Shown in pieces: positions 1-39,465 of a DNA stretch of 39,465 nucleotides (position 1 is its first letter; the number at the start of each line of letters is the position of its first letter). The notes beneath the pieces are model-generated. The model was not told the DNA's origin, ran no database searches, and saw nothing but the letters and a program-made list of their open reading frames with translations. Source of the stretch: Firmicutes bacterium AM31-12AC (lineage in GTDB: Bacteria > Bacillota > Clostridia > Lachnospirales > Lachnospiraceae); NCBI GenBank assembly GCA_003480425.1, contig QUJA01000026.1, positions 1 to 39,465 of the forward strand. Direction: 5' to 3'. The position numbers were made by a program, and so were the translations under genes.

Positions 1-22
1 ATCTTTCTTTTACTTTTTTCTA

Positions 23-106
23 ATATCTCAATATATTTTTCTACACAAACATCTTTCTACATATATCTCAATATATTTTTCTACACAAACATCTTTCTAC
101 ATATAT
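23..106. repeat. 40-bp tandem repeat, about 2.1 copies
   Basis: The stretch beginning ATATCTCAATATATTTTTCT is repeated exactly with a 40-bp period (23-60 matches 63-100, with six further matching bases). It is AT-rich and lies just downstream of the last gene of the polysaccharide operon. I see no coding potential and no clear terminator hairpin in 1-127. It is probably a slippage-generated array. Confidence 0.85.
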
Positions 107-127
107 ATAAAAATATTTCTTTATTAT

Positions 128-1363
128 TTATTCTCCTCTTTTGTATGTGTTCTCAATTATTTTAATAATTTTTCCTGTTCCGATTTGTCTGGTAAGATGC
201 GTTTCTATATATGATCGGGCATTTTTTCCTTGCATATAAGCAATATCTATATTTTGATTAAGGAATAAAATATTATCAACTAAAGAGGATACATCTCCTG
301 CTTCAGCAAACATGCCACATGAATATTCTTCAATAACTTCTTGCAATAAAGTTCCCTTATCAAAACTTGCCAAAATAGGTCTGCCACATCCCATAATACT
401 CCATGTTTTACTAGGCATTGCATTTCCACCGGTACCTTTTTTACAAGAAACAATACAGGCATCACCCAGACTGTATACCTCCGACACCTTTTCATATGGC
501 TGAAGCGGAAAAATCTGCACATTTTTAAGGTTTTTTTCTTCAATCATCTGAAGAACTTGATCCTTCATCGCGCCATTTCCAAATAATATAAAGCCAATTT
601 GATTGTTGTCTTTCAATTTATCTGCTGCTTCAATTATTATATCTATTGCTTGTGCATAACCAATATTTCCAGCATAAACAACCATAAATGGATACTGTTT
701 TATTCCCAACTCTGAATAAAGACTATTTGATTCCTTATTAATTGGAAAAATCAAGTTTTCATCAACCCAATTGCTAACAACATGAATTTTTTTCCCTGAT
801 ACTCTCTTTTTCAATAAATTTTCTTTCATCTGTTCTGAAATTACAATAATACTATCCGCAGATTTATATGTTACATTAGAAATCCAATTTCCAATTTTGA
901 AAATAAAACTGTCTTCTTTTGTAATTCCTGCAGTAACCATAGAATCAGGAAAGATATCTTGGCAGTTATATACAAATGGAACCTTTCTTATCTTCTTTAC
1001 TACATTACATATTAAACCTTGAAAAGGTGGGGTGCTCCCTGCAAAAATTAAATCTATATCCTTTGTTGTCAAGCCAAACCATAACTGCTTTATAGAACAC
1101 AAAAAATATCTAATCACACGCTGAATTATACCACCATGTTCAGGGTACATAGTATATCTATATATTATTAGATGATCATTCTCTTTTTTTTCAATCTTAC
1201 TAACATTTTTTGCTTGCTTTCTTGTTACCCCTCTAGATGGTGTCGGAACATATAACTTTACATTATGTCCTCTTTTAGCTAAATCTTCTGCAGTATTTGA
1301 ATCAAGTGCAATACCAGCTGCAATTTCTGGTTCATAATACATTTTAAATTCTAATATATTCAT
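128..1363 (-). CDS. GT4-family glycosyltransferase
   Basis: This 411-residue protein has the two-Rossmann GT-B layout of family 4 glycosyltransferases of the WbuB type. The N-terminal acceptor half carries a loop near residues 15-45 (GIALDSNTAEDLAKRGHNVK), and the C-terminal nucleotide-sugar half carries VYAGNIGYAQ, FGNGAMKDQV and MPSKTWSIMGCGRPILASFD, where the donor usually sits. It most likely adds a sugar to the lipid-linked repeat unit at the cytoplasmic face of the membrane, after the initiating transferase encoded directly upstream (34 bp gap). It is the last gene of the minus-strand operon in view. The donor sugar and linkage cannot be read from the sequence. The start ATG follows a purine-rich GGAGAAAG site. 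Confidence 0.88.
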   Translation of the reverse strand: MNILEFKMYYEPEIAAGIALDSNTAEDLAKRGHNVKLYVPTPSRGVTRKQAKNVSKIEKKENDHLIIYRYTMYPEHGGIIQRVIRYFLCSIKQLWFGLTTKDIDLIFAGSTPPFQGLICNVVKKIRKVPFVYNCQDIFPDSMVTAGITKEDSFIFKIGNWISNVTYKSADSIIVISEQMKENLLKKRVSGKKIHVVSNWVDENLIFPINKESNSLYSELGIKQYPFMVVYAGNIGYAQAIDIIIEAADKLKDNNQIGFILFGNGAMKDQVLQMIEEKNLKNVQIFPLQPYEKVSEVYSLGDACIVSCKKGTGGNAMPSKTWSIMGCGRPILASFDKGTLLQEVIEEYSCGMFAEAGDVSSLVDNILFLNQNIDIAYMQGKNARSYIETHLTRQIGTGKIIKIIENTYKRGE

Positions 1364-1397
1364 TTACTTTCTCCATAAGATATACTTTAATATTAGA

Positions 1398-1988
1398 TTA
1401 TTTGTTCTTATATACTCTATCTGGATGAAGCACAGTCTCAATTGTTTTAAAAAATATTTTTACATCTAAAAAAAATGATACATTTTTAGCATACCACGCA
1501 TCCATCATTCTCTCATCATGACTTTGTAATTCATTTCGGTTATAAGCCTGCGTATACCCTGTGATTCCTGGTAATACTTCAAGTTTTCCTCTTTCTTCCT
1601 CTGTAAATGTCAGTAACTGTGAATCCAAAACCGGTCTTGGTCCAATCCATGCCATATCACCTTTTAACACATTTAAAATTTGTGGTAATTCATCAATACT
1701 TAACTTACGAATTACTTTTCCTACTCGTGTTTGTCTAGAATCTGAAGCAGAATTATAAGTACTACCATCTGAATTAAGAAGATTAGGAGAATTTACTTTC
1801 ATTGATCTAAATTTGAGCATATTAAAGATTTTTCCATACTTCCCAGCTCTCTTTGATACATAAAATACTGGACCTGGATCATCAATATAAATTATTGGAG
1901 CCAACACAACTATTACTATTATCAAAAAAGGTAACGCTATTAAGCTAAATAAAAAACCTATAATTCTTTTAATCACATTTTTATACAT
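1398..1988 (-). CDS. Initiating sugar-phosphate transferase (PglC/WbaP C-terminal type)
   Basis: The 196-residue protein is a monotopic bacterial sugar transferase that moves a sugar-1-phosphate from a UDP-sugar to undecaprenyl phosphate, the first step of repeat-unit assembly. Visible marks are one N-terminal hydrophobic re-entrant segment (about residues 8-32), KFRSM near 59-63, the DELPQ motif near 119, GPRP near 136 and PGITGYTQ near 160. Length fits the short PglC class, which lacks the extra N-terminal membrane domain of WbaP. In context with a PglF-like dehydratase and PglE-like aminotransferase, the substrate may be a UDP-amino-dideoxy sugar, but that is inference. The spacing to the next gene downstream is 34 bp. 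Confidence 0.92.
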   Translation of the reverse strand: MYKNVIKRIIGFLFSLIALPFLIIVIVVLAPIIYIDDPGPVFYVSKRAGKYGKIFNMLKFRSMKVNSPNLLNSDGSTYNSASDSRQTRVGKVIRKLSIDELPQILNVLKGDMAWIGPRPVLDSQLLTFTEEERGKLEVLPGITGYTQAYNRNELQSHDERMMDAWYAKNVSFFLDVKIFFKTIETVLHPDRVYKNK

Positions 1989-2030
1989 TTTTCACCTCAA
2001 AATAATTACAAATTACTTTCTCTATTCTTT

Positions 2031-3072
2031 TCATATGTTCATTTGAATATCGTTGATCACACGGAATGTAAGGCAATGTTTCGATAACCAAATTGCCTCC
2101 TCAGAATTATCCATGCATCGATTTGTTCTCCAATGTATATTACAATATATATCATTTTTTATTAGATTATCATAAAGTCTATCTCTATCCTCTACAGCAA
2201 TAACCATCCCCAAAGGAATTATACCAACTTCCCAAGGAATCATTACAGTAACTTGAGGAATCTTAGCAAGTTTCAACCACAAACTCCTGTAATTATCTTC
2301 TCTAATCGAAATTATTGACCTTACATCAGAAGACTTCATTAACTGAATAGAAACCTCTGACATTTCACGAATTTTATAATCTGAAAATAACGTATCCATT
2401 CCCATCTTATTTAGCTTCAAAAATTTTGTTTTATCTAATGAATTATCCTGTAAGTATTTTTGTTTCATCAATTGAGCCAACATATAATTAAATGTATAGT
2501 TATTCGCCGCCTGCTCTTTCTTTAAGTCATGCATATCATATGTAGATGCACAAAAACCACCATCCGGCAAAGCAAACCATTTTCGAATGCTTCCAACTAT
2601 ATAATCCCCAATTCCAATTGTTTCTGAATAAGATAATAAACACAAACTAATATCTTCAATTATTAAAACCCCTTTAGTTTTTAAATCTTGTATAAATGAT
2701 AAGGCTTCTTTCGATATTTTTTTTCCAAAATATTGAACTATATAAAAAAATATCGCCTTCTGAAAATTGAAATGATTTAAGTGCATCTATATTAATTGTA
2801 AAATCCCTGTTAATAGGATATAATTCTATCATAATCTGAGTTCTTTCTACAGCCTCATACACTGAGTCACAATTATATGTCGGAAGTAATACCCTTGTTC
2901 TTCCTTGTGAATTCTTCAAAAAACAAAATAATGACTCAATTGCTGCTCGCCCTGTATTATAAAAATTCATATAATATTTTTTTTCTTTCATAAAAGGAAA
3001 TTCAATTTCTTCCTGCAGTGGCTCTTTAAATAGATTAGAAATATCTATTTCAAATATGCTCCCTATTTCCAT
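2031..3072 (-). pseudogene. DegT/DnrJ/EryC1-like aminotransferase, frameshifted
   Basis: Two minus-strand frames join into one protein of about 347 residues. The first frame (from 3072) reads MEIGSIFEIDISNLFKE and carries FYNTGRAAIESL and LLPTYNCDSVYEA, typical of the cofactor-binding half of fold-type I PLP enzymes. The second (to 2031) carries IIEDISLCLLS, with the aspartate that contacts the pyridine nitrogen, and GSIRKWFALPDGGF, whose lysine is the expected Schiff-base residue. The frame changes near 2717-2750, where there is a T7 run (minus strand) and a nearby A8 run; one base fewer or two more would restore the frame. It lies between the ATP-grasp gene and the sugar transferase. It may make an amino sugar or amino-acid substituent of the polysaccharide. 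The break could be a sequencing error, true decay or slippage-based phase variation. Confidence 0.75.
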
Positions 3073-3090
3073 AACTTTTCCTTTCCTTTA

Positions 3091-4275
3091 TTAGAATAAT
3101 TCCTGTTCAAATAATCTCATTACACTGTCTGTCTTCTTTCTAGCATTTGTTTGAGTATTTGCTTTAGCAACAATATATCCACACCCATCAAGATTTGTAT
3201 GATACTCATTCACTTTCATTCCTTCTTCAAGATGATGATAAATTTCTACATCATACTTCTTTTCTACTTCTTTCATATCTGGAAGCATTTTTACAACGCC
3301 TCCATCAAAGGCGAGTAGTCTTGTTGCTACAGCAGTTTTATCTTTTACACGCAAATCTACGGAATCTCCTACAGCATTTTGTATCATTGCAGCCATATAG
3401 TCAACACCTGTTCCATATGGAATGATACATGGCCCAATCATATTTCCGCCCATTCTTGCGCCAATGTCAATAATATACACTTTACCATCTTCTGTAATAA
3501 GCATATCCATGTTTACAGAGCCAAAATTAACCCCCAATGCTTTGATTGCCTTCTCTACACAATTTCTAGCTTTTTCTTCAACTTCTGGTTTAAGATCGGT
3601 TGGAATAGCATGTCCTAATTCAGCATAATAAGGTGGACTTGTCATCCATTTTTGCATGATACCTAATACATGTGCTTTACCATTTACAACTAAAGTTTCA
3701 GCCCCATATTCTTTACCACTAATAAATGTTTCAATCTCTGCTCTATGAGTAATTGATCCATCCATTGCATATTTACATGCTTCTTCTAAATCATCTGCTT
3801 TGTCTACTCTACTTGCACCTCTACTGCCTGATCCATCGCATGGCTTAACCATAACTGGATAAACAATCTTTTGTGCAAGTTCTTCTATATTAGTATCTTC
3901 ATGAACTTCATATGCTTGTTCTGTGTCATCTACGTGATTTTCATATAAGCATTTTCTTACTTGATACTTATTCTTAATTAATTGAGCTACTTCATATTTC
4001 AATCCCGGTAATCCCATTTCTCTTGCAACATACGCTGCCGTAAGAACACCATAATCTGTTGCTGCTGTTAATACACCATCAACATTATTTACTCTTGCAT
4101 ATTCTAAACAAGCTTTTTCATCTACTATGTTAACTACTCCATAATGATCTGCATGTTTGAATCCAATTGCATTTGGATCTGCATCAACTGCATATACCTC
4201 ATACCCCATTGTTTTAGCTTTTTTTATTACGAAATCTTGAAGGAAGCCAGCACCTATAATTAATACTTTCTTCAT
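3091..4275 (-). CDS. ATP-grasp ligase
   Basis: This 394-residue protein begins with a Rossmann-like pre-ATP-grasp domain (KKVLIIGAGFLQ, residues 2-13; VDADPNAIG near 30), followed by ATP-grasp signatures: PVMVKPCDGSGSRGAS near 140-155, the lid and EIETFISGKEYGAE near 181-194, and the metal-binding VYIIDIGARMGGNM near 265-278. The family joins a carboxylate to an amine or thiol with ATP via an acyl-phosphate (PurK/PurT/carbamoyl-phosphate synthase-like fold). It lies 15 bp after the PglE-type aminotransferase, where related pathways carry an N-acetyltransferase; it could acylate the new amino sugar with an amino acid, but this is inference. The gene is intact. Confidence 0.85.
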   Translation of the reverse strand: MKKVLIIGAGFLQDFVIKKAKTMGYEVYAVDADPNAIGFKHADHYGVVNIVDEKACLEYARVNNVDGVLTAATDYGVLTAAYVAREMGLPGLKYEVAQLIKNKYQVRKCLYENHVDDTEQAYEVHEDTNIEELAQKIVYPVMVKPCDGSGSRGASRVDKADDLEEACKYAMDGSITHRAEIETFISGKEYGAETLVVNGKAHVLGIMQKWMTSPPYYAELGHAIPTDLKPEVEEKARNCVEKAIKALGVNFGSVNMDMLITEDGKVYIIDIGARMGGNMIGPCIIPYGTGVDYMAAMIQNAVGDSVDLRVKDKTAVATRLLAFDGGVVKMLPDMKEVEKKYDVEIYHHLEEGMKVNEYHTNLDGCGYIVAKANTQTNARKKTDSVMRLFEQELF

Positions 4276-4290
4276 TGCACTCCCCTATTT

Positions 4291-5546
4291 TTAGATATAT
4301 TCCTTTACTACTTCTTTAAAGTTCTCCACCACATATTCCACATCTTCATTGCTCAACTTTGTATGAAGTGGTAATGTAATCAAATTCTCATAATATGCAT
4401 ATGCATTCGGGAAGTCCTTAATATCCCATCCCATTGCTTTATATGCTGTCATCATCGGAAGTGGTTTATAGTGAACGTTTGTGTTTACACCACGCTCCGC
4501 AAGCTTGATAATAATTTTTCTTCTTGTTTCATCACTGATTCCCGGAATACGTGTCAGGTACAGATGATGTGAGGAATTAAAGTTTTCTCCACTGTGAATT
4601 AAGTGCTTTACTCCAAGTTCATCGCACATTGCATCATATTTTGCAACTATTTCTTTTCTACGCTCAAGCATTCCAGGATAACGGTCTAACTGGCGAAGTC
4701 CGATAGCCGCCATAATATCTGTCATATTACATTTATACCATGTCCTATGATATCATATTCCCATGCACCAAGCTGTGTTTTAGCAAGTGCATCTTTACTC
4801 TGTCCATGTAGGCTGTATAACTGGAACTGCTTATAGATTTCTTCGTTATCAATTTCTTCAATATCCTTCCATGTACTTGCTCCACCTTCTGCAGTTGTAA
4901 AATTCTTTACTGCATGGAATGAAAAGCTTGTAAAATCAGCCCATTCTCCGGCCATCTTTCCTTCTTTATTAGCACCTAACGCATGTGCGCAATCCGCAAA
5001 TACCATTACGCGACCAATTGCTTGCTGAATTCTTGCTCCAAGGCTATCGCCTTCTTTTGCCTTGAATAAATGTTTTTTGCTTTCAATTGCAGCATATAAT
5101 TTATCATAATCACAGATAATACCACCAAGATCAACTGCTACAACAGCTTTTGTTTTTTCTGTAATTGCTTCTGCAACTTTGTCATAATCCATTTCACAGT
5201 TATCTTTCTGACTATCTACAAAAATCACTTTTGCTCCACAGTGGATTGCTGCTGAAGCTGAAGCTGTATAGGTATAAGCTGGCACAATAACTTCATCCCC
5301 AGGCTCTATACCACACACTCTTAAGTTCAATTCTTCTGCTGCTGTTGCAGAATTTAAACAAACTGTTTTTGAAGTATGGCAATATGCTGCAAGTCTTCTT
5401 TCTAATTCTTTTGTTCTTGGTCCTGTTGTAATCCAACCTGAACGTAATGCCTCTGCAACTTCATTTATTTCTAATTCAGAAATATCCGGTGGACTAAATG
5501 GGATGCTTCTTTGAACTATTTCTGTGATAACTTCTTCTTTTGCCAT
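4291..5546 (-). pseudogene. PglE/DegT-type nucleotide-amino-sugar aminotransferase, frameshifted
   Basis: Read through one frameshift, this is a PLP aminotransferase of about 418 residues. The N-terminal part (from 5546) has IPFSPPDISELEINEVAEAL, WITTGPRTKELE, SATAAEELNL, IVPAYTYTASA, ADCAHALGA and SFHAVKNFTTAEGG, whose lysine is the Schiff-base residue. The C-terminal part (to 4291) has MTDIMAAIGLRQLDRYP and NTNVHYKPLPM. The join is near 4732-4734: a minus-strand AAA would need to be AAAA to read GIKCNMTDIMAA, the normal family sequence. It should convert the UDP-4-keto-6-deoxysugar made by the upstream dehydratase to the 4-amino sugar using glutamate. The fault is a single-base deletion in a short run, like several others in this window, so a sequencing error is likely. 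Confidence 0.85.
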
Positions 5547-5593
5547 TTTTTCTCCTTTATCTATTCCATTTATACTCTACGCAAAACTATTTA

Positions 5594-7636
5594 CTAGTTC
5601 CCACTTGGATTTGCCCCTACTGGATGGAAAGTTGTTACAACGCCCTCGACCATTTTTACAATCTCCTCGCTGTTCTCGTAACTAGCCATCGCCAGTTCTT
5701 CCAACTGTCCGAGGAATTCTTTTGTATCAAACGGGATTGGCTTACCGATATGGATTAATTCATTTTCTGTTCTCTCCAGACCTTCTTCTGCCATCAGCTT
5801 CTCTTCAAACAGTTTTTCTCCCGGACGTAATCCGCTATATACAACTCTGATGTCTTCATCTGGTTTATATCCTGACAATTTGATAAGGTTTCTTGCCAAT
5901 GTATCAATCTTCATCGGCTCTCCCATATCCAGCACGAAGATTTCTCCACCTTTTGCATAAGTTCCTGCCTGAAGTACCAGACTGACCGCCTCTGGAATTG
6001 TCATGAAGTAACGAATGATATCTGGATGTGTAACTGTTACCGGACCGCCATTTTCAATCTGTTTTTTGAATAACGGAATGACTGAACCATTACTTCCAAG
6101 TACATTTCCAAAACGAACGGCAACAAAATCTGTTTTTCCTTTCCCCTGTGCAGCCGCATTTCCTTCTGTATTTACAGCCATATGGTCTTCCGGATCCGGA
6201 ACCATCTGCCCATTCACATGTTTATCTTCATGTTCATGTATGAATGGAAGCCATTCTGTATGACCAGATTTACTGATTTTATCCATACTCTGGATGACCA
6301 TTTCACAGAGGCGCTTGCTCGCTCCCATAATATTTGTCGGGTTTACGGCTTTATCTGTACTGATCAGTACAAATCTCTCTACGCCGTTCTTCAGTGCTGC
6401 GTAGGCTGTCTTGTAAGTTCCTACTACATTGTTTTTAATTGCTTCATTCGGGCTTGTCTCCATAAGCGGTACATGCTTATGTGCTGCCGCATGATATACA
6501 ATCTGTGGTTTGTATGTTTCAAATACCTGATTGATTCTCTTACTGTCACGTACGGAACCGATCAGAACCTTCAAGTTTAATTCTGGATATTTACGTCTTA
6601 ATTCCTGCTCAATGTCGTATGCATTGTTCTCATAAATATCGAAGATGATCAGCTGCTTCGGTTCGTGTGCTGCAATCTGACGGCACAACTCACTTCCGAT
6701 TGAACCGCCACCACCTGTTACGAGAATCACTTTTCCTTTGAGGTACTGGAAGATTTCTTCCATATTTACTTTGATTGTGTCTCGACCAAGCAAATCTTCA
6801 ATCGCAACCGGTCTCATTTTGCTCATGGACACTTCACCATTTGCCAGCTGATAGATTCCCGGAAGCTGTTTCAACTCACAGTCTGTTTCTTTGCATATAT
6901 TTAAGATTTCTCTTCTTGCCTGTGCACTTGCAGTCGGTATTGCAAATAATATCTGGTCAATCTTATATTTATTCACATTGATCAGAATATCCTCACGACC
7001 TCCGACAATCGGTACACCTTCCATAACACGGCCCCATTTATTCGGGTTATCATCAATCACGCAACATGCCTTAGCCTTTACAACGCCTGAACTTTTCAGC
7101 TCCTTTAGTAAAGTCTGCCCCGCTGCACCTGCACCGATAATCATCGCATTATGTAGTGGATTCGTCTCTTTCTCACGTCTACTTCTCTCTAAATTGATGT
7201 AGCGATAGGAAAATCGAATTGTCAGTGTTAGTCCAAACTGTAAAACTGCTCCCAGTATATAGTAAGATACTGGCATTCGCCGAACAAACACTGTAATTCC
7301 TACGATATGAAAAACAGTTGTAATAGCAGATGCAACAATCACTCTATTCAACTCACTAAAACTTGCAAATCTCCACAGGCTGTTATAGAGACGCAATTGT
7401 GCAAATACAAAAATAGTAAATACTGTATATACCGGTGCAAATTTAAAAAATGCACTCAGATATTCTGCTGGAATACTTGTGAAGTGCAAATCAAAGCGCA
7501 GCCACAATCCAAAAAAGTAGGCAAAATTAATTGCGATTATATCATATATAACCAGATATAATGCTATCATCTGCCAGTGTTCAATTTTCTTTTTTTTCAT
7601 CTTTCTTTCTTTATCGTGATTTGATACTCCACTCAT
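5594..7636 (-). CDS. Membrane nucleotide-sugar 4,6-dehydratase (PglF/CapD/FlaA1 family)
   Basis: This 680-residue protein has about four N-terminal membrane segments (residues 23-140), a first Rossmann domain (AMIIGAGAAGQT near 164-175) and a C-terminal short-chain dehydrogenase/reductase domain (VILVTGGGGSIGSE near 303-316). The active-site stretch STDKAVNPTNIMGASK (about 426-441) has Met where classical SDR enzymes have Tyr, as in PglF and FlaA1. The expected reaction is UDP-GlcNAc to UDP-4-keto-6-deoxy-GlcNAc, supplying the aminotransferase just downstream. An extra segment of about 45 polar residues (near 455-497, rich in H, E and D) sits between the catalytic helix and FVAVRFGNVLGSNGSV. 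A later in-frame ATG (7600) is also preceded by a purine-rich GAAAGAAAG, so the start is not certain. Confidence 0.93.
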   Translation of the reverse strand: MSGVSNHDKERKMKKKKIEHWQMIALYLVIYDIIAINFAYFFGLWLRFDLHFTSIPAEYLSAFFKFAPVYTVFTIFVFAQLRLYNSLWRFASFSELNRVIVASAITTVFHIVGITVFVRRMPVSYYILGAVLQFGLTLTIRFSYRYINLERSRREKETNPLHNAMIIGAGAAGQTLLKELKSSGVVKAKACCVIDDNPNKWGRVMEGVPIVGGREDILINVNKYKIDQILFAIPTASAQARREILNICKETDCELKQLPGIYQLANGEVSMSKMRPVAIEDLLGRDTIKVNMEEIFQYLKGKVILVTGGGGSIGSELCRQIAAHEPKQLIIFDIYENNAYDIEQELRRKYPELNLKVLIGSVRDSKRINQVFETYKPQIVYHAAAHKHVPLMETSPNEAIKNNVVGTYKTAYAALKNGVERFVLISTDKAVNPTNIMGASKRLCEMVIQSMDKISKSGHTEWLPFIHEHEDKHVNGQMVPDPEDHMAVNTEGNAAAQGKGKTDFVAVRFGNVLGSNGSVIPLFKKQIENGGPVTVTHPDIIRYFMTIPEAVSLVLQAGTYAKGGEIFVLDMGEPMKIDTLARNLIKLSGYKPDEDIRVVYSGLRPGEKLFEEKLMAEEGLERTENELIHIGKPIPFDTKEFLGQLEELAMASYENSEEIVKMVEGVVTTFHPVGANPSGN

Positions 7637-7669
7637 ATTTTTACTTTTCTTCCTTTAAACTTTTATCCT

Positions 7670-9091
7670 TTAATTTCCATTTAATATCTCATTCATCTTT
7701 GCACTGATGCTCTGTACAACTGCCTCATCCGGCCACATTACATACAATGGCTGGTCTCCTGACGAGTAACATGCCTGTGTATCTCCAGTTCCTGATGCTG
7801 CTGCAGATTCAATATTCCAGCTTGCACCATCATTCAACTGCATCTTGATAAACTTTGCCATCTCTTCCTGTGTCATATTGGTTTGTACACTGTCACTGAC
7901 ATCTGCAATCAATGCACTTGCATTCGACAGAATTGCAGGTGACATTGCTTTATTCAAAATTGCTGTCAGAACCTTCTGTTGGTCTTTTCCTCGCTGATTA
8001 TCCCCATCTTCGAAACTATAACGCTCTCTTGAAAAAGCGAGTGCCTGATCTCCATCTAAATGATTCATTCCTTTTTGGAAGTGATATCCTTGCGCATCAA
8101 ATTCAAAATCTGAATCCACATCCACACCACCTAATGTGTCCACAATTTTAACTAATGATGAAAAGTTTACTCTTGCATAATACGAAATATCGATGCCATA
8201 TAACTGCTCTAATGTTCGCATAGATGCATCCACACCATAAATACCGGCATGTGTCAACTTATCTCTCTGCTCTCCTGAGATATCCGGTATCTGTACATAA
8301 TAATCTCGTGGTGTTGTTGTCAGTAAAATCTTCTTCGTATTTGGATTCACTGTCATGATAATATTGACATCGCTTCGGCTGTTTGTTGCGACTGGTCCTG
8401 ATACATCAATGCCACTGATGTAGACATTGAATGGTTCTTCGACATCTACGTTTTCTTGTTCTATCTCTGTTTCTATTCCGTACTGATACAGCACACGTAC
8501 CTGTTCTGAATAGTCTTCAATTGCATCTGTAATCAGACCATCTAATGCCTGATTATAAATTGCCGCATCTACTCTACCTTCTAATAAAGCATTTGCAAGT
8601 TCCTGAACTGTGTCATACTGTTCTATTTTTACTTCTCTTCCAAGAGATGTGTTGATGTTATCAACCATAATCTGTGTGTTTTCCTGGTCTACAGCAGTCT
8701 GTGTACCAAAGCGATACATAGAAGCATCCATCAGATTCGACGCCGGGTTATCTTTTTTAACAACTACAATCATATTATCTGTCTTATAATTTGCTCCGCC
8801 AACATCTGACATCAGCTTGTCTGCCTTCAATATATAGACAATTCCAATTGCCTGTAAGATACTCAGTATAATACTAAGTACAATTCCTACGATATAGATT
8901 TTATTTTTTACATATTGTAATCCGAATGTTACTCCAAATAATATTAATAATACAATGATAATTGCCACCAGATATTTCGTTGGTACCAATCCGCTGTTCC
9001 AGATAACTGCAATCAAACCGACTGCAAGAATCAACTGTATTAATGTAATCAACTTTCCTGCCATATGCAGTGTCTTCTTCTGTTCTTTCAT
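7670..9091 (-). CDS. LytR-CpsA-Psr (LCP) family glycan-wall ligase with extra extracytoplasmic domain
   Basis: The 473-residue protein has three hydrophobic segments within the first 90 residues, then an outer part. Residues from about 245 carry the LCP core: RSDVNIIMTVNP, TTPRDYYVQIP, GIYGVDASMRTLE, VDTLGGVDVDS and FSRERYSFEDGDNQRGKDQQ, with the arginines and aspartates that bind polyprenyl pyrophosphate. LCP proteins move glycans from undecaprenyl pyrophosphate onto peptidoglycan. Between membrane and LCP domain lie about 130 residues (from DNMIVVVKKDNPAS to QVRVLYQYG) that read like a lobe of a type-2 solute-binding domain (RFGTQTAVDQENTQ, VQELANALLEGRVDAAIYN). Its position in the cps operon fits anchoring of the polysaccharide made here. 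Confidence 0.92.
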   Translation of the reverse strand: MKEQKKTLHMAGKLITLIQLILAVGLIAVIWNSGLVPTKYLVAIIIVLLILFGVTFGLQYVKNKIYIVGIVLSIILSILQAIGIVYILKADKLMSDVGGANYKTDNMIVVVKKDNPASNLMDASMYRFGTQTAVDQENTQIMVDNINTSLGREVKIEQYDTVQELANALLEGRVDAAIYNQALDGLITDAIEDYSEQVRVLYQYGIETEIEQENVDVEEPFNVYISGIDVSGPVATNSRSDVNIIMTVNPNTKKILLTTTPRDYYVQIPDISGEQRDKLTHAGIYGVDASMRTLEQLYGIDISYYARVNFSSLVKIVDTLGGVDVDSDFEFDAQGYHFQKGMNHLDGDQALAFSRERYSFEDGDNQRGKDQQKVLTAILNKAMSPAILSNASALIADVSDSVQTNMTQEEMAKFIKMQLNDGASWNIESAAASGTGDTQACYSSGDQPLYVMWPDEAVVQSISAKMNEILNGN

Positions 9092-9145
9092 CTGATTGAT
9101 ATACTCCTTCTATCCTGCTGTTTGTATCTCCTTAATGTACATATC

Positions 9146-9853
9146 TTACTGCACATTCAGTGTCAATGTCTTTACCTCAGATGTGTTGCCGTCGGAATCT
9201 ATTACATAGTAGTGTAACAAATAACTTCCTGGTGTATTTACATCATACTGACCATCCACGCTGATACGCGTTGATAGTGAATCTGCATCATCACTGCCAT
9301 CGGCAACACCTTTGACTACACTCATAAGGTCAAATTCTGTCCCTGCTGCAATTGTTACCTGGTCTGTTGTAAGTGCGATCACCGGTGCTTCTCCGACCGG
9401 TGTGAGATCATTGTTTACATCTGCTTTAGCAGGCTCGTTCTGTGATGCTGCTGCCTCTCCGGATTGTTCTGTGTTCTCATCCGCTATATTTTCTGTGTTA
9501 GGATGTGCATCCGTCTGTGCATTTCCATTTTCTACATAATTAACTGTTCGCTTGGCAGTTCCTACATTCTTTGCCTTGTCCATCACACCGTAATATACGA
9601 TTGCTTTGCCATCTTTAATCTGCACAACACGGTCTACAAACACTTCATCGGTAAGGTCTCCGTCTCGGTTATCTTCTGCACTGACACCTTTTAAAAGTTC
9701 TCCATAACCTTGCCCTTCTTGATATGTGAGGTCTGCTTTCTTCACTTTAATAACCGGAGCCTGTCGATCCTGACTGCCACGAACAACCAGTGCTACACCT
9801 CCAAGTATCAGACAGCCTGCTATCAGCACAGCTACTAACTTTTCTTGTTTCAT
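9146..9853 (-). CDS. Membrane-anchored protein with DUF5011/Ig-like domains
   Basis: This 235-residue protein starts with a hydrophobic signal anchor (LVAVLIAGCLILGGVALVV, residues 5-23). Two beta-rich modules follow: residues about 30-107 (APVIKVKKADLTYQEGQG, EDNRDGDLTDEV, YYGVMDKAKNVGTAKRTV) and about 150-235 (APVIALTTDQVTIAAGTEF, TPGSYLLHYYVIDSDGNTSE). The DxxGDLT and DxxGN patterns are those of DUF5011-type immunoglobulin-like repeats. A low-complexity linker rich in N, E, Q and A separates them. It starts four bases inside the end of the tyrosine-kinase gene, so translation is probably coupled. Its job in the polysaccharide system is unknown; an outer-surface adaptor is a guess. Confidence 0.8.
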   Translation of the reverse strand: MKQEKLVAVLIAGCLILGGVALVVRGSQDRQAPVIKVKKADLTYQEGQGYGELLKGVSAEDNRDGDLTDEVFVDRVVQIKDGKAIVYYGVMDKAKNVGTAKRTVNYVENGNAQTDAHPNTENIADENTEQSGEAAASQNEPAKADVNNDLTPVGEAPVIALTTDQVTIAAGTEFDLMSVVKGVADGSDDADSLSTRISVDGQYDVNTPGSYLLHYYVIDSDGNTSEVKTLTLNVQ

Positions 9854-10572
9854 GCCTCTTCCTCAGCCTTTCCCTCTTCCTCATGACCATAATCGCCATA
9901 TGAGCCATAATATTTTCCATAGTATTTTCCATAATACTTATTCTGTCCCATATCTACTTTATTTAATACTACTCCAAGGATTGGACAGCCTGATTTTTCC
10001 AACTGCTCTTTTACAACTTTTGCAAATTTATGACTGACTGTGTTTGCTGAAATTACAAGCACTGATGCATCGCTCTGTTTTGCTATAATCGCTGCATCAA
10101 TAACGCTTCCCAGCGGCGGTGCATCGATAATTACATAATCATAGGCTTTTCTTGCACTTGTAAGGAGACTTTCAAATCGTTTGCCTCCTAACAGCTCGGC
10201 AGGGTTTGGCGGTACTACACCTGCGAATATCATAACCATGTTTGTATCTTTTACACGATACATAACTTCTCCAAGCTCTGTCTGTCCTGATAAGAAATGT
10301 GACAGTCCTTTCAGTTGTCCGTTTACTTTATGTCGTCCTGCTAATACTGATTTTCTTAAATCAGCATCAATAAACAATACTTTCTTACCTGCCTCGGCAA
10401 GTGAATGTGCCACTGCGATTGTTACTGTACTCTTTCCTTCGTTTGGTGTGCAACTTGTAAACACCAATACTTTATTATCCTCTCCTGAAAACTCAATGTT
10501 GGTACGGAGAGACTTGTATGCTTCATTACTCCGATAATCTTTTTTTATTTCTTTTAATTCTATTTCCTGCAT
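9850..10572 (-). CDS. Bacterial tyrosine kinase CpsD/CapB
   Basis: The 240-residue protein is a BY-kinase of the Gram-positive type, split from its membrane activator. Walker A is TPNEGKST (about 42-49), Walker A' is LFIDADLRKS (66-75) and Walker B is VIIDAPP. The C-terminus carries a tyrosine cluster (NKYYGKYYGKYYGSYGDYG) expected to be autophosphorylated, followed by an acidic tail. It should interact with CpsC (next gene upstream, 16 bp) and be dephosphorylated by the CpsB phosphatase at the head of the operon, tuning chain length and export. The SNEAYKSLRTNI segment near the N-terminus is the usual family lead-in. Confidence 0.95.
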   Translation of the reverse strand: MQEIELKEIKKDYRSNEAYKSLRTNIEFSGEDNKVLVFTSCTPNEGKSTVTIAVAHSLAEAGKKVLFIDADLRKSVLAGRHKVNGQLKGLSHFLSGQTELGEVMYRVKDTNMVMIFAGVVPPNPAELLGGKRFESLLTSARKAYDYVIIDAPPLGSVIDAAIIAKQSDASVLVISANTVSHKFAKVVKEQLEKSGCPILGVVLNKVDMGQNKYYGKYYGKYYGSYGDYGHEEEGKAEEEA

Positions 10573-10588
10573 CTTTATTCCCTCTTTG

Positions 10589-11371
10589 TTATCTGTTCAT
10601 CGTCTTTGTGAACTGACGTGCTGACAATCCTTTCGCTTTTTTATTCTTCTTTGCTCCTTCTGCGATTGGAATAGACGTTAATGTATTCAGTCCCAGATAA
10701 CGTTCTACGTCGTCTGGTGTCTTAATTGTGTCATCCATGATATAGATTAATACAACAACTCCCATTGCCAGGATAATCCCAAGGATTCCACCCATCATTG
10801 TATTCTTCATTGTATTTGGTGAAGATGGTGCACTTGGAAGGTCTGCCTTCTCAACTGTATTAACTGCATCTGCATCCATAATCTCTGTGATCTGTACGCT
10901 GACAGCTTCGCGAACTGCATCTGCAATCTCTTTCGCCTGTTTTGGATCATCGTTTTCTACTTTAATAGTAAGGATTCGTGAGTCTGTTGCAGCTTCAACC
11001 GATATCATCTTCATTAACTCTTCAGGTTTCACATCCAGGTTTAATACTGCGATAACCTGTTCCATCACTGTACGGCTCTTTACCAGCTCTGTGTAGTCCT
11101 TTATTAAATATGAACCAGCCTGTAAATCACTTGTTGTTATACCTGCTGCCCCATCTGATTTGGACAGTACGTATACTTTTGTCTCTGCCGTATACATAGG
11201 CGTAATAAAAAGCTTTGTTCCAATAAATGCCAACAAAGCTACGATAATTCCTGTCAAAATAATGATGTGTGCTTTTTTTAACAAAGCACCGATAACTTCT
11301 GTCAGGTCAATTGTCAATTCGTCATTATCTGACTCTGGATTCATTCTTGTATTTTTTGTGTATTGATTCAT
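10589..11371 (-). CDS. Chain-length determinant/kinase activator CpsC (Wzz family)
   Basis: This 260-residue protein has the Wzz layout: a cytoplasmic N-terminus, a membrane segment near residues 35-57 (AHIIILTGIIVALLAFIGTK), an extracytoplasmic region with SYLIKDYTELVKSRTVMEQVI, and a second membrane segment near 191-212 (MGGILGIILAMGVVVLIYIM). The proline-rich stretch before TM2 (ADLPSAPSSPNTM) is the family's PxxPxxP-like motif. The short cytoplasmic tail would activate CpsD. The start lies two bases after the restored stop codon of cpsB, so the genes are tightly coupled. Confidence 0.94.
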   Translation of the reverse strand: MNQYTKNTRMNPESDNDELTIDLTEVIGALLKKAHIIILTGIIVALLAFIGTKLFITPMYTAETKVYVLSKSDGAAGITTSDLQAGSYLIKDYTELVKSRTVMEQVIAVLNLDVKPEELMKMISVEAATDSRILTIKVENDDPKQAKEIADAVREAVSVQITEIMDADAVNTVEKADLPSAPSSPNTMKNTMMGGILGIILAMGVVVLIYIMDDTIKTPDDVERYLGLNTLTSIPIAEGAKKNKKAKGLSARQFTKTMNR

Positions 11372-11373
11372 AA

Positions 11374-12095
11374 CTACTTTCTCTTTCTCAATAACGTAGC
11401 TACGTTATCGAAGAAAATCCTCCTCATGTATTCTTCTCCATATTTTTTCTTGACGTAATCTGCCGCCTTTTTCATCTTCGGAGCACGTGTCTGTACTCCA
11501 TGTGCGTCGGTTCCTACTCCGAACACCATATCTTCATCCATCAGTTCTTTTACAAACTTCTTGCTCTGCGACCGCCATCGCCAATGATGCTTCCTGCATT
11601 CACCTGAATGCTTGCGCCCATGTCACACAATTCTTCTGCGTATCCAATATCATCTAGCAGACATTGATAACGCTCTGCATGAGCAATAATCACTTGATTT
11701 CCGGTCATCTGAACCTGCTGCACTCCCTGACGTATGTAGTCATAACTATCGGATGGGGAAAATTCCAACAATACAGTGTTTCTTTTATTCATTGTAAGAA
11801 TCTCTCCCCTGTTTATCTTCTCCGGAACATCCTGTCCAAAGAAAACCTCGGTTCCCAGATAAATTCGGAATTTATCACTAATCTTCGCTGCTTCTGCCCG
11901 TACCAGCCTTAACTGTTCGTTAAGTATCTCCGGCCTTTTATGTCCTCTGCGCGGATGATGATGTGGAGTTGCAATGATCAAACGAATACCTTCATTAAAG
12001 GCAATCTGCAGCATCTGTCTTGTCTCTTCCAGATTCTGTGCTCCGTCATCCACACCAGGCAAAATGTGACAGTGCATATCTATGTATCTGTCCAT
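11374..12095 (-). pseudogene. CpsB-type tyrosine phosphatase (PHP family), frameshifted
   Basis: The first 180 residues are a clear manganese-dependent PHP phosphatase: MDRYIDMHCHILPGVDDGAQN (metal-binding HCH and DD), IRLIIATPHHHPRRGH, GTEVFFGQ, VLLEFSP and QVIIAHAERYQCL. The frame then fails near 11570-11582 and stops at 11550, but a second frame continues to a stop at 11374 with SKKFVKELMDEDMVFGVGTDAHGVQTRAPKM, which holds the expected TDAH metal site. One added base near DG restores a protein of about 240 residues, the normal family length. It would dephosphorylate CpsD. The coding sequence is the first of the operon. A sequencing error is the simplest explanation, since both halves look well conserved. 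Confidence 0.88.
11391..11408. repeat. Perfect 18-bp palindrome inside the 3' end of cpsB
   Basis: ATAACGTAGCTACGTTAT reads identically on both strands. It encodes part of the C-terminus of CpsB (DNVATLL) and lies 20 bp upstream of the cpsC start. It may be chance coding sequence or an operator-like site. Confidence 0.6.
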
Positions 12096-12130
12096 TCAAA
12101 AATGACCTCCATCTTTCTCAATTATTTGCT

Positions 12131-12152
12131 AAAAAAGGTCGCAAAAAGACCT
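12131..12152 (-). terminator. Leader terminator/attenuator candidate of the polysaccharide operon
   Basis: On the minus strand, between promoter and cpsB, AGGTC - TTTTTGC - GACCT forms a 5-bp stem followed directly by a six-T run. A transcript from the promoter at 12167-12195 would meet it about 10-30 bases after its start. The stem is short, so efficiency is uncertain. Operons of this type are often controlled by processive antitermination (LoaP/NusG-like), which makes the position suggestive. Confidence 0.5.
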
Positions 12153-12166
12153 ATTACGCTAATACT

Positions 12167-12195
12167 AGTCTATAGGTATTCATGAAATTTGTCAA
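12167..12195 (-). promoter_or_regulatory. Promoter of the polysaccharide operon
   Basis: On the minus strand TTGACA (12190-12195) is followed after 17 bases by TAGACT (12167-12172). This is a perfect -35 and a 4/6 -10, about 70 bases before the cpsB ATG. It is the only good sigma-A promoter I see upstream of the operon. Confidence 0.75.
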
Positions 12196-12525
12196 TAAAT
12201 TCCACTATGATTCTATTTTGCCTTTTTGTATCTGTCGTATCAAATCGGGTAGTGTTATCCAGACAAAACATTTTGATATTAAAATGTCTCTAGAAATAAG
12301 ACAAGCGAAAAGTTTTTCCCTTACGCTTTTTTGTTATATTTTTTGATTATGTTTTTTGCATCTTTTCGTTTTTTCCATCTTACGTATAACTATAACTATA
12401 AATTACAATTATTTGTTTACAAAACATTATAAGTATAAAACTTTGATATACCTATGTCAACGCCCCCCCCCCGAAAAATTTGTTGTTTTTTATTTGTACA
12501 AGAGGTGGGTGGGAGGGGGAAAGGT
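12196..12525. other. Non-coding stretch with C10 tract and G-rich run
   Basis: I see no supported gene here. The region is AT-rich with a possible plus-strand terminator (AAGCG near 12303, CGCTTTTTT near 12326), then a ten-C homopolymer at 12463-12472 and a G-rich run at 12504-12524 (GG, GGG, GGG, GGGGG, GG) that could form a two-tier G-quadruplex. These tracts mark the left edge of the repeat island. Confidence 0.6.
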
Positions 12526-12661
12526 TATTCGCTGTTGCAGATGCTTTTTTTGATGCAGTGGTATCTGCAAGAGTGAGGTATTCGCTGTTGCGGATGCTTT
12601 TTTTGATGCGGCGGTATCTGCAAGAGTGGGATATTCGCTGTTGCGGATGCTTTTTCCCTGC
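12526..12661. repeat. 53-bp tandem repeat array, orientation A
   Basis: Units beginning TATTCGCTGTTGC start at 12526, 12579 and 12632, a constant 53-bp period; the third is partial. Each contains GCAGATGC or GCGGATGC and GGTATCTGCAAGAGTG. A single related copy lies at about 15668-15690, at the edge of the second Rpn-like copy. Confidence 0.85.
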
Positions 12662-12676
12662 CAGTCATGTTAAATT

Positions 12677-12890
12677 GCATCTTCAATTTACTTATTTCAT
12701 AACTTGCAGATACTCACTTCTACAAAATTGCATCTGCAACCTGCTTATTCTATAACTTGAAGATGCTTCCCACTCAAAAAATTTCATCCTCAATTTACTT
12801 ATTTCAAGACTTGTAGATGCTTCTGCTCCAAAAACAGCATCCTCAACTTGCTTATTCCAAGACTTGTAGATGCTTCCCCACAATTCTTAC
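12677..12890. repeat. 53-bp tandem repeat array, orientation B
   Basis: Four units beginning GCATCTTC/GCATCTGC/TCATCCTC/GCATCCTC start at 12677, 12730, 12784 and 12837 (periods 53, 54, 53). Each has a core like CTTGTAGATGCTTC. The unit resembles the reverse complement of the array just to its left (both share GCATCTGCAAC and a poly-A/T block), so the two arrays look head-to-head. Units are too diverged and too uniform in length for a CRISPR, with no repeat/spacer alternation. Confidence 0.75.
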
Positions 12891-12924
12891 TAAACTTTGT
12901 ATTGTGAAACATAAAACTTCTTAC

Positions 12925-12953
12925 TTTACACACCTTAAATTTCGTGATATGGT
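12925..12953 (+). promoter_or_regulatory. Promoter of Rpn-like gene copy 1
   Basis: TTTACA (12925-12930), 17-base spacer, TATGGT (12948-12953). The same TTTACA-17-TATGRT arrangement precedes the other two Rpn-type genes although the spacer bases differ, which supports it. The -10 lies in a perfect hairpin sequence, GTGATA-TGG-TATCAC (12944-12958). Confidence 0.7.
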
Positions 12954-12959
12954 ATCACT

Positions 12960-13050
12960 ACATCTTCAGGGGATTTCTTTTCTCTGAATTTTCTAAGCCG
13001 TAAGGCTCTCATCTCGGGTTTCGATTTCTGAAACATGATCCGATATGAAA
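12960..13050 (+). ncRNA. Conserved structured 5' leader of Rpn-like gene, copy 1
   Basis: Three successive hairpins follow the promoter. P1 (12965-12988): TTCAGGGGA - 6-base loop - TTCTCTGAA, nine pairs including two G-U. P2 (12996-13007): AGCC-GTAA-GGCT with a GNRA loop. P3 (13009-13048): TCAT.TCGG paired with CCGA.ATGA around one mismatch, a 5-base bulge, then GTTTC - 7-base loop - GAAAC. The same three elements occur at 15770-15860 and, on the other strand, at 15376-15461, where P1 differs by compensating base changes. The gene starts 128 bases after P3. Function is unknown; a cis-regulatory RNA is the natural reading. Confidence 0.75.
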
Positions 13051-13176
13051 AGAGATGCTTTTGACAAGTTGATAATCGAGGATTTCTAGATTGTTTTTCA
13101 CTTCTGTGATATTTTTTGTTGTCTCTTTGTCATTGCATTAAGTAACTGAAAACTTTATAATGAAAGGAGACTTTAA

Positions 13177-14025
13177 TTGAAGAAAGGTACAAAAGATACG
13201 ATTCAATGGCATCCGGCTTTTCAGGCATCAATCCAGATTGAATTTGAAGCCGAAGCTGAAAAACTCACCTTTGAGCCGGAGCATTTGCTTTCCAAAAAGC
13301 CTATGCAAATGGATGAATTGATCATCAAGGTTGCTGAAAACGAAGCGATTCACAAAAATATTGGCAGGATTTTTAGACAATACAATATCATCGAATACAA
13401 AAGTCCTAATGATAACCTAACAATCAATGACTTTTACAAAGTGTACGGATACTGCTGTTTTTATCAGTCAGACACAGATAAAATTTGCAAGATTCCACCG
13501 GAAGAATTAACTATTACTTTCATATGTAATCATTTCCCAAGAAAAATGGTTCAACATTTGAAGGAATTTCGTAGACTGGATATTAGTCATGTGGAGGCTG
13601 GAATCTATTATATTACCGGGGATGCTTTTCCGATACAGCTTTTGGTGACAAGGGAATTAGATCCGAAAGAAAATCTCTGGTTGCAGAGTTTGCGCAATAA
13701 CATGTCTAAGCCTGAGGAAATCAAAACACTTCTCCGGGAATATGAGACAAAAAAATCATCGAAATTATATCAAGCTGCAATGGAAGTTATTACCCGGGCG
13801 AACTGGGATGCAGTAAAGGAGGTTAAAGAAACTATGTGCGAAGCATTGAAAGAATTAATGGCAGAAGAATTTCAAGAACAGGAAGCTCTGGTGACGAAGC
13901 GAGTGACGGAACAAGTGACCGAAGAATTTATCAGAACTTTATCTAAGTCGATCACTGATGTTGATAAACTTGCTGAACTTTTGAATTTACCTGTGGAACA
14001 GATTAATAAAGTATTGGATAAGTGA
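13177..14025 (+). CDS. Rpn-like PD-(D/E)XK nuclease-family protein, copy 1
   Basis: This 282-residue protein belongs to a Lachnospiraceae family that I assign to the PD-(D/E)XK/Rpn group by motif: Asp in PMQMDELIIK (about D46) and the E-x-K pair in NIIEYKSPND (E73, K75), followed by FYKVYGYCCFYQ. A helical C-terminal part ends in ITDVDKLAELLNLPVEQINKVLDK, a short motif common at Rpn C-termini. The TTG start is preceded by AAAGGAG at 8 bases; a six-codon ATG mini-ORF (13160-13180) overlaps it. A strong internal ribosome binding site near the 3' end would yield a separate C-terminal protein. Rpn proteins are known as toxic, phage-defence nucleases; the role here is inferred. Some databases label this family with unrelated names. 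Confidence 0.75.
   Translation: MKKGTKDTIQWHPAFQASIQIEFEAEAEKLTFEPEHLLSKKPMQMDELIIKVAENEAIHKNIGRIFRQYNIIEYKSPNDNLTINDFYKVYGYCCFYQSDTDKICKIPPEELTITFICNHFPRKMVQHLKEFRRLDISHVEAGIYYITGDAFPIQLLVTRELDPKENLWLQSLRNNMSKPEEIKTLLREYETKKSSKLYQAAMEVITRANWDAVKEVKETMCEALKELMAEEFQEQEALVTKRVTEQVTEEFIRTLSKSITDVDKLAELLNLPVEQINKVLDK
13834..14025 (+). CDS. Candidate internally started C-terminal protein (RpnS-like), copy 1
   Basis: Inside the Rpn-like gene, AAAGGAGG (13815-13822) stands 11 bases before an in-frame ATG at 13834, opening a 63-residue product starting MCEALKELMAEEF and ending with the parent protein. Rpn families are reported to encode a short C-terminal protein (RpnS) within the full-length gene that blocks its toxicity. 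The site is identical in copy 2. The product carries a four-residue repeat, VTEQVTEE, where copy 2 has only VTEE. The spacing is slightly long, so expression is a prediction. Confidence 0.5.
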   Translation: MCEALKELMAEEFQEQEALVTKRVTEQVTEEFIRTLSKSITDVDKLAELLNLPVEQINKVLDK

Positions 14026-14058
14026 TGTGGTTTAGCCAAAGCTCGACGAAACTGCACT

Positions 14059-14144
14059 AAATACCAAGCGACTATGCTCTCTTGCTCAGCTTCGTCGGGC
14101 AAGCCCGATTTCAATTCGCCAGATTGCATAGTCGCTTGGTATTT
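14059..14144. terminator. Long palindrome, bidirectional terminator between convergent Rpn genes
   Basis: AAATACCAAGCGACTATGC (14059-14077) and its exact reverse complement (14126-14144) flank a 48-base interior with its own CGGGC-AA-GCCCG hairpin. It is followed by TTTTT on the plus strand. It sits between the stop of copy 1 (14025) and the stop of the opposing Rpn gene (14176). The interior is present in the opposite orientation at copy 2. Confidence 0.75.
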
Positions 14145-14175
14145 TTGTGGTGTGTCGTAGATGGATGGAAGAGAT

Positions 14176-14493
14176 TTATTTCTTTCCTAACGATTTTAGG
14201 ATTTCTTCATTTTGCCGTTTCAATTCTTCCATCATGGCTTTTATCTCTTTATTTTCATTTTTTATACTTTCATTCTCGCTTTTTATACTTTCATTCTCGT
14301 TTTTTATGCTTTCATTCGCAAGTGTCAAATTTTCATTTTCAAATGCCAAATTTTCATTCGCAAGTCCCAATTTTTCGTTCTCAAACGCCAAATTTTCATT
14401 CTGAGTTCTTAAATTATCAGCTTGTTTCTGCATCTCATCAATCATCAATTCTACTGTATTGCGATCTAGTTCTAATAATTCTTTTGAAAACAT
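14176..14493 (-). CDS. Candidate internally started coiled-coil protein (RpnS-like)
   Basis: Within the Rpn gene, AAGAGGTG (14500-14507, minus strand) lies 8 bases before an in-frame ATG at 14493. The product is 105 residues: MFSKELLELDRNTVELMIDE followed by the heptad coiled coil and SLGKK. Spacing and strength are as good as for normal starts here. In characterised Rpn systems such C-terminal products dimerise with and inhibit the full-length nuclease, and their repeats vary between strains. Expression is not proven. Confidence 0.55.
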   Translation of the reverse strand: MFSKELLELDRNTVELMIDEMQKQADNLRTQNENLAFENEKLGLANENLAFENENLTLANESIKNENESIKSENESIKNENKEIKAMMEELKRQNEEILKSLGKK

Positions 14494-15345
14494 TCCCATC
14501 ACCTCTTCTATGTTGAGGCAAATGTCATACACTTGATTGTAAAGTGCTTTGAAATCGGGATATTGCTCTAATATCTGCACAATATCTTCCGGAGCATCCA
14601 TACTCAGAAATGCTAGCCATGCCTCAAGACGATTGTCTAGTTTTATTATCTTGTCATTATTGTGCTTAATTTTATTGAAGTTGTCAAGCGTTACGAAGAG
14701 ATATTTTTGTAGAAGATTCATCTTTGCCCCTGTATCGGATTCTTGCTTAAAGCGATGCATATATACGTCTTTGAATTTTTTTAATTCTTGTGGGCTTTGC
14801 TGAAATAGAACAATGGTGTAGACATCTTTTATATCTTTATATGACATTTTTGTATGAGAATCAAGTTTCTTTTCTGCCTTCTGTTTTACACGCTTATATT
14901 GTCGTAACAACAAATCGGCTGAATAGCAGGCACTTCGTTCTCCTGGAAACATATATCCTATTTTTTGAATTTCTAAGTTTACAATACTTCCATCTTCTAA
15001 TTCAACGACAATGTCCATGATTAATAAAGTTGACTCATCCGCAAGTCTTGTCCCATCATTTGGTAACACTTCCAATATTTTTACTTTTTGATTTAAAAGT
15101 AATGATAAAAATTCATTTACCCGCTCACGATATATTTCCGGATTTAGAATTTCTTTACTTATAAAATCATACATCATCTTCACCCCACGTGCACCGGTAC
15201 AGAAATTGATAAAATCTTGTCTTGCTTCTTCTTTCCAACTATAGAAAATTGATTTTAGTTTTGGTTTTTCCTCTATCTCGGCCATTAGTTGTTCTTTCGT
15301 CCGAATCATAGGGAAATACTGTTGCAGTTTGTTTGTCATAGGCAT
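14176..15345 (-). CDS. Rpn family PD-(D/E)XK nuclease/putative transposase
   Basis: This protein of up to 389 residues has the Rpn/PD-(D/E)XK transposase-like core: Asp in LLIMDIVVELEDGS (about D111) and E-x-Q in IVNLEIQKIGY (E125, Q127), then the helix RSACYSADLLLRQYKRVKQ. The C-terminal third is a coiled coil of N/E-rich heptads (NENLAFENEKLG to ESIKNENKEIK) encoded by 21-bp repeats. The ribosome site GGAGG is 3 bases before the first ATG but 9 before the second (15339), so MTNKLQQYF is the likelier start. It faces away from copy 2 and shares its promoter and leader design. An internal ribosome site at 14502-14507 would give a C-terminal 105-residue protein. Likely a phage-defence or DNA-mobility nuclease; the role is inferred from the family. 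Confidence 0.85.
   Translation of the reverse strand: MPMTNKLQQYFPMIRTKEQLMAEIEEKPKLKSIFYSWKEEARQDFINFCTGARGVKMMYDFISKEILNPEIYRERVNEFLSLLLNQKVKILEVLPNDGTRLADESTLLIMDIVVELEDGSIVNLEIQKIGYMFPGERSACYSADLLLRQYKRVKQKAEKKLDSHTKMSYKDIKDVYTIVLFQQSPQELKKFKDVYMHRFKQESDTGAKMNLLQKYLFVTLDNFNKIKHNNDKIIKLDNRLEAWLAFLSMDAPEDIVQILEQYPDFKALYNQVYDICLNIEEVMGMFSKELLELDRNTVELMIDEMQKQADNLRTQNENLAFENEKLGLANENLAFENENLTLANESIKNENESIKSENESIKNENKEIKAMMEELKRQNEEILKSLGKK
14250..14405. repeat. 21-bp (heptad) repeats encoding the Rpn coiled coil
   Basis: On the minus strand successive 21-base units encode LAFENEK/LGLANEN/LAFENEN/LTLANES and SIKNENE/SIKSENE/SIKNENK. The DNA repeats (for example TTTTATACTTTCATTCTCG on the plus strand) are close enough for slippage, so length probably varies among strains. 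Confidence 0.85.
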
Positions 15346-15375
15346 TTTCCTCCATTTTGAATATTTTGTTGTTTT

Positions 15376-15461
15376 TCATATCGGATTATGTTTCAGAAAT
15401 TGAAACCCGAGATGAGAGCCTAACGGCTATAGATGTATTCGGAGAAAAGAAGTTCTCCGAA
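15376..15461 (-). ncRNA. Conserved structured 5' leader of the minus-strand Rpn gene
   Basis: The same three hairpins as in the other leaders, on the opposite strand. P1 (15438-15461) is TTCGGAGAA - CTTCTT - TTCTCCGAA, nine Watson-Crick pairs; compared with the plus-strand copies, A-U becomes G-C at pair 4 and two G-U become A-U, so structure is kept while sequence changes. P2 (15417-15428) is AGCC-GTTA-GGCT. P3 (15376-15415) is identical to copy 2. P3 ends 30 bases before the coding start, which is much closer than in the other two genes. Confidence 0.75.
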
Positions 15462-15470
15462 GATATGGTT

Positions 15471-15499
15471 ATCATAGCATGAGTTTGGAGTGTTGTAAA
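15471..15499 (-). promoter_or_regulatory. Promoter of the minus-strand Rpn gene
   Basis: On the minus strand TTTACA (15494-15499), a 17-base spacer and TATGAT (15471-15476). The P1 hairpin begins about 10 bases after the -10, as in both plus-strand copies. Confidence 0.72.
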
Positions 15500-15504
15500 G
15501 ATAA

Positions 15505-15648
15505 CGTTACTGTTCACAATAACTGTGACCAGCAACGCATCTCGCCATTTAAAATCGCCTTTGGCGATGGGCGAGATGCCGTTCAAGATAAAGCGTGCAT
15601 CCTCCGTGCCAATCAGCGTAGTGATTGACACGGGAGTGAACAGTAACG
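15505..15648. other. Cloverleaf-like palindromic element between divergent Rpn genes
   Basis: Outer arms CGTTACTGTTCAC (15505-15517) and its exact complement (15636-15648) enclose two further hairpins: GCATCTCGCC/GGCGAGATGC (15537-15579, with ATCGCC-TTT-GGCGAT nested inside) and CCGTG..AATCA/TGATT..CACGG (15604-15633). It is GC-richer than its surroundings and absent from the matching place upstream of copy 1. It resembles a small non-coding mobile element (MITE or REP-type). Confidence 0.7.
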
Positions 15649-15734
15649 CGGCATCTACGATACCAGGATATTCGCTGTCGCAGATGCTTCCCCACAATTC
15701 TTACCAAAGTATTGTGAAACACAAAACTTCTTCC

Positions 15735-15763
15735 TTTACATTACTTGAATTTCGTGATATGGT
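15735..15763 (+). promoter_or_regulatory. Promoter of Rpn-like gene copy 2
   Basis: TTTACA (15735-15740), 17-base spacer and TATGGT (15758-15763), the same design as at copy 1 with a partly different spacer sequence. Confidence 0.7.
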
Positions 15764-15769
15764 ATCACT

Positions 15770-15860
15770 ACATCTTCAGGGGATTTCTTTTCTCTGAATT
15801 TTCTAAGCCGCAAGGCTCTCATCTCGGGTTTCAATTTCTGAAACATAATCCGATATGAAA
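15770..15860 (+). ncRNA. Conserved structured 5' leader of Rpn-like gene, copy 2
   Basis: P1 at 15775-15798, P2 at 15806-15817 (AGCC-GCAA-GGCT, a GNRA loop different from copy 1) and P3 at 15819-15858 (loop and bulge each with one purine change from copy 1). Differences from copy 1 within the hairpins fall in loops or bulges, not in stems. Confidence 0.75.
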
Positions 15861-15986
15861 AGAAGTGCTTTTGACAAGTTGATAATCGAGGATTTCCATA
15901 TTGTTTTTCACTTCTATGATATTTTTTGTTATCTCTTTGTCATTGCATTAAGTAACTGGAAACTTTATAATGAAAGGAGACTTTAA

Positions 15987-16822
15987 TTGAAAAAAGGTAC
16001 AAAAGATACGATTCAATGGCATCCGGCTTTTCAGGCATCGATCCAGATTGAATTTGAAGCCGAAGCTGAAAAACTCACCTTTGAGCCGGAGCATTTGCTT
16101 TCTAAAAAGCCTATGCAAATGGATGAATTAATCATCAAGGTTGCTGAAAACAAAGCAATTCACAAAAATATTGGCAGGATTTTTAGACGGTACAACATCA
16201 TCGAATACAAAAGTCCTAATGACAACTTGACAATCAATGATTTTTACAAAGTATACGGATACTGTTGTTTTTATCAGTCGGACACAGATAAAATTTGCGA
16301 GATTCCACCGGAAGAGTTGACTATCACTTTTATATGTAATCATTTTCCAAGAAAAATGGTGCAACATTTGAAGGAATTTCGTGGACTGGATATTCGTCAT
16401 GTGGAGGCTGGAATTTATTATATTACCGGGGATGCTTTTCCGATGCAGCTTTTGGTGACAAGGGAATTAGATCCGAAAGAAAATCTCTGGTTGCAGAGTT
16501 TGCGCAAAACATGTCTAAACCCGAGGAAATCGAAGTACTTCTCAAGGAATACGAAGCAAAAAAATCATCAAAATTATATCAAGCTGCAATGGAAGTTATT
16601 ACCCGGGCGAACTGGGATGCAGTAAAGGAGGTTAAAGAAACTATGTGCGAAGCGTTGAAAGAATTAATGGCCGAGGAATTTCAAGAGCAGGAAGAACTCG
16701 TGACGAAGCGAGTGACGGAGGAATTTATCCGAACGCTCTCTAAAAATATCACTGATGTTGATAAGCTTGCTGAACTTTTGAATTTACCTGTGGAACAGAT
16801 TAATAAAGTATTGGATAAGTGA
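15987..16822 (+). pseudogene. Rpn-like PD-(D/E)XK protein, copy 2, frameshifted
   Basis: This is the paralogue of the gene at 13177, with the same TTG start, AAAGGAG site and overlapping six-codon mini-ORF. It reads through D46, E73 and K75 and on to WLQSLRK, where copy 1 has CGCAATAACATG and this copy has CGCAAAACATG (16506-16509). The missing base shifts the frame and ends it at 16625. The rest of the gene stays open from ATG 16511 to 16822 (MSKPEEIEVLLKEYEAKK...), so the nuclease half is separated from its C-terminal half. It may be an assembly error, or a real state in which only the C-terminal, antitoxin-like part is made. Confidence 0.78.
16643..16822 (+). CDS. Candidate internally started C-terminal protein (RpnS-like), copy 2
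   Basis: AAAGGAGG (16624-16631) precedes an in-frame ATG at 16643 by 11 bases, exactly as in copy 1. The product is 59 residues, four fewer than copy 1 because one VTEQ repeat unit is absent. It is unaffected by the upstream frameshift, so it could be made even if the full-length protein is not. Confidence 0.5.
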   Translation: MCEALKELMAEEFQEQEELVTKRVTEEFIRTLSKNITDVDKLAELLNLPVEQINKVLDK

Positions 16823-16846
16823 TGGGATTCCTCGTTCCGCCATACA

Positions 16847-16932
16847 AAATACCAAGCAATTATGCAATCTGGCGAATTCGAGTCGGGCTTGCCCGACGAA
16901 GCTGAGCAAGAGAGCATAGTCGCTTGGTATTT
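16847..16932. terminator. Long palindrome after copy 2, loop inverted relative to copy 1
   Basis: Arms AAATACCAAGCAATTATGC (16847-16865) and GCATAGTCGCTTGGTATTT (16914-16932) pair with one mismatch and one wobble, followed by TTTTT. The 48-base interior matches the reverse complement of the interior at 14078-14125 almost base for base, including the GTCGGGC-TT-GCCCGAC hairpin. Confidence 0.75.
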
Positions 16933-16957
16933 TTGTGGTGTATTATGGTAAAGCAAT

Positions 16958-16981
16958 GGCAGACTGCTCGCACAGTCTGCC
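16958..16981 (-). terminator. Hairpin downstream of clpB
   Basis: GGCAGACTG - six-base loop - CAGTCTGCC is a perfect 9-bp stem 25 bases after the clpB stop. The U-tract following it on the minus strand is weak (ATTGCTTT), so it may be a poor terminator or only an mRNA 3' stabiliser. Confidence 0.55.
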
Positions 16982-17005
16982 ACCTAATATCATTTATTCT
17001 CTTTA

Positions 17006-19603
17006 TTAAATATCACTTCGACCTTTTATCTTCGCTACAAGTTTGCCATCTTCAACATGTAATAAGATCACATCGCCTGTTCCGACATTTCCTTCGAGGA
17101 TCAGTTTTGCAGCTAATGTATCAACGTGTTTCTGCAGATATCGTTTGAGTGGTCTTGCACCGTAAGTTGGATCGTAACCGCCATCTATAACGAAGCTTTT
17201 TGCTTCTGGTGTCAATTCGATGGAGATTTCTTTATCTTCCAGTCTCTTGTTTACATCTGCGATCATTAAATCTACAATTGAGCCGATGTTTTCTTTTGTC
17301 AATGGTTTGAACATGATAATCTCATCGAGACGGTTCAGGAATTCTGGTCTGAAATGTGCTCTTAAATCTTGCATTACCATTTCTTGATTTTCTGGCTTGA
17401 TTTCGCCGTTATCCTGAATTCCATCCAGCAGGTAGGATGATCCAATGTTGGATGTCATGATCAAGATTGTATTTTTAAAGTCTACTGTACGGCCTTGTGA
17501 ATCTGTAATACGGCCATCATCCAGTACTTGCAAAAGTACATTGAATACATCTGGATGTGCTTTTTCAATCTCATCGAACAGTACAACGGAGTATGGTTTT
17601 CTGCGCACTGCCTCTGTCAACTGACCTCCCTCATCATATCCGACATATCCCGGAGGTGCTCCAATAAGACGGCTCACGGAATATTTCTCCATGTATTCAC
17701 TCATGTCGATACGAACCATGTTATTTTCATCATCAAACAGACTTTCTGCCAGTGCTTTCGCAAGTTCTGTCTTACCTACACCGGTTGGTCCTAAGAATAG
17801 GAATGAACCGATTGGTTTGGATGGATCTTTGATTCCTGCTTTGGAACGGATGATAGCTTCTGTAACTTTTGTTACACCTTCATCTTGTCCAATGACACGT
17901 TTATGCAGTTCTTCGTCGAGATGAAGGGTCTTGCTACGCTCGCTCTCGTTGAGTTTTGCTACCGGAATTCCTGTCCATCTGGAAATGATTCTGGCGATTT
18001 CATTATCTGTAACACTTTCATGTACCAGACGTAAGTCTTTTTCTTTGATATGTGTTTCCTCTTCTTCTAATTGTTTTTGAAGCTGTGGAAGTTTTCCATA
18101 CTGCAGCTCGGCTGCTTTTTCCAGATCGTATGAGCGCTGTGCTTTTTGGATATCGTTATTAATCTGTTCAATCTCTTCACGGATTTTTTGAACACGTTCT
18201 ACGGAATGTTTTTCATTATCCCACTGTGCTTTCTGTTTTGAAAATTGTTCTCTAAGTTCTGCAAGCTCTTGCTGTAAATGTTCCAGTCTTTCTTTGCTTA
18301 ACCGGTCTTCTTCTTTTTTAAGTGCCGCTTCTTCAATCTCAAGCTGCATAATCTTTCTTCGCAGTTCGTCCATCTCGGCCGGCATGGAATCTAGTTCTGT
18401 CTTAATCAATGCACATGCTTCATCGACAAGGTCTATTGCTTTATCCGGAAGGAAACGGTCTGATATATATCGGTTGGACAATGTTGCCGCTGCCACAAGT
18501 GCTCCGTCTGTGATTTTAACGCCATGGTATACTTCATAACGTTCTTTCAGTCCACGAAGGATAGAAATGGCATCTTCTACGCTTGGTTCATCTACTAAAA
18601 CCGGCTGGAAACGTCTCTCAAGTGCTGCGTCTTTCTCGATATATTTTCTATATTCGTCCAGAGTTGTAGCACCGATACAATGTAACTCGCCTCGTGCAAG
18701 CATTGGCTTGAGCATATTTCCGGCGTCCATAGAGCCTTCTGTCTTACCAGCTCCAACAATTGTATGCAGCTCATCGATGAAGAGAATGATCTTGCCTTCG
18801 CTGTTCTTTACTTCTTCCAATACGGCTTTCAAACGTTCTTCGAATTCACCACGATACTTTGCCCCTGCTACGAGCGCACCCATATCCAGTGCGAAAATGA
18901 TCTTATCTTTCAGGCCTTCCGGCACATCTCCTCTTACAATTCGCTGTGCAAGACCTTCTACTGCTGCCGTTTTACCGACACCAGGTTCACCGATCAGAAC
19001 CGGATTGTTCTTAGTCTTACGTGAAAGGATTCGGATTACATTACGAATCTCAGCATCTCGTCCGATAACCGGGTCTAGCTTCTGTTCTCTTGCACGCTCA
19101 ACCAAATCGGTACCATATTTTGCAAGTGCATCGTAGGTTGCCTCTGGATTATCGCTTGTCACTTTCTGATTGCCTCTGACGCTGGACAATGCCTGGAGAA
19201 ATGAATTGCGGTCGATTCCGAATTCTCGAAACAGTGCTTTCATCTCTCTACTTGCGTGTTTTAACAATGCGAGGAACAAATGCTCAACTGAAACGTATTC
19301 GTCTCCCATCTGTTTGGCTTCGTCTTCTGCATGGATCAATACATTATTCAAATCCTGTCCGACAAACACCTGTCCACCTTGCACCTTTGGTCTTTTATTG
19401 ATTGCTTCTTCTACACGATTGATAAACAATGTGCCCTGAATGTTCATCTTCTCTAATAATTTTAAAATCAGGCTGTCATCCTGTGTGAGCAGTGCATAGA
19501 GTAAATGTTCCTGTGCGATCTCCTGATTGCCATAATCATATGCAACCTTCTCACAAGACTGAACTGCCTGCAATGAATTCTGTGTAAATTTATTAATGTT
19601 CAT
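17006..19603 (-). CDS. clpB: ATP-dependent disaggregase ClpB
   Basis: The 865-residue protein has the full ClpB plan: N-terminal Clp repeat domain (residues 1-145, [22 protein letters not shown]), first AAA+ module with GEPGVGKT and the pore loop [12 protein letters not shown], a long middle coiled coil (about 400-525, [20 protein letters not shown] to LQKQLEEEE) that separates ClpB from ClpC, and second AAA+ module with [14 protein letters not shown], the pore loop [11 protein letters not shown] and the sensor-2 region [10 protein letters not shown]. With DnaK it pulls proteins out of aggregates in the cytoplasm. It is monocistronic, with its own promoter and an HrcA operator upstream. Coding sequence is intact. 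Confidence 0.98.
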
Positions 19604-19702
19604 AATACAAACCCCCTTTTTTATAAAAATGGTTGCTAAATGGCAGTTTTTAAAAGCGTTCTAAAAGCTACCACGAATCTTTCTTGTTCTATTTACTCTA
19701 TA

Positions 19703-19731
19703 ACAATACCACTGCTTTTTTGGTTTGTCAA
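19703..19731 (-). promoter_or_regulatory. clpB promoter
   Basis: On the minus strand TTGACA (19726-19731), a 17-base spacer ending in TGG, and TATTGT (19703-19708). It lies about 100 bases before the start codon and directly downstream of the CIRCE element. Confidence 0.75.
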
Positions 19732-19739
19732 CACTTTTG

Positions 19740-19766
19740 TTAGCACTTTTTAAAGGTGAGTGCTAA
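19740..19766 (-). promoter_or_regulatory. CIRCE operator (HrcA binding site)
   Basis: TTAGCACTC - 9 bases - AAGTGCTAA on the minus strand differs at one base from the CIRCE consensus (TTAGCACTC-N9-GAGTGCTAA). It ends 8 bases upstream of the -35 hexamer, so HrcA would repress clpB from just upstream of the polymerase site. Confidence 0.93.
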
Positions 19767-19861
19767 TTTTATTTTCATGTCTCTTTTCAGATACCAGTCT
19801 GCTTTCGTAAGCCCTCATATCCACTTTCATATAATAAGAAATACTTACGTTCGCCACATAG

Positions 19862-19884
19862 AAAAAGGAGTGCTTTCGCACCCC
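19862..19884 (-). terminator. Rho-independent terminator of the pot operon
   Basis: GGGGTGC-GAAA-GCACTCC followed by TTTTT on the minus strand, starting six bases after the end of potD. Seven pairs with one G-U and a GNRA loop. Confidence 0.9.
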
Positions 19885-19889
19885 TCTTA

Positions 19890-21783
19890 TCACTTCGCAT
19901 TACTTGCTGCAATTTTTACTCTGCTCCACAAATCACTGATGATCTTCTTTGTATCTTCATTATATTCAAATATTTCATCATTTTGATTATCGCTTCTTGG
20001 AATGTACGCATTGATTCCTTCGAATTCGCCGCCCACTTTGGAGAGATCATCCATAACTTCTTTATTTGCGGCAGTGTAACCTACATAGCTTGAGTTATCA
20101 TAAGCTCCGTCATAGTCGCTTGCATAGTTGATAAATGCGTATGCAAGTTCTGGATTCTTTGCATTTTTCGGAATAACCATCGCATCAGACCAGAGGTTTG
20201 TTCCACTTTCCGGTAAATAGTAACCCATGTTTCATTTTCTGCCATGACATAAGTTGCATCTCCTGAATAGATTAAGCCTAATGCTTTTCGGCCTTGTGCC
20301 ATGTTGTCAATGATTTCGTCCGTAACGATTTCCGAATCCATCGTCTGCACACACTGAAGGAGCCAGTCATAAGCCTCCTGGATTTCTTTTTCATTCGTTG
20401 TATTCATGGAATATCCCAATGCTTTCAACGCCATCATAAAGGAATCTCTCTCTGAATCGTAGAGATAGATATCTCCTTTATATTTTTCATCGAGGAAAAT
20501 GTTGTAACCTTCTTTTTTCAAATCTTCGATATCTACCTTTGTTTTGTCGTAAATGATTCCGACTGTTCCCCAGAAATATGGTATTGAGTATTCATTTCCC
20601 GGATCGTATGCCAGATTTTTTACGCCGTCATTGAGCTTATCAAGGCAATCCAGTTTTGAGTGATCTAATTTTTGCAGATATCCTTCGCTTATCAATCTCT
20701 GTATCATATAATCACTTGGAACAAGGATATCGTAGGATTCTCCATTTGCGACTTTGATATACATTTGTTCATTGGAATCAAAGTTTTCCATAACAACTGT
20801 TGCCCCTGTCTCTTTCTGGAAGTCGTTGATGATATTTTCACCTGTATATTCGCCCCAGTTGTAAATGTGCAAGGTCTGGCCTTCAAATGGCTTTGATGCT
20901 GCCCTGTTTCCGGATATATTTACAAAAATCACAATTGCTAACAATGCACATACTGCTGCAGTTGCCGGATAAACGAATTTTCTTCGGCCTACATTTTCTT
21001 TTTTTGCACGTTTTGAAGCTACGACCGGTGCAATGTTAATGATCACCAGGGCTATTGTAATAATGACAACAACAAGTGTTGACACCGCATTGATACTTGG
21101 ATTTACACGTTTGCTCATCGTATAAACTACAATACTTAAGTTTTTTACGCCGCGTCCTGTCACGAAGTATGAAATAATAAAATCATCTATTGACATGGTA
21201 AATGCAATCAGTGCACCTGAGATAATTCCCGGTGTGATCTGCGGTACAATGGCTTTCACCAATGCCTGCCACGGTGTCGCCCCCAGATCCATCGCTGCAT
21301 CTGCAATGTTTGGGTCAAGTGAACGGATTTTTGGCATAACCGACAAAATTACATACGGTATACAAAACGCGATATGTGCCAGAAGCATTGTCACATAGCC
21401 TTTTTCTATTTTAAATGTAATGAACAGCAGCATAAATCCAATCGCTGTTACGATTTCCGGGTTCATCATCGGCAGATGTTTACCTGTTCCATCAGATCTC
21501 TGATAATCTTTTTTGATTTGCTTAATCCGATTGCCGTGATTGTTCCGATAATTGTTGAAATGATTGTTGCGATGATTGCCACGCTAAATGTTGTGGATAA
21601 TGCGCTCATCATATCTCCTGAATCCATCATATGCTGATACCAGCGCAATGAGAATCCGGTAAATTTTGTCAATGATTTTCCATCGTTAAACGAAAAAATA
21701 ATCATGTATATAATTGGAAGATAGAAGAACATGATCGTCAAAATCAGAAGTATCTTACCAAATGGATGCTTATTTTTTTTCAT
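19890..21783 (-). pseudogene. potCD: Spermidine/putrescine transporter PotC-PotD fusion, two frameshifts
   Basis: Read through two frame breaks this is one protein of about 630 residues. Residues 1-260 are the PotC permease: MKKNKHPFGKILLILTIMFFYLPIIYM, then the EAA-loop region AAMDLGATPWQALVKAIVPQITPGI. A last membrane helix (FVYPATAAVCALLAIVIFVNIS) serves as the anchor of a PotD-type solute-binding domain starting FEGQTLHIYNWGEYTGENIINDF and ending IISDLWSRVKIAASNAK. One missing A near 21475-21478 (restores VNNLPMMNPEIV) and one near 20229-20233 (restores ENENMGYYLPESG) explain the breaks. The ATG at 21783 has AAAGGAGG upstream. Fusion of permease and binding protein is seen in other Bacillota. 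The frameshifts look like sequence errors. Confidence 0.85.
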
Positions 21784-21787
21784 TAAA

Positions 21788-22624
21788 TCATGCCTCCTTT
21801 CCGCCTGCATTTCGTTTTTCAGTTTTACGCACTGCCATCATAAGCAGCATCATAATAACTGCCATGATCATAGAGATGGCACTTCCGAAGTTCCACTCTC
21901 CTACTGTAATAAACTGGTTTTCAATCATATTTCCAATAAGGAAATACTGACCTCCTCCTAACAGCTTTGGAATGAAGAAGGAGCTTACTGCCGGCAAAAA
22001 TACTAATGTGATTCCGTTGATCACGCCCGGCAATGATAATGGCAATGTGATGCGTCTGAATGTCTGCGCCGGACTTGCCCCTAAATCTGCGCTTGCTTCT
22101 AATAAGGAAGTATCCATTTTACACAGGGATGTCTGAATCTGCAAAATCATAAATGGCAGGAAGTTGTATACCATACCAAGCAATACTGCACCTTCTGTGT
22201 AAAGGAGCTTTATGTGTCCAAGACCTACGAGGCTTAATATTTTCTGGATCAATCCGCCATCACTTAAGAGACCAATCCACGCATAAGTACGCACAAGCAT
22301 GTTGATCCACATTGGAATTGTAATGCATAAGATTAACATGTTCTGTGTTTTTTCTTTTGTTCTTGCAATGTAATATGCAATCGGATAACCAAGCAGCAGA
22401 CAGATGATGGTTGTCTTAACCGCAATTGCAAGTGAGCGCCACAGAATCAGTAAGAAATCTTTGTCGGTAAAGAATTTGATGTACTGATCCAGTGTTATTG
22501 AGAAGGATATGATGCTGTTCCCAGGCTCTGTGATAGAGTAAAGGAAAATCAGTGCCATTGGAAGTACAAGCATCAACACCGCCCACACGATATATGGGAT
22601 TGCTAACTGTGAGAATTTCTTCAT
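21788..22624 (-). CDS. potB: Spermidine/putrescine ABC transporter permease PotB
   Basis: The protein of about 278 residues has six hydrophobic segments and the binding-protein-dependent permease EAA loop LLEASADLGASPAQTFRRITLPLSLPGVING. The start is taken at MKKFSQLAIPY (22624), which has AGGTGG nine bases upstream and begins one base after the potA stop; an upstream in-frame ATG would overlap potA for no benefit. The stop precedes the potC start by four bases. It forms the translocation channel with PotC and is driven by PotA. Confidence 0.93.
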   Translation of the reverse strand: MKKFSQLAIPYIVWAVLMLVLPMALIFLYSITEPGNSIISFSITLDQYIKFFTDKDFLLILWRSLAIAVKTTIICLLLGYPIAYYIARTKEKTQNMLILCITIPMWINMLVRTYAWIGLLSDGGLIQKILSLVGLGHIKLLYTEGAVLLGMVYNFLPFMILQIQTSLCKMDTSLLEASADLGASPAQTFRRITLPLSLPGVINGITLVFLPAVSSFFIPKLLGGGQYFLIGNMIENQFITVGEWNFGSAISMIMAVIMMLLMMAVRKTEKRNAGGKEA

Positions 22625-22625
22625 A

Positions 22626-24202
22626 TTAAAATACCACCTTCGACATAACATGGATATCTTCCGGGAAGAATGTCAGCCCGACTTCCTGACCTTCCTCGGA
22701 ATAGTCTGTTGTATGAATCTTAAACTCACGACCTGTCGTTGAGAATGTGATCTTATATACACCTTCTTTTACATCTTCCGGCTCAAAATCGTAATCTACA
22801 CTTAAATCTACACTCTGGTCTTCGTCTGTCAACTTCCAACCTTGTGCATTTGCCCATGTTTTCAAATCTGTATCCAGTGCCTGGGATTCTATGATTTCAT
22901 CTACTGTTTTTGAGAAGTTAAATGCCATAACACCTTCATTTGCTCTCTCATTTTTAACGAAAGGCTGGTTGACAACAAAAATGTTTCTTTGTACACTTGT
23001 TCCTTTCGATGTTGAGAATGTAACTGGATATTCGCCTTCTTCCGACTTCAAATCATATTCAATTCTTGCGATGGAAATGTACTCGTCTGTCTTTGGATCC
23101 CATGCCTGTGCATTTGAGAAAGCGATAATGTCTTTATCATCAAGTGCTTCTACATCTTCCACATCGACGTAAAAATCGCTGGCACTGATTTTTTCTGTTC
23201 CGTCTTCGCTTGTCACATCACGGTTATGTACTACTCGCATGTTTACGGTTACACTTGTTCCCGGGACTGTCTCAACAATAATCTCGTAGTGGACTCCTTT
23301 AAAGAGTACGCTCTGTACTTCTCCGGTAAGTTTTCCGTCTTTGACATCAACGATATCGATATCTTCCGGACGCAATACTACATCTACCGGTTCGTCTTTT
23401 CTGAATCCGAAATCTACACAGTCAAATGTTACATCATCAAATCGTACTTTGTAATCTTCGAGCATTTTTCCGGAAATGATGTTGCTCTCGCCGATGAAAT
23501 TGGCTACATATACGTTTGCAGGCTCGTTGTAGATTTCTTCCGGTGTTCCTACCTGCTGGATTTCTCCGCCTTTCATAACAACGATCTTGTCTGACATTGT
23601 CAATGCTTCTTCCTGATCATGTGTTACAAAAATAAATGTGATTCCTACTTCCTGCTGGATACGTTTCAACTCATACTGCATCTCTTTACGCAGCTTCAAA
23701 TCCAGCGCCGCCAATGGTTCGTCTAATAATAAGACCTCGGCTCATTTACAAGGGCGCGGGCAATCGCTACTCTCTGCTGCTGTCCTCCGGAAAGCAGGGT
23801 TGTATTTTTATCTTCATACCCTTCCAGACCGATGAGTTTAAGCATCTTCATAACCTTCTGGTCAATGATATCCTTGCTCATCTTTTTTATCTTAAGACCA
23901 AATGCAATATTTTCATAAACACTTAAATGTGGAAATAATGCGTATTTCTGAAATACAGTATTCAACTCACGTTCATATGGGGGTTTTTGACTGATTTCTT
24001 CTCCATCAAACATTACGCTTCCCTCGTCTGCATCCAGGAAACCTCCCAAAATTCGAAGCAATGTGGTTTTACCGCATCCACTTGGTCCCAACAGGGTCAC
24101 AAATTCATTTTCATAAATATCCAGATTGATACCTTTTAATACAATCTGTCCATCAAAATTTTTTACAATGTTACGGAATTCAATAATTTTTTTCTTCTCC
24201 AT
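22626..24202 (-). pseudogene. potA: Spermidine/putrescine ABC ATPase PotA with enlarged C-terminus, frameshifted
   Basis: The N-terminal frame (from 24202) has Walker [11 protein letters not shown]-loop FQKYALFPH and signature [15 protein letters not shown]. It fails at NEPRSYY, where one added G near 23735-23742 restores [16 protein letters not shown] and joins the rest, which includes switch histidine [13 protein letters not shown]. Total length is about 525 residues against about 350-370 for usual PotA. The extra part lies in the TOBE region: two similar beta-rich modules ([22 protein letters not shown]...YPVTFST and [22 protein letters not shown]...YKITFST) before the final [12 protein letters not shown]. 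The frameshift is probably a sequence error because both halves are well preserved. Confidence 0.87.
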
Positions 24203-24266
24203 TGTCCTCTCCCTTCTTTTGTAATCTATCGACTACGATTTTTCTTTTTTATAACTCTATTCCTTA

Positions 24267-24278
24267 TGAGATATCTCA
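24267..24278. promoter_or_regulatory. 12-bp palindrome upstream of potA
   Basis: TGAGATATCTCA is a perfect palindrome in the 83-base gap between the end of the cation exchanger gene and potA. It could be an operator for pot; no other regulator site or clear promoter is visible in the gap. Confidence 0.35.
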
Positions 24279-24285
24279 CTTGTTT

Positions 24286-25254
24286 CTATCTCATAAACAC
24301 GTAAAGGAAAAATGCAAAATAGCAAACTAAAAAGAGAATTCCTTCTTTTCTTTGAATCTCGCGTTTGCTGATTGCTGATACATACACGACGATGCTTGCT
24401 ATAATTAAAATGATTGTATCATACACCGCTGTCACATCGAGTGTGATTGGTGTGATAAAGGAAGACACTCCAAGTATCAATAAAATGTTGAAAATGTTTG
24501 AACCGACAACATTCCCTACTGCAAGGTCATTTTCTCCTTTTCTTGCTGCTACAACAGATGTAACCAGTTCTGGAAGTGATGTTCCAAGTGCTACGATTGT
24601 AAGCCCGATAAATGTCTGGCTCCATCCAAATGTCAATGCGATATTCGATGCGCTGTCTACGACCAGATTGCCACCCCACACGATTCCGATTAATCCGATT
24701 ACGATATAAATGCCGCTTTTTAGCGGGCTCATCGTCTTATACTCTTCCTCTTCCATATCTTTTGCTTCCGCTCTGGAGCGAAGTGCGGATTTTACGGTTG
24801 CATATATATAAAGAACAAACAAAATCAAAAACAGTAATCCTGCCCATCTTCCCAGGACAAATCCCTGGTTTCCGTCCAATATTTTCATAATAGAAAAATC
24901 AGAATCTACAAGCAGTAAAATAATTGTGATCAATATTGAAAATGGAAACTCTTTTTTGAGCAAGGACCATTTTGCCGCCACGGGTTTTACCAATGCACAA
25001 CATCCCAAGACAACCAGCAGGTTAAAAATATTGGAACCCAGCACATTGCTGACTGCCAGGTCGTTACTTCCCCGAAGTGCTGCTGTCACACTGACTGAGA
25101 GCTCCGGCATACTTGTTCCAAATGCTACGACTGTAAGACCGATGATGATTGTCGGCACCTTTAATATTTTTGCCACGCTGGAGCTTCCGTCCACGAAAAA
25201 GTCTGCCCCTTTGATTAACAATACAAATCCGATGATCAAGAATATATAATCCAT
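24286..25254 (-). CDS. CaCA-family sodium/calcium exchanger-like protein (YrbG type)
   Basis: This 322-residue membrane protein has about ten hydrophobic segments arranged as two inverted halves, each with the CaCA alpha repeat: [21 protein letters not shown]...[14 protein letters not shown] in the first half and [20 protein letters not shown]...[14 protein letters not shown] in the second. The GTS-PE and GSNIFN residues line the cation site. It should exchange Ca2+ (or a similar cation) for Na+ or K+. AAGGAG is seven bases before ATG. It has a strong promoter of its own; the pot operon follows with no terminator between, so read-through is possible. Confidence 0.92.
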
Positions 25255-25293
25255 ATTTTTTCTCCTTCATCCTGCGTAATTCACGTATCTTTC

Positions 25294-25322
25294 ATGATAA
25301 AATCCAATGCATTTTCTGTCAA
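25294..25322 (-). promoter_or_regulatory. Promoter of the cation exchanger gene
   Basis: On the minus strand TTGACA (25317-25322), 17-base spacer and TATCAT (25294-25299), about 40 bases before the start codon. For the divergent gene a plus-strand TATAAT is present at 25411-25416 but without a good -35. Confidence 0.78.
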
Positions 25323-25502
25323 GGAACTTCTATTTATTTTCACATAAATTTTCGCATAATTTTTCTTATGAGCTTTGTTTTTCGCTATAGCTTTTATATT
25401 AAATCTAGGTTATAATAAATTAATAGTTCTAATTTTACAGCTATTCTGTAAATCGTAACTCATTTTTATTCTCAAAATCAGAGCATAGGGGGAATGTACA
25501 TC

Positions 25503-27179
25503 ATGAAAACACTCAATCCTAACCGGAACGATTTGAAAAAAATTGCCGCTACGCGTGTTCCAGAACTTTTGTATCAAAGCGAATATTCTTTTGTCGGTTT
25601 AATTGACCTTAATCATCATACGATCAGCAGATGTCGTCTTGATGCTAAGTCCGGTGAAGATTTTCTTACTTCCACTGATTCTTACGAACGGATTTGTGAA
25701 TTGATGAAGCGTCTTCATATTTCCCCGGCAGATTATGATTATTTTGATTCTCATAGTCCTCTGACAAAGGTCAAACACGCTTTGGACACACAGGGCAATT
25801 ACTGTTATACCCTGCATCATGTTAAAAATAATAAAGAGCTGATTGTACGCTACAATTTTGTTTATTTTGATAAAGAACAACAGCTTGTTTTAAGCACAAT
25901 CCAGGATATCAGCTATCTTGCTTATCAGGATTTTTTAACCGGCGATTTGAATCGTGTTGGATTTTACCACGTCGTTTCGAATATTATTAAAAATGACCCT
26001 CACAATGACAAGTTTTCTCTTCTTTTTATTGACTTCAAGGAATTTAAAGCATTGAATGAGATTCTTGGATTTGAGGGTGGCGATGCGTTTCTCCATCATT
26101 TTCATAATAAGCTTCGGAATTGCTTCTTGCATCCAATTGCTGCTGCAAGACTGACTTCCGATCATTTTGTCTGTCTTATAGAACGTAAATATCTGGACTA
26201 TGAACAATTGACAAAGCTTTTAAAGCAATCCTTCACATATCATGATAAAACTATTCTTATTTTTGCGAAATGTGGTATTTATCATATTCATGACCGGCAT
26301 GTTTCTGTAAATGGAATGTGTGATCGTGCCCATCTGGCATGTCAGCATATTGAGAACGAATATTTACAGCCTTATGCCATCTATGATTTGAAGATGAAGG
26401 AAATCTATATGGCACAGTCCCAGATTCGACGCAATATCGGACAGGCTTTGGAAAATAATGAATTACAGGTGTACTATCAGCCAATCTTTAGTGCTGCAAC
26501 AGATAAGATTGTCGGCGCAGAAGCTCTGATTCGCTGGATTCACCCGGAAAAAGGGATGATTTCCCCAGACGTTTTCATTCCTACGCTTGAAAAAAATGGG
26601 CATATTTCGGTATTAGATAAATTTGTATCTGACATGATTTCACTCTTTCTGCACCGGCGTCATGATGCCGGCAAAAAGGTAGTTCCGATTTCTATGAATA
26701 TTTCACGGATGGATTTTTATGATCCTGATATGTTAAGTGCACTTGTAGATGAGTTTTCAAACGACGAATTTCTTTGTTCACATAAGATGTTAGAGCTTAC
26801 TGAAAGCGCTTATATTTCTATTAACAATCTGGATTTGCATCCTTTGAGAAAGATTCAGAATCAAAATGTACGCATTTTATTAGATGACTTTGGAAGTGGA
26901 TTTTCTTCTTTCAGCACGATCACAGACTATGATTTTAACATTTTAAAACTGGATATGGAATTTGTACGTTCTATTGGGAAGAATCCAAAAATTGAAGCTG
27001 TCCTGCACACCATCATTTCCATGGCTCACGAACTTGGCATTAAGGTCATTGCCGAAGGTGCTGAAACCAACGAGCAGGTAAACTTCTTAAAATCTGTGAA
27101 CTGCGATTTTATACAGGGATATTATTATTCCAAGCCGGTCCCACAAGATGTTTTTGAGAAGATGTTAGATGAGCTATAA
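25503..27179 (+). CDS. EAL-domain c-di-GMP phosphodiesterase with degenerate GGDEF domain
   Basis: The 558-residue protein has an N-terminal PAS-like sensory part (about 1-140), a GGDEF-fold domain (LAYQDFLTGDLNRVGFYHVV, FSLLFIDFKEFKALNE) in which the signature GGDEF position reads TSDHF, so cyclase activity is not expected, and a complete EAL domain from about 305. The latter has EALIRWIHPEKG, MNISRMDF, ELTESAY, LDDFGSGFSSF, LKLDMEFV, AEGAETNEQ and the Q of FIQGYYYSKPV, i.e. all usual metal and catalytic residues. It should hydrolyse c-di-GMP in the cytoplasm, perhaps with GTP sensing by the dead GGDEF. No transmembrane helix is visible. ATG 25503 is preferred over 25494 because AGGGGG is ten bases upstream of it and directly abuts the earlier one. 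Confidence 0.92.
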   Translation: MKTLNPNRNDLKKIAATRVPELLYQSEYSFVGLIDLNHHTISRCRLDAKSGEDFLTSTDSYERICELMKRLHISPADYDYFDSHSPLTKVKHALDTQGNYCYTLHHVKNNKELIVRYNFVYFDKEQQLVLSTIQDISYLAYQDFLTGDLNRVGFYHVVSNIIKNDPHNDKFSLLFIDFKEFKALNEILGFEGGDAFLHHFHNKLRNCFLHPIAAARLTSDHFVCLIERKYLDYEQLTKLLKQSFTYHDKTILIFAKCGIYHIHDRHVSVNGMCDRAHLACQHIENEYLQPYAIYDLKMKEIYMAQSQIRRNIGQALENNELQVYYQPIFSAATDKIVGAEALIRWIHPEKGMISPDVFIPTLEKNGHISVLDKFVSDMISLFLHRRHDAGKKVVPISMNISRMDFYDPDMLSALVDEFSNDEFLCSHKMLELTESAYISINNLDLHPLRKIQNQNVRILLDDFGSGFSSFSTITDYDFNILKLDMEFVRSIGKNPKIEAVLHTIISMAHELGIKVIAEGAETNEQVNFLKSVNCDFIQGYYYSKPVPQDVFEKMLDEL

Positions 27180-27207
27180 CAATTCATATTACCTATCCAT
27201 TCTATAC

Positions 27208-27259
27208 AAAAAGTTCTCTTTCGGAAAATGGTTTTCACACTTTCCAAAAGAGAACTTTT
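27208..27259. terminator. Bidirectional terminator between EAL gene and modC
   Basis: AAAAAGTTCTCTTT (27208-27221) pairs with AAAGAGAACTTTT (27247-27259), with GGAAA/TTTCC inside. A and T runs flank both sides, suited to stopping both convergent transcripts. Confidence 0.88.
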
Positions 27260-27282
27260 CATTTGTTTTTGTATTAAAAACG

Positions 27283-28335
27283 TTATTTTAGAAACATTAA
27301 TCTTTCTTCTGCAATCTGGAGATGCTCTGGCAAACCATTTGTCTCAACTACATTTTCCTTCTCTCTCTGTACAAACCAGCAGATAGAAGGTGTCTTCGGA
27401 TTTGCTGGATTTAAATAATACTGATTTTCAAACGGAAGTTCTGACATGCTTTTTAATCGTACCTCTATACAATTTTCTTTTTTTTCTCCCCATATCGGCA
27501 CAAAATCATGTGCACGGTACCCGATGCAGGTGCACCCTTTTGGCACTTCCTTTTTCAGCTGTAATGTAACTCCCCAATCCGGCAAAATAATTTTATTCGG
27601 AGATTCTGTATATTGCATTTCAGCAAAGTTTTTACATCCGGTCAATTTTGCTGCTGCGCGATATTGAGGGTTACTAAAGATTACTTTTGTCTTTCCGGCT
27701 GTGATTACGCTTCCCTGATCCAAAATCAACAGCTCTTCACAAAAGCGATATACTTCGTCACGGCTATGAGAAACCATAATTACTGTTCCTTCGTAATCCT
27801 TCAACATCTCTTCAAGTTCCTGTTGCAAATGGTCTTTCAAAAACACATCCAATGCAGAAAATGGTTCGTCTAACAATATCACATCCGGGCTGTATGCCAT
27901 AATTCTTGCCAGTGCAACCCTTTGTTGCTGTCCTCCTGAAAGTTGTCCGGGCAGACGTTTTAATAATTCCTGTATCTGAAATTTTTCTGCCATCTCCCTG
28001 ACTCGATTTTCTTTTTCCTGCTTACTTCCTTTTAATCCCGCCGCAATATTTTGAGCTACCGTCATCGTTGGAAATAATGCATAGTTTTGAAATAAATATC
28101 CTATTTTTCTTTTCTGTGGCTTTAAATTCACTTTATTTTTGGAATCAAACAGTACATGTTCGCCAATCTGGATTTTTCCTTCTGTCGGAGTTTCAATCCC
28201 GGCAATGCTTTTCAATGTCATACTTTTTCCGCAACCGGAAGCGCCCAGAATCCCAATTCTTTTTGATGTGCTTTCAAACTTTACATTCAACTCAAACTCC
28301 CCGAGCTTTTTCTGGACATCTACACTTATTGCCAT
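27283..28335 (-). CDS. modC: Molybdate/tungstate ABC transporter ATPase ModC
   Basis: The protein of about 350 residues starts MAISVDVQKKLGEFELNVKF, has Walker A GILGASGCGKSMT, Q-loop FQNYALFPT, signature [14 protein letters not shown], Walker B VILLDEPFSALD and switch VSHSRDEVYRF. The C-terminal third (about 230-350) is a regulatory-type extension. The weak FELNVKFES lead-in and its place after modB identify it as the molybdate/tungstate importer rather than a generic ATPase. The start is taken at 28335, with AAGGAG seven bases before it; a longer frame to 28380 lacks a good site. Oxyanion specificity cannot be read from the ATPase. Confidence 0.92.
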   Translation of the reverse strand: MAISVDVQKKLGEFELNVKFESTSKRIGILGASGCGKSMTLKSIAGIETPTEGKIQIGEHVLFDSKNKVNLKPQKRKIGYLFQNYALFPTMTVAQNIAAGLKGSKQEKENRVREMAEKFQIQELLKRLPGQLSGGQQQRVALARIMAYSPDVILLDEPFSALDVFLKDHLQQELEEMLKDYEGTVIMVSHSRDEVYRFCEELLILDQGSVITAGKTKVIFSNPQYRAAAKLTGCKNFAEMQYTESPNKIILPDWGVTLQLKKEVPKGCTCIGYRAHDFVPIWGEKKENCIEVRLKSMSELPFENQYYLNPANPKTPSICWFVQREKENVVETNGLPEHLQIAEERLMFLK

Positions 28336-28386
28336 TTTTTGTCTCCTTTTTATTAGCGTTTCGTCTGTTTTACTTTTCACCTGGAT

Positions 28387-29091
28387 TTACCAGCGTTTGA
28401 CTTGTTTCATTTTCTTACCTGCAATTATGTTCATTAACACAACAATTCCAAATGCGATTGCCATCACAATTGCAACCCACACTCCGGCTGTCAGGTAATC
28501 TCCGTCTTGAATGACCATTGCAATCTTCTGTGAAATGGTTCCTGTCTTTCCGGGAATATTTCCGGCAAGCATCGATGTTGCACCGTATTCGCCAAGTGCC
28601 CTTGCAAATGTAAGGATTGTTCCGGATGCAATTCCCGGTCCGGCAGTCGGGATGACTACCCTCCAAAATATTTTCAAATCGGACATTCCAAGTGTTCTTC
28701 CCGCATAAACAAGATTTACATCGATTTGTTCAAAGGCCGCTCTTGCATTTCGATACATCAATGGAAATGCAATCACTGTCGCTGCAATTATGCAGCCAAG
28801 CCAGCTCTGAACAACCTTAATATCAAACGTTTCATATAAGAAGATTCCAAACGGACGACGTCTGCTAAATATAAGTAGCAGGAAAAATCCCGCTACTGTC
28901 GGAGGCAAAACCATCGGAAGCGTCAGGATGCCATCCAGCACTGCTTTTACTCCAGGTGATGCTTTTACAATTTTACGTGCAGCAAAAATACCTAAAAAGA
29001 AGGAGAATATCGTTGCTACAATTCCTGTTTTTAATGAAATCCATAACGGACTCCAGTCTAATGTCTTGATGACCTCTATCACTGCTTCCAT
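28387..29091 (-). CDS. modB: Molybdate/tungstate ABC transporter permease ModB
   Basis: The 234-residue protein starts MEAVIEVIKTLDWSPLWISLKTGIVATIFSF and has five hydrophobic segments with the ModB signature LPPTVAGFFLLLIFSRRRPFG and the EAA loop GRTLGMSDLKIFWRVVIPTAGPGI, ending before ALGEYGATSMLAGNIPGKT. It forms the membrane channel partnered with ModC. The start (29091) follows AAAGGAAA at five to six bases; an earlier in-frame ATG at 29133 has no clear site. The gap to modC is 51 bases. Confidence 0.94.
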   Translation of the reverse strand: MEAVIEVIKTLDWSPLWISLKTGIVATIFSFFLGIFAARKIVKASPGVKAVLDGILTLPMVLPPTVAGFFLLLIFSRRRPFGIFLYETFDIKVVQSWLGCIIAATVIAFPLMYRNARAAFEQIDVNLVYAGRTLGMSDLKIFWRVVIPTAGPGIASGTILTFARALGEYGATSMLAGNIPGKTGTISQKIAMVIQDGDYLTAGVWVAIVMAIAFGIVVLMNIIAGKKMKQVKRW

Positions 29092-29177
29092 GTTTTTCCT
29101 TTCTGATGAGCATCCGCTATCAGCAAATGCCATCTTTTTCTGATTTTTTGTTTATTCTTCTGAGCGAAATATACTGC

Positions 29178-30067
29178 TTATTCTACGTTTGTATCAAAAT
29201 AGTATGAATCAAATACTGCTTTTGCTGCATCTGATGTGATAAATTTGATAAAATCATCAGCAGCTTTGTTTTGTACTTCATCGGCTTCGTCATTCCAAAC
29301 GCGTGCGATTGGATAGATTACATTTCCTGTCAGATCGTAGCTTACTTTCTGAAGAATATCCAGTTTGTCTTCATATCCATATGTATCTGAGAAATATGTT
29401 GTTCCTACTTCGCAAGAACCTTCTACAACTGCTGCAAGTACTTTACTTACGTTATCCTGCTCGCTGATCTCGACTCCACCTAAAGCATCTGAAATTTCCT
29501 GTGTTGTGATTGTTGATACATCATCTACTTTATTTAATGTTCCAATGTTTACAAGTGCCTGACGAGTATATTTGCCAACCGGAACGCTTCCGCCTGCCAG
29601 AGCGATGCTGCTTGCTTCGTTTAAGTTCTCAAGTCCTGTGACCTTTGTACCACTATCTTTTAATGATACTACAACTACCTGGTTATTTACAACATTTGCA
29701 CGAGTTCCATCTACTACAAGTCCGTCTTTTTCCAGCTGGTCCATCTGTTTCTGAGCTGCTGAGAAGAAAATATCACATTCGTAACCTTCTTCAATCTGTG
29801 TCAGCAGTGTTCCTGAACTATCTGCGTTGTATGTGATTTTTACTTCTGGATGTTCTTTGTTGTATTCTTCTGCAAGCTCTGTCATAACTGTGTTTAAGCT
29901 GGCTGCGATAAATACCTGGATTTCTGTTTCTTCGGCATCATCTGTTTTTGTTGTCTCTTCTGTTTTTGTTTCTTCTTTCGTATCTTTCGAATCTGAGCTT
30001 CCTCCACATCCTACAAGTCCTACTACCATGCTGACGCAAGCATCATTGCTAAAATTCTTTTTTTCAT
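29178..30067 (-). pseudogene. modA: Molybdate/tungstate-binding lipoprotein ModA, signal peptide frameshifted
   Basis: The mature part is a clear ModA: VFIAASLNTVMTELAEEYNKEHPEVKITYNADSSGTLLTQIEEGYECDIFFSAAQKQMDQL. The signal peptide starts at ATG 30067 (AAGGAGG seven bases upstream) and reads MKKRILAMMLASA, then breaks near 30027-30031; one more base gives AMVVGLVGCGGSSD, with a lipobox cysteine. Without the correction the start would be inside the signal and export would fail. Length with correction is about 296 residues. A threonine- and glutamate-rich linker (KDTKEETKTEETTKTDDAEE) follows the lipid-modified cysteine. A sequence error is likely. Confidence 0.9.
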
Positions 30068-30102
30068 CCTATTCCTCCTTGATGACTTTTTGTAAATATT
30101 TG

Positions 30103-30141
30103 TTGCACGCGAATGTTTTTTTCAAACTATTCGCTATGCAA
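30103..30141 (-). promoter_or_regulatory. Inverted repeat in the modA leader
   Basis: TTGCA.GCGAAT and ATTCGC..TGCAA half-sites flank 13 AT-rich bases, starting 36 bases upstream of the modA ATG. It could be an operator for a ModE/TunR-type regulator or an mRNA hairpin. I do not recognise the exact motif. Confidence 0.4.
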
Positions 30142-30142
30142 A

Positions 30143-30172
30143 ATAGAAAGCAGTTAGGGCGCTGCTTCTATT
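30143..30172 (-). terminator. Possible terminator between MOSC-Mog gene and modA
   Basis: On the minus strand AATAGAAGCAG and CTGCTTTCTATT pair with one bulged base around an 8-base loop, followed by TTTTG. The U-tract is short, so it may be partial. Confidence 0.5.
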
Positions 30173-30187
30173 TACAATCATTTCCAT

Positions 30188-30402
30188 ACCTCGCTAAGCG
30201 TGTTCTTCACGCGGTAACACTCCGAGCAGCGGCTCGAAACTACCTCGCCTGCTGCCGTAGTGTACGGTAACGCTAAGCTCGAAAAGACCTCGCTAAGCGT
30301 TATTCTTCACGCGGTAACACTCCGAACAGCGGCTCGAAACTACCTCGCCTGCTGTCGTAGTGTACGGTAACGCTAAGCTCGAAAGTACCTCGCTAAGCGT
30401 TA
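30188..30402. repeat. 99-100-bp tandem repeat with internal hairpins
   Basis: Units beginning ACCTCGCTAAGCGT start at 30188, 30287 and 30387 (the third truncated). Each contains GCGTG-TTCTT-CACGC-like and GAGC-AGCG-GCTC hairpins and is GC-richer than its surroundings. The last copy overlaps the 3' end of the MOSC-Mog gene, supplying its last two codons and stop. It looks like a REP/BIME-type intergenic element. Confidence 0.85.
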
Positions 30403-31337
30403 CCGCATTCTCCATCTGTTCCGCGAAGGATTCCAAGGCCATGTCCCAGTGCCGGAAGGATGTATTCTAAGCTCTCTTTTACTGCTTTTGGACTTCCCGG
30501 CAGGTTGATGATCAATGTTTTCTTTCTGATTCCAGCTACAGCTCTGCTAAGCATTGCGCGATTTGTAATACTTAAGGAATAGTGTCTCATTGCCTCAGCA
30601 ATACCCGGTGCCATCTTGTCGCAGACAGCGATTGTTGCTTCTGGTGTTACGTCTCTTTCTGCGAATCCGGTTCCACCTGTTGTAAATACTACATTAATCT
30701 GTCTTTGGTCTGCCAGTCTGCAAAGTTGTCTTTCTATCTTTGCTTTTTCATCCGGCAAAATCATTTTTTCTATAATCTGATATTTAGAGTCTGTACATTC
30801 TTCTAATATCTGCTGAATCATCGGACCGCTTTTATCTTCACGGTCTCCTGCATAACCTTTATCACTTAATGTAACAATCGCTGCGGTAAATGGTCTGTCT
30901 TTTGGCAGTGGTAACTGAATGACTTCATCACCTGGTTTTATCACGCCGCCTTTTATAATTTCTGTAAATATGCCTTCACGTGGCATGATGCAATCGCCCA
31001 TCTTTTTGTAAATTTCACAGTGACTATGACAATCTTTTCCTATCTGTGTTAACTCTAAAATTGCTTCTCCCACCTGAAATCTTGTTCCAACCGGAATTGT
31101 TCGAAGATCAAATCCTTCTACAAGAATATTTTCTCCAAAGGCACCGTAATCAATTTCTGCACCTTTTTTCTGGAACTCATCAAACTTTTCAAATGAAAGC
31201 AAACTTACCTGACGATGCCATTTCCCTGCATGTGCATCTCCTTCAATTCCCCAGTTTTCTTTTAAGACTGCAGATTCAATACTGTGCTTCTGCGTTCCTT
31301 TTTTTTCACTAATGCAAATTGCAATTATCTTTCCCAT
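30393..31337 (-). CDS. MOSC domain-MogA/MoaB fusion protein
   Basis: The 314-residue protein joins two Moco-related domains. Residues about 1-145 form a MOSC domain (GIEGDAHAGKWHRQVSLLS, GAFGENILVEGFDL, LTQIGKDCHSHCEIYKKMGDCIMPREGIFTE, with the conserved cysteine). Residues about 150-310 form a MogA/MoaB domain (AAIVTLSDKGYAGDREDKSGPMI, VVFTTGGTGFAERDVTPEAT, LIINLPGSPKAVKESLEYILPAL), which adenylylates molybdopterin before metal insertion. The ATG at 31337 is preferred (GGTGG eight bases upstream); an in-frame TTG overlaps the moaA stop. The stop codon and last residues lie inside the 99-bp repeat. Fusion of these domains is recurrent in Clostridia. Confidence 0.92.
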   Translation of the reverse strand: MGKIIAICISEKKGTQKHSIESAVLKENWGIEGDAHAGKWHRQVSLLSFEKFDEFQKKGAEIDYGAFGENILVEGFDLRTIPVGTRFQVGEAILELTQIGKDCHSHCEIYKKMGDCIMPREGIFTEIIKGGVIKPGDEVIQLPLPKDRPFTAAIVTLSDKGYAGDREDKSGPMIQQILEECTDSKYQIIEKMILPDEKAKIERQLCRLADQRQINVVFTTGGTGFAERDVTPEATIAVCDKMAPGIAEAMRHYSLSITNRAMLSRAVAGIRKKTLIINLPGSPKAVKESLEYILPALGHGLGILRGTDGECGNA

Positions 31338-31339
31338 TT

Positions 31340-32329
31340 TCAACCACCTATTTGTATCATATCTTTCTTTTCTGTAATATCATCCAAATGCTCAAAACAA
31401 TGTTGTTCTGGTTTTTCCAATATTGCTGTCTCTAATCTTTGCTTCAGCATTCTCTTCATATCTTCTGTTCCGATTTTTTCTCCGGAATCTCTTAGGATTT
31501 CTTTTAGATTATAAGATTTCCCATAACATAAACACGGCTTAATCATCCCCTGTGATGTCAGACGTATTCTATTGCATTTATCACAAAATTTCCCATGTAT
31601 CGCACTGATAAATCCGATGCTTCCTTTAAATCCCGGTATGTGATAATATGTTGCCGGTCCATTTCCATGAACTCTTGTATCCTCTTCTAAATCCGGGTAT
31701 ATTTCCCTGATTTTTTTCTGGATATCTTCATTATATATTGTTTCAAATTGTTTCCCGTAACCAATTGGCATCATCTCGATAAAACGTACATCAATTGGCT
31801 GGTCTTTCGCCAAGCCGATCAGCTGCCCCCATTCCGCATCGTTTTGCTCTTTTTGTAATACGCTGTTAATCTTAACCCGTATCCCGGCTTCTACCGCTGC
31901 CTGAATTCCCTCTAACACATGCTCTAATTTATCTTTTCCTGTAATTTCTTCATAATTACATCTACTCAACGTATCAAGACTGATATTCACTGCATCCAGC
32001 CCATTTTCGCAAAGCTCTGACATCTGCTGTGCCAAAAGTATTCCATTCGTCGTCAGTGTCACCTCTTCAATTCCCGGTATTTGTTTTATTCGGCCAATGA
32101 GTGCAGTACATCCCCTACGTACCAACGGCTCTCCGCCGGTAATTTTTATTTTTTTTATCCCCAGTTCTGCCGCCGCACAACAAATTTCTTCTATTTCTTC
32201 AAAAGAAAGAAGGTCTGACATTGACACCAGATCAACCCCATCCGGCATACAGTATCGGCAACGAAGATTGCAACGGTCAGTAATGGATATTCTCATGTAT
32301 TCAATTGTTCGTCCATATCCGTCAATCAT
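31340..32329 (-). CDS. moaA: GTP 3',8-cyclase MoaA
   Basis: The 329-residue radical-SAM enzyme carries CNLRCRYC for the N-terminal 4Fe-4S cluster and SAM, KITGGEPLVR, the strand TLTTNG, SLDT, and the C-terminal cluster motif CDKCNRIRLTSQGMIKPCLCY. It ends in Gly-Gly, the conserved tail that reaches into the active site. It makes 3',8-cyclo-7,8-dihydro-GTP, the first step of molybdopterin synthesis. ATG 32329 has GGGGAAGG upstream and gives the normal MIDGYGRTIEYMRISIT beginning. The stop is two bases before the next gene's ATG. No moaC is present in the window. Confidence 0.97.
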   Translation of the reverse strand: MIDGYGRTIEYMRISITDRCNLRCRYCMPDGVDLVSMSDLLSFEEIEEICCAAAELGIKKIKITGGEPLVRRGCTALIGRIKQIPGIEEVTLTTNGILLAQQMSELCENGLDAVNISLDTLSRCNYEEITGKDKLEHVLEGIQAAVEAGIRVKINSVLQKEQNDAEWGQLIGLAKDQPIDVRFIEMMPIGYGKQFETIYNEDIQKKIREIYPDLEEDTRVHGNGPATYYHIPGFKGSIGFISAIHGKFCDKCNRIRLTSQGMIKPCLCYGKSYNLKEILRDSGEKIGTEDMKRMLKQRLETAILEKPEQHCFEHLDDITEKKDMIQIGG

Positions 32330-32398
32330 TGTCCTTCCCCTTCTACACATCTCTTGTTTTCATGTTGCCAGCCTGCTTCTTACTTGCCTGCATTTCCT

Positions 32399-33417
32399 TT
32401 ATTTTCCGAATCCGCAATTTGGAAATGTACAGACCGGGCAAGACAGACACAATCCACCTTCGCCAAGTGTATCTATATCTTCTTTTGTTACTTTCTCGCC
32501 TGTCATCAGTCTTGGTAATACAAGGTCAAATATTGTTCGCTTTGCATACATTACGCATCCCGGAAGTCCAAGTACAGGAATTGTCTCATTATAATAGGAA
32601 AGCAAGAACATTGCTCCCGGTAATACCGGTGCTCCGTAAGTCTCGACCTTTGCACCTGAATTACGGATTGCCAACGGTGTCTTATCGTCTGGATCTACGC
32701 TCATTCCGCCTGTACAGATAATCATGTCTGCGCCTTCATCGAGCAATTCGCGGATATAACCTGTAATACGCTCCGGGTTATCGTCACTTACACGATGTCC
32801 GATGATCTCGGTATCAAATTCTGCTAATTTTTCTTTGATAACCGGTGTAAATGTATCTTCGATACGCCCATGATACACTTCATTTCCAGTCGTTACAATT
32901 CCAACTTTTTTGTGTAAATATTTACGTAGCTCAAAAATCTGCCCCTCACCGCCAGCTTCTTTTGCTTGCTCCATCTTTTCTTTCTCGATTACAAGCGGGA
33001 TAATACGCATCCCCGCGAGCTTATCACCTTTCTTCACCGGAAAATTGCCATGTCTGCTGGCAATCATCATTTCACCGAGACTGTTAATGCGATTTAATTT
33101 TTCTGTATCTACTTTTAATACGCCATCACACTCTGCAATCAGTTCAATCTTTCCTTCTTTAATCTGAGATGGAGCCATGTTATCATTCTTACACATGTCA
33201 TAAAGCACCAGTGCTGCATCATTTTCATGAAGCATATTTTCATTATTCTCCCAGATATAAATGTGGTCCTTTCCGACACTTAACAATACCGGAATGTCTT
33301 CTTCCCGGATAATATGCCCTTTGCGAAATACAGCATCTTTTGTTACGCCTTTGATGATCTGTGTGATATCATGGCATAAATCTGACCTACTGCATCCTCT
33401 GTCTTCATTAATTTCAT
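32399..33417 (-). pseudogene. MoeA-like molybdopterin-binding protein, frameshifted near the N-terminus
   Basis: From ATG 33417 (AGGGGA upstream) the protein begins MKLMKTEDAVGQI and breaks at a three-T run near 33378-33380; one more T gives LCHDITQIIKGVTKDAVFRKGHII and joins the long frame. The corrected protein is about 339 residues. It has the MoCF-biosynthesis fold core (VGIVTTGNEVYHGRI, ADMIICTGGMSVDPDDKTPLAI, PGAMFLLSYYNETIPVLGLPGCVMYAKRT) and a cysteine-rich tail (CLSCPVCTFPNCGFGK) that MoeA lacks. It probably binds molybdopterin or inserts metal, and may have a specialised role. It heads the operon with moaA and the MOSC-Mog gene. The single-base loss looks like an error. Confidence 0.82.
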
Positions 33418-33448
33418 AATTATTCCCCTTTTAATACGTCGTTTATTA

Positions 33449-33476
33449 TTTTTTTACTAATCGCATAGTAAAAAAA
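33449..33476 (-). promoter_or_regulatory. Perfect inverted repeat upstream of the Mo-cofactor operon
   Basis: TTTTTTTACTA - six bases - TAGTAAAAAAA, exact over 11 bp, 32 bases before the operon's first ATG. On the minus strand it overlaps the zone where -35/-10 elements would lie (TTGAAA just upstream). An operator is more likely than a terminator because no gene ends here in the right direction. Confidence 0.45.
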
Positions 33477-33485
33477 TTTTAATTT

Positions 33486-33535
33486 CAAAAAAGAGCTTGT
33501 CAGCCTTTTCAGGAAAGGTTGCCAAACTCTTTTTT
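33486..33535 (-). terminator. Terminator after glcT
   Basis: AAAAAAGAGTTTGGCA and TGACAAGCTCTTTTTT (minus strand) form a long stem with an inner CCTTT/AAAGG hairpin, followed by a six-T run. It ends the ptsG-glcT unit 67 bases after the glcT stop. Confidence 0.85.
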
Positions 33536-33601
33536 AGCTTCTCTAATCTTTTTTCAGATTATCACATTTTGCATATATTGTCAATTAATAAGCAAGGATT
33601 T

Positions 33602-34438
33602 TTAGTTATTTTCACCTGCATTGTATACTCTCTCAATATGCATCGCCAGATATCCGATTTCTCGTTCACCCGGCTGAACGCCGATATTCTCACCCAAATG
33701 GTCGCAGACTGTTGTTGCAATTGCAAATGCTTTTGGGAATTTTATTTCTATATAATCATTGATATTAATCTTAAGTTCTTCACCGCGCAAAAGTCTTGCC
33801 GCCATATATTTCACATGATTCATCAAACGATTATAATCCAGCGTCATAACATCAATTTTTTTGCCCGTTTCTGTCTCTATAATGCTTACACATTCACGAA
33901 CGGTTCGTGCCATCTGCATTGCCACTGATACTTTCTCATCTTCTATCGCAGAATGGACATGCAAGGCTACATAGCCAATCTCATCGTCTCCAATCTCTAT
34001 CTGCATCCTGTCTGATAAAATCTTCTTCAATACAGATGCGACCTGAAATTCCTTATAAAATAGAGCATGTATATCACCTGTCAGGGGATTACTGATCTGT
34101 TCTCCGTTTTTCATCCGTGCAACTGCAAAGGATATATGGTCTGCCAGAGGAAATAAGATTCTCTTGTCAATATTTCCGAAAGTATGCTCTGCTTCTTTGA
34201 GTACTTCATTTGCAATTTCCAAAAATACAGGGTCCACACTTTTAACAAGCGATGCCGCACTCCCTCGTTCTGTATCATTTTTCAATGAATATCTTGTACA
34301 GTCAGAAGGTGCTTCAAATCGTTGACTGACTTTCTTCCCAAATCCAATTCCTTTTCCAAGCAGGACATACTCTTGATTTTCTTCCATCTCTATTGCGATA
34401 ACACCATTGTTATTGAGTACTTTACTCACCCGATACAT
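33602..34438 (-). CDS. glcT: BglG/GlcT-family transcription antiterminator
   Basis: The protein of about 278 residues starts MYRVSKVLNNNGVIAIEMEENQEYVLLGKGIGFGKK, the RNA-binding CAT domain that dimerises on a RAT hairpin. Two PTS regulation domains follow, with the usual phosphorylatable histidines: PRD1 (LADHISFAVARM; EIGYVALHVHSA) and PRD2 (LMNHVKYMAARL; EIGYLAMHIERV). The ATG at 34438 has AGGGGGA nine bases upstream; a 7-codon longer version is possible. Its target is expected to be the RAT at 36956-36984 ahead of ptsG. It lies downstream of ptsG, so its own supply may depend on read-through from that operon. Confidence 0.9.
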   Translation of the reverse strand: MYRVSKVLNNNGVIAIEMEENQEYVLLGKGIGFGKKVSQRFEAPSDCTRYSLKNDTERGSAASLVKSVDPVFLEIANEVLKEAEHTFGNIDKRILFPLADHISFAVARMKNGEQISNPLTGDIHALFYKEFQVASVLKKILSDRMQIEIGDDEIGYVALHVHSAIEDEKVSVAMQMARTVRECVSIIETETGKKIDVMTLDYNRLMNHVKYMAARLLRGEELKININDYIEIKFPKAFAIATTVCDHLGENIGVQPGEREIGYLAMHIERVYNAGENN

Positions 34439-34504
34439 ATAAATATTCCCCCTGACCATTTCATTTCCTAAAGACTAAAAACAGCGTAACAAAATCTCGC
34501 CAAA

Positions 34505-34545
34505 ATGTAAAGTACCTCGCCTAATTTGGCCGAGGTACTTTACAT
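34505..34545 (-). terminator. Strong hairpin between ptsG and glcT
   Basis: ATGTAAAGTACCTCG and its complement (15 bp) enclose a loop with a further GCC/GGC pair. It is followed on the minus strand by only TTTT, so it may be a partial terminator that lowers glcT relative to ptsG. A second, weaker stem (GCTGTT/AACAGC) lies at about 34550-34580. Confidence 0.65.
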
Positions 34546-34604
34546 CATTAGCTGCTGTTCATGAGTACTCGCAAACAGCAACATACCTCATCATTTTAAA
34601 TCTC

Positions 34605-36782
34605 CTAATATAGATCTATTGCAAACAGCGGCTCTCCTGCTTTAATCTCGCCTTTAGCAAGTAAACGGATTTTCTGATTGTCATCTAAATCTGTACATAA
34701 TACCGGTGAGCATAAAGATGGGGCATGCTCAGTCAGATATGGGATATTGATTTTCATCATCACATCTCCCTTTTTCACCTTCTGACCATTTTCTACAAAC
34801 ACCTCAAAACCTTCTCCATTGAGTGATACTGTATCAACTCCGACATGGATTAAAAGTTCAACACCGCTTTCTGTCTCAAATCCAATTGCGTGTTTTGTAT
34901 CAAATACAAATGCCACTTCTCCGTCTTCCGGTGCTGTAATAATTGCATCTGTTGGTGTAACTGCCGCTCCATCTCCCATCATACGTCCTGCAAATGCTTC
35001 GTCAGGTACCGCTGAAAGGTCAGCTGCATTTCCTGTGATAGGGCTGGAAATAATGATTGTGCTTTTTGCTTTTGTTTCATTTTCCGCATTTTCTGAAACT
35101 GTTGTTTCTTCTGTTTTGGTTTCTGTATTTTCCAGAACTGTTGTTTCTGCATATGTGTCAGGTGCTGTTTCCAGATAATCTTCCAGATTTGATTTGATTA
35201 CTGTTACATGTGGTCCGTAAATAATCTGAACCCCCTGTCCTTTTTTCACAATTCCTCTGGAACCTGTCTGTTTCAAAATTTCATCGTTTACACGTTCTGT
35301 ATCGTATACCGTAATACGAAGTCTTGTTGCACAACAGTCAACATCACTGATATTTTTCTTGCCGCCAAGACCTTCTGTGATCATCTCGCTGATGGCATCC
35401 TTTGAGCCTGTCTCAGAAGTTTTCTGGCCTTCTTTTTTGGCATTTACATCGGCCTTTGTATATAATTTTGTCTCTACATCATCATCCTCACGTCCCGGAG
35501 TCTTCAAATCGAATTTTTTAATTAAAAATGTAAAGATCACATAATATAAAATGAAGTAAATAATACCAACCGGGATGATTCTTACCCAGCTTGTCTTTGC
35601 ATTTCCCTGCAAAATACCAAACAAGAACAAATCAAGAAATCCGCCTGAGAATGTCAGACCTACCGCAATATTTAACATATGTGCAATCATATAAGCGGCT
35701 CCTGCCAATACAACCTGTACTGCAAATAACATTGGAGCTACAAATAAGAAAGAAAATTCAATTGGCTCTGTAATACCTGTCAACATACTTGCAAGTGCTG
35801 CAGATAATAAAAGTCCGCCTGCCTGTTTCTTCTTTTCCGGTTTTGCACAGCGATACATAGCGAGTGCTGCTCCCGGAAGTCCGAAGATCATGAAAATGAA
35901 TTCTCCTGAGAAATATCTTGTAGCATCGGCACTAAAATGTGTGATATTAGCGGAATCTGCAAGCTGTGCAAAGAAGATATTCTGTCCTCCCTGAACCATC
36001 TGTCCTGCAACTTCCATTGTTCCACCAACTGCTGTCTGCCAAAATGGCATATAGAACACATGGTGCAGTCCAAATGGAATCAAGGCTCTCTTGATAATAC
36101 CAAAAATCAGTGTCCCGAAATATCCTGTTCCTGTTACAAGTCCGCCCAGTGCATAAATACCATTCTGAACTGCCGGCCATACAAAATACATTAATATTCC
36201 GACAAACATATAAACGATTGTAGAAATGATCGGCACAAATCTTGAGCCGCCGAAAAATGATAATGCATTTGGCAATACGATTTTATGGAATCGATTGTGA
36301 AGTGCCGCAACACCCAGACCTACAATAATTCCTCCAAACACACCCATTTGCAGACTCTGGATTCCACAAACTGATGCAACTGTTCCTTCCAGCACATCTT
36401 TCGCAATTGAACCGTCTGTAAGAATCTTTCCATTAATGGAAAGCATCGCGCTAATAGATACATGCATAACAAAGAATGCAATCATAGAAGATAACGCTGC
36501 AACTTCTTTTTCTTTCTTTGCCATACCAATTGCAACACCTACCGCAAAAATCAGTGGCAGGTTATCAAAAATCGCACTGCCGACTTTATTCATAATTGTC
36601 AGCAAGGCATGGAGCACGGTTCCGTCTCCCAACACTTTTTGAAGATGGTATGTTGCGATTGTTGTTTCATTTGTAAATGAGCTTCCAAGTCCAAGCAATA
36701 AACCTGCTACCGGAAGAATCGCGATTGGAAGCATAAAGCTTCGTCCCACTCTCTGCAGGACACCAAAAATTTTGTCTTTCAT
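34605..36782 (-). CDS. ptsG: Glucose-type PTS permease, EIICBA
   Basis: The 725-residue protein has domains in order C-B-A. EIIC (about 1-410) begins VLQRVGRSFMLPIAILPVAGLLLGLG and has many membrane segments plus the sugar-site motif GITEPIEFSFLF. EIIB (about 470-545) has the phosphocysteine in ISDVDCCATRLRITVYD. An acidic threonine-rich linker (ENTETKTEETTVSENAENE) leads to EIIA (about 590-725), with phospho-histidine in VELLIHVGVDTVSLNGEGF. It imports and phosphorylates glucose (or, less likely, N-acetylglucosamine). It is preceded by a RAT/terminator that GlcT should control, and the transcript seems to start upstream of tRNA-Gln. Confidence 0.95.
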   Translation of the reverse strand: MKDKIFGVLQRVGRSFMLPIAILPVAGLLLGLGSSFTNETTIATYHLQKVLGDGTVLHALLTIMNKVGSAIFDNLPLIFAVGVAIGMAKKEKEVAALSSMIAFFVMHVSISAMLSINGKILTDGSIAKDVLEGTVASVCGIQSLQMGVFGGIIVGLGVAALHNRFHKIVLPNALSFFGGSRFVPIISTIVYMFVGILMYFVWPAVQNGIYALGGLVTGTGYFGTLIFGIIKRALIPFGLHHVFYMPFWQTAVGGTMEVAGQMVQGGQNIFFAQLADSANITHFSADATRYFSGEFIFMIFGLPGAALAMYRCAKPEKKKQAGGLLLSAALASMLTGITEPIEFSFLFVAPMLFAVQVVLAGAAYMIAHMLNIAVGLTFSGGFLDLFLFGILQGNAKTSWVRIIPVGIIYFILYYVIFTFLIKKFDLKTPGREDDDVETKLYTKADVNAKKEGQKTSETGSKDAISEMITEGLGGKKNISDVDCCATRLRITVYDTERVNDEILKQTGSRGIVKKGQGVQIIYGPHVTVIKSNLEDYLETAPDTYAETTVLENTETKTEETTVSENAENETKAKSTIIISSPITGNAADLSAVPDEAFAGRMMGDGAAVTPTDAIITAPEDGEVAFVFDTKHAIGFETESGVELLIHVGVDTVSLNGEGFEVFVENGQKVKKGDVMMKINIPYLTEHAPSLCSPVLCTDLDDNQKIRLLAKGEIKAGEPLFAIDLY

Positions 36783-36906
36783 GACATTTCTCTCCTTCTT
36801 GTTCTTTTTTAAGATCCATAAATATCACGTTCTATATTATTTTGAGAGAATTGTCTTTTTTTATTAGTTATCAAAGAGTGTTTTTAATTTTTATGTTGAT
36901 AATAAA

Positions 36907-36963
36907 CAAAAAAGACATTAACCCACACAAATATACTCTCGTAATATTCATGCCTGGTTAATG
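36907..36963 (-). terminator. RAT-competing terminator in the ptsG leader
   Basis: CATTAACC (36956-36963) and GGTTAATG (36916-36923) pair around a 32-base loop, followed by TCTTTTTTG on the minus strand. The 5' arm is also the 3' arm of the RAT, so antiterminator and terminator cannot coexist. It would also end the tRNA-Gln transcript. Confidence 0.8.
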
Positions 36964-36984
36964 CCTGCCGTGCAGTAACACACC
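36956..36984 (-). promoter_or_regulatory. Ribonucleic antiterminator (RAT) of ptsG
   Basis: The 29-base minus-strand element begins GGTGTGTTACTG, has the loop CACG and continues GGCAGGC to ACC, matching the core TGTTACTG-N-GCAGGC shared by BglG/SacY/GlcT targets. It starts only 4 bases after the 3' end of tRNA-Gln. Confidence 0.88.
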
Positions 36985-36988
36985 ATAG

Positions 36989-37060
36989 CTACGGAAAAGG
37001 GACTTGAACCCCTACTAACAGAGTCAGAGTCTGCTGTGCTGCCAATTACACCATTCCGCA
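36989..37060 (-). tRNA. tRNA-Gln (anticodon CTG)
   Basis: A 72-base cloverleaf on the minus strand: acceptor TGCGGAA/TTCCGTA (one G-U), D arm GTGT/GCAC, anticodon stem GCAGA/TCTGT with loop CT-CTG-AC, and T arm AGGGG/CCCCT with TTCAAGT. The discriminator is G and no CCA is encoded. The anticodon CTG reads CAG (Gln). Confidence 0.95.
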
Positions 37061-37100
37061 TCAGTTATTAAGTTTGTTGCTTATCAGCTGCAACTCCATT

Positions 37101-37129
37101 AATATAACAGACTCTGAGAGAAAAAGCAA
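37101..37129 (-). promoter_or_regulatory. Promoter of tRNA-Gln (and probably ptsG)
   Basis: On the minus strand TTGCTT (37124-37129), 17-base spacer and TATATT (37101-37106), about 40 bases before the tRNA. I see no other promoter between it and ptsG, and only 4 bases separate tRNA from RAT. Confidence 0.75.
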
Positions 37130-37196
37130 GTACTTTTTTTGATTTTTTTAAGAAATATTTTTGTTGCCCGACAGCCAACCTATTTTTCCTATTCAA

Positions 37197-37225
37197 TTGA
37201 CAAGGTTTTTCAAAGAATTTATACT
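37197..37225 (+). promoter_or_regulatory. Promoter of HAD-pyrC genes
   Basis: TTGACA (37197-37202), 17-base spacer and TATACT (37220-37225), about 58 bases before the HAD start codon; it is divergent from the tRNA-Gln promoter. Confidence 0.85.
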
Positions 37226-37282
37226 GTTACTGTAAATATTCACGTAATACGTGTACTATCAATTTTAATTTAGGAGTTGTTT

Positions 37283-38092
37283 ATGAAGTATGAAATGCTT
37301 GTCCTTGACTTGGACGGAACCCTCACAAATTCAAGAAAAGAAATCACCCCTGCCACAAAGCAGGCTCTTATAGAAATTCAGGAAGCCGGAAAAAAGGTGG
37401 TTCTTGCCAGCGGACGTCCGACATGTGGTGTTATGCCACTCGCAAAAGAATTAGAACTTGACCGTTTTGGAAGCTATATTCTTTCTTTTAACGGAGCACT
37501 CATTATTGACTGTGCAACAAATAAACCGGTCTATAATAAAACTCTGCCTCGTGAAGTTATTGCACCGATTTTTGAATATACCAAAAATTATCCGGGGCTG
37601 GATATTATTTCTTATGAGAATGATTGTGTCATTTCCGGAATTAAGGTAAATGAATATACAGAAAAAGAAATGTTTATCAATAAAATGCCCGTGAAAGAGG
37701 TCGACAATTTTGTTGAATATTTGGATTTTCCGGTAAACAAGATGCTGATTCCGGGTGAACCGGCTGTTTTGGAGAAATTAATGCCAGAATTAAAGCGTAA
37801 ATTCCATTCACTTTTAAATATTTATCGTTCGGAACCATTTTTCTTAGAGATTATGCCACAGAAAATTGACAAGGCAAACTCTCTGCAGAAATTGCTCAAC
37901 AGTATCGGTCTGACCGCCAACTCTATGATATGCTGTGGTGACGGCTTCAATGATGTTTCTATGATTGAATATGCCGGACTTGGTGTTGCTATGGAAAATG
38001 CTCAGCCAATTGTAAAGGAACATGCGGATTTTATTACTCATTCGAATGATGACGACGGAATTCTTCATGTTATCAACACATTTATGAGATAA
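37283..38092 (+). CDS. Cof-type HAD-IIB phosphatase
   Basis: The 269-residue protein has all four HAD motifs: LDLDGTLTNS (nucleophile and acid/base aspartates, about 7-16), LASGRPT (motif II region), the Lys of QKIDKANSLQKLL (motif III) and CCGDGFNDVSMIEYAGLGVAMENA (motif IV). A Cof-type C2 cap lies between motifs II and III. Substrate is unknown; members act on sugar phosphates, pyridoxal phosphate or FMN. ATG 37283 follows TAGGAG at seven bases; an in-frame TTG just upstream is not needed. It probably shares a transcript with pyrC (48-base gap). Confidence 0.93.
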   Translation: MKYEMLVLDLDGTLTNSRKEITPATKQALIEIQEAGKKVVLASGRPTCGVMPLAKELELDRFGSYILSFNGALIIDCATNKPVYNKTLPREVIAPIFEYTKNYPGLDIISYENDCVISGIKVNEYTEKEMFINKMPVKEVDNFVEYLDFPVNKMLIPGEPAVLEKLMPELKRKFHSLLNIYRSEPFFLEIMPQKIDKANSLQKLLNSIGLTANSMICCGDGFNDVSMIEYAGLGVAMENAQPIVKEHADFITHSNDDDGILHVINTFMR

Positions 38093-38140
38093 GAAAAGAG
38101 ATATTCACATTATACAATGAATTTTAAGGAGGTTTTTCCC

Positions 38141-39403
38141 ATGATTATTAAAAATGGTACAATTATGAACCCTGCCACACAAACAATTATTTCTGGTGAC
38201 ATTCTTATTGAAGATGATAAGATTATTAAAATTGCTGCGTCGATCACTCCATCGGAATCAGAAGAAGTCATTGATGCTTCCGGACTGGTCATTGCGCCTG
38301 GTCTGATTGATACGCATATTCATTTCCGTGATCCTGGATTCACTTATAAAGAAGATATCCATACCGGTTCGCTTTCTGCTGCACACGGAGGAGTTACAAC
38401 TGTTATCTGCATGGCAAATACTTCTCCGACTGTAGATAATGTTCCTGTACTTGAGGACATTTTACAGCGTGCCAAGGCTGAAGATATTCGTATTTATCAG
38501 GCTGCTTCTATTTCACATTCTTTAAAGGGTGAAACCCTGACTGATATGAAAGCGTTAAAAGAGGCCGGAGCATGTGGATTTACTGATGATGGTATTCCTT
38601 TAAAAAATGCTGCGTTCTGCTATAAAGCTATGGAAGAGGCTGCCGCTTTGAATGTTCCGATAAGCCTTCACGAAGAAGACCCTGCATTTATTACGAACAA
38701 CGGAATCAATCATGGTGATGTGTCTGAAAAGCTGGGTGTATATGGCTCTCCTTCTATTGCTGAAGAGTCTTTGGTTGCTCGCGATTGTATGCTTGCTCTT
38801 CGCTCCGGCGCAGACGTTGTTATCCAGCACATCAGCTCCGGACGTTCCGTTGAACTAATCCGCATGTTCAAGGCGCAAGGTGCAAAACTTCACGCTGAAG
38901 CTACACCACATCATTTCACATTGACCGATAAGGCCTTGTTAGAGCATGGAACGCTTGCAAAAATGAATCCGCCGCTTCGTACTGAAGCAGACCGTCTGGC
39001 AATCATCGAAGGTTTAAAAGACGGAACGATCGATTTAATCGCAACAGACCATGCACCTCACAGTGCCGAAGAAAAAGCAAAACCATTGACAGAAGCTCCT
39101 AGTGGAATCATCGGGCTGGAAACATCCCTTTCACTTGGCATTACATCGCTTGTCCGTCCGGGACACTTGACTATGATGGAATTATTAGAGAAAATGACAA
39201 TCAATCCGGCCAAACTTTATCATCTGCCTTACGGCACGATTGAAGAAGGTGCTGCTGCTGATTTTGTACTTTTCAATCCAGATGAAACATGGATACCGAC
39301 AGAATACGCATCCAAATCATCCAACAGCCCATTTACCGGAAAAGAATTATACGGAAAAATCAAATATACCATCTGCCGCGGAAAGATTGTTTACCAGGAT
39401 TAA
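38141..39403 (+). CDS. pyrC: Dihydroorotase
   Basis: The 420-residue protein is a type-I (class of Bacillus PyrC) dihydroorotase of the amidohydrolase superfamily: the metal pair HxH in DTHIHFRDPG, histidines in SLHEEDPAF and VIQHISS, substrate-binding MNPPLRTEADR and the catalytic Asp in ATDHAPHS. It closes N-carbamoyl-aspartate to dihydroorotate in pyrimidine synthesis. AAGGAGG is 8 bases before ATG 38141; this start gives MIIKNGTIMNPATQT, the usual family beginning. Confidence 0.96.
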   Translation: MIIKNGTIMNPATQTIISGDILIEDDKIIKIAASITPSESEEVIDASGLVIAPGLIDTHIHFRDPGFTYKEDIHTGSLSAAHGGVTTVICMANTSPTVDNVPVLEDILQRAKAEDIRIYQAASISHSLKGETLTDMKALKEAGACGFTDDGIPLKNAAFCYKAMEEAAALNVPISLHEEDPAFITNNGINHGDVSEKLGVYGSPSIAEESLVARDCMLALRSGADVVIQHISSGRSVELIRMFKAQGAKLHAEATPHHFTLTDKALLEHGTLAKMNPPLRTEADRLAIIEGLKDGTIDLIATDHAPHSAEEKAKPLTEAPSGIIGLETSLSLGITSLVRPGHLTMMELLEKMTINPAKLYHLPYGTIEEGAAADFVLFNPDETWIPTEYASKSSNSPFTGKELYGKIKYTICRGKIVYQD

Positions 39404-39465
39404 GAAGTGAAAGGGGTGCCGGTGGGGACGGGGTTTAATGGCTCTTTTTGGTAAGCCAAAAAGAG
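39404..39465. repeat. G-rich segment and hairpin after pyrC, cut by window edge
   Basis: After the pyrC stop lies a G-rich stretch (GGGGTGCCGGTGGGGACGGGG in outline) and then CTCTTTTTGG-TAAG-CCAAAAAGAG, a perfect 10-bp stem that reaches the window end. The layout resembles an intergenic REP-type repeat; it may also act as the pyrC terminator. Confidence 0.55.

Follow-up and report, generated by a model that had tools for sequence, protein, structure and literature searches.

A candidate new family of structured 5'-leader RNAs preceding a subset of Rpn/PD-(D/E)XK nuclease genes in Lachnospiraceae

Rpn nucleases occur widely as toxin-antitoxin and anti-phage proteins, and the main text of the study on RpnL and RpnS (Zhong et al. 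2023, PMC10327210) leaves the control of their expression open, the differing levels of both products being taken there to "suggest additional regulation". The window considered here, i.e. the whole analysed stretch of 39,465 nucleotides, carries three nuclease genes headed by one and the same type of leader, which raises the question of what this element is and how it acts on the genes behind it. The explanation to which we give slightly better than even chances is that these leaders belong to a new family of structured RNAs at the 5' end of some Rpn/PD-(D/E)XK toxin-nuclease genes, where they act as cis-regulators via a shared trans-acting factor; the RNA identity of the leader is well supported in itself. 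If true, a leader common to divergent Rpn subfamilies would be a first handle on the joint restraint of many toxic nuclease genes and would speak for a new control, at the RNA level, of DNA-cutting enzymes that are toxic to the gut bacteria making them, and the new RNA family would come with a model usable for genome annotation.

All three genes had been described as Rpn-type in the first-pass annotation. This holds for the minus-strand gene of family B (14176..15345, 389 aa), which matches PF12784 (PDDEXK_2) with 53.4 bits against a cutoff of 27.4, TIGR01784 not being listed for it in the profile search. For the plus-strand gene of family A (13177..14025, 282 aa, TTG start), neither a Pfam family nor a profile match to family B was found; it carries Rpn-type features, with D46, E73 and K75 invariant in alignment A1, and a weak C-terminal TIGR01784 match (E 0.011). 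Two out of five leader-linked relatives exceed the TIGR01784 cutoff. The second family A copy (15987..16822, plus strand) originates from a tandem duplication (300 nt at 94%) and is frameshifted near 16505, which leaves the open reading frames 15987-16625 and 16511-16822. An AlphaFold model of family A was too poor for structure search (pLDDT 52.7), and PADLOC gave no match for either the family A or the family B protein of the window.

Promoters of the form TTTACA-17-TATGRT, proposed earlier for all three genes, were borne out by a promoter scan at 12925..12953 and 15735..15763 on the plus strand (TTTACA-17-TATGGT in both cases) and at 15471..15499 on the minus strand (TTTACA-17-TATGAT, read from 15499 to 15471). 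TG precedes the -10 box in each of them, an extended -10 that recurs in relatives. A single promoter-like pair is nevertheless little proof, because the same scan detected 17 such pairs in the region versus 12.9 in shuffles. Behind these promoters, the minimum-energy folds of all three leaders agree on the same P1-P2-P3 arrangement, with z-scores of -1.7, -3.8 and -4.8. In plus copy 1, P1 with its UUUCUU loop (12965..12988) is followed by P2 with a GUAA loop of the GNRA type (12996..13007) and by P3, built as UCAU C UCGG ... CCGA U AUGA (13009..13048). The corresponding elements of plus copy 2 lie at 15775..15798, 15806..15817 (GCAA loop) and 15819..15858, while those of the minus leader are found at 15438..15461 (CUUCUU loop), 15417..15428 (GUUA loop) and 15376..15415 on the minus strand, P3 ending 30 nt upstream of the family B ATG (15345).

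Comparison of the three leaders likewise confirmed the reported near-invariance of P3, as P2-P3 of the minus leader is nearly identical to both plus copies. P1 of the minus leader differs in sequence yet pairs, with pair 4 changing from A-U to G-C and pairs 6 and 8 from G-U to A-U. Changes between both plus copies, described earlier as falling in loops or bulges, affect one P2-loop base, one internal-loop base and a base at the top of the P3 stem, where G-U pairing is replaced by A-U. Because the plus genes are a tandem duplication, the window offers only two independent leaders, and covariation is therefore unprovable from the window alone. A role of P1 as terminator was considered and rejected: P1 of the plus copies is terminator-like, but the minus P1 is absent from the same terminator list.

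Evidence for selection on RNA structure hence comes from larger alignments. Alignment A8, built without regard to structure, comprises 12 leaders (three from the window, four from protein-based loci and five hits of model R1). Here, 86.6% of the cells are paired and 16 are changed on both sides, giving a covariation score of 0.286, each of these values being reached in 0 of 500 shuffles; seven pairs with both-side changes were reached in 2/500 and the number of further pair types in 15/500, while every slid register was far worse. Alignment A9 contains 29 leaders selected by the covariance model R2 (L150 and L152 as well as the below-cut relatives L167, L169 and L171 were left out), which favours pairing because the leaders were picked by a structure-aware model. 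With these leaders aligned blind to structure and compared with a tree-aware null obtained by purpose-made, tree-based simulation, the both-side score of A9 amounts to 0.218 versus 0.056 ± 0.024 and was reached in 0 of 1000 simulations. Judged from these alignments, evolution appears to have kept the shape of the leader more than its letters, in agreement with the selection on RNA structure suggested by the first-pass annotation.

The resulting family can be described as a leader with its own extended -10, a P1 hairpin whose stem sequence is free and whose loop often carries UUC(U), a short GCC/GGC hairpin P2 frequently closed by a GNRA loop, and a bulged P3 helix of UCAU..UCGG and CCGA..AUGA with a variable top stem and a loop ending in UC. 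Of the 29 A9 leaders, 24 have an extended -10 before them (1.9 expected), with an interval of 37-43 nt between its end and the P2-P3 match in 20 of the 24. The 36 nt preceding this match display a mean fold z of -2.7 (z below -1 in 24/29), and the best hairpin in the P1 region carries UUCU in its loop in 16/29 leaders compared with 4% in shuffles; in 95 distinct nuclease upstreams, the loop words with the strongest enrichment are ATTC, GTTC, TTCT and TTTC. The shuffles behind the loop and -10 expectations keep letters, not dinucleotides. Among the 26 of 29 leaders that could be parsed, unpaired letters around P3 are conserved and the peripheral stem is variable. The distance from match to start codon is 21-36 nt in nine family B cases, 54-59 nt in L153 and L146, and about 150-180 nt in L140, L143 and L154. 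With a putative promoter of its own and a 5' position before a class of genes, the element thus has the makings of a cis-regulatory leader. A regulatory switch is not visible in it, because sequestration of the Shine-Dalgarno sequence is inconsistent (unpaired probability 0.09-0.91 across 15 leaders) and a conserved terminator was not seen in the leaders.

Searching genomes irrespective of neighboring genes, R2 found 22 hits, distributed over 14 of 397 Lachnospiraceae genomes; seven of these hits are seeds from A8 (L139, L140, L141, L143, L144, L153 and L157). As many as 18 lie before Rpn/PD-(D/E)XK genes or their remnants, two before recA and two (L150, L152) have no gene tie and are probably due to chance; excluding seeds, the nuclease share is 11/15. 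The linked genes belong to divergent nuclease subfamilies, and decayed ones retain their leaders. Model R1 had placed five of its 12 hits before nuclease genes (three in G198, two in G156), whereas the other seven (L083, L085-L090) were read and judged to be chance, as was hit L100. E-values of both models rest on a short calibration. No hit was obtained with R2 in 390 other genomes of the same class, a weak negative given that the R1, R2 and class searches over 40 genomes scored only 10-13 RNA candidates each; for the same reason, leader prevalence is a lower bound. A more sensitive search in one genus yielded 48 hits in 23/41 genomes, with 10 copies in genome G431; the 29 loci read comprise 18 with a nuclease gene or remnant, eight with recA, one with a UvrD-type gene and two unclear ones. 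The association is therefore that of a subset only, and the leader is not general for these nuclease gene families: family B matches occur in 75 of the 397 genomes versus R2 leaders in 14 of the same 397, R2 detects no leader of this type before the family A gene at any of the 80 family A loci fetched, and strong R2 matches were found in only four of the loci L102-L138. R2 also missed both G156 leaders detected by R1. In Rfam 15, neither the window leaders nor their relatives matched any family at the gathering threshold, in line with the initial impression that no known RNA family is involved; the sole match overlapping a leader (C0719, 20.1 bits at a gathering cutoff of 50) lies on the opposite strand and touches the L049 leader. 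None of the three outcomes named beforehand as counter-evidence came about: no established Rfam family is matched, most hits stand before these nuclease genes or remnants, and covariation is significant in the structure-blind alignment.

Leaders before recA deserve separate treatment. One genus has the leader before recA, with no nuclease between, in ten genomes; over the ten loci compared, identity per 20-nt block is 0.69-0.89 over P1-P3 versus 0.35-0.65 in the next 120 nt (raw values from close relatives). A function as recA regulator, considered for L145 and L149, is weakened by a promoter-like sequence between leader and recA that contains a CGAACnnnnGTTCG box, taken here to be an SOS box; in two relatives the slot holds a nuclease gene end or another Rpn-like gene. 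That the leader persists before recA without a nuclease suggests a possible connection to the DNA-damage response, which can be tested. In its boldest form, which we regard as rather unlikely, an RNA-level regulon would tie Rpn suicide nucleases to this response, with each species having one trans-acting factor that reads P3 and the UUC(U) loops of all copies, and with solitary units of leader and mini-ORF before recA serving as decoys or sensors rather than nuclease leaders.

A protein antitoxin is likely encoded inside many family A genes, whose sequences display an RpnS-type internal start. An M-C-A-L-type motif is present in 55 of 85 called genes (44 distinct contexts), and GGAGG stands 8 or 11 nt before the internal ATG in 44/44 of these contexts; the remaining 30 genes, five of them short, are without the motif. 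In the window, a possible RpnS-like C-terminal product of 63 codons is predicted at 13818..14025 (+), with its Shine-Dalgarno sequence at 13818-13822 and ATG at 13834, and the frameshifted copy has both its internal start (Shine-Dalgarno sequence 16627-16631, ATG 16643, read from the sequence by analogy) and its C-terminal part intact. For family B, some internal Shine-Dalgarno sequence plus start occurs in 21/32 genes, a raw count without chance control. The nucleases thus resemble the RpnL/RpnS system (PMC10327210), to whose superfamily the linked genes belong by PF12784 and partly TIGR01784, also in the predicted internal start: the RpnA mutant K240R+E241D+M244L places internal ribosome binding site and start at K-E-x-x-M, comparable to GGAGG...ATG here. 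A structured leader RNA, however, is not described in the main text of that study, where the word "leader" is absent.

According to the preferred reading of a cis-regulatory leader, a factor common to all leader copies in one cell, probably a protein, would bind the presumably transcribed leader by recognizing UUC(U) loops and P3 and might thereby govern the translation or stability of the nuclease in its full-length, toxic form, in whichever direction, beside the intragenic RpnS-type antitoxin. As expected from a shared factor, leader identity within genomes across subfamilies is 0.75 versus 0.56 between genomes (0/5000 permutations), a comparison based on 10 pairs from four genomes, with G315 among these at 0.45, and on 23 of 29 A9 leaders whose genome and subfamily labels were assigned in part by eye, six being left out. 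Duplication or gene conversion could also be the source of this likeness.

The earlier suggestion left the choice between a cis-regulator of a toxic nuclease and an RNA partner; the former fits better because leaders are mostly alike by genome rather than by subfamily, and persist before recA without a nuclease. In type III systems, the antitoxin RNA lies upstream of the toxin gene in the same orientation. A comparable arrangement, in which the leader RNA binds its own downstream nuclease and neutralizes or guides it, could account for several structured hairpins linked to toxin-type genes, but is unlikely as the leader lacks a repeat array (no tandem repeats of at least 20 nt in the window leader) and an internal protein antitoxin is already probable in many family A genes. 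About equally unlikely is a riboswitch in which P2-P3 would respond to a small molecule or ion and thereby switch expression of the nuclease: the conservation of unpaired letters around P3, a variable peripheral stem and the 5' position would suit it, yet the fold is small and simple, neither a terminator nor a sequestering helix was seen that could serve as expression platform, and the downstream genes point to no single ligand.

The conservation of P1-P3 before recA also suits a leader acting, perhaps additionally, as free small RNA away from its neighbor, as does a second promoter-like pair flush with the Shine-Dalgarno sequence, present in 47 of the 61 distinct upstreams of family A (2.6 expected; TTGCAT-17-TATAAT at 13133..13161 (+) in copy 1, as read from the sequence), due to which the family A leader may be off the main mRNA. 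We consider this improbable, since no terminator was seen after P3 in the window leaders, the leader often stands directly before the start codon, and the recA-side identities are raw values from close relatives without a neutral rate. 5'-terminal hairpins are able to protect mRNA, and decayed genes still have leaders; a passive stabilizer or inherited remnant without regulation is very improbable all the same, loop and P3 letters being conserved beyond the needs of a stabilizing stem. Least credible is a DNA-level element, i.e. a mobile repeat or a DNA hairpin that serves gene mobility or recognition by a nuclease. It would explain multiple copies per genome next to nuclease genes, a trait shared with MRSC-type mobile or repeat motifs (PMC11109978), but in contrast to these motifs as described there, most leaders retain both the position of the promoter-like element (at near-constant distance in 20/29) and that of a gene on the same strand, and G-U cells exceed A-C cells by 35 to 11 (other mismatches fill 60 cells, and the outer helix is partly misregistered in this count).

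Intergenic surveys (PMC11109978, PMC8632094) have likewise found candidate structured RNAs before gene classes by comparative analysis, and a term search of their main texts did not retrieve the motif described here. No leader match was obtained in plasmids, nor was the exact P3 pattern of the window found in viral or genome contigs; a looser P3 scan of the viral contigs gave four matches, and family A is represented there by two distant relatives.

The promoter pattern TTTACA-17-TATGRT is present before two plus-strand and one minus-strand nuclease genes, as the first-pass annotation had claimed, and folding recovered the three-hairpin leader P1-P2-P3 behind each (12965-13048 and 15775-15858, plus strand; 15376-15461, minus strand). 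P1 of the minus-strand leader, said to differ in sequence yet pair fully, keeps 9/9 pairs with the named changes (A-U to G-C at pair 4, G-U to A-U at pairs 6 and 8). As the plus-strand copies are products of one duplication, only two of the leaders in the window are independent, and relatives were needed to make the case. Tandem 53-nt intergenic repeats of two types precede copy 1 (12526-12876) and one related unit precedes copy 2 (15648-15689). Directly 3' of the copy 1 gene lies a large inverted repeat (14059-14144; 27-nt arms, 89%), and a similar one, read by eye, directly follows the copy 2 gene at about 16849-16934.

The minus-strand gene (14176-15345; family B, with its relatives) matches PF12784 (PDDEXK_2). 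For the plus-strand gene (13177-14025; family A) no Pfam match was obtained, its likeness to TIGR01784 is weak and C-terminal, and the predicted fold is too poor in quality to support an identity. D46, E73 and K75 are invariant across 23 aligned family A sequences. An M-C-[DE]-A-L-type motif occurs in 55 of the 85 family A genes called in fetched loci (absent in 30), and GGAGG stands 8 or 11 nt before its in-frame ATG in 44/44 distinct contexts from these 55 genes, while the residues encoded there vary and, upstream of the internal start, just 38% of Glu codons are GAG. The layout is that of the intragenic antitoxin RpnS, the C-terminal product of the toxic nuclease gene, as described in passages of PMC10327210. 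In the window it is found at 13818-14025 and 16627-16822, being retained in the second copy despite a frameshift near 16505. Given the invariant residues and this internal start, family A is counted as Rpn-like on sequence evidence, without a family match; it carries a predicted RpnS-like intragenic antitoxin start and goes unrecognised by Pfam models. One relative, P0068 from Hespellia stercorisuis, is publicly labelled '3-isopropylmalate dehydrogenase', apparently a misannotation.

Motifs such as those of the 224-motif survey are reportedly deposited in Rfam as a rule. The first-pass annotation did not recognise a known riboswitch or leader family, and Rfam gave no leader match in the whole window at gathering threshold, in the region with permissive filters or in eleven relative loci, save a chance-level C0719 overlap on the other strand of L049 (20.1 bits). 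Term searches of PMC11109978, PMC8632094 and PMC10327210 and wider PMC text searches returned no description of it in the text that they cover.

A covariance model of the three window leaders (R1) gave 12 matches in 9/397 genomes. Three in G198 (61, 42 and 39 bits) each precede a different nuclease subfamily, and a further two, in G156, precede family A genes; the remaining seven were judged chance on reading the loci. A P2-P3 model (R2) gave 22 matches at E <= 0.02 in 14/397 genomes, seven being seeds of the model itself, and all 22 loci were read for the downstream gene. By profile, 14 precede genes or remnants of family A (1), B (12) or C, a third nuclease group (1). Four precede other Rpn genes or C-terminal parts, matching PF12784 in L147, L156 and L160, with the L158 gene lacking a family match and having its C-terminus in common with L160 by eye. 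Two precede recA, and two (L150, L152) score weakly and show no tie. The expected position upstream of PD-(D/E)XK genes thus mostly held (18/22 nuclease-type; non-seed matches, 11/15, with 2 recA and 2 without tie; at E <= 1e-3, 16/18, with 2 recA). A low-sensitivity search of 390 other genomes of the class found no R2-type leader. In the genus to which G315 and Candidatus Mediterraneibacter vanvlietii (G002) both belong, 48 matches fall in 23/41 genomes; 29 loci read there (L190-L218, four repeating places read earlier) comprise 18 nuclease genes or remnants, 8 recA, 1 TIGR00375/UvrD-type gene and 2 without clear assignment. The UvrD-type gene, scoring below the TIGR00375 cutoff, lies in Candidatus M. 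vanvlietii about 170 nt behind a leader of 57.8 bits (L049:9169-9245), with no nuclease between them on reading the locus. Leader copies number ten in G431 and five in G817; some lie 1.2-1.5 kb apart on one strand and may mark tandem nuclease cassettes.

The proposed selection on RNA structure gained support from these relatives. In a structure-blind alignment of 12 leaders, 86.6% of cells are paired and 16 are changed on both sides; 0/500 shuffles each reach the observed paired cells, both-side cells or covariation score, 2/500 the number of both-side-change pairs and 15/500 the further pair types, and slid registers score far worse than the true one. For 29 leaders, aligned structure-blind with MAFFT, the both-side covariation score of 0.218 was compared with simulations that followed a FastTree tree and preserved the number of changes in each column; these gave 0.056 +- 0.024, and 0/1000 reached the observed score. 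By itself, the fraction paired was less telling (4/1000). G-U cells exceed A-C cells (35 versus 11), the excess expected of paired RNA; mismatches of other kinds fill 60 cells, and the outer helix is partly misregistered in that alignment. In several leaders lower P3 is longer by one base on both strands at once. P1 stem sequences vary, and the 36 nt preceding the R2 match fold at a mean z of -2.7, with UUCU in the loop of the best upstream hairpin in 16/29 leaders (4% in shuffles); four paralogues in G038, read by eye, retain P1 although their stems differ. Ahead of 24/29 leaders stands an extended -10 (1.9 expected), which in 20/24 ends 37-43 nt before the R2 match.

Regarding function, leaders of different subfamilies within a genome share 0.75 identity (10 pairs, 4 genomes, range 0.45-0.89) versus 0.56 for the same subfamily between genomes (90 pairs; 0/5000 permutations reach the excess), which argues for a trans-acting partner common to the leaders and against an RNA tailored to the nuclease that it precedes; duplication or gene conversion is a possible source of the same likeness. 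On this likeness we commit, at slightly better than an even chance, to a protein-read cis-regulatory leader: a putative factor would read it on the nuclease mRNA and tune the toxic long product at the level of translation or stability. For nine family B leaders, the R2 match ends 21-36 nt ahead of the script-picked start codon, near the edge of the ribosome footprint; in other leaders the distance is larger, up to about 180 nt. Neither consistent Shine-Dalgarno sequestration nor a conserved terminator was seen. Two observations do not fit simply with this cis-leader reading, namely a second promoter-like pair flush with the Shine-Dalgarno sequence in 47/61 distinct family A upstreams (2.6 expected; family B 1/34, 0.8 expected) and the persistence of the leader ahead of recA.

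R2 gave no match preceding the family A gene across 80 family A loci (L001-L080), the sole match being the UvrD-type site in L049; on L102-L138 four loci gave strong matches and some others weak ones, and the two R1-found leaders of G156 had no R2 match. Family B matches occur in 75/397 genomes versus R2 matches in 14/397. On these counts, the R2-type leader heads a subset of these nuclease genes. When 95 distinct nuclease upstreams are pooled regardless of R2 type, they hold 342 hairpins versus 241 in shuffles, with ATTC, GTTC, TTCT and TTTC the most enriched loop words, so looser relatives of the leader may be more widespread among these genes.

Upstream of recA, the leader is kept in a nuclease-free gap in ten genomes of one genus (L145, L170, L192, L193, L196, L197, L202, L206, L207, L214). 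Identity per 20-nt block is 0.69-0.89 over P1-P3, 0.35-0.65 over the next 120 nt and 0.81-0.92 over the stretch that begins shortly ahead of recA's own promoter and runs to the recA start; a Shine-Dalgarno-like run with a tiny ATG ORF is kept in at least 7/10 loci, by eye. Since this slot is occupied in two relatives, by a PDDEXK_2 gene end or by a further Rpn-like gene (Transposase_31 below cutoff), the simplest history is loss of the nuclease with retention of its leader. If selection has kept it, this would provide a basis for an RNA regulon tying Rpn nucleases to the DNA-damage response, a reading that we consider unlikely. Ahead of the second promoter-like pair of family A, a tiny ORF with a Shine-Dalgarno sequence, often MPLQ plus one residue, was seen as well (for example in L006, L014, L015, L024, L046 and L077). 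Tiny ORFs of this kind with Pro at position 2 occur in 17/61 family A upstreams (0.4 expected); such an ORF may be the retained start of a PDDEXK_2 gene, and the window's minus-strand PDDEXK_2 gene begins MPM.
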